Assembly: GCF_003719195.1 (NCBI RefSeq)
Contig: NZ_CP024996.1
Coordinates: 5,518,001-5,582,000 of the forward strand
DNA from: Herbaspirillum rubrisubalbicans
GTDB taxonomy: Bacteria; Pseudomonadota; Gammaproteobacteria; Burkholderiales; Burkholderiaceae_D
Length of the DNA stretch: 64,000 nt
Direction: 5' to 3'
Shown here: piece after piece, positions 1 through 64,000 of the stretch
Numbering within the stretch: the first letter of the stretch is position 1
Layout: each line of letters opens with the position of its first letter
Notes under the pieces: generated by a model
Seen by the model: the letters and a program-made list of their open reading frames with translations, nothing else
What the model was told of the DNA's origin: nothing
The model's database searches: none
Position numbers and translations under genes: made by a program

Positions 1-855
1 TACCTGATGCGCGCCATCGGCCGTGAGGGCGTGTACCAGAGCGACCTGCCGGACTTCATGGTGTTCCTGAACTGGAAGGCCTATCCCTGGTACTGGTGGA
101 TGACGGATCACTTCTGGTTCTCCATGCTGCTGGTGGTGCTGGTGCCGGGTCTGTTGGCCTTCGTGTTCGGTTACTTTGCCTTCCGTTCGCGCATCAAGGG
201 CGTGTATTTCTCCATCATCACGCAGGCCATGACCTTCGCCTTCATGCTGCTGTTCTTCCGTAACGACACCGGCTTTGGCGGCAACAACGGCTTCACCGAC
301 TTCAAGCGCATCCTCGGCTTCACCATCACCGCGCCGACCACCAAGGCGGTGCTGTACCTGGTGACGCTGGCGCTTCTGTTCGGTGCGCTGGTGCTGTGTC
401 GCATGATCGTCACTTCCAAGCTGGGCCGCGTGCTGCAAGGCGTGCGCGATTCCGAATCGCGGCTCATGTTCATCGGCTACAACCCGCTGTGGTTCAAGCT
501 TTTCGTGTGGACACTCTCGGCCGTGATCTGCGGTATCGCAGGTGCGCTGTACGTGCCGCAGGTGGGCATCATCAATCCCTCCGAAATGTCGCCGGCCAAT
601 TCCATCGAGATGGTGATCTGGGCCGCCGTCGGTGGCCGTGGCACGCTGATCGGCCCCATCATCGGCGCCTTCACCGTCAATGGTCTGAAGAGCTGGTTCA
701 CTGCGGCCTTCCCCGACCTGTGGCTGTATGCGCTGGGACTGATCTTCATCCTGGTCACGCTGTTCCTGCCGCAGGGCATCCTGGGACTGGTGCAGAAATT
801 CAAGAAACGCGATGCAGCGCCCGCCGAAGGCAATGCATCCAAGGAGGCAGCATGA
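1..855 (+). CDS. urtC: Urea ABC transporter permease UrtC (5' end outside window)
   Basis: Inner-membrane permease of the urea importer; it belongs to the branched-chain amino acid (LivM-type) permease family. The frame is already open at base 1, so the start lies upstream. The visible 284 residues contain several hydrophobic helices, the conserved FGGNNGFTDF region and a C-terminal GRGTLIGPIIGA stretch typical of LivM/UrtC. The last codons overlap the ATG of urtD (ATGA at 852-855), which points to translational coupling. The naming as urea rather than amino acid transporter rests on the urtD, urtE and ure genes immediately downstream. Confidence 0.9.
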   Translation, partial: YLMRAIGREGVYQSDLPDFMVFLNWKAYPWYWWMTDHFWFSMLLVVLVPGLLAFVFGYFAFRSRIKGVYFSIITQAMTFAFMLLFFRNDTGFGGNNGFTDFKRILGFTITAPTTKAVLYLVTLALLFGALVLCRMIVTSKLGRVLQGVRDSESRLMFIGYNPLWFKLFVWTLSAVICGIAGALYVPQVGIINPSEMSPANSIEMVIWAAVGGRGTLIGPIIGAFTVNGLKSWFTAAFPDLWLYALGLIFILVTLFLPQGILGLVQKFKKRDAAPAEGNASKEAA

Positions 856-1721
856 GTGCAGTCGAACCTGGCAAGAATGCCACCGGCATCGGCGGCCTGG
901 GCGGCAACGTCGATACACCACGCGCCGATCACGGCACGTCCTACGAGCGCATCAAACCCGAGGGCGTCGATACCACCCACGGCGCCATCCTCTATCTGGA
1001 AAACATCACGGTGTCCTTCGATGGCTTCAAGGCCATCAACAATCTGAACCTGGATATCTCGGTGGGTGAACTGCGCTGCATCATCGGCCCCAATGGCGCG
1101 GGCAAGACCACGATGATGGACGTCATCACCGGCAAGACCCGGCCCACCTCCGGCACCGCCTTCTTCGGCCAGACCATCGACCTGACCAAGATGACCGAAT
1201 ACGAGATCGCCCACGCCGGCATCGGTCGCAAGTTCCAGCGCCCGACGGTGTTCGAGCAGCACACCGTGTTCGAGAATCTGGAACTGGCGATGAAGATGGA
1301 CAAGCGCGTCAAGACCACGCTCTTTGCACGGCTGTCCTCGGAGCAGATCGGCAAGATCGAGGAAATCCTCAAGCTGATCCGTTTGAGCGGACAGGAACAG
1401 CGCATGGCCGGCCTGCTCTCGCACGGCCAGAAGCAATGGCTGGAGATCGGTATGTTGTTGATGCAGGAGCCGCAATTGCTGTTGCTCGATGAACCGGTGG
1501 CCGGCATGTCCGACGCCGAAACCGCGCGCACCGCCGAGTTGTTGAATGAGCTGCGCGGCAAGCATTCCATCATGGTGGTGGAACACGACATGGGCTTCGT
1601 CGAAGAGATTGCCCAAGGTGGCAAGGTGACCGTGCTGCACGAAGGATCGGTGCTGGCCGAGGGCAATATGCGCCAGGTCCAATCCAATGAACGCGTCATC
1701 GAAGTCTACCTGGGACGATAA
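852..1721 (+). CDS. urtD: Urea ABC transporter ATP-binding protein UrtD
   Basis: One of the two ATPases that drive urea import through UrtB/UrtC. 289 residues. Walker A GPNGAGKT is at about 79-86, the signature is LSHGQ (about 189-193) and Walker B LLLLDEP is near 209-215, followed by the H-loop in VVEHDMGF. An N-terminal extension of about 45 residues precedes the ATPase core, which is common in UrtD. The frame stays open upstream, but the ATG overlapping the urtC stop is the natural start. It is followed by urtE after 18 bp. The ATPase assignment is certain; the urea substrate is from context. Confidence 0.93.
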   Translation: MSAVEPGKNATGIGGLGGNVDTPRADHGTSYERIKPEGVDTTHGAILYLENITVSFDGFKAINNLNLDISVGELRCIIGPNGAGKTTMMDVITGKTRPTSGTAFFGQTIDLTKMTEYEIAHAGIGRKFQRPTVFEQHTVFENLELAMKMDKRVKTTLFARLSSEQIGKIEEILKLIRLSGQEQRMAGLLSHGQKQWLEIGMLLMQEPQLLLLDEPVAGMSDAETARTAELLNELRGKHSIMVVEHDMGFVEEIAQGGKVTVLHEGSVLAEGNMRQVQSNERVIEVYLGR

Positions 1722-1739
1722 GAACGGAGACCCTCATCC

Positions 1740-2438
1740 ATGCTGCAAGTCAATGAACTGAACCAGTATTACGGCGCGGCCCATACACTGCGCGGTGTCT
1801 CGCTCGATGTGCAGAAGGGCAAAGTCTTGTCCCTGCTGGGCCGCAATGGCGTGGGCAAGACCACGTTGTTGAAATGCCTGATGGGCGTGCTGCCGGTGGC
1901 CCGTGGCAATGTCATGTTCGAAGGCCAGGACATCACCAAGCTCAAACCGCACCAGCGCGCCAAACTGGGCATCGCCTACGTGCCGCAGGGACGCGAGATC
2001 TTTGCGCGCCTGACCGTGGAGGAAAACATGCTCATGGGCATGGCTACGCTCTCGGGCCGCCGTGCGTCCACCATCAAGGGCGAGGTCTATGAGCTCTTCC
2101 CGGTGTTGAAGGAAATGCTGCATCGTCGCGGCGGCGATCTTTCCGGCGGTCAACAGCAGCAGCTGGCCATCGCCCGTGCGCTGCTGGCTGAACCCAAGCT
2201 CATCATCCTGGATGAACCGACCGAGGGCATCCAGCCTTCCATCATCAAGGATATCGGTCGTGTCATCAGCCTGTTACGCCAGCGCGGCGACATCGGCATC
2301 CTGCTGTGCGAGCAGTATTTCGACTTTGCCCGCGAGCTGGCCGATACCTTCGTGGTCATGTCGCGTGGCGAGGTGGTGGCAGCGGGTACGCAAGACCAGA
2401 TGGATGGCGAGGACGTGAAGAAGCATCTGGCGGTCTAG
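1740..2438 (+). CDS. urtE: Urea ABC transporter ATP-binding protein UrtE
   Basis: Second, LivF-like ATPase of the urea importer. 232 residues, a normal length for the family. Walker A GRNGVGKT is at 34-41, the signature LSGGQ at 134-138 and Walker B LIILDEP near 154-160, with the Q-loop in VPQGREIF. It ends the transporter part of the locus; ureD starts 108 bp later. That gap contains a TATAAA sequence (2480-2485) that could be a weak -10 for the urease genes, but no convincing -35 was found, so a single urt-ure transcript is also possible. Confidence 0.93.
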   Translation: MLQVNELNQYYGAAHTLRGVSLDVQKGKVLSLLGRNGVGKTTLLKCLMGVLPVARGNVMFEGQDITKLKPHQRAKLGIAYVPQGREIFARLTVEENMLMGMATLSGRRASTIKGEVYELFPVLKEMLHRRGGDLSGGQQQQLAIARALLAEPKLIILDEPTEGIQPSIIKDIGRVISLLRQRGDIGILLCEQYFDFARELADTFVVMSRGEVVAAGTQDQMDGEDVKKHLAV

Positions 2439-2546
2439 CCCACGCGCAAAGGAAGGCTGCGCTTTTGCAGCGGGTCTGCTATAAAGGCGCATGTTCGCCG
2501 GCCTGCCCGGTGCAGGCGCCGCCTTCCATGCAATGAAGAACCAGGT

Positions 2547-3446
2547 ATGAAACGACTCCCCGGCCATCCGGAACCCGCCCCCATGCCGGACCAGGCAACG
2601 CCCGGCGCACCCGTGCGACATGCGCCGGACCAGGCACGCCTGGCACTGGGTTTTGCCGATGACCAAGGCACCACGCGCCTGCTGCGGCGCCAGCACTTCG
2701 GCCCGCTGCGGGTACAAAAACCGCTCTATCCCGAAGACCCCTCCATCTGCCACGCCATCATCGTCCATCCCCCGGGGGGCATCGTCGGTGGCGACCAGCT
2801 TTCCATCACGGCCGAGGTGGGCGAGCGCGCCCATGCCTTGCTGACCACGCCCGGTGCGGGTAAGTGGTACCGTGCCAATGGCCAGTCCTCGCGCCAGGCG
2901 GTGCGGCTCGATGCCGCGGCGGGAGCGACGCTGGAGTGGCTGCCGCAGGAAACCATCTTCTTCGATGGCGCCGACGTGCGCATGGAACATGAGGTGACGC
3001 TGGCCGCCGACGCCGCCTACCTGGGCGCGGAAATCCTCTGCTTCGGTCGCACCGCGTCGGGCGAAAGCTTCACGACCGGCGCGATCAGCCAACGCACCAG
3101 CATCCGCCGTGGCGGCAAGCTGCTGTGGTTCGAACAAGGCCGCCTGCAAGCGCAAGCGGGCGCCATGCAAGGGCCGCTGGCGCTGGATGGGCAGACCATC
3201 TGCGCCACCCTGATCGCGGTGGGCGATGGCATGGATGCGGCCTTGCTGGGGCGCTTGCGCGAGCACATCGGCGGCTTGCAATTGGAGGGGCGCAGCGGCG
3301 CCACGCTGATGAAGCAGGTCTTCATTGCGCGCTATATGGGCCAATCCAGCCTGGTGGCGCGGCAATGGCTGCACGCGGCCTGGCATGTGTTGCGACCTGC
3401 GGTGACGGGCCGGGAAGCGGCGATTCCGCGTATCTGGAATACCTGA
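2547..3446 (+). CDS. ureD: Urease accessory protein UreD
   Basis: Scaffold protein that binds apo-urease with UreF and UreG during nickel insertion. 299 residues. The family motif HPPGGIVGGDQL near 74-85 and the TTPGAGKWYR stretch are clear. The ATG at 2547 gives an N-terminus slightly longer than usual; an internal ATG at 2583 is an alternative. It is the first gene of ureDABCEFG, an order common in Betaproteobacteria. The stop codon is followed by a short repeat that puts TGA in all three frames (3444, 3452, 3460). Confidence 0.95.
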   Translation: MKRLPGHPEPAPMPDQATPGAPVRHAPDQARLALGFADDQGTTRLLRRQHFGPLRVQKPLYPEDPSICHAIIVHPPGGIVGGDQLSITAEVGERAHALLTTPGAGKWYRANGQSSRQAVRLDAAAGATLEWLPQETIFFDGADVRMEHEVTLAADAAYLGAEILCFGRTASGESFTTGAISQRTSIRRGGKLLWFEQGRLQAQAGAMQGPLALDGQTICATLIAVGDGMDAALLGRLREHIGGLQLEGRSGATLMKQVFIARYMGQSSLVARQWLHAAWHVLRPAVTGREAAIPRIWNT

Positions 3447-3555
3447 AGAGCTGAAGACCTGAAGAAAATACATCAAGAAGCTGCATCAGAAAAACTGCAT
3501 CAAGCGACGTTGAACTTTATAGAACCTGAAGGCCGCCAGTCGGCCGGGAGCTCAC

Positions 3556-3858
3556 ATGGAACTGACACCAAGAGAGAAAGACAAGCTGTTGATCTTCACC
3601 GCCGCGCTGCTGGCCGAGCGCCGCAAGGCCCGTGGCCTGAAGCTCAACTACCCGGAAGCGGTGGCGCTGATCACGGCGGCCATCATGGAAGGGGCACGCG
3701 ATGGCAAGACGGTGGCCGAGCTGATGTCCGAGGGCACCACCATCCTCACGCGTAACGACGTGATGGAAGGCGTGCCGGAGATGATCCCCGATATCCAGGT
3801 CGAAGCCACCTTCCCCGATGGCAGCAAGCTGGTCACCGTCCACCATCCGATTCCTTGA
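3556..3858 (+). CDS. ureA: Urease gamma subunit UreA
   Basis: Small structural subunit of nickel urease, which hydrolyses urea to ammonia and carbamate in the cytoplasm. 100 residues, the exact family length. It begins [10 protein letters not shown] and contains the conserved [10 protein letters not shown] and [10 protein letters not shown] stretches. Gamma and beta subunits are separate genes here, as in most bacteria other than Helicobacter, where they are fused. ureB follows after 10 bp. Confidence 0.97.
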
Positions 3859-3868
3859 GGAGCGCGTC

Positions 3869-4209
3869 ATGATTCCAGGCGAAATGCTGGTCGAACCCGG
3901 CGACATCGAACTCAACACCGGCCGCCCCACCGTGACGGTGACGGTGGCCAATAGCGGCGACCGACCGATCCAGGTCGGCTCCCACTTCCATTTCTACGAG
4001 ACCAATCCGGCGCTGCTGTTCGAACGCGAAGCGGGCTACGGGATGCGCCTCAATATCGCAGCCGGCACCGCGGTGCGCTTCGAGCCGGGCCAGGAACGCA
4101 CGGTGGAACTGGTGGCGCTGGCCGGTGACCGGCGCGTCTATGGTTTCAATGCCCTGGTGATGGGCAGGCTCAAGGCACAGCACAGCAACGACAAGAAGGG
4201 GCAGACCAA

Positions 4210-4213
<4 letters not shown>
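3869..4213 (+). CDS. ureB: Urease beta subunit UreB
   Basis: Structural beta subunit of urease. 114 residues starting [16 protein letters not shown], with the family-typical [13 protein letters not shown] segment. The frame is open further upstream to 3818, but the ATG at 3869 is chosen because it follows a TTGAGGAGCG ribosome binding site and matches the conserved N-terminus. The stop overlaps the ureC start (ATGA, 4210-4213), so beta and alpha subunits are probably translationally coupled. Confidence 0.97.
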
Positions 4214-5910
<1,697 letters not shown>

Positions 5911-5928
5911 TTTTCATTAGATTTTTTC

Positions 5929-6462
5929 ATGCTGACTCTCAATACCAAGATAGCCCAGGCCGACCAGATTGATGGCGAACTGGAACTGCCCTACGACCAG
6001 CGCGAGAAGAGCCGCCTGCGTGCCACGCTACGCTCGGGCGAGGATGTGGCCGTCTTTACCGTGCGCGGCACCGTGCTGCGCGATGGGGACCTGCTGCGCG
6101 GCGATGATGGTCGCGTGGTGAAGATCATCGCCAAGGCTGAAGCCACTTATCGGGTCGACGCGAGCGATGCGCACCTGCTGTTGCGCTGTGCCTTCCACCT
6201 CGGCAATCGTCATACCCAGGCGCATATCGGGCATGAGGCCGGGGTGGGTTTCCTGCGCATCCGCAAGGATCCGGTGTTGAAGGAAATGCTGGAAGGACTA
6301 GGCGCGCGCGTGAGCGAGGAACAGGCTGCGTTCGAGCCGGAAGCCGGCGCCTATGGTGGCGGGCATCATCATCATGGCGATGATCACCACCACCATCCGC
6401 TGGCACCGATCCCGCTGCGGCAGAAGATTCATCGCCCCAGCGACAAGAAGGAAGAGGGCTGA
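5929..6462 (+). CDS. ureE: Urease accessory nickel metallochaperone UreE
   Basis: Delivers nickel to the UreD-UreF-UreG-apourease complex. 177 residues. The metal-binding HLGNRHTQAHI region is conserved, and the C-terminus carries a His-rich tail (two clusters, HHHH-GDD-HHHH, near residues 145-155) of the kind that stores extra nickel. The start has no strong ribosome binding site, only a T-rich stretch before ATG, so translation may depend on coupling with ureC, whose stop is 18 bp upstream. Confidence 0.95.
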   Translation: MLTLNTKIAQADQIDGELELPYDQREKSRLRATLRSGEDVAVFTVRGTVLRDGDLLRGDDGRVVKIIAKAEATYRVDASDAHLLLRCAFHLGNRHTQAHIGHEAGVGFLRIRKDPVLKEMLEGLGARVSEEQAAFEPEAGAYGGGHHHHGDDHHHHPLAPIPLRQKIHRPSDKKEEG

Positions 6463-6465
6463 TCC

Positions 6466-7146
6466 ATGCAGGCCAGCGCCTTGCTGCATCTGCTGCAATT
6501 GAGCAGTCCTTCCCTGCCCATTGGCGCCTATAGCTATTCGCAAGGGCTGGAGGCGGCCATCGAAAACGGGCTGGTCAGCAGCGAAGCCAGCGCACGTGCC
6601 TGGATCGGCCAGGCCTTGCATGAGGTGGTCGCACGTTTCGAGGCACCCATTTTTGCACGGCTGGTGGCGGCCTTCGAAGCGCGTGATGCAGCTGCGGTCA
6701 GCCTGTGGACCGAGCGCTTCGTGGCCGCGCGTGATACTTCCGAGTTTCGCGCCGAGACCATCCAGATGGGTTATTCGCTGGGCAAACTGGCCAGCGACCT
6801 GAAGCTGGGCGATCCCGCATTGCTGGCGCTGCTGCAGGCGCAGGCCGAGGTACCGCTGCCCACCGCACTGGCTTTTGCCACCGTGGCGCTGAAAGTGCCG
6901 CGTGAGGCGGCGGTGCTGGGCATGTTGTTCGCCTGGGCCGAAAATCAGGTGCTGGCCTGCGTGAAGACGGTACCGCTGGGACAGGTGGCGGGACAACGCA
7001 TCTTGCTGTCGCTGCAGCCGGAGCTGGAGCAGGCGGCTGCCACGGCCCTGGCGCTGCCGGACGACGACTTGTGCAACTGGGCACCGGGGCTTTCACTGCT
7101 GTCGATGCAGCATGAGGTGCAATACAGCCGCATCTATCGTTCTTAA
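6466..7146 (+). CDS. ureF: Urease accessory protein UreF
   Basis: Forms the UreD-UreF platform that recruits UreG and is thought to gate GTP hydrolysis during nickel insertion. 226 residues, normal length. The N-terminal LLHLLQLSSPSLPIGAYSYS segment with S..LP.GAYSYSQGLE is diagnostic, and the C-terminal MQHEVQYSRIYRS end also matches the family. It starts 3 bp after ureE, with its ribosome binding site (AAGGAAGAGG) inside the ureE end. Confidence 0.95.
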   Translation: MQASALLHLLQLSSPSLPIGAYSYSQGLEAAIENGLVSSEASARAWIGQALHEVVARFEAPIFARLVAAFEARDAAAVSLWTERFVAARDTSEFRAETIQMGYSLGKLASDLKLGDPALLALLQAQAEVPLPTALAFATVALKVPREAAVLGMLFAWAENQVLACVKTVPLGQVAGQRILLSLQPELEQAAATALALPDDDLCNWAPGLSLLSMQHEVQYSRIYRS

Positions 7147-7188
7147 TTATTTATATCATTTACGTTTCAATACGACCAAGAGATCATC

Positions 7189-7821
7189 ATGAGCAATTCC
7201 ACTTCCAATCCGCTGCGCGTGGGCATCGGCGGGCCGGTCGGTTCCGGCAAGACGGCGCTGTGCGAAATGCTGTGCAAGCGTATGCGCGACCATTACGACA
7301 TGGCCGTCATCACCAATGACATCTACACCAAGGAAGACATGGAGATCCTGCTGCGCGCTGATGCCTTGCCGGCCGAGCGGCTGATGGGGGTGGAGACCGG
7401 TGGCTGCCCGCACACTGCGATTCGCGAGGATGCCTCGATCAACCTGGAGGCGATTGCCCGCATGAGCGCCGATTTCCCGGACCTGGACCTGATCCTGGTG
7501 GAGTCCGGTGGCGACAACCTGGCGGCGACCTTCAGCCCGGAACTGTCGGACCTGACTATCTATGTGATCGATGTCGCCGGTGGCGAGAAGATCCCGCGCA
7601 AGGGCGGCCCCGGCATCACCCGTTCGGACCTGCTCATCATCAACAAGACCGACCTGGCGCCCTATGTGGGGGCGAATCTGGATATCATGGCGGCCGATGC
7701 CAAGCGTATGCGCGGCGAGCGCCCCTTCGTGTTCACCAATCTGCGCAGCGGCGAGGGTGTGGAAAAGGTGATCGACTACATCCGCAAGCAAGGCTTGCTG
7801 GATGAAAAGCCCGGCCACTGA
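7189..7821 (+). CDS. ureG: Urease accessory GTPase UreG
   Basis: SIMIBI-class GTPase that powers nickel transfer into urease. 210 residues. The P-loop GPVGSGKT is at 15-22, the metal-binding CPH motif at 73-75 and the guanine-specificity motif [10 protein letters not shown] near 151-160. A 42-bp AT-rich spacer separates it from ureF, with AAGAGA before the ATG. The 3' end is 52 bp upstream of the permease gene ureJ. Confidence 0.97.
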
Positions 7822-7873
7822 AGCTACCCTGTTGAAGCACCTGGAAACTTTCGTATCTGCCCAAGGAGAAATC

Positions 7874-8485
7874 ATGTTGACGCTCTCGACCAAGACCCGC
7901 GCCCGCCTGGGCGTTCTGGCCATCACCGTGCTGGCGACCGGTGTCGCACTGGCACACCCCGGACATCCCGATTCCACCATGAATGGCTCGGCCAGCATGG
8001 CCGCCGGCTTCGCCCACCCGTTCTCGGGCATCGACCACTTGCTGGCGATGCTGGCCGTGGGTGTGTGGGCGGCGCAGAACAAGCAGCGCGCGCTGTGGGT
8101 GCTACCGCTGGCCTTTCCGCTGATGATGGTGGCGGGAGCGTTGCTGGCCTTTTCTGGCGTTCAGGTGCCCGGCGTGGAAACTGGTATCGCTGCCTCGGTG
8201 GCGGTGCTAGGGCTGCTGATTGCTTTTGCCGTGCGGATGCCGCTGTGGGGTAGCACGCTGGTGGTGTCGCTGTTTGCGATGTTTCATGGTTATGCACACG
8301 GCGTTGAACTGCCGCATGGCAGCTCGGCGGCGCTGTATGGCACCGGCTTCATCGTGGCAACGGCTCTGCTGCACGCAGCCGGCCTGGGTATTGGCCTGGT
8401 CGCTGGGCAGAAGGTGGCTGACCGTGTGGTGCGCATCGGCGGAGTAGGGATTGCTGCTGTCGGTGCCTATCTGCTGGCGGTTTGA
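7874..8485 (+). CDS. ureJ: HupE/UreJ-type nickel permease
   Basis: Integral membrane protein predicted to supply nickel for the urease. 203 residues, with a leader-like N-terminus, an exposed HPGH motif and the HupE signature HPFSGIDHLLAM, followed by about six hydrophobic helices. The reading frame is open from 7802 inside ureG, but the ATG at 7874 is preceded by AAGGAGA and gives a standard length. Nickel rather than cobalt transport is inferred from the urease context. It ends the urea cluster; no clear terminator was seen directly after it. Confidence 0.85.
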   Translation: MLTLSTKTRARLGVLAITVLATGVALAHPGHPDSTMNGSASMAAGFAHPFSGIDHLLAMLAVGVWAAQNKQRALWVLPLAFPLMMVAGALLAFSGVQVPGVETGIAASVAVLGLLIAFAVRMPLWGSTLVVSLFAMFHGYAHGVELPHGSSAALYGTGFIVATALLHAAGLGIGLVAGQKVADRVVRIGGVGIAAVGAYLLAV

Positions 8486-8983
8486 TGCTCTTGCTATATT
8501 GCTTGTAGTTCTGCTGGTCTGTTCGTTCTTGCTGTTCTAGTTGTTCCTGCTGTGATGGCTGGTCGCTGCGTGCGGCCAGCCTGACTCCCTTCTCTGCTCA
8601 TCTTCCTCATTGCTTCATGTTTCTCCGTGCCTGGCGCCTGCGGTTGCTGCGCCGTGTGCGGCGTGCTTGTGTATCAGTTTTGTTGGTCTTCCGGTGTTCT
8701 TAGTGGATTTCCCTGTGGATAAATCAAATGCGTCCCGGAGGAATTTGCGCTGTGGACAAGATAGGGGCTGGTAATTGGGTGATATGAAAGGAAGTGCTGT
8801 GGACAAGATGAAAGTCCAGGCAGTAGGAGAAAGGAGGGCGATGGGAAATGAAGTATTAGGTAGGGAATCGTGCATCATGCACGAGAGCAGGAAGGACTGC
8901 TCTGGGGAAGGCAGGAGGGTAGCGCAAGCATGATCCGAACGTGAGTCATGCCCTCAAACACAAAGCGATCGCGCAAAAGCAAA
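8486..8983. other. Intergenic region between ureJ and the rRNA operon
   Basis: About 500 bp without a gene that I can support. A minus-strand frame at 8615-8878 (87 codons) has no recognisable domain and no good ribosome binding site. The stretch just after ureJ is unusually T/G-rich compared with its neighbours. It is a typical spacer between convergent transcription units. Confidence 0.6.
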
Positions 8984-9011
8984 AACCCTCGTTACTTTCG
9001 TAACGAGGGTT
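8981..9011 (-). terminator. Terminator of the rRNA operon
   Basis: Perfect 12-bp inverted repeat AACCCTCGTTAC (8984-8995) and GTAACGAGGGTT (9000-9011) with a 4-nt loop. Read on the minus strand it is followed by TTTTTGCTTTT, a standard intrinsic terminator just downstream of the 5S gene. Confidence 0.88.
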
Positions 9012-9025
9012 CTGCGGAGTAACAA

Positions 9026-9140
9026 GCCTGACGATGACCTACTTTCACACTGGTTGCAGCACTATCATCGGCGCGAAGTCGTTTCACGGTCCTGTTCGGG
9101 ATGGGAAGGGGTGGTACCAACTTGCTATAGTCATCAGGCA
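9026..9140 (-). rRNA. rrf: 5S ribosomal RNA
   Basis: On the minus strand it begins TGCCTGATGACTATAG and ends near GTCAGGCT, so the two ends pair as expected. The internal CCCATCCCGAACAG loop is the conserved 5S signature. Boundaries may be off by a few bases. Confidence 0.95.
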
Positions 9141-9275
9141 TAACTTGTAAAGCCAGTTGCTCTCGATGGAGCAGCAACTAACCCAAACTGGAAGAAGTAT
9201 TTAGATTCTAGGGTGTGATGCACTAGGGCAAACACAATATATGCTCAACTTGTCTATAACAGAGCTAATGTTATA

Positions 9276-12150
<2,875 letters not shown>

Positions 12151-12337
12151 AACGTTAGCCTCTTTTGCAAGAGCGTTATAAAAAGCGTTGAGTTTTAGCG
12201 TTTGCCGTATTCCAAAGTAAGTCTTCTAATTGCTAAGATCACTTCGTAATACTTTGATTGATACAATCACACCCATTTTTACTTTCGCAAGAACCGTAGT
12301 CCTGGCGATCGTTTAAATGAATCTTTACTTCTTCCAG

Positions 12338-12353
12338 ATTGTTAAAGAACAAA
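12338..12353 (-). promoter_or_regulatory. boxA-like antitermination element before 23S
   Basis: On the minus strand this reads TTTGTTCTTTAACAAT, close to the boxA consensus TGCTCTTTAACA bound by NusB/NusE. It lies between tRNA-Ala and the 23S gene, where a second boxA is commonly found. Confidence 0.65.
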
Positions 12354-12433
12354 AACAGCCATTGATCGTAAAAGATCAAACCTAAATCACTACGTCTTGC
12401 GTTTTGTGACGCTGACTTAGGTTTGACATTTCT

Positions 12434-12509
12434 TGGTGGAGGTTGACGGGATCGAACCGACGACCCCCTGCTTGCAAAGCAGGTGCTCTCCCAGCTGAGC
12501 TAAACCCCC
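12434..12509 (-). tRNA. tRNA-Ala (anticodon TGC)
   Basis: 76-nt tRNA on the minus strand, beginning GGGGGTTTAGCTCAGCTGG and ending with an encoded CCA. The anticodon loop CTTTGCAAA contains TGC (plus-strand 12474-12476). The GGTTCGATCC T-arm is intact. It is the second tRNA in the 16S-23S spacer. Confidence 0.97.
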
Positions 12510-12516
12510 GAAACCT

Positions 12517-12593
12517 TGGTGGGTCTGGTTGGGCTCGAACCAACGACCCCCGCGTTATCAACACGGTGCTCTAACCAGCTGAGCTACAGACCC
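12517..12593 (-). tRNA. tRNA-Ile (anticodon GAT)
   Basis: 77-nt tRNA on the minus strand, beginning GGGTCTGTAGCTCAGCTGG with encoded CCA at the end. The anticodon loop TTGATAA contains GAT. It is the first spacer tRNA, 7 bp before tRNA-Ala, the usual Ile-Ala order in proteobacterial rrn operons. Confidence 0.97.
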
Positions 12594-12709
12594 GCTTGGA
12601 TCAGTATCAGTAGCCAGTCAGTGACCTTGTGTCACAGACCGCGCTTCACCAAATAACTGTTCTTTGAATTACAGCCGATAAGTGTGGACGCTTAACTTCG
12701 TGCGCACTC

Positions 12710-14246
<1,537 letters not shown>

Positions 14247-14692
14247 ATCTCTGTTTTGTGCCATTTCTGGCTACCCCGAAGGGCATCGCTCTCTCAAAAT
14301 ACTGACAGGTAATTTCTTGCGATCTTACCTATATTTCTTGTGAGCATTTAATGTTTAAAGTTTCCAGAACCGAAGTTCTGTCGCACTTCATTAAACGCCC
14401 ACGCTTATCGACTGTTAATTTTTAAAGATCTTGTCTGCCGCAAACGCGCTTGGCGCTGCTTGCATCGCTGCGAATCGTTTTGTTCGTCAGCAGCAGAGAA
14501 ACGAGATTATGTAGCAGTTTGTTTATCGCGTCAACTACTTTTTTGCGATTCGTTTTAAATTTTTTCGTCTCGCTTAACTGATCGCTTCGACTACTTCCAT
14601 TTAAAACGCCCTACAAACCACTTCACACCTCTTTGCTTCGCCCACCTCCGTCGCTCTGTCTTTCAACTTCGCTTCGTGTGTCGCGTCAGCAG
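14247..14692 (-). other. 16S leader region with boxA and processing stem
   Basis: About 450 bp of rRNA leader without a protein gene. On the minus strand it contains GATCTTTAAAAATTAACAG (around 14413-14431), a boxA-like element, followed by CGATAAGCGTGGGCG. That latter stretch is complementary to the region after 16S (CCACACTTATCGGCTG), giving the RNase III stem. Short open frames here should be ignored. Confidence 0.7.
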
Positions 14693-14699
14693 GGGGCGA

Positions 14700-14755
14700 A
14701 CTATAGCAACCCTCCCCACACCGCGCAAGCCCTTTTTCAAAAATAATTGAAAATA
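14700..14755 (-). promoter_or_regulatory. rRNA operon P1 promoter with AT-rich UP element
   Basis: Read on the minus strand, -35 TTGCGC (14728-14723) and -10 TATAGT (14705-14700) are separated by exactly 17 bp. An A/T-rich UP-like stretch lies upstream (14730-14760) and a C-rich discriminator (TCGCCCCC) lies downstream of the -10, as expected for a growth-rate and ppGpp controlled rrn promoter. Transcription should start near 14692. Confidence 0.8.
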
Positions 14756-14837
14756 ATTTAGAACGATAGCCACAGCACTCCTCTTCAATCTCTCGCAAAG
14801 CCTTGGCAGACAAGACTTTCATCGGATCCAGGGAAAC

Positions 14838-14888
14838 TGCAAAAACAAAAAGAAACCGGGCCATCCCTAACGGGATAGCCCGGTTTCT
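14838..14888 (-). terminator. Terminator downstream of the BON-domain gene
   Basis: 11-bp arms AGAAACCGGGC (14851-14861) and GCCCGGTTTCT (14878-14888), with further pairing inside. On the minus strand the hairpin is followed by TTTTTGTTTTTG. It isolates the BON gene from the rrn promoter 100 bp further on. Confidence 0.85.
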
Positions 14889-14901
14889 TTTCCAGGCAGG
14901 C

Positions 14902-15231
14902 TTATCCAGCCCTTACCGTCAGCTCACTTTTCACATCGCGCACCCCCTCGACCCCGGCCACCAGCTGCAATGCGTGCTGACCCAGTTCCGTGGTGGGCAC
15001 CGATCCCTTCAAGGTGACCACGCCATCCTTGGTAGTGACCTTGATCTTCATGGCCGAGACTTGCTTGTCCTCCAGCAGCGCCGCCTTGACCTTGGCGGTG
15101 ATGACCGAGTCATCTATATAAGCGCCCGCCTTCTGTGCGCTTGGCGCGTCGGCGGCCTGCACGGTCGGGACGGTGGCGGCGATCAAGAAGCTGGCGGCCA
15201 GCAGGTGGGCAACGAATGGGGTCTTCTTCAT
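14902..15231 (-). CDS. Periplasmic BON-domain protein
   Basis: 109 residues: an N-terminal Sec signal peptide (MKKTPFVAHLLAASFLIAA, cleavage expected after VQA-A) followed by one BON domain of the OsmY type (DDSVITAKVKAALL ... DGVVTLKGSV ... GVRDVKSELTV). BON domains bind phospholipid or envelope components and appear in stress-induced periplasmic proteins. The start at 15231 follows a CCAAGGAG ribosome binding site; the upstream extension to 15264 is not needed. A sigma-54 promoter lies 80 bp upstream, and the sigma-54 activator gene glrR ends 230 bp upstream on the same strand. Confidence 0.85.
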   Translation of the reverse strand: MKKTPFVAHLLAASFLIAATVPTVQAADAPSAQKAGAYIDDSVITAKVKAALLEDKQVSAMKIKVTTKDGVVTLKGSVPTTELGQHALQLVAGVEGVRDVKSELTVRAG

Positions 15232-15310
15232 GGTGTTCTCCTTGGCAATGGATGATCTGGACAATGCTCCGAACGCTGCTTATATGAAGAGCAATTCTTG
15301 CCCGGTTATT

Positions 15311-15326
15311 GGCAAGGCGCGTGCCA
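15311..15326 (-). promoter_or_regulatory. Sigma-54 promoter of the BON-domain gene
   Basis: The minus strand reads TGGCACGCGCCTTGCC. The -24 element TGGCACG and -12 element TTGC match the RpoN consensus in every core position, with correct spacing. Transcription would begin near 15300, giving a leader of about 70 nt before the ATG at 15231. Confidence 0.8.
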
Positions 15327-15413
15327 GCCAGAAAAATCCACAATAAAATCAATGGTTTATTAAATATCGGTGTAATAATCCTTCACCTGATCAGCTAAAA
15401 AACTGACCATTTC

Positions 15414-15431
15414 CGTCGGTTTGCCACGACG
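15414..15431 (-). promoter_or_regulatory. Candidate upstream activator site for GlrR
   Basis: Inverted repeat CGTCG-N8-CGACG, a variant of the TGTC-N10-GACA arrangement known for GlrR/QseF sites in enterics. It is centred about 120 bp upstream of the predicted sigma-54 start, a normal distance for an enhancer. Only one copy was seen, so this is tentative. Confidence 0.4.
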
Positions 15432-15464
15432 CTGCTGCCTCTACCTTCCTGCAAACCCTTGATT

Positions 15465-16847
15465 TCAAACGATTCCACTCTGTCGCTCCAGCGCGACGGG
15501 CTCTTCCCCGCCCCGGAAACGCCTCGGGTCCAGCCCGTTCTTCTGTAGCAGCCGGTAGAACTCGGTGCGGTTGCGATCAGCCAGCCGGGCCGCGTCCGAC
15601 ACATTGCCGTCGGTCAACTTCAGCAGCCGCACCAGGTAATCACGCTCGAACTTCTGCTTGGCTTCCGCATAACGCAGCAGGTCCAGCGTCGGTACCCGCA
15701 GCGCACGCTGGACCAGGGACGCCGGGATCAGCGGCGCGGTCGACAAAGCGCACACCTGTTCCACCACGTTATAGAGCTGGCGCACATTGCCGGGCCAGTG
15801 CGCCAGACTCAACACCTCCAGCGCATCCGGTGCAAACCCGGTCAGGCGCTTGGGATACTTGGCGGCGATGGTCTTGAGGAAGTGATTGGCCAGCAAGGCG
15901 ATATCCTCGCGCCGCTCCTCCAGCGAAGGCAGATTGAGCGCCACCACATTGAGCCGGTAATACAGATCCTGGCGGAATTGGCCCTGCATCATGGCAATCT
16001 CCAGGTCACGATGGGTGGCCGAGATCACCCTGACGTTGACCTCCCCCGACTCATTGGCGCCGACCTGGCGCACGGTCTTCTCCTGCAGCACGCGCAAGAG
16101 CTTGACCTGCAAGGCCGGCGGCATGTCGCCGATCTCATCGAGGAACAGCGTGCCACCATCGGCCGCCTGGAACAGGCCTTCGCGATGTTCGACAGCCCCG
16201 GTGAAAGCACCCTTGACGTGGCCGAACAGCTCGGACTCCAGCAACTGCTCGGGAATGGCGCCGCAATTGACGGCAATGAAGGGCTTGTCGGCCCGCGGGC
16301 TGGCGCGATGGATGGCACGCGCCAGCAACTCCTTGCCGGTGCCGCTCTCGCCACGGATGAGCAGGCTGGCGTCGGATGCCGCCACCAGGCGCGCCTCGGC
16401 CAGCAATTCGTCGATACGCTGGCTGCGGCTGATGATGTCGGCGCGCCAGGCGGCATCGGGCGCCTCCTGGGCCGGGGCGGACAGGCTCAGGGCCTGGGCC
16501 ACCTTGTCCAGCAGCACGTGGCCATCGAAGGGCTTGGTCAGGTAGGCAAAAGCGCCCTGAGTGGTGGCATCGACTGCATCGGGGATGGTGCCGTGGGCGG
16601 TCAGAAGGATCACCGGCAAGGCCGGATAGCGGCTGCGGATCTCGGCAAAGAGCGCCAGGCCATCCATGCCCGGCAGGCGCACATCGGTGATCACCAGCGC
16701 CGGCAGCGAGATGGCCAACTGCGCCAGTGCGGCTTCGGCGCTTTCCACGGCCAGGATGCGGTAACCGCTGGCGTTCAGGCGCAGGGTCAGCAGGCGCAGC
16801 AGGTCGGGATCATCATCGACCAGCAGCAGGGGGGTAGTCTTTCCCAT
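15465..16847 (-). CDS. glrR: Sigma-54 dependent response regulator, GlrR/QseF family
   Basis: 460 residues. Receiver domain at 1-120 with phosphoacceptor D55 and K105; AAA+ domain with Walker A GESGTGKE (166-173), the sigma-54 contact loop GAFTGA (213-218) and Walker B GGTLFLDEIGDM (about 231-242); C-terminal Fis-type helix-turn-helix in NVSDAARLADRNRTEFYRLL. All elements needed to activate RpoN promoters are intact. It is the last gene of glrK-lipoprotein-glrR. In enterics GlrR drives the glmY, glmZ and rpoE sigma-54 promoters; here a sigma-54 promoter sits just downstream, before the BON gene. Confidence 0.88.
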   Translation of the reverse strand: MGKTTPLLLVDDDPDLLRLLTLRLNASGYRILAVESAEAALAQLAISLPALVITDVRLPGMDGLALFAEIRSRYPALPVILLTAHGTIPDAVDATTQGAFAYLTKPFDGHVLLDKVAQALSLSAPAQEAPDAAWRADIISRSQRIDELLAEARLVAASDASLLIRGESGTGKELLARAIHRASPRADKPFIAVNCGAIPEQLLESELFGHVKGAFTGAVEHREGLFQAADGGTLFLDEIGDMPPALQVKLLRVLQEKTVRQVGANESGEVNVRVISATHRDLEIAMMQGQFRQDLYYRLNVVALNLPSLEERREDIALLANHFLKTIAAKYPKRLTGFAPDALEVLSLAHWPGNVRQLYNVVEQVCALSTAPLIPASLVQRALRVPTLDLLRYAEAKQKFERDYLVRLLKLTDGNVSDAARLADRNRTEFYRLLQKNGLDPRRFRGGEEPVALERQSGIV

Positions 16848-16905
16848 CAGGACTCCAGTTCCGGTAAAGGGAACGGCCCCGATGGGCAGGCAGGATGACC
16901 TCAGG

Positions 16906-17406
16906 TCATTTGCCGCTGGCCGGCAGGGTCCGTTCGATGTTCTTGAGCGCTTCGAGCTTGTCGTTGAGCTGATCCACCTTGCGCTGCGCTTCCTTCAGTT
17001 GCACCGAAGACTTCTCGGCACTGTCGGCAACGCGGCGCAGGTCGGAATAATGACCAACCAGCAACTGCACCAGCGGCTTGAGTTTCTCCGCTTCGACGCT
17101 GCGATCGGCCATGACGTTCCATAGCTGCGCTTCGGCCTTGGCCAGATCGATGGCATCGCGGGTCAGCGACAGGGCCATGGCGCGGCGTATATTGGTGGCC
17201 GGGCCTGCTGGATAGGTATTGATCCGCTGCAACTCACGCCCCAGCTCGGCCGGGGTCATCTTGCGCAACTGGGCGTTGTAGGCCAGCAGTTCATCCACGT
17301 TACTGCTGGCCTGGATCAATTGCACGGTGGAAGTCGGCGCCGGCGCTTGCGCCGCGCAGGCAGCCAGCAGCACCGTGCAGGCCAGGATCAGGAGCTTATT
17401 TTTCAT
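16906..17406 (-). CDS. Lipoprotein of the GlrK/GlrR locus (QseG-like position)
   Basis: 166 residues beginning MKNKLLILACTVLLAACAAQ: a lipoprotein signal with lipobox LLAAC. The rest is helical, and the C-terminal 50 residues (SSVQLKEAQRKVDQLNDKLEALKNIERTLP) look like a coiled coil. It overlaps the 3' end of glrK by 11 bp and precedes glrR, the same position as QseG in the enteric glrK-qseG-glrR operon, where QseG is an outer-membrane lipoprotein that interacts with the sensor kinase. Similarity to QseG itself is weak by eye, so the functional link rests on synteny. Confidence 0.75.
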   Translation of the reverse strand: MKNKLLILACTVLLAACAAQAPAPTSTVQLIQASSNVDELLAYNAQLRKMTPAELGRELQRINTYPAGPATNIRRAMALSLTRDAIDLAKAEAQLWNVMADRSVEAEKLKPLVQLLVGHYSDLRRVADSAEKSSVQLKEAQRKVDQLNDKLEALKNIERTLPASGK

Positions 17407-18883
17407 CAGGCAACTCGATTCGGAAATGCGCCCCGCCTTCGCGCGGGACCAGATAGACCTTGCCGCTATGGGCCAGTACGTACTCGCGCACCACCGACAG
17501 TCCGATGCCATTGCCACGGCGCGCGCCCGTGGGCTGGTGCAAGCCCTGGTAGAAGGGTTCGAAGATGCGCGCGGCGTCAGTGGGCGCCACGCCGGGCCCC
17601 TGATCGATGCACTCGACCCGCACCACGCCCGGCCCTTCGGCCAGCAGGAAGCGGATGCAGCCACCCTCGGGGCTGAAACGCACGGCGTTCGAGAGCAGGT
17701 TGGACAACACGATGGCCATCTTCTCGGGATCCACCACCACGGTGCGGGCCGCGCCCTCGATTTCCACCGTCAGCGTGCGCGCCAGCCATTGCAGGCGCTG
17801 GTCGTCGATCACCTTGTGCAGCAGCGCGCGCAGATCCACCGGCACCGGATGGATGCGCTGGGCATCGAAGGAGACTTCGTTATAGCGCAGCAAATCCTCG
17901 ATCTGGGTCTGCAACGATTGCGTATTCTGGCGCAGGATGCGGGCGATCTCGCGCTGATTGTCGTTGAGCTGACCGGCCACGCCATCGTCGAGCAGGGCCG
18001 CGCCTTCACACAAGGCGGCCAGCGGCGTTTTCAATTCATGGGAAACATGACGCAGGAAGCGCGACTTCTCGGCCTCCAGGTCGGCCAGGCGCTGGCGCAG
18101 CCAATCCAGTTGCTGGCCCAGGCGACGGATATCAGCCGGGCCGCGCACCTCGATGGGCTGGTCGAAACGATTGTCGCCCAGGCGCCCGATGGCCTGTTCC
18201 AGCCGCGCCATCGGACGCGACAGCCACAAGCCGAAGCAGAACGCCAGCAACACCGCCAGCACGATGGCCCCCAGCACCTGGGCAGTCAGCAACTGGCGCT
18301 GCTGGTCCAGCGCGGCAGACAGGGCATTGTTGCGACGATCCACCTCGCGCCGGCTCTCCAGGGCAATGCGCTCATTCAAGGCAGGCAGACGGGCGAAGTC
18401 CTGGAACAGCTTGGCCTGTTCACCCTTGTCCTTGCGCGACTCGGCCTCCAGCACACTGGCCGCCTCATCCCCATACAAACTCCACTGACTGAACAGCTCG
18501 CGCGGCGCCATCGGCAGCGAATCGGACAACTCCCCCAGCGCCTGGCGTGCCTGCTCGCGCGCCTCGTTGAAGCGGGCATGGAAGGCCGGATCGTCCAGCA
18601 CCAGGTACTGGCGCGCGCTGCGCTCCATGGCCACGGTACGCTCGGCCAGGCGTTGCGCCGATTCGGTGAGCTGCACCGCCTGGCGCGCAGTCTCGCGACT
18701 GTTGCTCGACATGCGGTCCAGCGTGAACAGGGCATGGATGGAGGTGCCGCTCAAGAGTGCGGCAATGAGCAGGAAGGCGGCCAGCAGCAACTGCCGGAAC
18801 GACAAGCCGAGATAACCGGGCTTGCGTATCGACGGCAAGTGCGGCGAATGGGGCGGATGAGTGTGCTCGATGGCGTTGGACAT
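17396..18883 (-). CDS. glrK: Sensor histidine kinase, GlrK/QseE family
   Basis: 495 residues. TM helices at about 29-50 and 203-222 enclose a helical periplasmic domain; a HAMP linker follows, then HisKA with phosphorylatable H282 in FLRHVSHELKTPL, and the HATPase domain (N box NLLSNAVRFSPEGG, DQGPGV, GNGIGLSVV). It phosphorylates the partner GlrR encoded two genes downstream. A cytoplasmic N-terminal tail of about 25 residues rich in His and Pro precedes TM1. Confidence 0.88.
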   Translation of the reverse strand: MSNAIEHTHPPHSPHLPSIRKPGYLGLSFRQLLLAAFLLIAALLSGTSIHALFTLDRMSSNSRETARQAVQLTESAQRLAERTVAMERSARQYLVLDDPAFHARFNEAREQARQALGELSDSLPMAPRELFSQWSLYGDEAASVLEAESRKDKGEQAKLFQDFARLPALNERIALESRREVDRRNNALSAALDQQRQLLTAQVLGAIVLAVLLAFCFGLWLSRPMARLEQAIGRLGDNRFDQPIEVRGPADIRRLGQQLDWLRQRLADLEAEKSRFLRHVSHELKTPLAALCEGAALLDDGVAGQLNDNQREIARILRQNTQSLQTQIEDLLRYNEVSFDAQRIHPVPVDLRALLHKVIDDQRLQWLARTLTVEIEGAARTVVVDPEKMAIVLSNLLSNAVRFSPEGGCIRFLLAEGPGVVRVECIDQGPGVAPTDAARIFEPFYQGLHQPTGARRGNGIGLSVVREYVLAHSGKVYLVPREGGAHFRIELPDEK

Positions 18884-19022
18884 GCGATTGATCTCGGTCC
18901 CTCAAGACTGGCTTCATTATCCGGACTGGCCGCACAGCGCCATCCGGCCCGTGACATGCCAACAGGAAACGTCGGCCTCCATGTCGCGGGCACACATTGT
19001 AATCATTTGTCGCGCCGTCTGC

Positions 19023-19073
19023 GATGCAACATCGTTTCCAACAAGAAACAATGTTGCATCCAGCCTGGATGCA
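19023..19073. repeat. Two overlapping inverted repeats between the M20 gene and glrK
   Basis: First hairpin: 16-bp arms GATGCAACATCGTTTC (19023-19038) and GAAACAATGTTGCATC (19045-19060) with one mismatch and a 6-nt loop. Second: TGCATCCA (19055-19062) and TGGATGCA (19066-19073), 3-nt loop. They share 19055-19060, so in RNA only one can form at a time. No T-run follows on either strand, so a simple terminator is unlikely; an operator or attenuator for glrK is possible. Confidence 0.6.
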
Positions 19074-19079
19074 GCAGAC

Positions 19080-20324
19080 TCAGTGCTGCGGTCCCAGGAA
19101 GTCCAGCAGCATCAGCGCCACCACCTTGGTGGCCTTCTTCAGGTCATCCAGGGTCAGGTTTTCATCGGCCTGCTTGGCATTGGATTCCATGAGGGTGCGT
19201 GGACCGGCGCCGAACAGCACCACCGGAATCCCTTGTTCGCCATACAGACGGGCATCGGTATAGAGCGCCGAGCCCTGGGTGGTGAGCGTCTCGCCCATGA
19301 CCTGCTGGGCATTGCGCAGCAGGCTTTGCACCAGCTTCTCATGGCCCGGCAGCGGACGCAGTGCTCGCGCCAGCAGCAGGCGGCGGATCTCCACCCGAAT
19401 GCCCGGCCATCCTGCGACCGCATCCTCGATCAACTTGCGCACACCAGCCTCGACCTGCGCCGGATCTTCCTCGGGAATCATGCGGCGGTCCATCTTCAGC
19501 ACCACCTTGCCCGGCACCACATTGGTATTGGTGCCGCCATCGATGCGGCCGACGATCATGGTCGGGTGGCTGATGCCATCAATGGCCGAACGGATTTCCT
19601 TCAAGCCCGGCAGCGCACCATAGATGGCGTTGAGGATGGCGTTGGCCGCCTGCAGCGCATCGTGGCCGGTCTCGGGCATGGACCCGTGGGTAGCGCGACC
19701 ATGCACGGTCACCTCGAACTGCAGGCAGGCATTGTGGGCGGTGACCACGTTGTAGCTGAAACCGGCCGCCAGGACGTAATCCGGGCGCGTCAGCTTCTGT
19801 TCCAGCAGCCAGCCCGGACCGAGCAGGCCACCAAATTCCTCATCGTAGGTAAAGTGCAGCTCCACCGCCCCACGCAGCGGCGCGCCCAGGGCTTCCAGCG
19901 CGCGCGTGGCAAACAGGTAGCTGGCAAAGTCGCTCTTGGAGACCGCCGCCGCCCGCCCATAGATACGGCCATCGACCACCTCGCCGCCATACGGGTCATG
20001 GGTCCAGCCCTCCCCCGGCGGCACCACGTCACCGTGGGCGTTCAAGGCCAGGGTCGGACCGCCCTCGGCATAGGGACGCCGCACGATCAGGTTAGTAATG
20101 CTCTGCATCCCATAGTCCCGCACCTGCTCGGCCGGCACCGGATGCTTCTCGGCATTCCAGCCCCAGGACTGCACCAGCTCGGCCACTGCATCGGCGTGCG
20201 GGGCATTGTTGCCGGGGGGCGTATCGGTGGGGATGCGGATCAACTGCTGCAGAACATCGACCTCTTCCTCGAAATGCTCATCGATCCACGCGCACAGGCG
20301 CTCCGAGAACTGCTGTTTGGACAT
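19080..20324 (-). CDS. M20-family (ArgE/DapE-like) peptidase or deacylase with altered metal site
   Basis: 414 residues from the ATG at 20324, which follows GGAGTCC; a longer start at 20351 is possible. The fold is M20: HGDVVP (H97, D99), general-base region TYDEEFGG (E162, E163) and a dimerisation domain with HGRATHGSMPETGHDALQAA. However, the usual bridging Asp motif GRG-x-x-D-MK reads GRAAAVSKSD, with V128 at the Asp position, and the C-terminal His (AHxxNE) is replaced by ESNAKQADEN. It may use one metal, or another ligand such as D132. The substrate is unknown; the gene stands alone, divergent from an MFS exporter. Confidence 0.8.
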   Translation of the reverse strand: MSKQQFSERLCAWIDEHFEEEVDVLQQLIRIPTDTPPGNNAPHADAVAELVQSWGWNAEKHPVPAEQVRDYGMQSITNLIVRRPYAEGGPTLALNAHGDVVPPGEGWTHDPYGGEVVDGRIYGRAAAVSKSDFASYLFATRALEALGAPLRGAVELHFTYDEEFGGLLGPGWLLEQKLTRPDYVLAAGFSYNVVTAHNACLQFEVTVHGRATHGSMPETGHDALQAANAILNAIYGALPGLKEIRSAIDGISHPTMIVGRIDGGTNTNVVPGKVVLKMDRRMIPEEDPAQVEAGVRKLIEDAVAGWPGIRVEIRRLLLARALRPLPGHEKLVQSLLRNAQQVMGETLTTQGSALYTDARLYGEQGIPVVLFGAGPRTLMESNAKQADENLTLDDLKKATKVVALMLLDFLGPQH

Positions 20325-20553
20325 GCTGAGGACTCCGTGATCAAAAGGCACCGGCCACGCCGGCGCAAACCGCCATCATAGCGCAGCCGCTCGCCACCTG
20401 GCCGCTGCCAGCGCGCCGAGGCGTTCCCCGCTATCATGGTGCGGCTGCCCTGCCGGGTGGCGCAGTTTCCTTCACATTCACCACAACATGCGGCGGCCTG
20501 CCCATCTCTGCAGCAGGCCAGCACGCCTTGCTACGCCAGAACCCGACCCATCC

Positions 20554-21981
20554 ATGTCCTCGCAGCCCTCTTCCTCCGGCGCTCCCGCCCCCCAACCCCA
20601 CATTGTCATTGCCGGCGAAGGCCTGCCGCCCGAACGACGCGGCCGCGCGATCCTGGCGCTGGGCATCGCGGTGGGCCTGGCCACGCTCGACACCGCCATC
20701 GCCAACACCGCCCTGCCGGCCATGGCACTGGACCTCAAGACCACGCCAGCGGCTTCGGTATGGATCGTCACCGCTTACCAGCTGGCGATGATGGTCGCCC
20801 TGCTGCCCTTGGCGGCATTGGGCGAAATCGTCGGCTATCGCCGCATCTATATCTGGGGACTGGTGCTCTTCACGGCGGCCTCGCTGCTGTGTGCGGTGGC
20901 CTGGTCACTGCCCACGCTGGTCATCGCACGCTTCCTGCAGGGACTGGGCGGGGCCGGCATCATGAGCGTCAACACCGCGCTGATCCGCTTCATCTACCCG
21001 ACCCGCTCACTGGGCCGCGGCGTGGGCTTGAATACCCTGATCGTGGCCATCGCCTTCACCGTCGGCCCCTCGGTGGCTTCCGGCATCCTGGCCATCGCGC
21101 CCTGGCCCTGGCTGTTCGCGGTCAACGTACCGCTGGGCGTGGCCGCCGTGATCCTGGCCCTGCCCTCCTTGCCACACACCAAACTGTCCAGCCACGCCTT
21201 CGACCTGCGCAGCGCGGTCCTCAATGCCGCCGCCTTTGGCCTGCTGATTCTGGCCATCGGCGAAGGCGCGCACCAGGCAGAACTCAAGGTGGTGGGACTG
21301 GAATTGGCCGCGGCCATCGTCTGCGGCCTGTTGCTGCTCAAGCGTGAACTGTCGCATCCGGCACCGATGCTGCCGGTAGACCTGTTCCGCCATCCCATGT
21401 TTACGCTCTCGGCCATTACCGCTGTATGTTCCTTTGCAGCACAAGGCTTGGCCTTCGTCTCGCTGCCCTTCTTCTTCCATCATGACCTCGGTCGCAGCCA
21501 GGTCGAGATCGGCCTGCTGATGACACCCTGGCCGGTGGCCGTGGCCATCATGGCGCCGATTGCCGGACGCCTGTCGGATCACTATCCGGTCGGCATCCTG
21601 GGTGGCGTCGGGCTGGCCATCCTGTGCGCCGGCCTGTTGTGGATGACCTTCATGCCGGCCGCCCCCAGCGTATGGGAAATCAGTTGGCGGATGCTGCTCT
21701 GTGGCATGGGCTTCGGCTTCTTCCAGTCACCCAATCTCAAGGCACTCATGACCAGTGCACCACCCCATCGCAGCGGTGGTGCCTCCGGCATCGTGGCCAC
21801 CGCGCGCCTGCTGGGACAAAGCGTGGGCGCCGCCCTGGTGGCCTTGTGCTTCAATCTCTCAGAGACGCATGGATCGCGTCTGGCCCTCGGATTCGGTGCT
21901 GCATTTGCCGGGGTGGCGTGCATTGCCAGCTTCCTGCGTTTGCTAACCAGAAATCCTTATGCCCCGCCGCTGAAAAAATAA
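20554..21981 (+). CDS. MFS multidrug exporter, DHA2 (14-TM, EmrB-like) family
   Basis: 475 residues with about 14 hydrophobic segments. Family motifs include LDTAIANTALPAMALDL in TM1, GYRRIYIWG (motif A region) and GLGGAGIMSVNTALIRFIYP. It is expected to expel drugs or toxic metabolites by proton antiport. The ATG at 20554 gives a natural N-terminus; upstream in-frame codons to 20488 look non-coding. No membrane-fusion partner gene is adjacent. The substrate cannot be told from sequence. Confidence 0.85.
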   Translation: MSSQPSSSGAPAPQPHIVIAGEGLPPERRGRAILALGIAVGLATLDTAIANTALPAMALDLKTTPAASVWIVTAYQLAMMVALLPLAALGEIVGYRRIYIWGLVLFTAASLLCAVAWSLPTLVIARFLQGLGGAGIMSVNTALIRFIYPTRSLGRGVGLNTLIVAIAFTVGPSVASGILAIAPWPWLFAVNVPLGVAAVILALPSLPHTKLSSHAFDLRSAVLNAAAFGLLILAIGEGAHQAELKVVGLELAAAIVCGLLLLKRELSHPAPMLPVDLFRHPMFTLSAITAVCSFAAQGLAFVSLPFFFHHDLGRSQVEIGLLMTPWPVAVAIMAPIAGRLSDHYPVGILGGVGLAILCAGLLWMTFMPAAPSVWEISWRMLLCGMGFGFFQSPNLKALMTSAPPHRSGGASGIVATARLLGQSVGAALVALCFNLSETHGSRLALGFGAAFAGVACIASFLRLLTRNPYAPPLKK

Positions 21982-22311
21982 GTTTTCCTCACCATTGCTC
22001 ACAGCCATCGCAGCACAAATTCTCAGGCGGTGGCTGCCTGCCCCAGCGATTTGTCAGTATTTCTCAGACAAATGCACCAAACATTTTCCCCTCATAAATA
22101 TTAAGGAAAACATTCGTAAATTTCCTTTCCAATCAGGCCTCATTAGGCCTAAAGGAAAACGCATTCTGTTACGATAAAAAAGAGTCGGCCAGCTCATCAA
22201 TGGCAGGCTCTCTGAAGTCAGAGACAACAATACGGGCGTCTATTTCATCAAGGAAATCGAACCGCTTTCAAGAAGTAAAGCAACCAGCGACAGGCAAGAC
22301 CTGAATTCGAT
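21982..22311 (+). other. AT-rich intergenic region upstream of the HD-GYP gene
   Basis: About 330 bp with no gene. It is noticeably more A/T-rich than its surroundings from 22050 to 22190. It contains AGGCCT-CATT-AGGCCT (22135-22150) and the candidate flagellar promoter listed separately at 22150-22177. Confidence 0.5.
22150..22177 (+). promoter_or_regulatory. Candidate FliA (sigma-28) promoter
   Basis: TAAAGGAA, 12-nt spacer, TACGATAA. The sigma-28 consensus is TAAA-N15-GCCGATAA; here TAAA and ACGATAA match, with 16 nt between TAAA and the -10 octamer. It lies about 130 bp before the HD-GYP start. This is a resemblance only. Confidence 0.3.
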
Positions 22312-23532
22312 ATGTTGAAATCCATCGCCTTAGAACAATTACGTTTGGGCATGTATGTCCATTCCATCCCCGGCGGATGGATCAAGCATCCTTTCTGGCG
22401 CAAGTCCTTCAAGATCGAAACCCTGGAAGACTTGCAGACCCTGCGGGAATGTCCCGTGGAAGAAGTCACCATCGACACCGCCAAGGGTCGTGATATCGCC
22501 CCCGAAAACCTGACGGAAGATGACGAAGAGCCCGCAGTCGAACTCAGCCTGGACCACCACGGTGCGCCCACCACGGTCGCAGTGCCCAAGCCGGCCACGC
22601 GCACCGAAACCACCATCGAACGCGAACGCGCGGCGCGCATCATTTCCGCCTCCAAGTCCACCGTGCTCAACATGTTTTCCGAAGCACGCATGGGCAAGGC
22701 GGTGGACGTCAAGGATGCTGCCGAACTGGTCACCGAAATCACCTCTTCCGTGGCGCGCAATGCCGATGCGCTTATCAGCCTGGCGCGCCTGAAGACCACC
22801 GACGACTACACCTATATGCACTCGGTGGCAGTGTGCGCGATGATGATCTCGCTGGCCAACCAGTTGGGCATGACGCCAGAACAGACCAAGCAGGCCGGCA
22901 TGGCCGGGCTGCTGCATGACGTAGGCAAGATGGCCGTACCGCTGGAAATCCTCAACAAACCTGCCAAGCTGACCGAGGAAGAATTCGCCTCGGTGCGCGC
23001 CCACACCGTACACGGCCACGGCATCCTGCAGCAGATCGAAGGCATCGGCGAAGCCGCGCTGGACGTATCGCTGCACCATCACGAAAAGATCGATGGCAGC
23101 GGCTACCCCTTCAATCTCAAGGCCAATGCCATCTCGGTCATGGCCAAGATGGGCGCGGTATGCGACGTCTACGACGCCATCACCTCCAACCGTCCCTACA
23201 AGGCCGGTTGGGATCCGGCCCGCTCAATTCGCCACATGGCCGCCAGCGCCGGGCATTTCGATCCGGTCACCATGGAAGCCTTCGTCAAGGCCATCGGCAT
23301 CTACCCGACCGGCTCCTGCGTGATCCTGCAATCGGGCCGCCTCGGTGTGGTGGTGGACCAGCGCCCGGATCATCTGCTCACGCCCCGCGTCAAGCTGTTC
23401 TACTCCACCACCAACCGTATGCCCCTCAAGCCGGAGATCATCGACCTGACCCACGCCAGCGACCGCATCGTGGCCTACGCCGATCCTGCCAAATGGGGCA
23501 TCCGCAGCCTGCCCAGCATCGACCTGCTCTGA
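22312..23532 (+). CDS. HD-GYP domain cyclic-di-GMP phosphodiesterase with N-terminal DUF3391
   Basis: 406 residues. Residues 1-110 match the DUF3391 pattern (KSIALEQLRLGMYVHSIPGGWIKHPFW). The HD-GYP domain spans about 150-345, with H170, the HD pair in LLHDVGK (H202, D203), HHHEKIDGSGYP (256-266) and the downstream NRPYKAG stretch, so metal ligands and the GYP signature are intact. It should degrade c-di-GMP to pGpG/GMP and favour motility. No signal receiver domain is present. It is transcribed alone; a sigma-28-like promoter may lie upstream. Confidence 0.88.
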   Translation: MLKSIALEQLRLGMYVHSIPGGWIKHPFWRKSFKIETLEDLQTLRECPVEEVTIDTAKGRDIAPENLTEDDEEPAVELSLDHHGAPTTVAVPKPATRTETTIERERAARIISASKSTVLNMFSEARMGKAVDVKDAAELVTEITSSVARNADALISLARLKTTDDYTYMHSVAVCAMMISLANQLGMTPEQTKQAGMAGLLHDVGKMAVPLEILNKPAKLTEEEFASVRAHTVHGHGILQQIEGIGEAALDVSLHHHEKIDGSGYPFNLKANAISVMAKMGAVCDVYDAITSNRPYKAGWDPARSIRHMAASAGHFDPVTMEAFVKAIGIYPTGSCVILQSGRLGVVVDQRPDHLLTPRVKLFYSTTNRMPLKPEIIDLTHASDRIVAYADPAKWGIRSLPSIDLL

Positions 23533-23555
23533 TTGCTCTGATCATTCCGAAGGCA

Positions 23556-23585
23556 TAAAAAAAACGGCGCCATCTTGGGCGCCGT
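23556..23585 (-). terminator. Terminator of the folE-BLUF operon
   Basis: Perfect stem ACGGCGCC (23564-23571) / GGCGCCGT (23578-23585), loop of 6, followed on the minus strand by TTTTTTTT. It lies 40 bp beyond the BLUF stop and 30 bp after the convergent HD-GYP stop. Confidence 0.88.
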
Positions 23586-23627
23586 CTTCATCTGCACCGG
23601 TCGCAATACCGGTCTTGGAAGAATACT

Positions 23628-24053
23628 TCAGTCCCGCTGGGCAAAGGCTGCCGTCGAGGCCAGCTCATTCAACAATGCCACGGTGGAGCAGCTCGAAACT
23701 TCATATGGATTGAGTTCGCCCGTGACCGAGTACTTCAGCAACAGCGAACGGTTGATCTTGTCCAGGCGGATCTTGCCCATGGTCCACGAGGAATACAGGC
23801 GTTCGTCGATCGATTCATAGGCCAGCAGGATCACGTCCTGGTGGCGCTCATCGCGCAGCAAGCGGCCATAGAGGCGGTTGACCTGATCACGCCCACCTTC
23901 GAGCACCTGCACGAAGATGGTATCGCTGTAGCACAGCACACCGGTGATGCCCTGCTGCGGATTGCGCTGGCGCGAGGCGGCCAGAATGGCCTCGATGCTG
24001 TCATGGGTGATGGCCTGGCGGGCACGGCTTGCATAGATCAGACGAACCAGCAT
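23628..24053 (-). CDS. BLUF-domain blue-light sensor
   Basis: 141 residues, almost all a single BLUF domain that binds FAD. The photoactive residues are present: Y7 (LIYAS), N31 and Q49 (FVQVLEG), plus W90 and M92 in the SSWTMG motif that signals to the C-terminal helices. There is no attached enzyme domain, so it is a short-type BLUF that must signal by protein contact. It starts 2 bp after the folE stop on the same strand and shares its terminator, so the two are almost certainly co-expressed. Confidence 0.9.
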   Translation of the reverse strand: MLVRLIYASRARQAITHDSIEAILAASRQRNPQQGITGVLCYSDTIFVQVLEGGRDQVNRLYGRLLRDERHQDVILLAYESIDERLYSSWTMGKIRLDKINRSLLLKYSVTGELNPYEVSSCSTVALLNELASTAAFAQRD

Positions 24054-24055
24054 GA

Positions 24056-24799
24056 TTAACCTCGTTGACGGTGGGAAATCAGCGCCAGGAATTCGCGGCG
24101 CAGGTTGGCGTCACGCAGGAAGGAGCCGCGCATGACGCTGTTGATCATCTTCGAATCCATGTCCTTCACGCCGCGCCAGTGCATACAGAAGTGGTCGGCT
24201 TCCATGACGATGGCCAGGCCGTCCGGCTGCAGTTTCTGCATCAGCAGGTCGGCCGCCTGGGAGACTGCTTCTTCCTGGATCTGCGGACGGCTCATCACCC
24301 ATTCCAGCAGGCGGGCATACTTGGACAAGCCGATCAGGTTGGAATGTTCATTGGGCATCACCCCCACCCACACCTTGCCCATGATCGGGCACAGGTGGTG
24401 CGAGCAAGCGCTGCGTACCGTGATGGGGCCGACAATCATCAGCTCATTCAGGCGTTCAATGTTGGGGAACTCGGTCACCGGCGGGGCGGCCTGGTAGCGA
24501 CCCTTGAAGACTTCGTTCAAATACATCTTGGCCACGCGCTTGGCGGTGTCCTGGGTATTGTGGTCGCTCTCGACGTCGATCACCAGGCTCTCCAGCACAG
24601 CCGCCAGCTTGGACTGCACCTCGGCCTGCAATTGCGCCAGTTCGCCTTCCTCGATGAAGGCAGCGATATTGTCGTTGGCGTGGAAACGCACGCCGGCGGC
24701 CTTGATGCGCTGGCGGATGCGGGTCGACACCAACTGGTCGTGCACGCTAGGGGCAGCTGCCTCGGAAGCGTTCGCGGCCGGTTTGTTTTCTGTTGCCAT
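24056..24799 (-). CDS. folE: GTP cyclohydrolase I (FolE)
   Basis: Converts GTP to 7,8-dihydroneopterin triphosphate, the first step to folate and pterins. 247 residues, with an N-terminal extension of about 45 residues before the catalytic core. Zinc ligands are in SACSHHLCPIMGK and HFCMHWRGVKD; GRYQ and the final SRREFLALI-type end also match the FolE1 family. It is followed 2 bp later by the BLUF gene. The extension (MATENKPAANASEAAAP) is low complexity and probably disordered. Confidence 0.93.
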   Translation of the reverse strand: MATENKPAANASEAAAPSVHDQLVSTRIRQRIKAAGVRFHANDNIAAFIEEGELAQLQAEVQSKLAAVLESLVIDVESDHNTQDTAKRVAKMYLNEVFKGRYQAAPPVTEFPNIERLNELMIVGPITVRSACSHHLCPIMGKVWVGVMPNEHSNLIGLSKYARLLEWVMSRPQIQEEAVSQAADLLMQKLQPDGLAIVMEADHFCMHWRGVKDMDSKMINSVMRGSFLRDANLRREFLALISHRQRG

Positions 24800-25123
24800 G
24801 ATGGATTGCGATCACGCCAGGCGAGACCGCGGAGTTGGGAGTGGCGTCATTATGCCCGGAAATGTGAGGACGCATCGGAGCCAAAGCCGCGTCAAGCCCG
24901 AGTCAAGGCCACCACAACACCCCGCCTGTGGTGGCCTATACATGGTCCTTGCTGTGGTTAAGAGGGGTTGATTATTGTTTGCCGCACTTTACACCGACCT
25001 AACCGCTGCTTACACGCCAAGCCAGCATCATCCCTGCACGCGCCGCCACGCGCATCTTGCGTCTTCTGGCGTGGACGGCTGTATCGGCCGGGCATCCAGC
25101 CCGGTTGCCATCGGGGGATCACC
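24800..25123. promoter_or_regulatory. Divergent control region between folE and flgH
   Basis: 324 bp between divergent genes. It contains a perfect 11-bp inverted repeat AGGCCACCACA (24906-24916) / TGTGGTGGCCT (24927-24937) with a 10-nt loop and no T-run, so an operator or RNA structure is more likely than a terminator. A frame runs into flgH from 24968, but its codons do not resemble a protein. Confidence 0.45.
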
Positions 25124-25789
25124 ATGTCATTCCAGTATCGTCTTGCCAGCGTGGCTGCGCTGGCTGTTTTGCTCTCGGCCTGCTCCAGCCCGGCGCCGAT
25201 GGTCACCGGCCCCACCAGCGTGCGCCCGGCCTACCAGGTCGCCAACGTGGAAAACAACGGCGCCATCTTCCGCGTCTCCAGCGCCCAGTTGTTCGAAGAA
25301 CCGACCACCTACAACGTGGGCGACATCATCAAGATCGACATTTCCGAATCCATCAGCAGCAGCAACAAAGCCGCCACCAACAACAGCCGCGACAGTTCAC
25401 TCACGCAAAAGGGTCCGGGCTCGGATGCTCCGCTGGGCGGCTTGTTCACGCAACTCTACAACGCCAACTATACGGCCACTGGCAACAATACCTTCAAGGG
25501 TTCCGGCGACAGCAGCAACAGCAATACCATGACCGGCACCCTGATGGTGTCCATCGTCGAAGTCCTGCCCAACCGCAACCTGGTGGTGGCGGGCGAAAAA
25601 CGCATTGGCGTGAACGGCAACATCAATACACTGCGCTTCTCGGGCGTGGTGCGCACGCGTGATATCCGCGGCGGCATCGTGGCGTCTTCCAACGTGGCCG
25701 ATGCGCGCCTGGAACAGGTGGGCGGCGGCTCCATTGCCGACGCCAGCAGCGACAACAATTTCTTCCGTCGGCTGCTGACCATCTGGTAA
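25124..25789 (+). CDS. flgH: Flagellar L-ring-like lipoprotein FlgH (orphan)
   Basis: 221 residues. Lipoprotein signal with lipobox LLSAC (C20); then the FlgH core: YNVGDIIKIDISESISSSNKAA, TGTLMVSIVEVLPNRNLVVAGEKRIGVN, NTLRFSGVVRTRDI and SSNVADARLEQVGGG. FlgH forms the outer-membrane L-ring of the flagellar basal body. No other flagellar gene is nearby, which is unusual because flgH normally sits in flgBCDEFGHIJ. It may be a relocated copy or a paralogue with another secretion role. The start at 25124 is chosen for the lipoprotein signal. Confidence 0.75.
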   Translation: MSFQYRLASVAALAVLLSACSSPAPMVTGPTSVRPAYQVANVENNGAIFRVSSAQLFEEPTTYNVGDIIKIDISESISSSNKAATNNSRDSSLTQKGPGSDAPLGGLFTQLYNANYTATGNNTFKGSGDSSNSNTMTGTLMVSIVEVLPNRNLVVAGEKRIGVNGNINTLRFSGVVRTRDIRGGIVASSNVADARLEQVGGGSIADASSDNNFFRRLLTIW

Positions 25790-25810
25790 ATCTGCCGATC
25801 CAGAAACGCC

Positions 25811-25842
25811 AACGGCAAGCAGATCGCTTGCCGTTTTTTTTT
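25811..25842 (+). terminator. Terminator after flgH
   Basis: Perfect 10-bp stem AACGGCAAGC (25811-25820) / GCTTGCCGTT (25826-25835), 5-nt loop, followed by seven further T residues, 20 bp after the flgH stop. Confidence 0.9.
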
Positions 25843-25887
25843 CGCATTTTCTTAAGGTTTTCTGTACTGATCTAGAGGATAGATGGT

Positions 25888-26463
25888 TCAAAAACCATTA
25901 GTCCCGCCGCGCACGCTGGCAGCCCCATTGTCGGCCACCACGGGGTTACCCGGGAACAGCGCATCGACCAGCGGCGCCAGCTTGTCACCCGCCGAAGCCC
26001 ACTTGTCCTGGCCGAAGTTGCCCAGCCGGTACTGCGCCGTGCCCAGCACGCGCCCATCACGACGCAGAGTCAGGGCGGCATAGGTCAGATAGGGGGAATA
26101 GGCATCGGTGAAGACCTTGGTATCCCATTTGACATAGCCCACGTAACTCAGCGTCACCGGACAATCCAGCGACTGCGTGCCGGCGTCATAGACCCGGCTT
26201 TGCACACCGTGCTTCTGCAGCTCGCCCTGCAGGCCGGGGACGAAGTCGCTCAAGGCCACCGACCCATTCCACTCGATGCAGACATCGTGGATGGGATCCT
26301 TGCTGTAGACGATGGGATTCTGGACCGAACTGGGCGCCATCGCCCGCACGGTGGAGGCGGTCGATCCGACTAACCCCACCGCGTCGACCAGGGCATTGCC
26401 TGAGGTGACGACGCAGCCCGACAGCGATGACACCAGCAAGCTGGCAGTAATGATGGTGCGCAT
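25888..26463 (-). CDS. Putative outer-membrane lipoprotein of unknown function
   Basis: 191 residues with an N-terminal lipoprotein signal (MRTIITASLLVSSLSGCVV, lipobox LSGC). The rest has one further Cys (in SLDCPVTLSYVGYVKWD) and a pattern of an alternating beta-sheet with a C-terminal Gly/Asn-rich tail. The C..TLSY..Y..WD...Y and DGR-x-LG-A-Y pattern faintly recalls the Sbal_3080 type of small lipoprotein, but I am not sure. It is divergent from the next gene and shares a 220-bp control region with it. Confidence 0.65.
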   Translation of the reverse strand: MRTIITASLLVSSLSGCVVTSGNALVDAVGLVGSTASTVRAMAPSSVQNPIVYSKDPIHDVCIEWNGSVALSDFVPGLQGELQKHGVQSRVYDAGTQSLDCPVTLSYVGYVKWDTKVFTDAYSPYLTYAALTLRRDGRVLGTAQYRLGNFGQDKWASAGDKLAPLVDALFPGNPVVADNGAASVRGGTNGF

Positions 26464-26685
26464 GATGCTCTCCCCGTGCGCAATCCGCCTGCTCTGCCCG
26501 CCTGGCGCGGGTGGCGCGGATTACAGGCTGCCCATCATAGCGGCGCGTATTGCCGCGCCAGGATCGTTTTACCTTCATTTACGCTGAACGTGCGCGCACT
26601 TAACAGCACCTCACCAGGCGCAAAGCGCAAGGACGCGCAGTGCTGGCACAATAGCCGCCTGTACCGTTGTTCCAAGGAGACTTCC

Positions 26686-27129
26686 ATGCCCGCTCTGACC
26701 GTTCGCACCCTGCTGGCCACGCTGGCCCTGGGTGGCGTATTGCAGGCCGCCCAGGCCGACACCCTCAAGTCCGAAAGCGAAGTGCGCGCCCTGACCGACA
26801 AGGTCATGGCCCAGGCCGGCGCCGGCCACACCGATGATGCCTACGGCCTGCTGTCGCCCTATGCCCTGGTCGATATCCGTGCCTTCGAGACCGCCCGCAC
26901 CCATGCCCGCAGCGCGCGCATGGCCATCGAGGCGCTGGTGGGCAATTCGGTCGGCTACGAATTCATCCGCTCGGAAAAAGTGGGCGACTCGCTCATCAAG
27001 CTGACCTACATCGAAAAGACCGAGCGCCAGGCCATCCCCTGGATGTTCATCTTCTACAAGGCGCCCACCGGTTGGGCGATGAGCACCTTCAGCAATGGCG
27101 CCGACGTGGATGCGCTGTTTGATCGCTGA
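26686..27129 (+). CDS. Secreted hypothetical protein
   Basis: 147 residues with a Sec signal peptide (MPALTVRTLLATLALGGVLQAAQA, cleavage after AQA). The mature part is small and alpha-beta (SEVRALTDKVMAQ ... YEFIRSEKVGDSLIKLTYIEKTERQAIPWMFIFYKAPTGWAMSTF), resembling an NTF2-like periplasmic fold, but I do not recognise a named family. The start follows AAGGAGA. Right after the stop, an 11-bp repeat places TGA in all three frames. Confidence 0.7.
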   Translation: MPALTVRTLLATLALGGVLQAAQADTLKSESEVRALTDKVMAQAGAGHTDDAYGLLSPYALVDIRAFETARTHARSARMAIEALVGNSVGYEFIRSEKVGDSLIKLTYIEKTERQAIPWMFIFYKAPTGWAMSTFSNGADVDALFDR

Positions 27130-27151
27130 ATAGTCGCTGAATAGTCGCTGA
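27130..27151 (+). repeat. Tandem 11-bp repeat carrying stop codons in three frames
   Basis: CGCTGA-ATAGT is repeated so that TGA occurs at 27127, 27138 and 27149, one in each reading frame. Confidence 0.6.
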
Positions 27152-27174
27152 GGTCAGTGCTCTGATCTCTGATA

Positions 27175-28440
27175 TCAGATCACCCGCTGCGGCTCCAGGT
27201 CGGCACTCTCGATCTCACTGGTCACGCCGGAAATCCGGTCGGCGATGATGCGCGAGGCACCGCAAGCCGTGGTCCAGCCGTTGGAACCATGGCCGGCATT
27301 GAGCCAGAGATTGGGGTAGCGGGTGGCGCCGATGAGGGGCGCACCATCCGGCGTCATCGGACGCAGGCCGGCCCAGTATTCGATCCGGCTCAGGTCGGCC
27401 CCCTGTGGATAAAGATTGTTGAGCGACTTCAATGCCGTAGCGCAGTCGCGCGGACGCACGCGCGTATCCCAACTACCGATCTCGGCGGTGCCAGCAGCGC
27501 GAATGTGCTGGCCCATGCGGGTGATGGCGACCTTGTAGTACTCATCCATGACCCCGCTGCGCGGCGCCCTCTCGGGGTCGGCCACCGGCACCGTGATGGC
27601 ATAGCCTTTGACCGGATAGATGGGCAGCTCCAGCCCCAGCGGCCTGAGCATCGGCACCGAGGCGCTGGCGCAGGCCACCACGTAGGCATCGGCGCGCAGC
27701 GTGCCATTTTTGGTACGCAAACCACTGACCTGGTCACCGGCCACCTCGATGGCCTGCACCTCTGTGGACAAGTGGAACTCCATCCCATGCGCCTGCAGCC
27801 AGCTTGCCAGCGCGCGCGCAAACAAGGGGCAATTGCCGGTCTCATCGCGCGGCAGCAAGAGCCCACCCTTGATCTCGTGGCGCGCCGCATGAAGGCCGGG
27901 GTCGAAGGCCACGCAGCCATCGGCATCGAGCAATTCGAAGGGCACGCCGGCTTCTTGCAAGACGCTGGTGGACAAGCCGGCATTGTCCAGCCCTTCCTGG
28001 GTGCGAAACAGTTGCAGGTTGCCCACGGTGGTCTGTTCATAACGGATGTCCAGGCGCTCGCGGATCTGCTTTAACTGGGTGTGGCTGTAACGCGCCAGAC
28101 GGCCCATGCGCGCCTTGTTGATGGCATAGCGCTCGCTCGTGCATTGCGCCAGGAACGCCTTGAGCCACTTCCATTGATGCGCATCCAGGCGCGGCGTGAA
28201 CCGCAGCGCCGCCTCGATCCCCAGCCAGCTTTGCAGCGACCACTTCAGCGATTTGGCCGGCATCCCCGGCGCCGCCCAGGGGGTGGCATAGGACGGACAG
28301 ACATGGCCGGCATTGCCGACGCTGGTCTCGGCGGCCACCTCGGCACGACGCTCGACCACGACCACCTCATGGCCGCGTTCGCGCAGGAAATAAGCAGTGG
28401 TGACGCCGACGATACCGGCGCCCAGCACGATGATGCGCAT
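27175..28440 (-). CDS. dadA: D-amino acid dehydrogenase (DadA-like)
   Basis: Membrane-associated FAD enzyme that oxidatively deaminates D-amino acids to 2-oxo acids. 421 residues. The N-terminal VLGAGIVGVTTAY dinucleotide fold, SVGNAGHVCPSYATPWAAPG, the central PVKGYAITVPV strand and the C-terminal GLRPMTPDGAPLIG and NAGHGSNGWTTACG are typical of DadA. No alanine racemase gene (dadX) is adjacent; instead a divergent amino-acid ABC transporter lies 330 bp away. Confidence 0.85.
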   Translation of the reverse strand: MRIIVLGAGIVGVTTAYFLRERGHEVVVVERRAEVAAETSVGNAGHVCPSYATPWAAPGMPAKSLKWSLQSWLGIEAALRFTPRLDAHQWKWLKAFLAQCTSERYAINKARMGRLARYSHTQLKQIRERLDIRYEQTTVGNLQLFRTQEGLDNAGLSTSVLQEAGVPFELLDADGCVAFDPGLHAARHEIKGGLLLPRDETGNCPLFARALASWLQAHGMEFHLSTEVQAIEVAGDQVSGLRTKNGTLRADAYVVACASASVPMLRPLGLELPIYPVKGYAITVPVADPERAPRSGVMDEYYKVAITRMGQHIRAAGTAEIGSWDTRVRPRDCATALKSLNNLYPQGADLSRIEYWAGLRPMTPDGAPLIGATRYPNLWLNAGHGSNGWTTACGASRIIADRISGVTSEIESADLEPQRVI

Positions 28441-28773
28441 GGTCTGGGCTCAACTTCCCTGAAGAAAATAAATGATATAAATCTTATAAATAATTACCGA
28501 TGGCGATGGAACGAATCGTATCGCTGCCAGAAGAAACATGTTCCCGGCTGTCGGGAATTGGCGCGACGGCACGCCAGCGCGAACTCATCATTCTAGCCAA
28601 AGCCAGCTCCCACAGGGATTTGCGGGGCCATCACCCCAGGCATTTGCGCAGTGGGTACCATCTCCGTTCTCCATTACAATGGCCGGGTCCGCAGCGCGCC
28701 GCAACCACAGTTCCTGTGATATCGCTGCGCCTGGTGGCGGGCACCTGAAATTGCTAACCAAGGAAAAACGTAG
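28441..28773 (+). other. Divergent intergenic region between dadA and the ABC permease
   Basis: 333 bp without a supported gene. It contains an AT-rich stretch next to dadA (28465-28500) and an inverted repeat TTCCCG-N5-CGGGAA (28541-28557) that could be an operator. A frame at 28500-28748 has no recognisable product. Confidence 0.45.
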
Positions 28774-29439
28774 ATGTATCACTGGGACTTCGGCTCGCTC
28801 TGGCAATTCAGAAACATCATCGGCATCGGCTTCTTCTATACCCTGAGCTACACCGTGGCCTGTATCGCGCTGGGCCTGCTGGTCGGCCTGCTGGTGGGCC
28901 TGGGTCGGCTCTCTTCCCATGGCTTCATCTCCGCTCCCCTGCGCGCCTTCGTCGAAGTGTTCCGCTGTACGCCGGTGCTGGTGCAACTGGTGTGGTTCTA
29001 CTATGCGCTACCGGTGCTGCTGGATATCCAGATGTCGGCCGGCATGGCCGCCATGTTGTCGCTGGCCTTGTATGGCGGCGCCTTCTATTCCGAGATCATC
29101 CGTGGCGGCATCGTCTCCATCGACATCGGGCAGAGCGAAGCCGGTTGGGCGCTGGGGATGACGCGCTGGCAGTTGATGAAGCGCGTGATCCTGCCGCAAG
29201 CCTTCAAGCGCATGACGCCGCCGCTGGTCAACCAATCCATCATGCAGTTGAAGAATACTTCACTGCTATCGGTGCTGGCGGTGCCCGACCTGCTCTACCA
29301 GGGCCAGATCATCGCCCACGAAACCTATCGTCCGCTGGAGGTCTACACCCTGGTGGCGGTGATCTACTTCGTGATCCTGCTGCCAGCCACCATCTGGGCC
29401 AAGCGCCTGGAAAACCGTCTGGCGGCACAGCATGATTGA
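28774..29439 (+). CDS. Polar amino-acid ABC transporter permease (HisM/GlnP family)
   Basis: 221 residues with five or so membrane helices. It has the N-terminal HEQRO-type signature ([15 protein letters not shown] ... [22 protein letters not shown]) and the EAA loop [29 protein letters not shown] that docks the ATPase. It overlaps the ATPase gene by 8 bp. Only one permease gene is present, implying a homodimer. No binding-protein gene is adjacent; a candidate lies at 34234-35079. Confidence 0.88.
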
Positions 29440-30223
29440 GCAGAGCACGATGAACCAGGAACACAACCAGTCCATGATCCAGATCCGCCATCTCCAGAAG
29501 TCCTTCGGTGAGCATGTGGTGTTGAAGGACATTTCCATCGAGATCGCGCGCGGCAGCGTGGTCGCCATGATCGGGCCCTCCGGTTCGGGCAAGTCCACCC
29601 TGCTGCGTTGCCTGAACCTGTTGACCGTGCCCGACCGCGGCTCGGTGCGCATCGGCACACGCCACTTCGAGTTCAATGGCCGCAAGTCGCACTTGCCCAA
29701 GGAACGCGAACTGGCGGCCTTCCGCGCCCGCACCGGCATGGTGTTCCAGCACTTCAACCTGTTCCCGCACATGACGGCGCTGGAGAACGTGATGGAAGGC
29801 ATGGTCACCGTGCTGCGCACGCCCAAGGCCGAGGCGCGCGCCCAGGCCATGGCGCTGCTGCAGAAGGTGGGGCTCATCGAGCGTGCCGACATGTATCCGC
29901 AAAAGCTCTCGGGGGGCCAGAAGCAGCGCATCGCCATCGCCCGTGCGCTGGCCATGCAACCGGACGTGATGTTGTTCGATGAAGCCACCTCGGCGCTGGA
30001 CCCGGAGCTGGTCGGTGAAGTGCTCAACGTGATCCGTGGATTGGCCGCCGATGGCATGACCATGATCCTGGTCACCCATGAAATCGCCTTCGCCCGCGAA
30101 GTGGCGGACCAGGTGGTGTTCATGCGCGATGGCGTGGTGGTCGAGGCCGGACCGCCGTCGCAGGTGATTGACCATCCGCGGGAAGCGGCAACCCAGGCTT
30201 TCCTGTCCCGCTTCAATGCCTGA
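29432..30223 (+). CDS. Polar amino-acid ABC transporter ATP-binding protein (GlnQ/HisP family)
   Basis: 263 residues. Walker [11 protein letters not shown]-loop [18 protein letters not shown], signature LSGGQKQR and Walker [15 protein letters not shown] are all intact, followed by the H-loop VTHEIAF. The alternative start at 29450 or 29474 ([11 protein letters not shown]) would remove an atypical N-terminal tail of 6-14 residues. Together with the permease upstream it forms an amino-acid importer; the proximity of dadA suggests D-amino acid or alanine uptake, which is only an inference. Confidence 0.9.
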
Positions 30224-30259
30224 TGACCAGTGAGCTGACGCGAGCTCACCCAGCATTGC

Positions 30260-30293
30260 AAAAAAATGGCGCGCAGACCTCCTGCGCGCCATT
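30260..30293 (-). terminator. Terminator downstream of the flavin monooxygenase gene
   Basis: 12-bp stem AATGGCGCGCAG (30265-30276) / CTGCGCGCCATT (30282-30293), 5-nt loop, with a T-run on the minus strand. It also separates the convergent ABC transporter genes. Confidence 0.85.
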
Positions 30294-30313
30294 ACCGCTT
30301 CAAGGCTGCCTCG

Positions 30314-32116
30314 TCACTGCAGGTGATGCACCTGCTGCAAGCCATAGACCGGCGTGGCGATGCCCTCCATGCGCGCCTTCAATTGCAGCGCCAGGTACAG
30401 CGAATAATGCCGCGACTGGTGCAGGTTGCCGCCATGGAACCAGAGCGCCGGCTGCTGCGTGGGCTTCCACATGTTGCGCTGCTCGCCTTCCCACGGGCCC
30501 GGATCCTTGGTGGTGGCCGATCCCAACCCCCAGCACTTGCCCACCTTGTCAGCCACCTCGCGTGAGATCAGGTCGGCGGCCCAGCCATTCATCGAGCCAT
30601 AGCCGGTGGCATAGACGATGACGTCGGCCGGCAATTCGCTGCCGTCAGACAGCACAATGGAATGGGCGCGGATTTCCTTCACATCGACTCCGCTCTTCAA
30701 GTGGATCTTGCCTTGCGCGATCAATTCGGAGGCGCCCACATCGATGTAATAGCCCGAGCCGCGCCGCAGGTATTTCATGAAGAGACCTGAATCATCGTCA
30801 CCGAAGTCGAGCATGAAACCGGCCTCTTCCAGGCGTCGATAGAAGTCGGCATCGCGCTCGCGGATCTTGTCGAAGATCTGCTTTTGCATCACCGGCAAGA
30901 CCTTGTAGGGAATCGAGGCGAACAGCAGGTCGGCCTTGACGGTGGTGAGGCCGTTGGCCACGGCGCGCTCGGAATAGAGATCGCCCAGCGCCAGATCCAT
31001 GAGGGAATCGGACTTGACGATGTGGGTGGAGGAACGTTGCAGCATGGTCACGTCCACGCCGTTTTCCCACAGCGCGGCGCAGATGTCGTGGGCCGAATTG
31101 TTGGAGCCGACCACCACCACCTTCTTGCCACGATAGCCGTCCGGCCCCGGGTGACGGGACGAGTGATGCTGCTCGCCCTGGAAGTTTTCCGCACCGGGAA
31201 AGCGCGGCACATTGGGCTTACCGGACATGCCGGTGGCCAGCACCAACTGAGTCGGGTGCAGCACCACCTGCTTGCCTTCGCGCTCCACCACCACTGTCCA
31301 ACGCTGGCTGGCCTCATCGAAGCTGGCCGACTTGCAGACCGTGGAACCCCAGTAGTTCAGCTCCATCACCTTGGCATACATCTCCAGCCAGTCGCCGATC
31401 TTGTCCTTGGGCGCGAACACCGGCCAGTTCTCCGGGAAGGGGATGTAGGGCAGATGGTCGTACCACACCGGGTCATGCAGGCACAGCGACTTGTAGCGCT
31501 TGCGCCAGCTATCGCCGGCACGCTCGTTACGCTCAATGATGATGGTGGGCACCCCCAACTGACGCAGCCGCGCACCCAGCGCAATGCCGCCCTGGCCGCC
31601 GCCGATGATGAGGCAGTATGGCTGCCGGGTATAGCCCAGCTCACGGGCCTCGGCTTCACGTTCTTCCTTCCAGGTACGACGATCGGTGTGCACGCCGTGC
31701 AGGGCGCCGCGCGGGCGATGTTCACCCTTGGGTTCTTCGTGACCCTTCAGTTCGGCGGCGGTGGTGAGCAGCGTCCAGATCTTGCCGTCGCGCAGGCGGA
31801 TATACCCCTTGCCGCGCGCCACGGCCGTCTCCAGCAGCAGCCAACCCTGGGTGAGGCCATCGGCCTGGGTCGGCGTCTCGTCGGGATCCAGGCGCAACTG
31901 GATATCGCGCATCTGGGGCAATTGCGATTGCAGCATGGCACTGATCTGGGCGCGGCCTTCCAGGGTCTTGATGTTCCAGGTGAAGGCAATCAGGTCGCGC
32001 CAATAAGCTTGCTCCTCGAACAGGGCCGCGGCCTTGGTCGGGTTGCCTTCGCGCAGTGCGGCTTGCAGGGCTTCCAGCGTGTGCGCGATCTGCTGGCTGG
32101 GGTTTTCTTCGGGCAT
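30314..32116 (-). CDS. YUCCA-like flavin-containing monooxygenase with N-terminal NTF2-like domain
   Basis: 600 residues, longer than a plain class B monooxygenase. Residues about 8-125 look like a SnoaL/NTF2-type domain (EALQAALREGNPTKAAALF ... YWRDLIAFTWNIKTLEG). The monooxygenase part has the FAD motif GGGQGG (172-177), an FMO-type NFQGEQHHSS segment (311-320), the ATG motif LATGMSG and the NADPH motif VVGSNNSAHD (336-345). Such proteins are often labelled putative flavoprotein involved in K+ transport, and plant YUCCAs make auxin, but the substrate here is unknown. The GAF-Fis regulator gene lies 87 bp upstream on the same strand. Confidence 0.8.
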   Translation of the reverse strand: MPEENPSQQIAHTLEALQAALREGNPTKAAALFEEQAYWRDLIAFTWNIKTLEGRAQISAMLQSQLPQMRDIQLRLDPDETPTQADGLTQGWLLLETAVARGKGYIRLRDGKIWTLLTTAAELKGHEEPKGEHRPRGALHGVHTDRRTWKEEREAEARELGYTRQPYCLIIGGGQGGIALGARLRQLGVPTIIIERNERAGDSWRKRYKSLCLHDPVWYDHLPYIPFPENWPVFAPKDKIGDWLEMYAKVMELNYWGSTVCKSASFDEASQRWTVVVEREGKQVVLHPTQLVLATGMSGKPNVPRFPGAENFQGEQHHSSRHPGPDGYRGKKVVVVGSNNSAHDICAALWENGVDVTMLQRSSTHIVKSDSLMDLALGDLYSERAVANGLTTVKADLLFASIPYKVLPVMQKQIFDKIRERDADFYRRLEEAGFMLDFGDDDSGLFMKYLRRGSGYYIDVGASELIAQGKIHLKSGVDVKEIRAHSIVLSDGSELPADVIVYATGYGSMNGWAADLISREVADKVGKCWGLGSATTKDPGPWEGEQRNMWKPTQQPALWFHGGNLHQSRHYSLYLALQLKARMEGIATPVYGLQQVHHLQ

Positions 32117-32203
32117 GACAAGTCTCCTCTATCTCGACAATAGATATGGTGGGTGGGACGGGGATGACGGCTCTATGACCGTCTGCGGGTAAGACCTGGG
32201 CCG

Positions 32204-33352
32204 CTAACGTCGATGCGGCGGCAGGATGCGGTAGCGCGCCATGCGCCGGTACAGCGTGGCGCGTGACATGCCCAGCAACTGGGCGGCGTGCTGGGCGCGC
32301 CATTTGCATTCGGTCAGCGCGGCCACAATCTGGTCGCGTTCCTGGCGGGCGCTGGCATCGATGGCCGAGGCACTCTCCGCCTGTGCCGGCGTGGTCACCG
32401 GCACCGGTCGCGCCGGTCGCACGGCGCGCGGTACCGGTGCCCGCACGCGGCCATACAGCGTGGCACCGCCATGCAGCCGCAACAGATGCAGACCTTGCAG
32501 GGCGCGGCGGTCGAGCAGGCGTTCGAAGTGCAGGTCAAACACCTCGCCCAAGGGACGCGGCAAGCAATGCAAGCCATCGATGCATTCCCGTGCACGACGA
32601 TTGGCGGCGATGATATTGCCCAGCGCATCGAAGGCGATCAGGATTTCCGGTTGGGCCTCCACATAGTGGCGGCTGCGATGCACCAGCAGCACCCAGGCGC
32701 AGGCCATGGCGTTGAGGAAGTAGCCATCCTCGATCAGGGTCGCACTTTGCTGCACGATGCGGTTGACCAGGTTCTGGCTGTCACGCTCATCGGGCGAACG
32801 GATCGCCGAGGCATCGAGCACACCGATCAGTTCGCCCGCAGGCGAGAAGATGGGTGCGGCGCTGCAAGTGAGCGTGGTGAAGGCCGCGCGAAAATGGTCG
32901 CTTTTGTGGACCGTGATGGGCAAGGCATCCTGCAATACCGCAGCCACGCCACAGGTCCCCTCCTCGCTCTCGGACCAGCACGAACCGAGATAGAGCCCGG
33001 CGCGCTTGAAATCCTGGCGGCGTTCGCGGTCCACGCGGTAATCGATGGTGGTGCCGCCGGCATTGGTCAACATCACGCAATAGTCGGCCTCGCGCACGGT
33101 CTGGTGCAGCATTGACAGACATTGACCGGAGGCGCGCAGGAAATCTTCCTCGCCCTGCTGCACCTCACGCAATTGGCCCGAACTCAACACGCGTGGCCCG
33201 CTCATGTCGGCCGGGTCGAGATGATGCTGGTCCAGCGAGCGCAGGTAGGATGAGCTCAAGCGTTGCAGGTAGGGGCTGCTGACGCCGCCGGGCTTGCCTT
33301 CCAGCAAGCGGCGCACGCGTTCGAGATGACTGACTTTCGCAACGTAGGGCAT
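32204..33352 (-). CDS. GAF and Fis-type HTH transcriptional regulator (AcoR-like without AAA+ domain)
   Basis: 382 residues. The N-terminal half resembles AcoR-type activators (LRSLDQHHLDPADMSGPRVLSSGQL, then a GAF domain with GTCGVAAVLQDALPITVHKSDHF and CSAAPIFSPAGELIGVLDAS); the C-terminus has a Fis helix-turn-helix (ALTECKWRAQHAAQLLGMSRATLYRRM). The central sigma-54 ATPase is missing, so it cannot activate RpoN promoters itself. The start at 33352 is preceded by AGGAG. It probably controls the monooxygenase gene downstream and perhaps its own promoter (palindrome at 33521-33538). Confidence 0.8.
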   Translation of the reverse strand: MPYVAKVSHLERVRRLLEGKPGGVSSPYLQRLSSSYLRSLDQHHLDPADMSGPRVLSSGQLREVQQGEEDFLRASGQCLSMLHQTVREADYCVMLTNAGGTTIDYRVDRERRQDFKRAGLYLGSCWSESEEGTCGVAAVLQDALPITVHKSDHFRAAFTTLTCSAAPIFSPAGELIGVLDASAIRSPDERDSQNLVNRIVQQSATLIEDGYFLNAMACAWVLLVHRSRHYVEAQPEILIAFDALGNIIAANRRARECIDGLHCLPRPLGEVFDLHFERLLDRRALQGLHLLRLHGGATLYGRVRAPVPRAVRPARPVPVTTPAQAESASAIDASARQERDQIVAALTECKWRAQHAAQLLGMSRATLYRRMARYRILPPHRR

Positions 33353-33663
33353 GATGGCTCCTGACAATACGTAACCGCCGTTACCACCGTCACCGAAGAT
33401 GAGGCAGGTTCAGACGATGTGAGGCGAGATGCAGCAGGGTGATGCGATGGGTGACGCGATGGGTGACGTTGTAGCACAGCGTGCGCAGGGAGTTGTCCTG
33501 CGGCGCAGCATGGCGGGGTGGTGAGACGCTTGTCTCACGCGTGGTCTGCGCGGCAATCCCGCAAAAAGCCGAAGTGATCTGGCAAAAACTGCCGTTCCCT
33601 CGACTTTGCTGGTGCGATCAGGCAATTTGCGGCTCTTCACCACCCTTGTCATGGAGGTCTGCC
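33353..33663. promoter_or_regulatory. Divergent control region with palindrome and 12-bp tandem repeat
   Basis: 311 bp between the GAF-Fis regulator and the small two-gene operon. It holds a perfect palindrome GTGAGAC-GCTT-GTCTCAC (33521-33538), a plausible operator, and two adjacent copies of GCGATGGGTGAC (33444-33455, 33456-33467). A ribosome binding site GGAGG (33653-33657) belongs to the next gene. Confidence 0.5.
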
Positions 33664-33957
33664 TTGAACACTGCTGCCATCGAAACCATCGTGGTCGAAG
33701 CCACGACTGATGAAAAGAAGCTCATCGCCAGCAAGGCCAGGAAGCTGGGGCTGCAGGTCTCGGAATTGATGCGCCTGGGAGCCGTCACCTACGAGGCCGG
33801 GCAGATGGAAGAAGAACTGGAGGCACTGGCGGCGCTGGCCCAGGAAGCCGCCGAACGGGCCGCGGCCAGCATCGATGAGACGTTGGCCTTCGTGGCCGCC
33901 AGCAATGCACGCATCGCCGCGCTGGAAGCTGATGCGCCACCTGCCAGGAGGCCATGA
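33664..33957 (+). CDS. Small protein with ribbon-helix-helix-like N-terminus and coiled coil
   Basis: 97 residues if translation starts at TTG 33664, which is 6 bp after GGAGG; no suitable ATG exists, and the frame further upstream reads like non-coding sequence. Residues 8-40 (VVEATTDEKKLIASKARKLGLQVSELMRLGAV) resemble the RHH fold of MobC or antitoxin proteins. Residues 45-88 are a strongly charged Ala/Glu helix likely to form a coiled coil. The stop overlaps the next start (ATGA), so the two small proteins are made together. I do not know its function. Confidence 0.6.
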   Translation: MNTAAIETIVVEATTDEKKLIASKARKLGLQVSELMRLGAVTYEAGQMEEELEALAALAQEAAERAAASIDETLAFVAASNARIAALEADAPPARRP

Positions 33958-34148
33958 TGTTCGGCCTCACCAGCCGTCTCTGGAGCGCCCTGGCCACCAT
34001 CATCAAGCTGGAGGACAAGGTAGGCCGTCAGAGTGAAGCCTTGCGCCAGCAACAGGTGCGCATCGAGAACCTGACCGAGCGCGTCATCAGGCTGGAGACC
34101 TTGCTGGAGCTGATCGTGCGCACCAACGACTTCAAGCGCCTGAACTAG
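33954..34148 (+). CDS. Small coiled-coil protein, partner of the preceding gene
   Basis: 64 residues. A short hydrophobic N-terminus (MMFGLTSRLWSALATIIKLED) is followed by a heptad-like helix (ALRQQQVRIENLTERVIRLETLLELIV). Two adjacent ATG codons (33954 and 33957) can start it; the first overlaps the previous stop. It is the last gene before a bidirectional terminator. The pair looks like a toxin-antitoxin or a small structural complex, but no family was recognised. Confidence 0.55.
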   Translation: MMFGLTSRLWSALATIIKLEDKVGRQSEALRQQQVRIENLTERVIRLETLLELIVRTNDFKRLN

Positions 34149-34160
34149 GGCCTGTTCCAA

Positions 34161-34195
34161 AGAAAAAACCCGCATCGCGTTGTCGATGCGGGTTT
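34161..34195. terminator. Bidirectional terminator
   Basis: 11-bp stem AACCCGCATCG (34167-34177) / CGATGCGGGTT (34184-34194), loop of 6. A-run on the left serves the minus-strand gene and TTTCGTCTTT on the right serves the plus-strand operon. Confidence 0.8.
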
Positions 34196-34233
34196 CGTCT
34201 TTCTGGCGTCCAGCGGCGAAGGTCCAGCAATCT

Positions 34234-35079
34234 TTACAACGGAATCTGCGCCGGCACTTCCTCCGGCTTCACCCCGGAGAGCTTTTGCAGGTTGCCCAGC
34301 ACGGTCGGCTTGATCTTGCCGGCGGCGCGCTCGGCGGCGATCCACTTGTTGACGGCCTCGGCCCAGGCCTTGTCGTCTTCCTTGGGCAGGCCGATGTTGG
34401 TGGAGGTGGCCTCCAGCGGCTGCGGTACGGTCATCTTGCCCAGAGCAGGATTCTTCTTGAGGATGTTCAGCGCCAGCAACCACACCAGCACCTGCGCATC
34501 GACCCGGCCGGTCTGCAGCGCCAGGGTGGCGTCATCGGCCTTTTCCAGGCGCACGATGGTGGCATGGGGACAGACACGGCTGACCAACTGGTCATGCGAA
34601 GAACCGATATCCACGCCGATCTTCACCTCAGGCTTGTCGAGGTCGGCCCAGGTCTTGAATTCCTTCTTGGAGACGATGGTGAAGGCATTGAGGAACAGCG
34701 GCTCGGAAAAATTGATCACCTCGCGCCGCGCCGGGGTCGGGTTCATGCCGAAGAACAGGTCGATCTTGTGCGTCTGCAGGTCCAGTACCGAATTGCCCCA
34801 GGTGGTCTCGGTGATGTCCAGCTTGACGTTGAGGCTGGCCGCCAGGCTCCTGGCGAAATCGATCATGAAGCCGCCCCATTCACCGCTGGCCAGATCCTTG
34901 TTGTAGTACGGCGCAGCCCCACGCACCGCACCGATGCGCAGGGTCTTGGTGCGCTGCACGCGGGCTAAGGTGGGCTCGGCGGCACCGCTCGCAGTGGCGG
35001 CCTGGGCGAAGACCTTGGGCATGGCGGTGGCGGCGGCAAGTCCGGCCACGCCGGTGATGAAACTGCGACGATTGCTCAT
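34234..35079 (-). CDS. Polar amino-acid ABC transporter substrate-binding protein
   Basis: 281 residues starting MSNRRSFITGVAGLAAATA, a Tat-like signal (twin Arg) or Sec signal with cleavage after FAQA. The mature part is a type-II periplasmic binding protein (LRIGAVRGAAPYYNKD ... GEWGGFMIDFARSLAASL ... KIDLFFGMNPTPARREVINFSEP). The start is chosen by the signal peptide and GGGAGAA upstream; the frame continues uselessly to 35385. It may serve the permease/ATPase pair at 28774-30223, 4 kb away, but this is unproven. Confidence 0.85.
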   Translation of the reverse strand: MSNRRSFITGVAGLAAATAMPKVFAQAATASGAAEPTLARVQRTKTLRIGAVRGAAPYYNKDLASGEWGGFMIDFARSLAASLNVKLDITETTWGNSVLDLQTHKIDLFFGMNPTPARREVINFSEPLFLNAFTIVSKKEFKTWADLDKPEVKIGVDIGSSHDQLVSRVCPHATIVRLEKADDATLALQTGRVDAQVLVWLLALNILKKNPALGKMTVPQPLEATSTNIGLPKEDDKAWAEAVNKWIAAERAAGKIKPTVLGNLQKLSGVKPEEVPAQIPL

Positions 35080-35377
35080 TCTGGATTCTCCCTGTTTTGG
35101 CGGTGGTCTGCGCCCGGTCATGGCCGGACGGCTTGGTCGATTGTAGCCCAGCAGCAAGCCGGTCGCCTGACATGGCTGAACGAAAATTGACAGCCTGCGC
35201 CCTGATGCGAGCGCCATTGAAGATTTTTTTACAGTCGCACCCTCCGGGTAAAACCGGGTAAGCCCGCCCCACCAGAGCCGGCTGCGCGGGTAGGCTTGCC
35301 TTGCCACGTCGATGCCACAGAGCAATTCTGATGACGCCACACGGGCAGCGGCGTAACGAGGACAACAGGGGTAACTC

Positions 35378-35704
35378 ATGCGCAATGAACATCATCGACA
35401 CCGCCGCCGTGCGGGCAGCCTGGTCGTGGCCTGCCTGGGTGCTGCGGCACTGGGCGGCTGTGCCAACTTCAGCGAAGTCAGCGCCGAACACGACGACCTC
35501 TACATGGTCTCGGCCACCGGCGTGAGCTATACCATGTCCATTGCCGCCCTGACCTCGGCCGCCCGCGACAAGGCCAGCGCCTTCTGCGGCAAGCAACAGA
35601 TGCAGGCCGATCTGCGCCAGCTCATTCGCGGCTGGCGACCGATGCAGGTGGAGCTGTATTTCCGTTGCAAGCCCATGGGACTGAGCCTGCAGGCGTTGCT
35701 CTAG
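35378..35704 (+). CDS. Small hypothetical lipoprotein
   Basis: 108 residues. After a basic N-terminus (MRNEHHRHRRRAG) comes a lipoprotein signal with lipobox LGGC. The mature 80 residues contain two further Cys (CGKQQ and FRCKPMG) that could pair in the periplasm. I do not recognise a family. Its stop codon TAG at 35702-35704 is interleaved with the stop of the convergent gene, in the palindrome CTAG. Confidence 0.6.
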   Translation: MRNEHHRHRRRAGSLVVACLGAAALGGCANFSEVSAEHDDLYMVSATGVSYTMSIAALTSAARDKASAFCGKQQMQADLRQLIRGWRPMQVELYFRCKPMGLSLQALL

Positions 35705-37026
35705 CCAAGAGGGAAGTCACGTTCACGCAGCGGCAGGCCAGCGGCATCGAAACCATCGGCCAGGCGCAGCGCCGCCACGCCCAACGAAGTGACGGCATCG
35801 GCGGCATCGAACAGGGCTTCCTGCAGATCGCCATCGACCGCCTGGATCGAGCGCGCCAATTCACCTTGCGTGCCGCGCAAGACGATGTGCAGGCGGCTGC
35901 CCTCTGCCTCGTCGCCATCCTCGACGATGGCCAGGATGGCCGTGGCCTGGGCCGCCGTGGCGCCGGCCTGCGCCAGTCCTGCTTCCAGTTCGGAGAGCGT
36001 CTGCAAGGTGCGGTACTCGCCATTGCCGGTGCGCTTGGCGCCATGGAACAAGTCCTGGTAGAGGAAGTGCAACTGACACTGCGCCGCCTCGCCGGAGCTA
36101 CCCGTAAGGCATTGCTGCATCAGCGGCGTGACCTGCGCGCTCCACTGGCGGAAGCGCTCGGCGCGCGCTTCGAAGTAGGCGTCGGCAGCCTCCTCCTGCG
36201 GCGGAATGGCATAGAAGGGATCGTCCACGTCCTTCAATGCAAAGCCCAGCAGGAAGCGCAATTCCAGTGCCTCATCGTCGGCAGCAAAGCTGCTGGCCGG
36301 CCAGCCGCGCATACTGCGTTCGATGGCCGGCACGCTCAGGATCTTCTTGTCGGTCAGCGAAGCGAAGGCATCGCGATTCATGGCCTCGACTTCGCTGAAA
36401 CTCAGGGCATTGATCTCTTCTGGATGATAGAGATGGTGCACCAGCACCACGCGCGCCTGGGGGCTTTCCAGCCCACCCTCCTGCAGGCTGGCGCGCAAGG
36501 CATCGAAGGCATCGCCATCGGCTAACGCCTGTTCTGCGCGCAAGCCGCCGCGGGTGCGTACCAGCAGCGGGATCAGGAAGGCGTTGATTTCGAGCTCCTT
36601 GTCGCCCCGCCGCAGCACGATGATGTCGGCACCCTCTTCCACCACGTCCCGCAGGAAGGCGTGGCCGCGCTGATCGTCATAGCGTAGCTGTTCCAGGGCC
36701 TCATACAGGGTGTCATCGTCGCGCTCGCGCAGGGTATTGCGCACCATGCGCTCCAGCTCATCCTGGCCGATACGGCGACCGCGGCGGTCCGGCGCACTGG
36801 CGGCCACCGCACTGGCCAGCGCCACCATCTGCTGCACCCGCAGTTCATCTTCATCCAGGCTCTGCGAGGCGGCGTGCGCCTGATGCTGGCGGCGGCGTGC
36901 CGCCTCGGTGGAGACATGGGTACGCGGCTTGTCGCGCGCCGGCCCCTGCTTGGTCTGGCCCGCGGGCTTGGCATTGGCCTGCTGTTTGGCTTGTGGTTTG
37001 GCTTGCGGGCGTTTGGCTTGGTTCAT
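35701..37026 (-). CDS. DUF2863-like hypothetical protein
   Basis: 441 residues. The first 60 are low complexity (many QAKPQAKQQ repeats and basic residues); then a mostly helical acidic protein (LERMVRNTLRERDDDTLYEALEQLRYDD, ... LRADGFDAAGLPLRERDFPLG). The arrangement fits the DUF2863 family of Betaproteobacteria, as far as I can recall it. Start at 37026 follows GAGGAAGAA. No membrane segment is evident, so it is probably cytoplasmic. Confidence 0.6.
   Translation of the reverse strand: MNQAKRPQAKPQAKQQANAKPAGQTKQGPARDKPRTHVSTEAARRRQHQAHAASQSLDEDELRVQQMVALASAVAASAPDRRGRRIGQDELERMVRNTLRERDDDTLYEALEQLRYDDQRGHAFLRDVVEEGADIIVLRRGDKELEINAFLIPLLVRTRGGLRAEQALADGDAFDALRASLQEGGLESPQARVVLVHHLYHPEEINALSFSEVEAMNRDAFASLTDKKILSVPAIERSMRGWPASSFAADDEALELRFLLGFALKDVDDPFYAIPPQEEAADAYFEARAERFRQWSAQVTPLMQQCLTGSSGEAAQCQLHFLYQDLFHGAKRTGNGEYRTLQTLSELEAGLAQAGATAAQATAILAIVEDGDEAEGSRLHIVLRGTQGELARSIQAVDGDLQEALFDAADAVTSLGVAALRLADGFDAAGLPLRERDFPLG
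35702..35704. other. Interleaved stop codons of convergent genes
   Basis: The palindrome CTAG at 35701-35704 supplies TAG for the plus-strand lipoprotein gene and TAG for the minus-strand DUF2863-like gene. No terminator hairpin separates them. Confidence 0.85.
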
Positions 37027-37049
37027 TTCTTCCTCGCTCAGTTCAGCGG

Positions 37050-37979
37050 TCAGTTGTCGGTCGCTGCGCGACCGGGCAGCGTGGCCAGGAACATCCCGGC
37101 CAGCGCCACGGCAAATGCACCGGCCTGCAATGCCGAGAGGCGTTCTCCCAGCGCCAGCACCCCGACCACGGCGGCCGACACCGGCAGCATCACGGTAAAG
37201 ACGCCGGCACGCGCAGCCGGCACCACTTTCAATCCGGTCATCCACAGCCACACGGTCCACACGCTGGCCGCCAATCCATAGAACACCAGCAGCAACCAGA
37301 TGTTGAGCGGCACGGTGGAAAAATCGAATTTGAGTGCGGTGTAGAGTCCCATGGGCGTCATCAGCAACAGCCCCCACAGGTTGATGACCGCACTGATGCG
37401 CTTGGGTGTGAGTACGGCGGTAAGCTTCTTGCCGATGACCGCATAGGCGGCCTCGCACAGCACGGCACAGAACACCAGCACATTGCCCAGCCAGGCGTAT
37501 TGCGCAGGCGCAGCGCCACTGCTGCCGGCTGCACCATGCGTATCCTTGGCCAGCGACAGCAGGCCGATGCCGATCGCCCCGCAAGCCACCGCTCCCCACA
37601 CCCGCAGGCTGATCCTTTCCTTCAGGAAGACCCAGCTCATCACCGCCACCACGGCCGGGATGGACGACATGATCACCCCGGCCGAGACCGCATTGGTCAT
37701 CGACACGCCGGTGATCATGCACAGCGTGAAAAGGAAATTGCCGAGGAAGGATTCCAGGAAGACCAACCAGCGCGACTGGGTGGAGAGCGGCTGTTCAGCG
37801 GCCGGCTTTTTCATCCAGCGCAACATGGCCACGGCGCCGATGGCAAAGCGCAGCCAGGCCAGCAGGAACACCGGCAGCATCGCCGCCAGCGGCTTGGTCA
37901 GCGCGACGTAGGCGCCGACTAAGGACATGCTCAGGATCAGACAGCCGTAGCCCAGGGGGCGGCTGGGGGTGTAGCTCAT
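37050..37979 (-). CDS. EamA-type (DMT superfamily) metabolite exporter
   Basis: 309 residues, ten hydrophobic helices in two EamA repeats (AYVALTKPLAAMLPVFLLAWLRF ... VFLKERISLRVWGAVACGAIGIGLL and LPVSAAVVGVLALGERLSALQAGAFAVALAGMFLA). Members export amino acids, drugs or other metabolites. It starts upstream of the DUF2863-like gene (23 bp gap) and both may form one transcript. The substrate cannot be deduced. Confidence 0.85.
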   Translation of the reverse strand: MSYTPSRPLGYGCLILSMSLVGAYVALTKPLAAMLPVFLLAWLRFAIGAVAMLRWMKKPAAEQPLSTQSRWLVFLESFLGNFLFTLCMITGVSMTNAVSAGVIMSSIPAVVAVMSWVFLKERISLRVWGAVACGAIGIGLLSLAKDTHGAAGSSGAAPAQYAWLGNVLVFCAVLCEAAYAVIGKKLTAVLTPKRISAVINLWGLLLMTPMGLYTALKFDFSTVPLNIWLLLVFYGLAASVWTVWLWMTGLKVVPAARAGVFTVMLPVSAAVVGVLALGERLSALQAGAFAVALAGMFLATLPGRAATDN

Positions 37980-38113
37980 GTTGGGTGTGATGTTGGTCTC
38001 GGGGCCAGCAGCCGCGCAGGCGCTGGCGGATGGATTGAGCCAGCATTTTAACCGCTCGCGCGCGTTGCACTGCCGACGATGCTAGGGCCTGACCAAGAAC
38101 ACCCACCCCTGGT

Positions 38114-39493
38114 TCAGACCTGCTCCACCGCCGCCCCCACCCGGAACCCCGCCCCCACATGCTCTGGCGGCAAGGTCGCACCACGCTGGAACAGCTTTTC
38201 GCGCAGCGTTCCCTGGGCATATTCGCGCTTGTAGACACCACGCTCCTGCAACACCGGAATGACCAGTTCGATGAAGTCTTCGAAGCTCTCCGGGCTGACC
38301 GTGCGGGTCAGGTTGTAGCCATCGATGCCGGTGTCGTTCACCCAGCTTTCCAGTTCATCGGCGACGCGCTCGGGCGCACCTACGATGCTGGCGTAGCGGC
38401 CCCCCAGTTCCAGCTGCTGCAACAGCTTGCGCTTGGTCCAGTTCAGTTCCGGTTGGGTCACCACCTTGGTCAGCGATTCGATGGCATTGGTCTTGGCGGC
38501 GCGTATCGGTTCATCCAGTCCGTACTTTGAAAAGTCGATGCCGGTGCCTGCCGAGAAATGGGCCAGGCCCGCCTCGGGATTGGCATAGCGGGCATATTCG
38601 CGATACCGATCCTGGGCTTCCTGCTCGGTGCGCCCGGTGACCACGGTCAGGCCCATGAAGATCTTGATGGCCTGCGCATCGCGCCCCTCGCGCAGGGCGC
38701 CCTCGCGGATGCTCTGCACCAGCTTGCGGGTGGCGTCCTTGCTCTGGCTGGAGATGAAGACGCATTCGGCATGACGCGCACCAAAGGCTTGCCCACGCCC
38801 GGAGGAGCCGGCCTGGTACAGCACCGGGGTGCGCTGGCGCGAGGGTTCGCTCAGATGGATGCCTTCAACATGATAGTAGTCACCGTGGTGACTAATCGGA
38901 TGCACCTTGGCCGGATCGGCATAGATGCGCCGCGCACGGTCGCGCAGCACGGCGCCGTCTTCCCAGCTACCCTCCCACAGTTTGTAGACCACTTCCATGA
39001 ATTCATCGGCGCGGTCGTAGCGCTGGTCGTGTTCCAGTTGTTCGTGCAGGCCCATGGCGCGCGCGGCGCTGTCGAGATAACCGGTGACGATGTTCCAGCC
39101 CACCCGGCCACGGCTCAAATGATCCAGCGTGGACATGCGGCGCGCAAACAGGAACGGCGCTTCGTAGGTCAGGTTGGCGGTGACGCCAAAACCCAGGTGC
39201 TCGGTCACGGCCGCCATGGCCGAGACCAGCATGAGCGGGTCATTGACGGGCAACTGGATGGTCTCGCGCAGGGTCAGGTCGGTATTACCCTGGTAGACGT
39301 CATAGACCCCCACGATATCGGCCAGGAACAATCCATCGAACTTGCCGCGTTCCAGCAGGCGGGCCAGATCGGTCCAGTAAGTGACGTCGGTGTAATCCTG
39401 CGAGCGGTCGCGCGGATGCGTCCACAGGCCGTGGTTGATGTGGCTGACGCAATTCATGTTGAATGCGTTGAGCCGGATTTCCTTCTTGGCCAT
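38114..39493 (-). CDS. FMN-dependent monooxygenase, NtaA/SnaA/DszA family
   Basis: 459 residues of the bacterial luciferase-like fold. Typical stretches are LNAFNMNCVSHINHGLW, WTDLARLLERGKFDGLFLADIVGVYDVY, SRGRVGWNIVTGYLDSAARAMG and PVLYQAGSSGRGQAFGARHAECVFI. These enzymes use reduced FMN from a separate reductase to oxidise sulfur or nitrogen compounds such as dibenzothiophene sulfone or NTA. It is the last gene of a three-gene operon after two SfnB-type genes, so organosulfur use is likely. No flavin reductase gene is adjacent. Confidence 0.85.
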   Translation of the reverse strand: MAKKEIRLNAFNMNCVSHINHGLWTHPRDRSQDYTDVTYWTDLARLLERGKFDGLFLADIVGVYDVYQGNTDLTLRETIQLPVNDPLMLVSAMAAVTEHLGFGVTANLTYEAPFLFARRMSTLDHLSRGRVGWNIVTGYLDSAARAMGLHEQLEHDQRYDRADEFMEVVYKLWEGSWEDGAVLRDRARRIYADPAKVHPISHHGDYYHVEGIHLSEPSRQRTPVLYQAGSSGRGQAFGARHAECVFISSQSKDATRKLVQSIREGALREGRDAQAIKIFMGLTVVTGRTEQEAQDRYREYARYANPEAGLAHFSAGTGIDFSKYGLDEPIRAAKTNAIESLTKVVTQPELNWTKRKLLQQLELGGRYASIVGAPERVADELESWVNDTGIDGYNLTRTVSPESFEDFIELVIPVLQERGVYKREYAQGTLREKLFQRGATLPPEHVGAGFRVGAAVEQV

Positions 39494-39502
39494 GCGAGCT
39501 CC

Positions 39503-40759
39503 TCAGATCGCGCCGTGGCGCGGCGGCTTCTTGCCGTTCAAGACGTAGTTGCCGATGGCGTGGTATTTCCAGCGCACCGGGTCGTGCAGCGTATGGGTGC
39601 GAGCATTGCGCCAGTGACGGTCGAGATTGTGTTCGGACAGCGTCGATTGCGACCCGGCCAGCTCGAACAGTTTGCTGCCGGCCGCCAGCGACACCTCGGT
39701 AGTCAACACACGCGCTTCGGCCACGGCGATGGACGCTGCGGCGACGCTGTCCTCGTCAGGGGCATCCGCGGCGGCCTCGACCTTGCGCGCGGCACGGCGT
39801 ACCAGGGCTTCGGCGGCGTGCAATTGGATGGTCAGATCCCCCACTTCACGGATGGTCAGCGGATCGTCAGCGGCGCGCTGCACGCCGCTGTCGACCCAGG
39901 CCCGCGAGCGGGTGCGCACGAACTCCAGCAGGTCGGCATAGGCGGCGCGGGCGATGCCCAGGTCGATGGCGGCGTGCTGGAGCTGCGCCATGGGCCCCAA
40001 CTGGGTGGGCCGCGTAAAGGCGCTGGCAAACCCGATCACGGCCTCAGCAGGGACATGCACATTCTCGAACACGGCACTGCCGCTGCCAGTGGTGCGCTGG
40101 CCGAAGCCGGACCAGTCGTCGATGATGGTCAGGCCCGTTGCATGACGCGGCACGATGGCCAGTTGCTGCACACCGTCCTCATCGATCACCGAGGTCGGTA
40201 CCCAGTCGGCAAAGAGCGCGCCGGTCGCATAGAACTTGCGGCCATTGATGCGGTAGCCGGGGCCGTGTTCGTTGCGGGTAAGGCGGGTCTTGCGGTCATG
40301 CGAGGTCTTGGTGCCCAGTTCGGCCAGGGCATTGCCGAAGCGCTGGCCCTGCAACACCTGCTCGAAGAAGAAACGCTTCTGGGCATCGCTGCCATTGACC
40401 CGAATCACTTCCACCGCATAGAAATGGTTTTGCGGAATCTGTCCGATGGAACCATCGGCAGCGGACAGAGTGGCGATCACCTCGGCCAGGGTGCCGTAGG
40501 ACACCCCGGCACCGCCATATTCCTTGGGCACGGTGATGCCCCACAGGCCCGAGCGCACGTAGCGTTCCAGTTCATCCCAGGGCAACTTGCGTTCGCGGTC
40601 GCGCAAGGCGGCCTCGCCACGGAAGTCCTCGGCCAGTTGGCGGGCGCTGGCCAGCGCCTGGGCATCATCGCGGATGCGCGCCACCAGGCGCGGCGGTGTG
40701 GAGGAAGGCGGCGGCAGGGTATCGAGGGTGGTGGCGCTGAGCGCGGCGGTCTGGGTCAT
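39503..40759 (-). CDS. SfnB-type sulfur acquisition oxidoreductase (copy 1)
   Basis: 418 residues with the acyl-CoA dehydrogenase fold (SGLWGITVPKEYGGAGVSYGTLAEVIATLSAADGSIGQIPQNHFYAVEVI ... WSGFGQRTTGSGSAVFENVHV ... NLDRHWRNARTHTLHDPVRWKYHAIGNYVLNG). SfnB/DszC-like enzymes are flavin monooxygenases rather than true dehydrogenases. It lies 9 bp before the NtaA-like gene. It is clearly paralogous to the next upstream gene. Confidence 0.85.
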   Translation of the reverse strand: MTQTAALSATTLDTLPPPSSTPPRLVARIRDDAQALASARQLAEDFRGEAALRDRERKLPWDELERYVRSGLWGITVPKEYGGAGVSYGTLAEVIATLSAADGSIGQIPQNHFYAVEVIRVNGSDAQKRFFFEQVLQGQRFGNALAELGTKTSHDRKTRLTRNEHGPGYRINGRKFYATGALFADWVPTSVIDEDGVQQLAIVPRHATGLTIIDDWSGFGQRTTGSGSAVFENVHVPAEAVIGFASAFTRPTQLGPMAQLQHAAIDLGIARAAYADLLEFVRTRSRAWVDSGVQRAADDPLTIREVGDLTIQLHAAEALVRRAARKVEAAADAPDEDSVAAASIAVAEARVLTTEVSLAAGSKLFELAGSQSTLSEHNLDRHWRNARTHTLHDPVRWKYHAIGNYVLNGKKPPRHGAI

Positions 40760-40801
40760 GACGATTCGGTGTCGAAGAGAAAGGAAGGCGCAGGACGAAG
40801 A

Positions 40802-42037
40802 TCAGCTCCAGTTATGGCGCGGCGGTGGCGTGCCATTCAAGGCATAGTTGCCGACCGCGAAATACTTCCAGCGCACCGGATCATGCAGCGTATGCACGCG
40901 CGCATTGCGCCAGTGACGGTCGAGGTTGTGCGTGGCCAGGGTGGCCGCCGAACCGGAGAGTTCGAACAGTTTTTCGGAGGCCTGCAAGGCCACTTCGGTG
41001 GAAAGTACCTTGGCCTCGGCCACGGCCACCGAGGCTTGCGCCATCTGTTCGAAGCTGATCTGTGCGGGCAGCGCATCGAGCAGCGCGGCGGCGTCTTCCA
41101 GCAAGGCTTCGGCAGCGTGCAGGCGCAGGCTCAGGTTGCCGATGTCGCGCAGGATGTAGGGATCGTCGGCGGCGCGTTCCAGGCCGCTATCGGCATAGGG
41201 GCGCGAGCGCGTGGTGACGAAGGCGATGGTGTCCTGCACGGCAGCCTGGGCGATGCCGGCATCGATGGCGGCCTGGAGCAGTTGCGAGACCGGGCCGATA
41301 TTGTTGGGCCGTTGCAGCGTGTCCTTCAACGGCAACACCTGCTCGGCCGGCACCCGCACGTTGTCGAACACCACCGTGCCGCTGGCGGTGGTGCGCTGGC
41401 CGAAGCTGGACCAGTCGTCGATGACGCGCAGGCCGGCCGCATCGTGGCGGTTGTAGACCACCAGCGGCTGGCCATCGTCATCGATGGCGCGGGTGGGGAT
41501 CCAGTGTGCATAGAGCGCGCCGGTGGAATAGAAACGGGTGCCATTCAAGCGGTAGCTGCCATCACCGGCCTCGGTGTCCAGCGTAGCGCGGGTGCGCACG
41601 TCGAGCACGTTCTTGCCGTTACGTTCCGGCCCGGCATTGCCCAGGCGCGCGCCGTCCAGCACTTCGCCGAAGAAGAAGCGCTGTTGTGCTTGGCTAGCGA
41701 AGTTGGCGATCAGGTTGAGGTTGCCGAAGTGGTTCTGCGGGATCTGGCCGATGGAAGGGTCGGCGGCGGAGATGAGGCGAAACACCTCGGCCACCGTCTG
41801 CCATGAGGCGCCAATGCCGCCATGGCTGCGCGGCACCGTGATGGCCCACAAGCCGCTGTGCGAAAAGCGTTCGATCTGCTGGAACGGCAGGATGCGCTCG
41901 CGGTCGCGTTGGGCGGCGCTTTGCGCGAACTCGGCCGCCAGTTCGGCGGCCACCTGTAGCGCCTGTGCCTGGCTGGTGATGCGCTGGGCACTGCGTGCGC
42001 CGGGTCGATAAGGGGTTGCGAGGATGTGCGCAGACAT
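40802..42037 (-). CDS. SfnB-type sulfur acquisition oxidoreductase (copy 2)
   Basis: 411 residues, first gene of the operon. It shares with copy 1 the SIGQIPQNHF, DDWSSFGQRTTASGTVVFDNVRVPAEQ and RHWRNARVHTLHDPVRWKY blocks, so the pair arose by tandem duplication and has diverged substantially. The start at 42037 follows AGGAGTGG; a longer frame to 42199 runs through the promoter region. The neighbour on the other side is a divergent DUF3717 gene. Confidence 0.85.
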   Translation of the reverse strand: MSAHILATPYRPGARSAQRITSQAQALQVAAELAAEFAQSAAQRDRERILPFQQIERFSHSGLWAITVPRSHGGIGASWQTVAEVFRLISAADPSIGQIPQNHFGNLNLIANFASQAQQRFFFGEVLDGARLGNAGPERNGKNVLDVRTRATLDTEAGDGSYRLNGTRFYSTGALYAHWIPTRAIDDDGQPLVVYNRHDAAGLRVIDDWSSFGQRTTASGTVVFDNVRVPAEQVLPLKDTLQRPNNIGPVSQLLQAAIDAGIAQAAVQDTIAFVTTRSRPYADSGLERAADDPYILRDIGNLSLRLHAAEALLEDAAALLDALPAQISFEQMAQASVAVAEAKVLSTEVALQASEKLFELSGSAATLATHNLDRHWRNARVHTLHDPVRWKYFAVGNYALNGTPPPRHNWS

Positions 42038-42293
42038 GGACCACTCCTGAGAATGCAGCGGCCAATGCGCCGCATGAGGGGTCTCATTAAAGCAAAGCAC
42101 AAGGCCGATCCGAACGAAGCATTGCGCATGTGCTTGCTTGGTTTTCGCATGTGGCGCAGCGCAGGGCACCGATGCAGAAACTGCATGATGCCCCGACAAG
42201 CCCGGCAGTACTGTGTTTTCAGCCAGTATCGGGAGGCAAAATGGGTTAGAATGCGGCCACGTTTTGCCTTAGCTCTTTATCAGAAACACCGCC

Positions 42294-42500
42294 ATGCTCA
42301 CCCTCACCGAACTCGAAGATGCAATCAATTACTGGCGCCACCAGCGCCCGGCCAGCGGAGAGGAGTGTGCACTGTCCCCCGAAGTCAATGCCCTGGCCAG
42401 CCTCTATGCGCTGATGATCTTCCATCGCCGCCACGAAGTGGACCTGGAACAGATCGATACCCAGGCGCGCCAGTTGATCGAAGCCTGGCTGGCCAGTTGA
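42294..42500 (+). CDS. DUF3717 family small protein
   Basis: 68 residues, MLTLTELEDAINYWRHQRPASGEECALSPEVNALASLYALMIFHRR, matching the small DUF3717 family of Betaproteobacteria. No function is known. It is transcribed divergently from the SfnB operon. Three imperfect 15-bp repeats follow the stop. Confidence 0.75.
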   Translation: MLTLTELEDAINYWRHQRPASGEECALSPEVNALASLYALMIFHRRHEVDLEQIDTQARQLIEAWLAS

Positions 42501-42516
42501 ATCGCTGAACCTATCA

Positions 42517-42561
42517 GAGCTCTGACCTCTAGAGCTCTGATCTCTAAGACCTCTGACCTCT
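42517..42561 (+). repeat. Three imperfect 15-bp tandem repeats
   Basis: GAGCTCTGACCTCTA (42517-42531), GAGCTCTGATCTCTA (42532-42546) and AGACCTCTGACCTCT (42547-42561). They lie in the spacer between DUF3717 and the patatin gene, with no obvious role. Confidence 0.65.
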
Positions 42562-42691
42562 GGCACCTGCCTCTGCTTTCCCTGGTTTGACCATGACGAC
42601 GGTCACTTTCCTGTAAGCGCGTTATCCTAGACTCCTTCTCAACGTTCCCATGCCTCTGGTGCGTCCCGGGAACACCATGAAAGGATGAACG

Positions 42692-43930
42692 ATGCGCAAG
42701 GAGCCCGAACAGTTGCCGCCCACCAATGGTCCTGCTGCGCCAGTGCGCAAAGCCCGCGCCGGCAAGCGCAGTGCCGCTGCCCCCGAGACCAAGCCGCGTG
42801 TGGCCTTGGTGCTGCAGGGCGGCGGTGCGCTGGGGGCCTATCAGGCCGGTGTCTACCAGGCATTGCATGAGCACGACTTCACCCCGGACTGGGTGGTCGG
42901 CACCTCCATTGGCGCCATCAATGCCGCATTGATCGCCGGCAATCCGCGTGAAACCCGCATCGAACGCCTGCGCGAATTCTGGGAGACGGTGGCCCACCCC
43001 GATCTGTTCGACCTGCGCCAGGTGCCCGACACGCTGCGCCCCTGGGCCACCCGCCTGACCACGCTGGACACTTTCCTGCGCGGCACCCCCGGCTTCTTCC
43101 GCCCGCGCCCGCTCAACGCCTTCACCCTGGGCCTGCCGGTGCCGCCCGAGGAAGCCAGCTTCTACAGCACCGCCGAGCTGGGCCAGACCCTGTCGCGGCT
43201 GGTCGATTTCGATTACCTCAATGGCCAGTCCGGCATCCGCATGACCGTGGCGGCAGTGAAAGTGTCCTGTGGCTCGCTGGTCAATTTCGATACCCGCGAA
43301 CGCGTGCTGGGGCCGGAGCACGTCATGGCCAGCGGCGCGCTGCCGCCGGGTTTCGCTCCGGTGCGGGTCGATGGCGAGCTGTACTGGGATGGCGGCCTGT
43401 ATTCCAACACGCCGCTGGAAGCCGTGCTCAACGATGAACCGCGCACCAACCTGGTCTGCCTGATGGTGGACCTGTGGCACGCCGATGGCCCGGAACCGCG
43501 CACCCTGGAAGAGGTGGTCACGCGCGAGAAGGATGTCACCTTCGCCTCGCGCTCGCAGCGCCATATCGATGCCTATCTGCAGCAATACCGCCTGCGCCGC
43601 GCCGCCCACGACCTCTACCAGCGCCTGCCGCCCGAACTGCTGACCCAGGAAGACCGGCAGATGATGGCCGAGCTCAACGCCGATACCACCATCCACATCG
43701 TGCGGCTGGCCTATGCCGGGCGCGACTGGAACATGGCCTCCAAGGATGTCAACTTCGCCCGCGGTTCGGTGCAGTGGCGCTGGGAACAGGGCTACCAGGA
43801 TGCCCTGCGCGGCATCGCCTTGAGCCAGGAAGACTCCTTCGGCCAGAGCGAGGCCGGCATCGTGGTGCATGACCTGCCCAGCGGCCAGACCCACATCAGC
43901 GCCGCAAAAACGACCGAGCGTTCGTCTTGA
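42692..43930 (+). CDS. Patatin-like phospholipase with C-terminal DUF3734-like region
   Basis: 412 residues. Oxyanion hole GGGALGAY (43-50), nucleophile S72 in GTSIG, and catalytic D233 in WDGGLYSN make a complete patatin Ser-Asp dyad. The C-terminal third (DVTFASRSQRHIDAYLQQYRLRRA ... KDVNFARGSVQWRWEQGYQDA) fits DUF3734. A basic N-terminal 35 residues precedes the domain. Related proteins have been linked to lipid or polyhydroxyalkanoate turnover, and a phasin gene is next, 240 bp downstream. Confidence 0.85.
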   Translation: MRKEPEQLPPTNGPAAPVRKARAGKRSAAAPETKPRVALVLQGGGALGAYQAGVYQALHEHDFTPDWVVGTSIGAINAALIAGNPRETRIERLREFWETVAHPDLFDLRQVPDTLRPWATRLTTLDTFLRGTPGFFRPRPLNAFTLGLPVPPEEASFYSTAELGQTLSRLVDFDYLNGQSGIRMTVAAVKVSCGSLVNFDTRERVLGPEHVMASGALPPGFAPVRVDGELYWDGGLYSNTPLEAVLNDEPRTNLVCLMVDLWHADGPEPRTLEEVVTREKDVTFASRSQRHIDAYLQQYRLRRAAHDLYQRLPPELLTQEDRQMMAELNADTTIHIVRLAYAGRDWNMASKDVNFARGSVQWRWEQGYQDALRGIALSQEDSFGQSEAGIVVHDLPSGQTHISAAKTTERSS

Positions 43931-43990
43931 TCGCCCGCAAAGCCAGGCCTGGTGCGCCGTCGCATAATTCCCACGGCACCAGAAATATTT

Positions 43991-44061
43991 TTGTGCGACG
44001 CACAAATAACACTTGATTTCACCAAAGAAGTGCATAGAATAGGAATTGTTGCGGCGCACAA
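43991..44061 (+). promoter_or_regulatory. Phasin promoter between two PhaR-type operator boxes
   Basis: -35 TTGATT (44013-44018), 16-bp spacer, -10 TAGAAT (44035-44040). Upstream lies the palindrome TTGTGCG-A-CGCACAA (43991-44005); a second, imperfect copy TTGTTGCGGCGCACAA (44046-44061) covers the expected start site. Both share the TGC-N3-GCA core attributed to PhaR/PhbF repressors. Confidence 0.55.
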
Positions 44062-44167
44062 ATCATGAAGTTCGATTGATTTTGGTAGAAAGCCGCTCTC
44101 GAAATCCGATGCTTATCCGTCACGCGCATCGGCAAGCTTATTTGTCATATTCACTCTGGAGATGCAC

Positions 44168-44737
44168 ATGTTTTCGTACCAAGATCAGTTTTCCGCCGCC
44201 ACCAAGGCCAATCTGCAAGCCCACCTGGACCTCATCAACAATCTGACCGCCAAGGCCTTCGAAGGCGTGGAAAAGATCGTTGAACTGAACCTGTCGGCCA
44301 CCAAGGCGACCCTGGAAGAAGCCACCGCCGCCGCCAAGCAACTGGCTGGCGCCAAGGACCCGCAAGAACTGCTGTCGCTGGCCGCCGCCCAAGCCCAGCC
44401 GGGCGCCGAAAAGGCCACCGCCTACAGCCGTCACCTGGCTGGCATCGTGTCCTCGACCCAGGCTGAATTCACCAAGGCTGCCGAAGCCCAGATCGCCGAC
44501 ACCAGCCGCAAGCTGTCGGCCCTGATCGATGAAATCAGCAAGAATGCGCCCCCGGGTTCGGAACAAGCCGTCTCCATCCTGAAGGCCACGCTCACCAACG
44601 CCAACGCGGCCTACGAGCAACTGTCCAAGAACTCCAAGCAAGCCGTGGAAACGCTGGAAGCCAACCTGGCCAACGCAACCAAACAGTTCACTGCTGCTGC
44701 CGAAAAGACCGTCGCTTCGACCCGCGCCAAGAAGTAA
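44168..44737 (+). CDS. phaP: Phasin (PhaP family) polyhydroxyalkanoate granule protein
   Basis: 189 residues coating PHB granules. The phasin pattern is clear: FSYQDQFSAATKANLQAHLDLINNLTAKAFEGVEKIVELNLSATKATLEEA, then long amphipathic helices. The start at 44168 is 6 bp after CTGGAG; an ATG at 44162 is less likely. It is monocistronic with its own terminator, and a likely repressor-controlled promoter lies upstream. The protein has no Cys or Trp, typical for phasins. Confidence 0.92.
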   Translation: MFSYQDQFSAATKANLQAHLDLINNLTAKAFEGVEKIVELNLSATKATLEEATAAAKQLAGAKDPQELLSLAAAQAQPGAEKATAYSRHLAGIVSSTQAEFTKAAEAQIADTSRKLSALIDEISKNAPPGSEQAVSILKATLTNANAAYEQLSKNSKQAVETLEANLANATKQFTAAAEKTVASTRAKK

Positions 44738-44762
44738 TCTTCACTTCAGGCCGTAAAAACAC

Positions 44763-44794
44763 AACGCCGCCCCGGGTAACCGGAGCGGCGTTTT
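44763..44794 (+). terminator. Terminator after phaP
   Basis: Stem AACGCCGC (44763-44770) / GCGGCGTT (44785-44792) with an inner CCGG/CCGG pair, followed by TTTT. Confidence 0.75.
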
Positions 44795-44826
44795 GCGTTG
44801 GGTGATCCACACTTCGGATCAGCACC

Positions 44827-46434
44827 TCATGACTGCGCCACGATATCCAGCGCCAAGGCCTCGGCCACGCGGATGCCATCGATGGCGGCCGACATGATGC
44901 CGCCGGCATAACCGGCGCCCTCGCCGGCCGGATACAAACCCTGGGTGTTGAGGCTTTGCAGGGTATGGTCATCGCGCTTGATGCGGATGGGCGAAGAGGT
45001 GCGGGTTTCGATGCCGGTCAGCACGGCGTCGTGCATGGAATAGCCACGGATCTGCTTGTCGAAGGCAGGCAGCGCTTCGCGGATGGCGTCGATGGCGTAC
45101 TTGGGCAGGGAAGGATTCAAGTCGCCCAGCGTCACGCCGGGCTTGTAGGACGGCTCCACACTGCCCAGCTGGGTCGATGGACGGTTGGCGATGAAGTCGC
45201 CCACCAACTGTCCGGGCGCATTGTAGTTGCCGCCGCCCAGTTCATAGGCGCGGCTTTCCCACTCGCGCTGGAAGGCGATGCCGGCCAGCGGATGGCCCGG
45301 ATAATCGGCCGGCGAGATGCCCACCACGATGCCGCTGTTGGCATTGCGCTCATTGCGTGAATACTGGCTCATGCCGTTGGTGACCACGCGGCCCGGCTCG
45401 GAAGTGGCCGCCACCACGGTGCCACCAGGGCACATGCAGAAGCTGTAGACCGAGCGGCCATTGGAGGCGTGGTGCACCAGCTTGTAATCGGCCGCGCCCA
45501 GGATGGGATGGCCGGCGCCAGGGCCGAAGCGGCACTTGTCGATCAGCGACTGCGGGTGTTCGGCGCGAAAACCGATGGAGAACGGCTTGGCCTCGATGTA
45601 GACCCCGCGCTGGTAAAGCATCTCGAAGGTATCACGGGCGCTGTGGCCGATGGCCAGCACCACATGATCGGCCTCGATCTGCTCGCCGTTGGCCAGGGTC
45701 AGGCCACGGATCTTGCCGTCTTCGATCAGCACATCCTCGACGCGCTGCTCGAAGCGGAATTCACCGCCCAGCTTTTCGATCTTCTCGCGCATCAACTGGA
45801 TCATCTTGACCAGGCGGAAGGTGCCGATGTGGGGCTTGCTGACATACATGATCTCGGGCGGCGCATCGGCGGCCACGAATTCGGCCAGCACCTTGCGGCC
45901 GTAATGCTTGGGGTCCTTGACCTGGCTGTAGAGCTTGCCGTCGGAGAAGGTACCGGCGCCGCCCTCGCCGAATTGCACATTCGATTCCGGTTTCAATTCG
46001 CGCTGGCGCCACAGGCCCCAGGTGTCCTTGGTGCGTTCGCGCACGGTCTTGCCGCGTTCCAGGATGAGCGGGTTGAAACCCATCTCGGCCAGGATCAGCG
46101 CCGCGAAGAGGCCGCAGGGGCCGAAGCCGATCACCACCGGGCGCTTCTTCAGCGAGGCCGGGGCACGGGTGACGTAGTGGTAGGAGGTATCGGGGGTGGG
46201 ACCAACATTGGTGGTCTTGGCATGACGCGCCAGCACGGCGGGCTCATCCTTCACCTCGACGTCGATGGTGTAGTTCAGGGTGATGGCCGTCTTCTTGCGG
46301 GCATCGTAGCTGCGGCGAAACAGTGTGAAGGACACCAGTTCATCAGCCGGGATGCCCAGGCGGTCGAGGATGGCGGCGTTCAGTTCGTCTTCCGTATGGT
46401 TCAACGGAAGGGTCAGTTCAGAGATGCGCAACAT
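44827..46434 (-). CDS. FAD-dependent dehydrogenase-like protein (COG2509)
   Basis: 535 residues. Residues 1-90 form an N-terminal alpha-beta domain (LRISELTLPLNHTEDELNAAIL); the FAD fold begins at VVIGFGPCGLFAALILAE near 100. Characteristic stretches are FGEGGAGTFSDGKLYSQ, KPFSIGFRAEHPQ, FCMCPGGTVVAATSE and GLYPAGEGAGYAGGIMSAAIDG. Proteins of this type occur widely in bacteria and archaea as uncharacterised flavoproteins. It stands alone, divergent from the MarR-GNAT gene. Confidence 0.8.
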   Translation of the reverse strand: MLRISELTLPLNHTEDELNAAILDRLGIPADELVSFTLFRRSYDARKKTAITLNYTIDVEVKDEPAVLARHAKTTNVGPTPDTSYHYVTRAPASLKKRPVVIGFGPCGLFAALILAEMGFNPLILERGKTVRERTKDTWGLWRQRELKPESNVQFGEGGAGTFSDGKLYSQVKDPKHYGRKVLAEFVAADAPPEIMYVSKPHIGTFRLVKMIQLMREKIEKLGGEFRFEQRVEDVLIEDGKIRGLTLANGEQIEADHVVLAIGHSARDTFEMLYQRGVYIEAKPFSIGFRAEHPQSLIDKCRFGPGAGHPILGAADYKLVHHASNGRSVYSFCMCPGGTVVAATSEPGRVVTNGMSQYSRNERNANSGIVVGISPADYPGHPLAGIAFQREWESRAYELGGGNYNAPGQLVGDFIANRPSTQLGSVEPSYKPGVTLGDLNPSLPKYAIDAIREALPAFDKQIRGYSMHDAVLTGIETRTSSPIRIKRDDHTLQSLNTQGLYPAGEGAGYAGGIMSAAIDGIRVAEALALDIVAQS

Positions 46435-46622
46435 GTGCGGGGACTTTCAACAAGACTGGGGATGCAGGAGGTGGCGCAGGCCACGCTGGCCGGTGGGATC
46501 ACGGCGCAGGGCTGCGCGAAAGGCGACATTCTACTCCAGCCCGAGCGCGCCTCCCAGCCGCAGCACGGCGCCGGCCAGTTGCGCGGGCGAGACAGCGATG
46601 CTGGCCGGACATGGCAAACAAG

Positions 46623-46667
46623 TTGCACGTCGCAATCATCTCGCGTTACATTGCTTGCACTTCGCAA
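46623..46667 (+). promoter_or_regulatory. Two palindromic operators upstream of the MarR-GNAT gene
   Basis: TTGC-ACGTC-GCAA (46623-46635) and TTGC-ACTTC-GCAA (46655-46667), identical arms, start-to-start distance 32 bp, about three helical turns. They bracket a possible promoter (-35 TTGCAC at 46623, -10 TACATT at 46647, 18-bp spacer), 20 bp before the ATG. Likely sites for the encoded MarR domain. Confidence 0.6.
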
Positions 46668-46685
46668 CCATTACAGGAACGTGCC

Positions 46686-47675
46686 ATGGACTACGATGGC
46701 CTGCACTCTCCCCCGCGCGACCAGACCATCGGCCAGTTGCGCGAACTCTCGCGCAAGCTGGTGCGCGAGCTGGGTTTCATGCGCAGCACCTTGGCCGGCA
46801 GCGACCTGGCGCCCTCGGCGGTGCACGCCATCATCGAGATCGGGCTGCGGCCCGGGCTGCAGGCGCGTGAGCTGGGCGAACTGCTGTACCTGGACAAGTC
46901 CAATACCAGCCGCCAACTGGTCAAGCTGGAAGCGCTGGGGCTGGTGCGCCGCAGCCCGGTGCCGGGCGATGGCCGCGCCTTCAGCCTGGCGCTCACCGAG
47001 GCCGGGCAGGCGCTGCGCAAGAAGATCGACAAGTTCGCCACCGACCAGGTCTCCGGCGCCTTGCGGCGCATCCTGCCGCAAGACCAGCAGGGCCTGGTGC
47101 GCGCCCTGGCGCTGTATTCGGAAGCGCTGTCGCGTGACAATCCCAATGCCGTAGTGCCTCCGGGCAAGGCCGTGGCCACGCCATTGCGCAGCGGCTACCA
47201 GCCCGGCTGCATCGGCGACATCGCCAGCCTGCACGCCCGTTACTATGCCCAGGCCGCCGGCTTCGGCGCGTTCTTCGAGCATAAGGTGGCCAGCGAACTG
47301 GGCGCCTTTGCCCAAGCGCTGCCCACGCCCGGCAAGCAACTCTGGACCCACGCAGAACAGGGACGCACCCTGGCCTCGATCGTCATCGATGGTGACCTGG
47401 CCAGCGGCATGGCGCACCTGCGCTGGTTCATCGTCGACGACAGCCTGCGCGGGGCCGGGGTCGGCCGGCGCCTGTTGGAACAGGCCATGGCCTTCCTCGA
47501 TGCTCACCATTTCGATTGCTATCTGTGGACCTTCCGGGGCCTGGATGCGGCGCGCCACCTGTACCTGTCGGCCGGCTTCGAACTGGCCGAGGAGTCGTCC
47601 GGGGAACAATGGGGTAGCCGCGTGGTGGAACAACGTTATACCCGGGCCGCGCGCAGGAAGCCGAAGCATAAGTAG
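46686..47675 (+). CDS. MarR-type regulator fused to a GNAT acetyltransferase
   Basis: 329 residues. Residues 10-155 form a winged helix MarR domain (LRELSRKLVRELGFMRSTL ... ARELGELLYLDKSNTSRQLVKLEALGLVRRSPVPGDGRAFSLALTEAG). Residues 175-320 form a GNAT domain (FFEHKVASELGAF ... LRWFIVDDSLRGAGVGRRLLEQAMAF ... RHLYLSAGFELAEE) with the acetyl-CoA loop RGAGVGRR. Fusion of the two domains is known in several bacteria. The start follows CAGGAACG; an upstream ATG at 46611 would begin inside the operator region and is unlikely. Confidence 0.88.
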   Translation: MDYDGLHSPPRDQTIGQLRELSRKLVRELGFMRSTLAGSDLAPSAVHAIIEIGLRPGLQARELGELLYLDKSNTSRQLVKLEALGLVRRSPVPGDGRAFSLALTEAGQALRKKIDKFATDQVSGALRRILPQDQQGLVRALALYSEALSRDNPNAVVPPGKAVATPLRSGYQPGCIGDIASLHARYYAQAAGFGAFFEHKVASELGAFAQALPTPGKQLWTHAEQGRTLASIVIDGDLASGMAHLRWFIVDDSLRGAGVGRRLLEQAMAFLDAHHFDCYLWTFRGLDAARHLYLSAGFELAEESSGEQWGSRVVEQRYTRAARRKPKHK

Positions 47676-47892
47676 CGACGTGTAGGCGGCAAGTATCGAT
47701 CTGCCCGGACTTGTTACCAGAACCAGCCCCGCCGCGCTGGTTCGGTGCTTGCGCCGGCCCCGCACGGCACCGCGCTGACACACCTGGAAACACAACATTA
47801 CAGTCTTAAAGAGGCCGGACTCCTACAGTGGCTCCACAGCGCAAGTTCATCTGCGCTGCATCCACGCCAGACCAACCTTGCAGGAGTCCACC

Positions 47893-48231
47893 ATGAAAAC
47901 CACAACAAGCCGCCTCGCCTTTGCCCTTCTCACTACCGTTGGCTCGCTCGGCGCCCTCGTCGCCACTGCCCCTGCCGCCCAGGCGCAGGTGGTGGGCGTG
48001 GACGTGCGCATCGGCGTGCCACCGCCCGCCCCGCGCTATGAAGTGGTGCCGCCGCCGCGCCACGGCTATGCCTGGGCGCCGGGCTACTGGGCCTGGAACG
48101 GCCATCGCCACGTCTGGGTCGGCGGCCATTGGGAGCGGATGCGCCGCGACTACGTGCGCTATGAACCGGCCCACTGGCAGCAAGGCCCGGGCGGCGGCTG
48201 GCACTTCATTCCGGGTCGTTGGGTGCGCTGA
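47893..48231 (+). CDS. YXWXGXW-repeat (BcpO-related) periplasmic protein
   Basis: 112 residues. Sec signal (MKTTTSRLAFALLTTVGSLGALVATAPAAQA), a Pro-rich linker (VPPPAPRYEVVPPPRHG) and then WAPGYWAWNGHRHVWVGGHWER ... WHFIPGRWVR, the aromatic YxWxGxW pattern of this family. The start follows CAGGAG. Its last 26 bp overlap the convergent mnmC-like gene. Function unknown; many copies occur in Betaproteobacteria. Confidence 0.8.
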   Translation: MKTTTSRLAFALLTTVGSLGALVATAPAAQAQVVGVDVRIGVPPPAPRYEVVPPPRHGYAWAPGYWAWNGHRHVWVGGHWERMRRDYVRYEPAHWQQGPGGGWHFIPGRWVR

Positions 48232-50086
48232 GCTCAGCCGCGAACACCCCTTTGAAGCGCGCCGGATCAAGCGCAGCCACCAGATCACGCGGCAAGGGCA
48301 GCGGCTCGCGCTCCAGCATGGCCGCCAGCAACTCGGCCATCAGCGGCGCCCAGATCAGGCCGCGCGAGGCATAGCCAAGCAAACTGTACAGCCCTTCCTG
48401 CTCGGGCAAGGCGCCCACCAACGGCAGGCGATCGGGCGCGATGCAGCGCTGGCCGACCCGGCCCGGCTGGCTGGCGGTAGCCTCGGGCAAGGCAACGTGG
48501 CTGGCGATCTGCGGCAGCATGTGCTGTAGCCGGGCCAGGTTGTCGGCATGACTGTCGGCGCGCAGGTTGGGATCATCGAACCGGTCGTAGCTGGCGCCCA
48601 GTGCAATCTGGCCGGCGTAGGGTCGGGTCAGGTAGCCATCGCCGCACAAGGCATACGGCAGGTCGGGAAAACCCGCGGCCGGCAAGTGCGTGACCTGCCC
48701 GCGCACGGCGTTCAAAGGCAGTTCGGCCAATTGCGCCAAGGCGCTGGCCTGGGCGCCGGCGGCGAAGATCACCACCGGTGCTTGTGCAATCACCTCGCCT
48801 GCAGCATCGCGTGCCTGCCATTGCCCGGCTTCACGTTGCAGGCGGCTCACTGCACGTGCGAAATGGGTCGCCACCTCGCCCTGCTCACGCGCCACCGCCA
48901 GCATCCGCCGACACACCGAAGGCGGATGGAGCCAGCCCGCTTCCGGGAAGAAATAGCCGCCGCCCATGGTCGCCATGCCCAGTGCCGCCGCCGTTTCCTC
49001 AGCCGACATCCAGCGCGCGTAACGATCTGGATACTGCCACTGCCGCGCCCCCTGTTCGAAGGACCAGGCTTGCTTGGCATCGCGTCCGAATTGCAGGATG
49101 CCGCAACATTCGCCCCGGATGGCCGCCGCCTCCTCCAGCCCGACACCGCCCAAGGCCTGCCAGCGCTGCGCGGCAAACAGGAAGGCGGCGCGCGTGAGGC
49201 GGGCCAGCGGGCTGTCGTCGCGTGCCAAGGCCGGCATGAACAGGCCACCATGGTTGCCGGAGGCGCGGGTGGCCACCTGCGGGCCGGCATCGATGAGTTC
49301 GATACGCCAGCCGCGCGCGCTCAGGCGCTCGGCGGCAGCGGTGCCGGCCAGGCCGGCGCCGATCACCAGCGCATGGCGGGGATGCTGCGCATCACGCTGC
49401 AAAGGCGTATCCAAAGTTGCCACATGGGTAGCAGGCCGCGCCCAGGCCGGGGCGTAGCGCAAGGCCAGCGCGCCATCGCGCTCCTGACCCGTGAAGCCGA
49501 CCTGGCGCATGGCTGCCGCCAGCGGCGCCTGCCCGGCCGCACCGAACACCAGCGCCTGCGCGCCGGTCCAGGCCAGGCGCGCCAGGCGCTTGCAGGCGTG
49601 GGCGTGCCAGCCGGGCGCGTCCGGGTCGAAGCGCTCTGCCTCGGCGTGCAGGTAGAACAGGTCGATGGGCGCGTCCAGCCGCGCCAGCTCTTCTTCCAGC
49701 GCGCCCCAGATCAAGGTCAGCGTGAGGCGGCCCTCATCCAGCAGCAAGCGGTGCGTGCCCGGCAAGGGCAAGGGCCAGGCCGCGCGCAAGGCCTGTGCAT
49801 AAGTCAAATCCGGGTGCAGCGCTTGTGGCGCGGGCGGATGCGGCAGGATAGCCACGTAATGCAGGCGCTGTGCCCCGCCCTGCCCTTGCTCGCGCTGTCG
49901 GGCAAAGGCGTGCCAGGTGGCGAAGAAGCTGTGACCCAGGCCGAAATGCAGGTCCAGTACGGTGGCGCTGTGCTGCTGGCGCAAGCAGTCGGGTACGGCA
50001 TCGAGCGCGGGCATGAGGCGATCGGCCTCGGCGTGCCAGGCGGCCAGCAGTTCGGGGCCGGCCAGTTGAAGGGGACGAGCAGGCAT
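48206..50086 (-). CDS. mnmC: MnmC-like FAD oxidoreductase with degenerate methyltransferase half
   Basis: 626 residues if started at 50086; other starts at 50125 (ATG) and 50164 (TTG) are possible. The C-terminal FAD domain (ALVIGAGLAGTAAAERLSARGW ... HGGLFMPALA ... ASYDRFDDPNLRADS ... DRLPLVGALPEQEGLYSLLGYASRGLIWAPL) matches MnmC2, which removes the carboxymethyl group of cmnm5s2U34 in tRNA. The N-terminal MnmC1 part is eroded: SGFGTGLNF reads LHFGLGHSF, and the LDGFAPAKNP motif reads YLHAEAERFDP. Methylation activity is therefore doubtful. The 3' end overlaps the preceding convergent gene by 26 bp. Confidence 0.8.
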   Translation of the reverse strand: MPARPLQLAGPELLAAWHAEADRLMPALDAVPDCLRQQHSATVLDLHFGLGHSFFATWHAFARQREQGQGGAQRLHYVAILPHPPAPQALHPDLTYAQALRAAWPLPLPGTHRLLLDEGRLTLTLIWGALEEELARLDAPIDLFYLHAEAERFDPDAPGWHAHACKRLARLAWTGAQALVFGAAGQAPLAAAMRQVGFTGQERDGALALRYAPAWARPATHVATLDTPLQRDAQHPRHALVIGAGLAGTAAAERLSARGWRIELIDAGPQVATRASGNHGGLFMPALARDDSPLARLTRAAFLFAAQRWQALGGVGLEEAAAIRGECCGILQFGRDAKQAWSFEQGARQWQYPDRYARWMSAEETAAALGMATMGGGYFFPEAGWLHPPSVCRRMLAVAREQGEVATHFARAVSRLQREAGQWQARDAAGEVIAQAPVVIFAAGAQASALAQLAELPLNAVRGQVTHLPAAGFPDLPYALCGDGYLTRPYAGQIALGASYDRFDDPNLRADSHADNLARLQHMLPQIASHVALPEATASQPGRVGQRCIAPDRLPLVGALPEQEGLYSLLGYASRGLIWAPLMAELLAAMLEREPLPLPRDLVAALDPARFKGVFAAELSAPNDPE

Positions 50087-50207
50087 CTTGGAAAGCCCTG
50101 TGGATAAATCAGACAAGGCCGCCATTCTACGCTGCTGCCCCTCGCCGACCTTGCGCCGTGACAAGCTGTACCCCTGCCTGGATCGCGCAATAGGACAGCC
50201 GATATGA

Positions 50208-50237
50208 AGAAAAGCCGCAACGGCAATGCCGTGCGGC
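50208..50237 (-). terminator. Terminator after the GGDEF-EAL gene
   Basis: Stem GCCGCA(A)CGGCA (50214-50225) / TGCCGTGCGGC (50227-50237) with one bulged A; on the minus strand it is followed by TTTTCTTC. Confidence 0.7.
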
Positions 50238-50265
50238 CTGGTTTAGAGACATAGGGTGAAGTTTT

Positions 50266-53106
50266 CTACAACATGGCCCGCTCTTCGCGCAGCATCTGCT
50301 CGAACTTCTCGGGCGCCACCGGCGGGCTGAACAGGTAACCCTGGATCTCATCGCAACCGTAGTGACGCAGGTAGTCGAGCTGCTCATCGGTCTCCACCCC
50401 TTCGGCGATCACGCGCAGCTTCAAGTGGCGCGCCAGCGAGATGATGGAGGCGGTGATGGCGGCATCGTCGGCGTCGATGGTGATGTCGCGCACGAAGGAG
50501 CGGTCGATCTTGAGCACGTCGATGGGGAAGCGCTTGAGATAGGCCAGCGAGGAATAACCGGTGCCGAAGTCATCGATGGACAAGCGTATGCCCAGCTTCT
50601 TCAAGCCAGCCAGGATGCCGATGGCGTGCTCGACATCGGTCATCATCAGGCTCTCGGTCAATTCGATCTCCAGCGAGGCCGGGGGCAGGCCGGTGTCGGC
50701 CAGTACATCGGCAATGGAGGAGACCAGGTCCTTCTGCAGGAATTGCCCCACCGAAAGGTTGACCGAGACGCTGATATCTTCATGCCCGGCCAGTTGCCAC
50801 TGGCGGCATTGGGTGCAGGCGGTGCGCAGCACCCAGGCGCCGATGGGCAGGATCAAGCCGGTCTCTTCGGCCAGGCCGATGAAGCGTGCCGGCGAGACCA
50901 TGCCCAGTTGCGGATGCAGCCAGCGGATCAGCGCTTCGCAGCCGACCACGCGGCCCGAGGCCAGGTCCACCTTGGGCTGGTAATGCAGCAGGAATTCGCC
51001 ATGGTCGAGCGCATTGCGCAGGTCACCTTCGATGCGCAAGCGTTCCAGCGCCTGTTCGTTCATGGCCGGGGTATAGAACTGGAAATTGTTGCGACCGGTC
51101 TGCTTGCCGCGGTACATGGCGATGTCGGCGTGCTTGATCAGCGTCTCGCCATCGGTGCCATCGTTGGGGTAGCAGGCCACGCCGATGCTGCAGGTCATGA
51201 AGAGGGTATGGCCGCCCAGCGTCACGGGCGCGGCCACCGCATCCATGATGCGTTGCAGGCTGCGGGTGTCGAGCGTGAGTTCATCCTGCTCGGGCAAGAT
51301 CATGATGAATTCATCGCCGCCCAGGCGCGCCACCGTATCGGCTTCCCGCACGGCTGCGCGCAGGCGCCCGGCCACGGTGCGCAACAGGGTGTCGCCGGCC
51401 TTGTGGCCCAGCGTGTCGTTGACGAACTTGAAGCGGTCCAGGTCCACGAACACCACCCACAGGGCCTGCTTCTGGCGCTCGGCCGCCCCGATGGCCTGTT
51501 CCAGGTGATGGCGCAGCATGTGACGATTGATCAGGCCGGTGAGGGTGTCGCGGCTGGCCTGGAATTCCAGCTCGGCCTCGTAACGCTTCATGGAGGTGAT
51601 GTCGTAGAGCGCTGCCACGAAATGGGTGACCTCGCCGTTCTCATCACGCACCGGGGCGATGTAGAAATCGTTCCACAGCTCCGAACCATCCTTGTGGTAG
51701 TTGCGCAGGACCACGTTGTGCTCGCGCTGTTCGCGCATGGCGATCCACACGGTTTCGAAACCGTCCGGGTCGCTGTCGCGCCCCTCCAGGAAGCGGATGC
51801 TCTTGCCCACCGCCTCGGCGCTGCTGTAGCCGGTGATGCGGGCGAAGGCCGGGTTGACGTATTCGATGGTGTAGTCGGGCTGGCGCGCCGAGAGGATCAG
51901 GATGGCATTGGCGCTAGCCTCGATGGCCTGGTGGCGCAGCCGCAGCGCGCGCTCGGCCAGGCGACGGGCCTTGATGTCGTCCGACAGCAGGGCATTGGTG
52001 GTGCGCAGCTCGGCGGTCTTTTCTTCCACCAGTTGCTGCACCCGGTGCGAGCGCATCGATAGCGCCCGCATGTAGGCCGCGCCCAGCAGCGAGGCGATCA
52101 CGCCCACCAGCAGGATCAGCAGCGAGCCATAGTGATCGGCAAAGACCGAACGCGGCGGGATGCTGATTTCCATGTGCCAGCGCTGGCCGGCGATGTCGAA
52201 GCTGGTGACGGTGTTGGAGGGATGGCGGAAGAAGCTGCCCGGCTTGATGATCTGGTCCAGCCACTGGCTCTGCTGGGCCACGCTGTCGTGGCGGTACACC
52301 AGCTTGTCGGCGGTGGCTTGCGGGCCTACGTAGATGCGCAGGCCGATCTCGTGGTCAGACATCAGACCGGCGCCATCGAGGATCTTCTGCACCAGGCCAT
52401 CCAGTTCCAGCACGGCGGTGGTGTCGCCCACCAGCAGCGCGCGTCGCGCGGCCAGGTCGGTGGGTTGCACGCCGCCCCGGTAGACTGGCTGGATCACCAG
52501 CAGGCCGCGCTCCTCCGGGCCGAATTGCGCCAGCCGGATCGGTGGCGTGGAGGCCGGATAGCCGCTGGCCAGGGCGGCATCAAGCGCCTGCATGATGGCC
52601 GCATTGCCCGACACGTCCAGCCCCAGCGCGGCGGCATTGCCGGCCAGCGGCTCCAGGTAATCCACTACCAGGTAGAACGGCTTCTGTGGTGCGCGTTGCG
52701 GCTGGCCATCCTGCAACGCAGTGATCTCGAAGTCGGGCTTGACGCCCTGGCGCAGCGCTTCGAACACCGGCCGATCTTCATCGGAGACGAAGCGCTGCAC
52801 GCTGAAGGCGCGCACGTAGGGGTAGCGCTCCAGCAGCGGACGGGTGAAGTTGTCGAACTGTTCGCGCGAGGGATCGCCCACGGTGGCATAGAAATGGTTC
52901 ACCACCGACTGCACCTGGACCGCCTCTTCCAGCCCGCGCTGGATGGTGAAGGCGCGCAGGCCGGCCCGGCGCTCGAAGTCCAGGTTCACGGCATCTTCTT
53001 CCAGATGGCTGGTGGCGACGAATACCGTCACGGTGGCGCACAGGCCCAGCATCAGCGTGAGCGATGCCGACAACGTTGCCCCCAGCTTGTTGATCACACG
53101 CTGCAT
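50266..53106 (-). CDS. CHASE-PAS-GGDEF-EAL cyclic-di-GMP enzyme
   Basis: 946 residues. TM1 at about 8-31, a periplasmic CHASE-type domain (about 70-290), TM2 near 325-345, a PAS/PAC module (395-510), GGDEF (515-680) and EAL (690-940). The GGDEF motif (596-600) is intact, with an RxxD inhibition site (R587-D590) five residues before it. The EAL motif CEALIRW (723-729) and DDFGTGYSS loop are also intact. It could both make and degrade c-di-GMP; ligand binding by CHASE probably decides. Monocistronic. Confidence 0.9.
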   Translation of the reverse strand: MQRVINKLGATLSASLTLMLGLCATVTVFVATSHLEEDAVNLDFERRAGLRAFTIQRGLEEAVQVQSVVNHFYATVGDPSREQFDNFTRPLLERYPYVRAFSVQRFVSDEDRPVFEALRQGVKPDFEITALQDGQPQRAPQKPFYLVVDYLEPLAGNAAALGLDVSGNAAIMQALDAALASGYPASTPPIRLAQFGPEERGLLVIQPVYRGGVQPTDLAARRALLVGDTTAVLELDGLVQKILDGAGLMSDHEIGLRIYVGPQATADKLVYRHDSVAQQSQWLDQIIKPGSFFRHPSNTVTSFDIAGQRWHMEISIPPRSVFADHYGSLLILLVGVIASLLGAAYMRALSMRSHRVQQLVEEKTAELRTTNALLSDDIKARRLAERALRLRHQAIEASANAILILSARQPDYTIEYVNPAFARITGYSSAEAVGKSIRFLEGRDSDPDGFETVWIAMREQREHNVVLRNYHKDGSELWNDFYIAPVRDENGEVTHFVAALYDITSMKRYEAELEFQASRDTLTGLINRHMLRHHLEQAIGAAERQKQALWVVFVDLDRFKFVNDTLGHKAGDTLLRTVAGRLRAAVREADTVARLGGDEFIMILPEQDELTLDTRSLQRIMDAVAAPVTLGGHTLFMTCSIGVACYPNDGTDGETLIKHADIAMYRGKQTGRNNFQFYTPAMNEQALERLRIEGDLRNALDHGEFLLHYQPKVDLASGRVVGCEALIRWLHPQLGMVSPARFIGLAEETGLILPIGAWVLRTACTQCRQWQLAGHEDISVSVNLSVGQFLQKDLVSSIADVLADTGLPPASLEIELTESLMMTDVEHAIGILAGLKKLGIRLSIDDFGTGYSSLAYLKRFPIDVLKIDRSFVRDITIDADDAAITASIISLARHLKLRVIAEGVETDEQLDYLRHYGCDEIQGYLFSPPVAPEKFEQMLREERAML

Positions 53107-53284
53107 AAACGAATCGTTATTTATCTGTCTCTAGAACTCTAGGTGAGCCCGATCATAATCTGGACTAAGCCTTGTTATCGGCCTGGATGGATTTATTTTT
53201 AATCCATCGGCGCCAAGGCCCTGCCAACCGGCTCGCGCGTATTGCCCAGAGGGAATACCCGGCCTGTACTCAGGCCGGTACGAC

Positions 53285-54457
53285 TCAATATGCCGCCTGC
53301 TGGCGCTCACGCGCCTCGCGTTCGATGGCCTGAGCCTGCATGAAGGCATCGAAGGAGCGCTCGATGGTGGCACGCTCGATGTCGCGGGTGATGAAGACGA
53401 TGCGACTGCGACGGTCTTCCGAGGGCCACTCAGGCAGGGTGGCGGTGGGGTGGAAGATGTGCTGCACGCCGTGGATGACGGTGGGCTTGTCGTCTCCCTT
53501 GAGGTTGAGAATGCCCTTGATGCGCAGGATGTTGGGGCCCTTGAAGCCCACCAGCAGGCTCAGCCATTCATCGAAGAGCACCGGGTCGATGGGTTCGTCG
53601 AAGGTAAAGCAGAAGGCGCGGATGTGGTCGTCGTGGCGGTTGACGTCATGGGCGTGGTCATGGTGATCATGGTGATCATGGTGATCATGGTGATCGTGAT
53701 GCTCATGATGATCATGATGATCGTGGCCATGATGATGCTCATGGGCATGGGCCTGCTGCTCGGCAAAGGCTTCCTCGTTGAGCCAGCGCGCCACGTCCGG
53801 CATCTTTTCGCCCGGCTTGAAGAGGCCGGCATCGAGCAGCTCTGCCGCGGCGATCTGGCCCAGTTGCGGCTGCAATTGGCGCGCGCCCGGGTTGAGGGTG
53901 CGCAGACGCGCCTGCAAGGCGGCCAGGGTGGCGGCGTCGGCCAGGTCAGTCTTGGTCAGCAGCAGGCGGTCGGCCACGGCGGCCTGCTGGATCGCTTCGG
54001 GATGATGGTCCAGGGTGGACATGCCATTGACCGCATCGACGGTGACGATCACGCCATCAAGGCGATAACGGGCCGCGATGAAGGGGTCGGTCATCAGGGT
54101 ATGCAGGATGGGCGTGGGCGAAGCCAGGCCGGTGGTCTCGATGACCACGCGGTCGAACTTGCGCTGGCCGCCTTCGGCAAAGCGCCAGGTGATGTCCTTC
54201 AAGGTCTTCTTGAGGTCGCCGCGGATGGTGCAGCACAGGCAGCCGCTGCTCATCTCGACCACGGTGTCTTCCTGGCGGTGCGCCACCAGCAGATGGTCCA
54301 GGCCGATCTCGCCGAACTCGTTGATGATGACCAGCGTGTTCTTCATTTCCGGCTGGGTGATCAGGTGGTTCAACAGCGTGGTCTTGCCACTGCCGAGAAA
54401 ACCGGTCAACAGCGAAACGGGAATCGGCGCAGCGCCGGCGGGGACGGATGGGTTCAT
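53285..54457 (-). CDS. CobW/ZNG1-type G3E GTPase with His-rich insert
   Basis: 390 residues. P-loop GFLGSGKTT (19-27), metal-binding CLCC (73-76, GCLCC motif), Walker B VVIETTGLASP and NKxD-like TKTD form the G3E GTPase. A His-rich stretch (about 235-275, many HDH and DHH units) precedes the CobW C-terminal domain. Such proteins act as zinc or cobalt metallochaperones. Its DNA has four exact copies of a 9-bp unit (53660-53695). The next gene, ribA, encodes a zinc enzyme, so zinc supply is a reasonable guess. Confidence 0.88.
   Translation of the reverse strand: MNPSVPAGAAPIPVSLLTGFLGSGKTTLLNHLITQPEMKNTLVIINEFGEIGLDHLLVAHRQEDTVVEMSSGCLCCTIRGDLKKTLKDITWRFAEGGQRKFDRVVIETTGLASPTPILHTLMTDPFIAARYRLDGVIVTVDAVNGMSTLDHHPEAIQQAAVADRLLLTKTDLADAATLAALQARLRTLNPGARQLQPQLGQIAAAELLDAGLFKPGEKMPDVARWLNEEAFAEQQAHAHEHHHGHDHHDHHEHHDHHDHHDHHDHHDHAHDVNRHDDHIRAFCFTFDEPIDPVLFDEWLSLLVGFKGPNILRIKGILNLKGDDKPTVIHGVQHIFHPTATLPEWPSEDRRSRIVFITRDIERATIERSFDAFMQAQAIEREARERQQAAY
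53660..53695 (-). repeat. Four tandem copies of a 9-bp unit coding for His-Asp-His
   Basis: ATGGTGATC repeated at 53660, 53669, 53678 and 53687. On the coding strand it gives the repeated D-H-H units. Imperfect copies continue to about 53745. The unit is a multiple of three, so slippage would change length without frameshift. Confidence 0.8.
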
Positions 54458-54536
54458 GGTATCAGGACGGGGTGAGAATGAAGGAGTGCAGTTGCCATGC
54501 TACCCGATGCGTCAAGCGGGCTGCGCCCAGGTAGCC

Positions 54537-54566
54537 AAAAAAAGACGGACCGCGCGGGCCCGTCTG
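54537..54566 (-). terminator. Terminator after ribA
   Basis: Imperfect stem AGACGG-CCGC / GCGG-CCGTCT (54544-54566), preceded on the plus strand by eight A, i.e. a U-run in the minus-strand RNA. It lies 70 bp beyond the ribA stop. Confidence 0.6.
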
Positions 54567-54637
54567 CTGTGCCGGCCAACTGGCCGGAAATCATTTATCG
54601 CATTTCCGCTGTCGCGCACTGGGGGCTCGCGGTGGGC

Positions 54638-55324
54638 TCACTCATTGTCATGCGCGTCCAGCGACACCTTCTCGGGCAAGTCATCGGTCTTGGCCAGGCC
54701 GGGCAAGAGGTGGCCCAGCTTGCGGGCCTTGGTGCCCAGGTAGCCGATGTTGAAGGGATTGTGGTTGGCAATCAGGGCGATGCGCTCGGCCACCGTGATG
54801 CCGCTGTCTTCCAGCGCCTTGACCTTGCGCGGGTTGTTGGTCATCAGGCGCAGGCTGGTGATCTTCAGGTGCGCCAGCATGGGCAACACGATGGTGTAGC
54901 GTCGCATGTCGGCCGGGAAACCCAGGCGTTCGTTGGCTTCCACCGTATCGGCGCCCTGGTCTTGCAGGTGATAGGCGCGGATCTTGTTCAACAGGCCGAT
55001 GCCACGGCCTTCCTGGCGCAGGTAGAACAGCACGCCGCGGCCTTCCTTGGCGATCTTCTTCAAGGCCGCTTCCAGTTGGGCGCCGCAATCGCAGCGCTGG
55101 GAAAACAGCGCATCGCCGGTCAGGCATTCGGAATGCACGCGGCCCAGCACCGGCTCGCCGTTGCCGACCTCGCCCAGGGTCAGGGCCAGGTGTTCCTTGC
55201 CGGAAACTTCATCATAGAAGGCGTGCAGCTCGAAGGTGGCCCAGGGCATGGGCAACTTGCAAGAACTGACGAAGACCAGTTTTTCTTCCGGCGCGGCAGC
55301 GTCCGGTGCGATCGGTGAGGACAT
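54638..55324 (-). CDS. ribA: GTP cyclohydrolase II (RibA)
   Basis: First step of riboflavin biosynthesis: GTP to 2,5-diamino-6-ribosylamino-4(3H)-pyrimidinone 5'-phosphate. 228 residues, single domain without a RibB part. The zinc ligands are in [21 protein letters not shown], and the catalytic [18 protein letters not shown] and [12 protein letters not shown] motifs are intact. A stand-alone ribA outside the rib operon suggests a second ribBA-type gene elsewhere. It is divergent from the GMC oxidoreductase gene. Confidence 0.92.
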
Positions 55325-55558
55325 GACAACCTGCTTTCGAATCGAATGCTCAGAACCGCGTATCTTACCTTGGGCACGGGTTTATTTCAGCGCAGCGGGC
55401 TGGCCGGTGAAGGCAATTGTCCAATTCGTGCAGGGAAATTGAACAGCTCCGGCCCAGCGGTTCATAATGCCAGCCAGATCGGGACACACCGGCAACGCGC
55501 CTCGAAAGGCGACGTCAGTGCGGCGCCCAGGCCGGTCAACCATAACAAGGAGACAACC

Positions 55559-57202
55559 GTGCTGTTCGATTACGTCATCGTCGGTGGCGGCTCGGCAGGC
55601 GCCACGCTGGCATCGCGCCTGTCGGAAGATCCGCATATCTCGGTCTGCCTGCTGGAAGCGGGCGGCCAGGGCGACAGCCTGCTGGTGCGCACGCCGGCTG
55701 CGGTGGTGGCCATGCTGCCCGGTTATGGCAAGCTCAATAATTGGGCCTTGCAGACCACGCCCCAGCCGGGACTACACGGGCGCCGTGGCTACCAGCCGCG
55801 CGGGCGCGCCCTGGGCGGCTCCTCGGCCATCAATGCCATGCTCTACATCCGCGGCCAGCGCCAGGACTACGACGGCTGGGCCGCGGCCGGCTGCCCCGGC
55901 TGGGACTGGGACTCGGTGTTGCCCTACTTCAAGCGCGCCGAAAACAACGTGCGCGGCGCCGATGCCTGGCATGGCGCCAGCGGCCCGTTGCATGTGTCCG
56001 AACAAAACCGCCCGCGCCCGATCACCCGTGCCTTCATCGAAGCCGCCCAGGCGCGCGGCTATCCGCTGTGCACGGACTTCAACCGGGGCGACAACGAAGG
56101 CGTGGGCCTGTATCAGGTCACGCAATTCCACACGCCGGCCCATCGCGGCGAGCGCTGCTCGGCGGCGGCCGCCTACCTGCATCCGATGCTGGGCCAGCGC
56201 CCCAACTTGACGGTGCTGCGCCAGGTGCGGGCGCAACGGCTGTTGTTCGAGGGCAAGCGCGCCGTGGGCGTGGCCTATCGCCAGCAGCAGCAAGATGCCC
56301 AGGTGCGGGCAGCGCGTGAAGTCATCCTTGCCGCAGGCGCCTTCGGCTCGCCGCAATTGCTGCAACTCTCGGGCATCGGTCGGCCAGAAGACATCCTGCC
56401 GCACGGCATCGCCCTGCAACACGCGCTGCCCGGCGTGGGCCAGAACCTGCAGGATCACCTCGATTTCACCCAGGGCTGGACCACCCGCGACACCGACAAT
56501 TTCGGTCTGGGCATGGTCGGTGGCTTGCGCCTGTTGGGCCAGTTGCTGCCCTGGAAGCGCCATGGCGAGGGCTTGATCGCCACACCCTTTGCCGAGGGCG
56601 CCGGCTTCCTGAAGACCCGCGCGGAACTGGAGCGGCCCGATATCCAGCTGCATTTCTGCATCGCCATCGTCGATGACCATGCAAGAAAGCTGCACGCCGG
56701 TTATGGTTTCTCCCTGCACATGTGTATGCTGCGGCCGCATTCACGCGGCCGAGTCGGGCTGCAATCAGCCGATCCCCTGGCCGATCCGTTGATCGACGCG
56801 GGTTATCTCTCGGACCCGCGCGACCTGCCCACCATGATCGCCGGCGCCCGTATCGCGCGCCAGATCGTGATGACCGAACCACTGCGCCGCTACTGCCGGC
56901 GCGAACTCTTCGGCGGCCACGACGATATGGACGATGCACAATGGGAAGCCATGATCCGCCGCCGCGCCGATACCATCTATCATCCGGTCGGTACCTGCCG
57001 CATGGGCGAGGATCAGATGGCGGTGGTCGATGCGCAACTGCGGGTGCATGGGCTGCACGGCTTGCGGGTGGTGGATGCCTCGGTCATGCCCACGCTGGTC
57101 AGCGGCAACACCAATGCCCCCACCATCATGATCGCCGAGAAGGCCGCCGAGATGATCCGCGCCAGCCAGCAGCAGGCACAGGCGGCCTCACAGGCGGCCT
57201 GA
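55559..57202 (+). CDS. GMC-family FAD oxidoreductase (choline/alcohol dehydrogenase-like)
   Basis: 547 residues from GTG 55559, six bases after AAGGAG; the frame remains open to 55346 but reads like non-coding sequence. FAD motif VGGGSAGATLASRL (about 8-21), GMC signature 1 GRALGGSSAINAMLYIRG, signature 2 GAFGSPQLLQLSGIG, active-site HPVGTCRMG and NTNAPTIMIAEKAAEMI. It oxidises an alcohol group to an aldehyde; an aldehyde dehydrogenase gene follows after 45 bp, so the pair probably carries out alcohol-to-acid oxidation. The substrate is unknown. Confidence 0.9.
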   Translation: MLFDYVIVGGGSAGATLASRLSEDPHISVCLLEAGGQGDSLLVRTPAAVVAMLPGYGKLNNWALQTTPQPGLHGRRGYQPRGRALGGSSAINAMLYIRGQRQDYDGWAAAGCPGWDWDSVLPYFKRAENNVRGADAWHGASGPLHVSEQNRPRPITRAFIEAAQARGYPLCTDFNRGDNEGVGLYQVTQFHTPAHRGERCSAAAAYLHPMLGQRPNLTVLRQVRAQRLLFEGKRAVGVAYRQQQQDAQVRAAREVILAAGAFGSPQLLQLSGIGRPEDILPHGIALQHALPGVGQNLQDHLDFTQGWTTRDTDNFGLGMVGGLRLLGQLLPWKRHGEGLIATPFAEGAGFLKTRAELERPDIQLHFCIAIVDDHARKLHAGYGFSLHMCMLRPHSRGRVGLQSADPLADPLIDAGYLSDPRDLPTMIAGARIARQIVMTEPLRRYCRRELFGGHDDMDDAQWEAMIRRRADTIYHPVGTCRMGEDQMAVVDAQLRVHGLHGLRVVDASVMPTLVSGNTNAPTIMIAEKAAEMIRASQQQAQAASQAA

Positions 57203-57247
57203 CACGCGGCCCCGGATACGCTTGGACCACAATGCAAGGATGCATCA

Positions 57248-58666
57248 ATGACTGACACTACCGTTGCACAACTGCAGCAGCTCCTGAACCGGCAACGCCA
57301 GTCCTTCGCCGCCGACAGCGATCCCTCGCACGCGCTGCGCATGGACCGGCTGGCGCGCCTGCTGGCCCTGGTGGATGGCCATGAGCAAGCCATCATCAGC
57401 GCCATCGATGGCGACTTCGGCGGACGCTCGCCGCATGAAACGCGCATGGCCGAACTGTTCGTGGTGCGTGCCGGCATCGCTCATGCCCAGTCGCACCTGG
57501 CACGCTGGATGCGAGCCCGGCGCGTGCCTACCGCCCTGCACTTCCTGCCCGGCAGCAACCGCCTGCTGGCGCAGCCGCTGGGGGTGGTAGGCATCATCTC
57601 GCCCTGGAACTACCCGCTGCAACTGGCGCTGGGGCCGGCGCTGGCGGCACTGGCGGCGGGCAACCGGGTATTGCTCAAACCCTCGGAACTGACGCCGCAG
57701 CTCTCTGCCCTGCTGGCCGAACTGGTGGCGCGCTATTACGCTCCCGAAGAAATGGCCGTGGTCACCGGTGACGCCCGTATCGGCCAGGCCTTTGCCGCCC
57801 TGCCTCTGGATCACCTGTTCTTCACCGGTTCCACCCAGGTCGGTCGGCAGGTGGCGCAACTGGCCGCCGCCAATCTCACGCCGGTGACGCTGGAACTGGG
57901 CGGCAAATCGCCGGCCATCCTGGATGCCTCCTGCCACCTGGAAAGCAGCATCCGGCGCATCGCCTTCGGCAAATTGCTCAATGCCGGCCAGACCTGCGTG
58001 GCCCCGGATTACCTGCTGGTGCCGCGCGGCCAGGCGCCGGTGGTGGCGCAACGACTGGCGCAGGCCATGAGCGCGCTCTATCCGCGCCTGCACGACAACC
58101 CCGACTACACCGCCATCATCAGTGCGCGCCATCGTGAGCGCCTGCTGGCCTTGGTGCAGCAAGCGCGCGCGGCGGGCGCGCAGGTGATCGAGGTCAACCC
58201 GGCGCAGGAAGACCTGGGCCACAGCCGCAAGCTGGCGCCGATGCTGATCCTGGGCGCGACCACGGCGATGCAGGTGATGCAGGAAGAAATCTTCGGTCCG
58301 CTGCTGCCCATCCTCGAATACGATGCACTGGAGGACGCCATCGCCCATGTGCGCCAGGGACCGCGCCCGCTGGCGCTGTACTGGTTCGGCCAGGATGCGG
58401 CGCGACGCGATCGGGTGCTAAGGCAAACCCATGCGGGCGGGGTCACCATCAATGATTGCCTGTGGCACCTGGTGCAGGAAGAGCAGCCCTTCGGCGGCGT
58501 CGGGGAAAGCGGGATGGGGGCCTATCATGGCCGCTGGGGATTCGATACCTTCAGCAAGCGCAAGCCGGTGTTCCGGCAGGCGCGCTGGAATGGCGGGACG
58601 CTGTTGCATCCGCCTTATGGAAAGACGTTTGAGTGGGTGTTGGGGCTGATCAGGCGGTTGAGCTGA
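57248..58666 (+). CDS. Coniferyl-aldehyde-type NAD(P) aldehyde dehydrogenase
   Basis: 472 residues. Catalytic Cys in NAGQTCVAPDYLL, Glu in TLELGGKSPAI, cofactor region GVVGIISPWNYPLQLAL. A C-terminal FSKRKPVFRQARWNG end and overall pattern match the CalB/YwdH group that oxidises coniferyl or fatty aldehydes. It follows the GMC oxidoreductase in the same direction and probably takes over its aldehyde product. Lignin-derived aromatics are a possible substrate, inferred only from family. Confidence 0.88.
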   Translation: MTDTTVAQLQQLLNRQRQSFAADSDPSHALRMDRLARLLALVDGHEQAIISAIDGDFGGRSPHETRMAELFVVRAGIAHAQSHLARWMRARRVPTALHFLPGSNRLLAQPLGVVGIISPWNYPLQLALGPALAALAAGNRVLLKPSELTPQLSALLAELVARYYAPEEMAVVTGDARIGQAFAALPLDHLFFTGSTQVGRQVAQLAAANLTPVTLELGGKSPAILDASCHLESSIRRIAFGKLLNAGQTCVAPDYLLVPRGQAPVVAQRLAQAMSALYPRLHDNPDYTAIISARHRERLLALVQQARAAGAQVIEVNPAQEDLGHSRKLAPMLILGATTAMQVMQEEIFGPLLPILEYDALEDAIAHVRQGPRPLALYWFGQDAARRDRVLRQTHAGGVTINDCLWHLVQEEQPFGGVGESGMGAYHGRWGFDTFSKRKPVFRQARWNGGTLLHPPYGKTFEWVLGLIRRLS

Positions 58667-58672
58667 TGCGCG

Positions 58673-59062
58673 TCATCCTGACGCCGGCAGCAGATCCAGA
58701 TACAAGCGCAGCGAGCGCAGCACGCTGTCGGCGACCAAGGCGGTGATGGCGTCATGGTTTGCGTTCAGGCAAGCCTCATCGAGCGCATCGTAATACGCCA
58801 GCCGATCTTCCTTGCGGATCACCGCCGGCGGGTAACCAGACTTCATCAGTTCCAGGTTCAGCAGCAGGCGGCCGGTGCGGCCATTGCCGTCAACGAAGGG
58901 GCGCAGGGTCAGCGTATTGCCCTCGATGGCGTTGGAATGGTAGGTCCATTCCAGCATCAGCTTCTCGCGCAGGGAGGCGACCGTGTGCGGCGACAGCGGG
59001 CGGGCAGCGTCAAGCCGGGCCTTCTCGGCATCGACGGCGGCGAGCCTGGTGTCGGGTGGCAT
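58673..59062 (-). pseudogene. Fic-family protein with internal deletion
   Basis: 129 residues only, while Fic proteins with this N-terminus usually exceed 300. The start ([24 protein letters not shown]) is the normal Fic inhibitory/N-terminal region; it then jumps straight to [40 protein letters not shown], skipping the whole segment that should lie between. The catalytic His of HPFxDGNGRxxR is replaced by Arg at the junction. AMPylation is therefore not expected. The frame is still open, so a short protein may be made. It lies 20 bp after lipA, on the same strand. Confidence 0.75.
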
Positions 59063-59082
59063 GGCCCGCTGCGGGTCAGGCG

Positions 59083-60075
59083 TCAGACCAGCCCGTGCGC
59101 CTGCTGGTCCGCATGGTAGCTGGAACGCACCATGGCACCCACAGCAGCGTGCACGAAGCCCATCTTGTAGGCTTCTTCCTCGTACATCTTGAAGGTGTCC
59201 GGGTGCACGTAGCGACGCACCGGCAGGTGGTCGCCGCTGGGCATGAGGTATTGGCCGATGGTCAGCATATCGACGTTGTGGGCGCGCATGTCGCGCATGA
59301 CCTGCAGCACTTCTTCATCGGTCTCGCCCAGCCCCACCATGATGCCGGACTTGGTGGGCACTTCCGGGTGCAGGTCCTTGAAGCGCTTCAACAGGCTCAG
59401 CGAGTATTCGTAATCCGAACCCGGACGGGCTTCCTTGTACAGGCGCGGTGCGGTTTCCAGGTTGTGGTTCATCACGTCCGGCGGGGCCATCTTGAGGATT
59501 TCCAGGGCGCGGTCCATGCGGCCGCGGAAGTCCGGGGTCAGGATCTCGATGCGGGTCTCGGGCGACAGTTCGCGCACGCGCTGGATGCAGGCGGCGAAGT
59601 GGGCGGCGCCGCCGTCGCGCAGGTCATCACGGTCCACGCTGGTGATGACCACGTAGGACAGACGCAGTTGGGCGATGGTCTTGGCCAGGTTTTCCGGCTC
59701 GTTGGGGTCCAGCGGATCGGGGCGGCCGTGGCCGACGTCGCAGAAGGGGCAACGGCGGGTGCACTTGTCGCCCATGATCATGAAAGTCGCGGTGCCCTTG
59801 CCGAAGCATTCGCCGATGTTGGGGCAGGAGGCTTCCTCACAGACCGTCACCAGGTTGTTGGAGCGCAGGATGTCCTTGATCTCGTAGAAACGGGTGGTGG
59901 GCGAACCGGCCTTGACGCGAATCCAGTCCGGCTTCTTCAGCTTTTCGGCGGCCACCACCTTGATCGGGATCCAGGCGGTCTTGCCGGCGCCCTTCTGCTT
60001 GTCCAGCGGGTTGGCGCGCGCCGAGCCGGTGGCGTTGGAGGAAGAATCTGCTGCGGGAGTGAGTTCGGTCGTCAT
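59083..60075 (-). CDS. lipA: Lipoyl synthase (LipA)
   Basis: Radical SAM enzyme that inserts two sulfurs into protein-bound octanoyl groups. 330 residues from ATG 60075. The auxiliary cluster cysteines are in [12 protein letters not shown] and the SAM cluster motif is [13 protein letters not shown]. The C-terminal [10 protein letters not shown] contains the conserved Ser ligand. The frame extends upstream to 60102 with a non-ATG start that is not needed. It follows lipB after 39 bp. Confidence 0.96.
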
Positions 60076-60114
60076 GTCGGTCGTTCCGGCCCCGGCGCAC
60101 AAGGCGCCTGAGGC

Positions 60115-60807
60115 TCAAGCCATGCCCGCGAAGCGGGCGATCAGTTGGTCGGCAAGCAAGTCCTGGACATCGGCCAGGCGGGCGTTGGTAGCCCCTAGGG
60201 TCTGCATGTCCACGGTGGCCAGGCCTTCGTAGCCGCAGGGGTTGATCCAGGAAAACGGTGCCAGGTCCATCGCCACATTGAGCGATACGCCGTGGTAGGT
60301 GCAGCCGTTGCCGCGGATCTTCAAGCCCAGCGCAGCCACCTTGGCGCCCTGCCAGGGGCCGTCGGCAGCGTAGATGCCGGGCGCGCCCTCCTTGCGTACA
60401 CCGGCCAGATTATACGCCGCCAGCGTGGCGATGACCGCCTCTTCGATGTTGTGCACGAATTCACGGGCGAACAGGCGGGCTCCACTGCGATTGCGGCGCA
60501 GGTCCATCAACAGGTAGATCACCACCTGGCCGGGGCCGTGGTAGGTGACTTCGCCGCCACGGTCGGTCTGGACGATGGGAATGTCGTGCGGATTCAACAC
60601 ATGGGCGCGATCCGCACCCAGGCCCAGCGTATAGACCGGGGGATGCTCGACGATCCAGAGCTGGTCGGGGGTGTCGGCGGAGCGCGCATCGGTGTAGGCG
60701 CGCATGGCGGCGAAGCTGGCCTCGTAGGGCTCGACGCCGCGCCGGACGATCTGCGGCCGGGCGGCGCCAGCCGGCGCGGCGCTGGCGGGTGGTAGTGCGG
60801 TTTGCAT
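60115..60807 (-). CDS. lipB: Octanoyltransferase (LipB)
   Basis: Moves octanoate from acyl carrier protein to lipoate-dependent enzymes, providing the substrate for LipA. 230 residues. The motif [21 protein letters not shown], catalytic Lys in [11 protein letters not shown] and catalytic Cys in [10 protein letters not shown] are intact. An N-terminal extension of about 20 residues rich in Ala and Pro precedes the domain. Confidence 0.95.
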
Positions 60808-60842
60808 GGCCGCCAGTGTAACGAAATTCAGGCGCTCCCGTC

Positions 60843-61166
60843 TCAGAACCAGCGGATCAGGCCATGCGGCAGGAGCTTGCTGATACGCATCGTCTCGCCA
60901 GCCTTGGCATGGCAGCCACGCTGCACCAGCGGCGACACGCAGAACTCGGCCGCACCGTACACCGCCTCGAACGTAGCCAATCCCTGTCCGTGATACTCGA
61001 AGCTGCGTGCAGGCGTGATCCAGATGTCATCGCGGCAACCGCTGATGGTCAACCACACCAGTCCGCGGGTGACACGAATGCGCACGCCGCCGCGCAGTTG
61101 GCGCGCCTGCACCTGTCCTTCCTGCAACTGGCAGGGAGTCGTCTGATCTGTGAATGAAATTGCCAT
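60843..61166 (-). CDS. DUF2917 family protein
   Basis: 107 residues. [40 protein letters not shown] fits the small cupin-like DUF2917 domain common in Burkholderiales. Two Cys lie near the C-terminus ([15 protein letters not shown]). The start is preceded by AAAGGAG. It is divergent from a LysR-type regulator, an arrangement often seen for this family. Function unknown. Confidence 0.8.
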
Positions 61167-61353
61167 GGCCCGCTCTCCTTTGCGTAGCTCCAGGCAAGCC
61201 GGGTCCCTGCCGCTGGTCCCGGTGGGACGCGGTGTTCAAAGGGAAGATGCCTGGAATGGTGTTGAATGTGTCACCATTGTAGGAAAGCCCGCAGGCGCAA
61301 CAAAACGATATATATTGCTTCTTCTTGCTAATGAAATTCACAAGGGAAGTCCC

Positions 61354-62304
61354 ATGGCCGACCTCCGAAAACTGCCCAATCTGGCGAGCCTGCGTGCCTT
61401 CGACGCGGCGGCCCGCCACGGTTGTTTCTCGCGCGCCGCCGAAGAAGTGCACGTCACCCCCGGTGCCATCAGCCACCAGGTGCGCGCACTGGAAGAAGAT
61501 CTGGGTCTGCAGTTGTTCAAGCGCCATGGCAAGCGCATCACCATCACCGAGACCGGCGAACGCTTTGCCACCACCATCCGCAAGGCGCTGGGCGAGATCG
61601 CCCAGGCCGCCGACCACCTGCGCAGCCTGAACCGCCAGCAGCGCCTGGTGATCTCGGCCACGCCCTCCTTTGCCTCGCGCTGGCTGGCGCCGCGCCTGTG
61701 GAAGTTCATCGATGCCCATCCCGAGATCGAAGTGGTGCTGCAATCCGGTAGCCACCTGGTCGATCTGCGGTTGGACGGGGTGGATATAGGCATCCGCTTC
61801 GGTCGCGGCCAGTACAGTGGGGTGGTTACCGAAAAGCTGAGCGAGGACTACTACTATCCGGTGGCCGCGCCCGGCTATCGCGGCAGCCGCAGCAGAAAGC
61901 TCACGCGCCCCGCCGATCTGGCCCACTGCACCCTACTGCGCATGGATACGCGCGAATCCTGGCGCCCCTGGCTGCAGTTGGCCGGGCTGGACCTGCCCGA
62001 GCCACGCGGCACGCTGGTGGTGGAGGATTCGTCAGTGACGCTGCGTCATGCGGTGGAAGGCAAGGGCGTGGCCCTGTCGCGGCATACCATCGCCTGGCAG
62101 GAAATCGCCAGCGGCACGCTGGTACGGCTGTTCGACGTCGCCCAGCTATGCGAGGAAGCGCACTATCTGGTGCACCTGCCGGAGGGACTGGAAAAGCCGG
62201 GCGTGGCGGCCTTCAAGGCGTGGATCACGCAAGAGATGCAGCAATTCCACACCGATTCTGACTGGCCGGGCATGGTGCAGAAACGCCCAGCCCGCAAGAA
62301 GTGA
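61354..62304 (+). CDS. LysR-family regulator, GcvA-like
   Basis: 316 residues. The N-terminal helix-turn-helix (LPNLASLRAFDAAARHGCFSRAAEEVHVTPGAISHQVRALEEDLGLQLFKRHGKR) and the effector domain (SATPSFASRWLAPRLWKFIDAHPEIEVVLQSGS ... DGVDIGIRFGRGQYSG) match the GcvA subgroup. The start at 61354 follows AAGGGAAG; the open frame upstream to 61150 is not coding in style. Divergent DUF2917 is a likely target. Confidence 0.88.
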   Translation: MADLRKLPNLASLRAFDAAARHGCFSRAAEEVHVTPGAISHQVRALEEDLGLQLFKRHGKRITITETGERFATTIRKALGEIAQAADHLRSLNRQQRLVISATPSFASRWLAPRLWKFIDAHPEIEVVLQSGSHLVDLRLDGVDIGIRFGRGQYSGVVTEKLSEDYYYPVAAPGYRGSRSRKLTRPADLAHCTLLRMDTRESWRPWLQLAGLDLPEPRGTLVVEDSSVTLRHAVEGKGVALSRHTIAWQEIASGTLVRLFDVAQLCEEAHYLVHLPEGLEKPGVAAFKAWITQEMQQFHTDSDWPGMVQKRPARKK

Positions 62305-62314
62305 CGCGCCAATG

Positions 62315-62348
62315 AAAAACCGGCGCGCCATGCAGGCCGCGCCGGTTT
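62315..62348. terminator. Terminator shared by LysR and DUF493 genes
   Basis: 11-bp stem AAACCGGCGCG (62317-62327) / CGCGCCGGTTT (62338-62348); A-run before the stem serves the minus strand. On the plus strand the T-run is short. Confidence 0.65.
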
Positions 62349-62370
62349 CATCGAGAGCGCAGAGCGCCTC

Positions 62371-62652
62371 TCAGAGCACGAACTTGACCATCTCGTGGGT
62401 GGACAAGGCGCGATAGATATTGTCGAGCTGGGTGCGGCTGGTGGCGCGCACGGTCAGGGTCAGCGACAGGTATTTGCCCTGGGTGGAGGGACGCATCTCG
62501 ACCTTGCCGGCATGAAACTCGGGGTCATGCTCGATGACCATGGCGACGATGGTCTCGGCGAAGGCGTCGTGGGTGATCCCGACCACCTTGATGGGGAAGT
62601 CGCTGGGATACTCGATCAGGGATTCTTCAGGGGAGATAGTGGGCATAGTCAT
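62371..62652 (-). CDS. ybeD: DUF493 family protein (YbeD)
   Basis: 93 residues from ATG 62652 (another ATG at 62646). The YPSDFPIKVVGITHDAFAETIVAMVIEHDPEFHAGKVEMRPSTQGKYLSLTLTVRATSRTQLDNIYRALSTHEMVKFVL sequence is a complete DUF493/YbeD ACT-like fold. In E. coli ybeD lies next to lipB; here two genes (LysR, DUF2917) separate it from lipB-lipA. Function unproven, thought to be linked to lipoate metabolism by synteny. Confidence 0.88.
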   Translation of the reverse strand: MTMPTISPEESLIEYPSDFPIKVVGITHDAFAETIVAMVIEHDPEFHAGKVEMRPSTQGKYLSLTLTVRATSRTQLDNIYRALSTHEMVKFVL

Positions 62653-62910
62653 GGCAAACCGCCTTGGCGTTGTCCGCCGTGGCGCTCCTGGTTTCAATGC
62701 TCCCAGATGGGGATGAACCGGCAGGCTTCAAGCGGAGGGTACGGGTGGGGAATGGGTGCATTCTACGCCATGCGGGCGGCCTGGCGTGCAGAAAAGCCAC
62801 AGCAGTGCTGCATCATTCCCGCCAGATCGAACAAGCTTGAAAGGAATCGGCGGGCCGACCACGAGCAAATTCTAGGCAATAAATCCAACTTCCGCGATTG
62901 ATGACGATAC
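62653..62910 (+). other. Spacer with drop in GC before the PRTase gene
   Basis: About 260 bp with no supported gene. From about 62780 onwards the sequence is more A/T-rich than the housekeeping genes to the left, and this continues to the window end, which may mark a boundary of acquired DNA. Confidence 0.4.
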
Positions 62911-62959
62911 GCCACCGCATAAGACTTTTGCATCCCAACAACCAGCGGTGGTCTTATGC
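62911..62959 (+). promoter_or_regulatory. Mutually exclusive hairpins covering the PRTase start codon
   Basis: GCATAAGAC (62917-62925) can pair with GTCTTATGC (62951-62959), which contains the start codon. CCACCGC (62912-62918) can pair with GCGGTGG (62945-62951), the likely ribosome binding region. The two pairings cross, so only one can form at a time. It may be a translational switch. Confidence 0.5.
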
Positions 62960-63534
62960 AAGTCAACATCAAGGCGCTTCACGGCCGATTCAACCGAGGC
63001 TATGCCCTCGACAAACATTCGATCTCCAGCACGCCTTGTGGCTATAACGAATCCGGTCACATGCAGTGGAACACCCTGCGTACTCAGGCTGGTGAGGCGC
63101 TTTACCAGCTGAAGTACAGGCAGCAGCGCAAGCATGTCTTGCCGCTCGCACTGGCCGTGCAAACGCATATCCTCCCTTTGTTGCCCAACTTTGGATTGAT
63201 CATCCCGATGGCCGCCTCCAACCCGCGCAAGGAGCAGCCGGTGATGGAAGTCGCCCGGGCGCTCGGGCGGCTGAGCGGCAAACCGGTATTTGAGTTACTG
63301 AGCAAGATTGCAGGCCGTCCCACCTTGAAAGACCTGTCATTGCGATCAGAAAAGGAGGATGCACTGGCAGGCTCGATTACCTTGCATCGGCTCATCATCA
63401 ACAAAGGACGCTGGAACGCACTGCTGCTCGATGACCTCTACGACACCGGCGCCTCGCTGGACGCCGCGTGCGACGTGCTGCGCAGTTATGAGAAAATCGG
63501 AGAAATCTTTGTGGCGACGCTGACGTGGAGGTAA
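62956..63534 (+). CDS. ComF-like phosphoribosyltransferase
   Basis: 192 residues. The C-terminal half contains the PRPP-binding loop ALLLDDLYDTGASLDAA (about 154-170), and upstream FGLIIPMAASNPRKEQPVMEVARALGRLSG is the usual ComF-type region. The N-terminus (KALHGRFNRGYALDKHSISS ... HMQWNTLRTQAGEALYQLKYRQQ) is not the zinc finger of ComF but a different conserved module. The start codon at 62956 lies inside a hairpin. It is followed 4 bp later by the SLOG-like gene, so the two are likely one functional pair. Confidence 0.8.
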   Translation: MQVNIKALHGRFNRGYALDKHSISSTPCGYNESGHMQWNTLRTQAGEALYQLKYRQQRKHVLPLALAVQTHILPLLPNFGLIIPMAASNPRKEQPVMEVARALGRLSGKPVFELLSKIAGRPTLKDLSLRSEKEDALAGSITLHRLIINKGRWNALLLDDLYDTGASLDAACDVLRSYEKIGEIFVATLTWR

Positions 63535-63538
63535 GCCC

Positions 63539-64000
63539 ATGACCACCGTTTTCATTGCTGGCTCCATCACCATCAAGCAGCTTGATGCGAAGGTGCAAGA
63601 ACGGATCATGAATATCGTGCATCAGAATTTCGATGTCGTGGTCGGCGATGCCGACGGCGCCGACACGTCCATCCAGCAATTCTTGCTGCATTTGAAGTAC
63701 CCGCATGTGACCGTCTTCTGCACCGGTAAGACGCCCCGCAACAACCTCGGGCAGTGGTCCGTACAGCACGTCAAGACCGCTCATCGGCCTGGCTCGCGCG
63801 CTTACTTTACGGCCAAGGACCTGGCCATGGCAAAGCTCGCGGATTCCGGCCTGATGATCTGGGATGCAAAAAGTACCGGCACACTGAGCAATGTCATCGA
63901 ACTTCTCAAGCGCAAGAAATATTGCTGGGCTTTCCTCGACAAGCTCAAGACTTTCCACGCCATCAAGAGCGTTGATTCGCTGGAGAGCTTGCTTGCCTAC
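63539..64000 (+). CDS. SLOG-like (Rossmann nucleotide-binding) protein, 3' end outside window
   Basis: 154 residues visible, no stop before the window end. N-terminus MTTVFIAGSITI, then VVVGDADGADTSIQQFLL, a glycine/aspartate motif like that of YspA/DprA-type SLOG proteins, and later AKLADSGLMIWDAKSTGTLSNVIELLKRKK, which suits a nucleotide-binding or base-processing role. It starts 4 bp after the phosphoribosyltransferase stop, with GGAGG (63527-63531) as ribosome binding site. Nothing in it looks like a transmembrane or DNA-binding part. Family assignment is by motif only. Confidence 0.65.
   Translation, partial: MTTVFIAGSITIKQLDAKVQERIMNIVHQNFDVVVGDADGADTSIQQFLLHLKYPHVTVFCTGKTPRNNLGQWSVQHVKTAHRPGSRAYFTAKDLAMAKLADSGLMIWDAKSTGTLSNVIELLKRKKYCWAFLDKLKTFHAIKSVDSLESLLAY

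Follow-up and report, generated by a model that had tools for sequence, protein, structure and literature searches.

Toxins built on a phosphoribosyltransferase (PRTase) and held in check by a DprA/SLOG antidote are a kind of system that is already known, and earlier reports outline several variants. According to a review, ShosT acts as both PRTase and pyrophosphatase and upsets purine metabolism, and its antitoxin ShosA binds DNA (PMC12593503). In RqlHI, toxicity of RqlH requires its PRTase domain, and RqlI binds and restrains RqlH; the same report states that the PRTase domain expressed alone is not toxic and that rqlH is often found without rqlI (PMC4670107). A DprA-PRTase pair from a P2 hotspot protects against T7 and lambda, in a text that notes DprA homologues as antitoxins (PMC9122126), and type III-A1 retrons carry PRTase/WH effectors (PMC12548924). 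A PRTase is also named in a figure legend on newly validated defence systems, and this may or may not be the pair described here (PMC13092281). Few PRTase toxins with DprA-like antidotes have been described, their chemistry is little known, and among the open-licence PMC papers listed we recognised no description of a compact PRTase-SLOG pair as a system of its own.

Here, we describe such a pair at the end of a 64,000-nucleotide stretch of Herbaspirillum rubrisubalbicans DNA (bases 5518001-5582000 of the single 5.6-Mb contig that makes up the genome; this whole stretch is called the window below). The two genes lie between neighbors that we take, from their sequences, to be ybeD and dat. We consider it likely that, as a mobile two-gene module, they encode a toxin, the PRTase, and its antitoxin, the SLOG protein (Table 1).

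Table 1. Features of the PRTase-SLOG locus, in window coordinates.
Feature	Position	Strand	Basis or remark
Predicted RNA hairpin pairing the PRTase start codon	62917..62959	+	z -2.57; suggestive only
PRTase gene, ComF-like, 192 aa, non-zinc beta N-terminal module; proposed toxin	62956..63534	+	ORF, alignment, AlphaFold2
PRPP-binding motif LLLDDLYDTGAS in PRTase	63421..63456	+	alignment
GGAGG inside the last PRTase codons, likely SLOG ribosome-binding site (role inferred)	63527..63531	+	
SLOG gene, first 154 of 194 codons in the window; proposed antitoxin	63539..64000	+	
SLOG conserved motif GDADGAD	63644..63664	+	alignment
SLOG motif STGTLSN, occupying the place of the LOG PGGxGTxxE loop	63872..63892	+	alignment

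A first-pass annotation, made from the sequence alone, had called the first protein a ComF-like PRTase with a non-zinc N-terminal module and the second a SLOG-like protein starting 4 bp downstream, and both calls stand. The PRPP-binding motif of the PRTase is present, with D159 and D160 invariant in an alignment of 22 sequences, and its N-terminal part has no conserved cysteine in the alignment of homologues. Four nucleotides, GCCC, separate the PRTase stop codon (TAA, 63532-63534) from the SLOG ATG at 63539; the SLOG reading frame leaves the window and encodes 194 residues in full, with its stop at window-equivalent position 64123, 123 nt past the end. In structure searches, the AlphaFold2 models (pLDDT 92.3 for the PRTase and 93.4 for SLOG) match PRTase and SLOG folds, respectively, so that the fold prediction proposed as a check on the second protein returned SLOG and not some other fold. 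ComF is the nearest fold to the PRTase and ShosT is less close, with ShosT plus PRPP among the structural matches listed. The SLOG model resembles ShosA and DprA, with ShosA as the top Foldseek match, and its listed matches also include LOG enzymes and the ThsA SLOG domain with 3'cADPR.

Chance open reading frames are excluded because both genes are conserved: we find 429 PRTase and 1567 SLOG homologues at E<=1e-3, and pairwise dN/dS among the six Herbaspirillum copies ranges from 0.05 to 0.35 (15 pairs per gene, with one PRTase pair not computable and many dS values saturated). In PHROGs, SLOG matches a GTP-binding-domain family (E 1.8e-7) and the PRTase has no match. The hairpin predicted at the PRTase start codon is a suggestive hint: it scores z -1.46 to -2.57 against shuffles in the six Herbaspirillum copies, two of which are identical over the folded stretch, and z 0.19 and 0.35, no better than shuffles, in two outgroup loci.

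Judged by sequence, the pair cannot be filed as ShosTA, nor, with no helicase, as PsyrTA/RqlHI. It resembles ShosTA in encoding PRTase and DprA/SLOG-fold proteins side by side, but the solved ShosT and ShosA are 424 and 308 residues long, against 192 and 194 here (the PADLOC ShosT model itself has 237 positions), and the ShosT and ShosA chains gave no sequence match to the pair in the PDB. PADLOC models match our PRTase as PsyrT (E 2.5e-6) and ShosT (E 0.0069), and our SLOG, cut at the window end, as ShosA (E 0.04). Of 22 PRTases scanned across relatives, every one matches the PsyrT model, while the ShosTA models give weak matches to 16 of the 22 PRTases (ShosT) and 2 of 21 SLOGs (ShosA). Library searches of 200 genomes with ShosT and PsyrT matched nearly all genomes and controls, and are excluded from our counts. 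In PsyrTA/RqlHI, a RecQ-like helicase is fused to the PRTase, whereas our PRTase stands alone between ybeD and dat. When the two profiles were compared, the PRTase profile was nearer to ComF than to PsyrT, and the SLOG profile found no clear counterpart among five PsyrT-adjacent proteins (hhalign probability 0.8), drawn from the eight strongest PsyrT loci. The likeness to RqlHI that we suppose is functional, in that PRTase toxicity would be restrained by a neighboring DprA-like protein, which in RqlHI ends in an HTH domain (PMC4670107).

ComF/ComFC is the nearest relative of our PRTase in both fold and profile, yet our PRTase has no zinc finger and is paired with SLOG. An identity as the competence protein ComF is ruled out by the absent conserved cysteines and by a comF family-model score of 14.6 bits, far under the cut-off of 233.55. 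Our SLOG likewise departs from LOG phosphoribohydrolases, whose motif we take to be PGGxGTxxE: it has KSTGTLSN instead, with an invariant asparagine (Asn118) at what is presumably the catalytic glutamate position. With type III-A1 retrons the pair shares a PRTase, there acting as effector; no reverse transcriptase was recognised by eye beside our pair, whose neighbors are ybeD and dat.

The PRTase and SLOG genes form one unit. SLOG lies downstream of the PRTase on the same strand in all 80 loci compared from named genomes (the best 80 of 166 relatives), and the distance from PRTase stop to SLOG start is nearly always between -4 and +10 nt, with one outlier. These loci span Alpha-, Beta- and Gammaproteobacteria, plus one draft record each under the names Verrucomicrobia, Acidobacteriaceae and Peptococcaceae. 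Of 398 phylum genomes sampled, seven, ours included, match the PRTase strongly (E<1e-30), and strong SLOG matches fall in exactly those seven, the one additional SLOG match being a weak fragment. At E<=1e-3 the PRTase profile matches 171 of the 398 genomes, and none of 23 fetched loci with these weaker, ComF-like matches has SLOG within ~1.5 kb; the proteins concerned are larger (229-363 aa in 19 of the 23). Over 79 loci, PRTase and SLOG distance matrices correlate at r 0.846, in part through shared host descent, and none of 1000 permutations exceeds 0.167.

Loss within the pair is one-sided. Among 294 genomes of the family, all 14 with a strong PRTase have SLOG, and 5 of the 19 with a strong SLOG have no PRTase (G028, G636, G626, G616 and G488); three more SLOG matches are weak fragments (G596, G669 and G531), the first accompanied by a PRTase fragment. 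The G028 PRTase has lost its middle and keeps its two ends, the first and the last codons, beside a SLOG frame open for 198 codons, while in G636, G626 and G616 only the PRTase end is left. The GGAGG and the last PRTase codons are thereby kept in four of the five losses; the fifth, G488, retains a short mid-PRTase remnant in frame with SLOG. The G488 and G480 SLOG matches have a single stop apiece, located towards the C-terminal end and outside the main open stretch. G636 and G626 have a common leader, and these two, perhaps with G616, may descend from one loss event, making the independent losses fewer than counted.

Broken copies elsewhere extend this picture. SLOG is open beside a PRTase with a stop (L078) or an early stop (L269), beside one whose N-terminal part is unrecognisable (L235), and beside one interrupted by an IS3-family element on an Enterobacter plasmid; in three plasmid copies (L266, L267 and L270) the PRTase is broken and SLOG is broken or absent. 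Among the loci compared, we found no whole PRTase that lacks an adjoining SLOG or annotated antidote gene. Across the 294 genomes, the locus thus has what is generally expected of a toxin-antitoxin system: a two-gene unit in which no strong PRTase occurs without SLOG and SLOG alone is tolerated. We read the PRTase as toxin and SLOG as antitoxin because it is the PRTase that is lost first, as toxin-antitoxin pairs predict. This reading is made less sure by the reported lack of toxicity of the lone RqlH PRTase domain and by the frequent occurrence of rqlH without rqlI. The missing PDB sequence matches to ShosT and ShosA, the closeness of the PRTase profile to ComF, the distant Mesorhizobium SLOGs listed without a PRTase, the setting of our own copy between core genes and the lack of matches in phage records (all described here) also weigh against it.

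Fusions of SLOG also point to antidotes. Long SLOG frames (at least 240 aa from the domain start) occur at 17 of 79 loci, and a C-terminal HTH_37 domain was found in seven of eight long SLOGs scanned (E 1.4e-16 to 4.5e-21), the eight being seven of those 17, six of them positive, and one plasmid copy. The C-terminal part of the SLOG on a Xanthomonas plasmid scores 91.4 bits for the addiction module antidote family TIGR02684 (cut-off 53.7), and the plasmid record is likewise annotated as addiction module antidote. The likeness to HTH_37 antitoxins of TIGR02684 thus lies in the C-terminal HTH of the long SLOGs; our own SLOG differs in having no HTH domain (and no NCBIfam match), and its partner is a PRTase.

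In our genome, the pair is an insertion between ybeD and dat. The dat gene is present in all 34 genomes of the genus, and among 30 loci compared, our own included, the ybeD-dat site is empty in 25, holds the pair in four (G000, G025, G008 and G019) and holds SLOG alone in G028. In G013 and G011 the pair occupies another location, and nothing separates ybeD from dat. Genus-wide, the PRTase is present in 6/34 genomes and SLOG in 7/34. The pair has a GC fraction of 0.569, compared with 0.622 for the window, 0.605 for ybeD and 0.624 for dat. The first-pass annotation was thus right that the genes lie in a lower-GC segment but not that they mark its edge, since the two genes are the whole segment, a low-GC stretch of ~1.3 kb made up of the pair and its leader only. 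Its expectation of further members beyond base 64000 also fails: extending the sequence to the right reveals no longer island, and SLOG is followed directly by dat, a D-amino-acid-aminotransferase-like frame on the opposite strand.

Relatives of the pair are common on plasmids. In 72,556 plasmid records, SLOG relatives occur in 96 and PRTase relatives in 61, of which 55 and 38, respectively, are typed as conjugative. We compared 57 of 60 listed PRTase matches (61 records) and 51 of 60 listed SLOG matches (96 records), leaving out three partial PRTase matches at 41% and nine Mesorhizobium SLOG matches at 36-37% identity. An adjacent SLOG match is present for 49 of the 57 PRTases; five of the other eight adjoin an annotated addiction module antidote gene, and the remaining three are the broken copies L266, L267 and L270. 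Two Mesorhizobium SLOG matches at 39% identity have no PRTase match among the matches compared. In the 18 plasmid regions whose neighborhoods we read, the pair lies near repA, parDE, parG and parA on Citrobacter and Rouxiella plasmids, near repA and conjugation genes on a Klebsiella plasmid, and near CBASS genes on Rhizobium and Agrobacterium plasmids; others have no maintenance or defence neighbors of this sort, among them two Agrobacterium copies beside sugar transporter genes. On the Listeria innocua plasmid pLI100 (L229, 5405-6516), a distant pair directly follows a rep gene.

The pLI100 pair is a Gram-positive version, at 33% and 45% identity. Eighteen Mesorhizobium plasmid records carry SLOG matches, and on at least 11 Mesorhizobium plasmids there are distant SLOGs (36-39% identity) with no PRTase among the matches listed, which may reflect other uses of SLOG. 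One SLOG relative without a PRTase, on Mesorhizobium huakuii plasmid p_3 (L271, 2585-4534), adjoins a DUF2493 protein near ParA. Two Neisseria gonorrhoeae records in the plasmid collection (NZ_CP119142.1 and NZ_CP119140.1, 2.17 Mb) contain a distant pair and, judged by their size, look like chromosomes filed as plasmids.

We set aside carriage by phages, as 50,697 phage records contain no match to the pair despite its presence on predicted-viral IMG/VR contigs. The latter comprise 12 SLOG and 21 PRTase loci, overlapping, with both genes in 32 of 33 (in the exception, L239, the record begins with the SLOG gene), and may be prophages or misfiled plasmids.

On chromosomes, relatives of the pair lie close to defence genes, as the first-pass annotation had anticipated. 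In 37 chosen chromosome or contig loci of the 80, 144 nearest-neighbor proteins, called as greedy ORFs, match 164 PADLOC families at E<=1e-10, compared with 2 families for 145 proteins at the locus ends; these figures count families, not proteins, and include broad helicase or nuclease models. Among the 25 families listed are LmuA, BrxD, BrxHI, HamA, HamB, a SAVED-HNH effector, SngC and a retron reverse transcriptase. No clear excess of integrases is seen near the pair among the first 25 Pfam families (3 near, 2 far). Our own pair is flanked by core genes and is not part of a defence island; by eye it has no recognisable defence neighbor. The proposed survey of neighborhoods in unrelated genomes thus finds homologues that are co-located (80 of 80 loci, and the same 7 of 398 phylum genomes), mobile and near defence genes.

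To account for the tight pairing, the folds, the one-sided loss, the HTH fusions, the mobility and the defence neighborhood, we propose that the pair probably works like ShosTA or RqlHI. The steps that we infer by analogy concern PRPP binding, toxicity, the complex, the trigger and the substrate. Given its intact DD motif, the PRTase is expected to bind PRPP-Mg, and its free form would interfere with nucleotide metabolism or nucleic acids, in line with reports on ShosT and RqlH. SLOG would restrain it by direct binding, as RqlI does RqlH, and in some lineages its HTH domain could repress the operon. On plasmids the pair would act as an addiction module, and in chromosomal defence islands it would fire once a phage disturbs it. 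More tentatively, and with some doubt, we suggest that such pairs form a distinct, widespread family of minimal PRTase-SLOG toxin-antitoxin modules at work in plasmid addiction as well as phage defence. The SLOG antidote would then double as a nucleotide sensor: when a phage takes over the nucleotide pools, the ligand would change, the conserved SLOG pocket would bind it, and the PRTase would be freed. With two proteins of ~190 residues, the pair is the smallest form met here, and it occurs on conjugative plasmids, near defence genes, and with natural antidote-only relatives. It offers a simple system for studying what such a toxin acts on and by what means a SLOG fold keeps a PRTase in check, and it suggests a function for genes annotated merely as 'ComF family protein' and 'hypothetical protein'.

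Some of the same evidence could be read differently. The first-pass annotation pointed to nucleotide signaling, a role that the sequence leaves possible, and one can picture an abortive infection system in which infection prompts one partner to produce or modify a nucleotide that the other senses, with growth arrest as a secondary effect. The conserved SLOG motifs, the ability of SLOG folds to bind nucleotides (as in the ThsA match with 3'cADPR) and the 164 versus 2 PADLOC families near the pair and at locus ends are consistent with this idea. We nonetheless judge it improbable, as no third gene, such as one for a signal synthase or effector, is seen beside our pair, the SLOG fusions are to an HTH antidote domain, and loss of the PRTase with SLOG kept suits an antidote better than a sensor deprived of its effector.

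Since ComF-like and DprA-like proteins are competence factors, the pair might instead be a DNA-uptake or recombination module that handles incoming single-stranded DNA. This is very unlikely given the missing zinc module of the PRTase, the patchy and often plasmid-borne distribution (6/34 and 7/34 genus genomes for PRTase and SLOG), and the lack of SLOG within ~1.5 kb at all 23 fetched loci of weaker ComF-like matches. The least probable of these readings is a metabolic nucleotide-salvage pair with SLOG as phosphoribohydrolase, for which the intact PRPP motif and the LOG enzymes among the structural matches would speak; against it stand the invariant asparagine at the presumed LOG catalytic glutamate position, the patchy, mobile distribution and the plasmid-maintenance neighbors. 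A mobile toxin-antitoxin module remains the reading that we prefer.

Elsewhere in the window, positions 9001-15000 fall to a GC fraction of 0.49-0.53 with negative GC skew, and form a larger candidate island than that of the pair. On the minus strand at 53285-54457 is a frame for what we take to be a CobW/COG0523-like GTPase with a long His/Asp repeat, adjoining one that is presumably GTP cyclohydrolase II-like.
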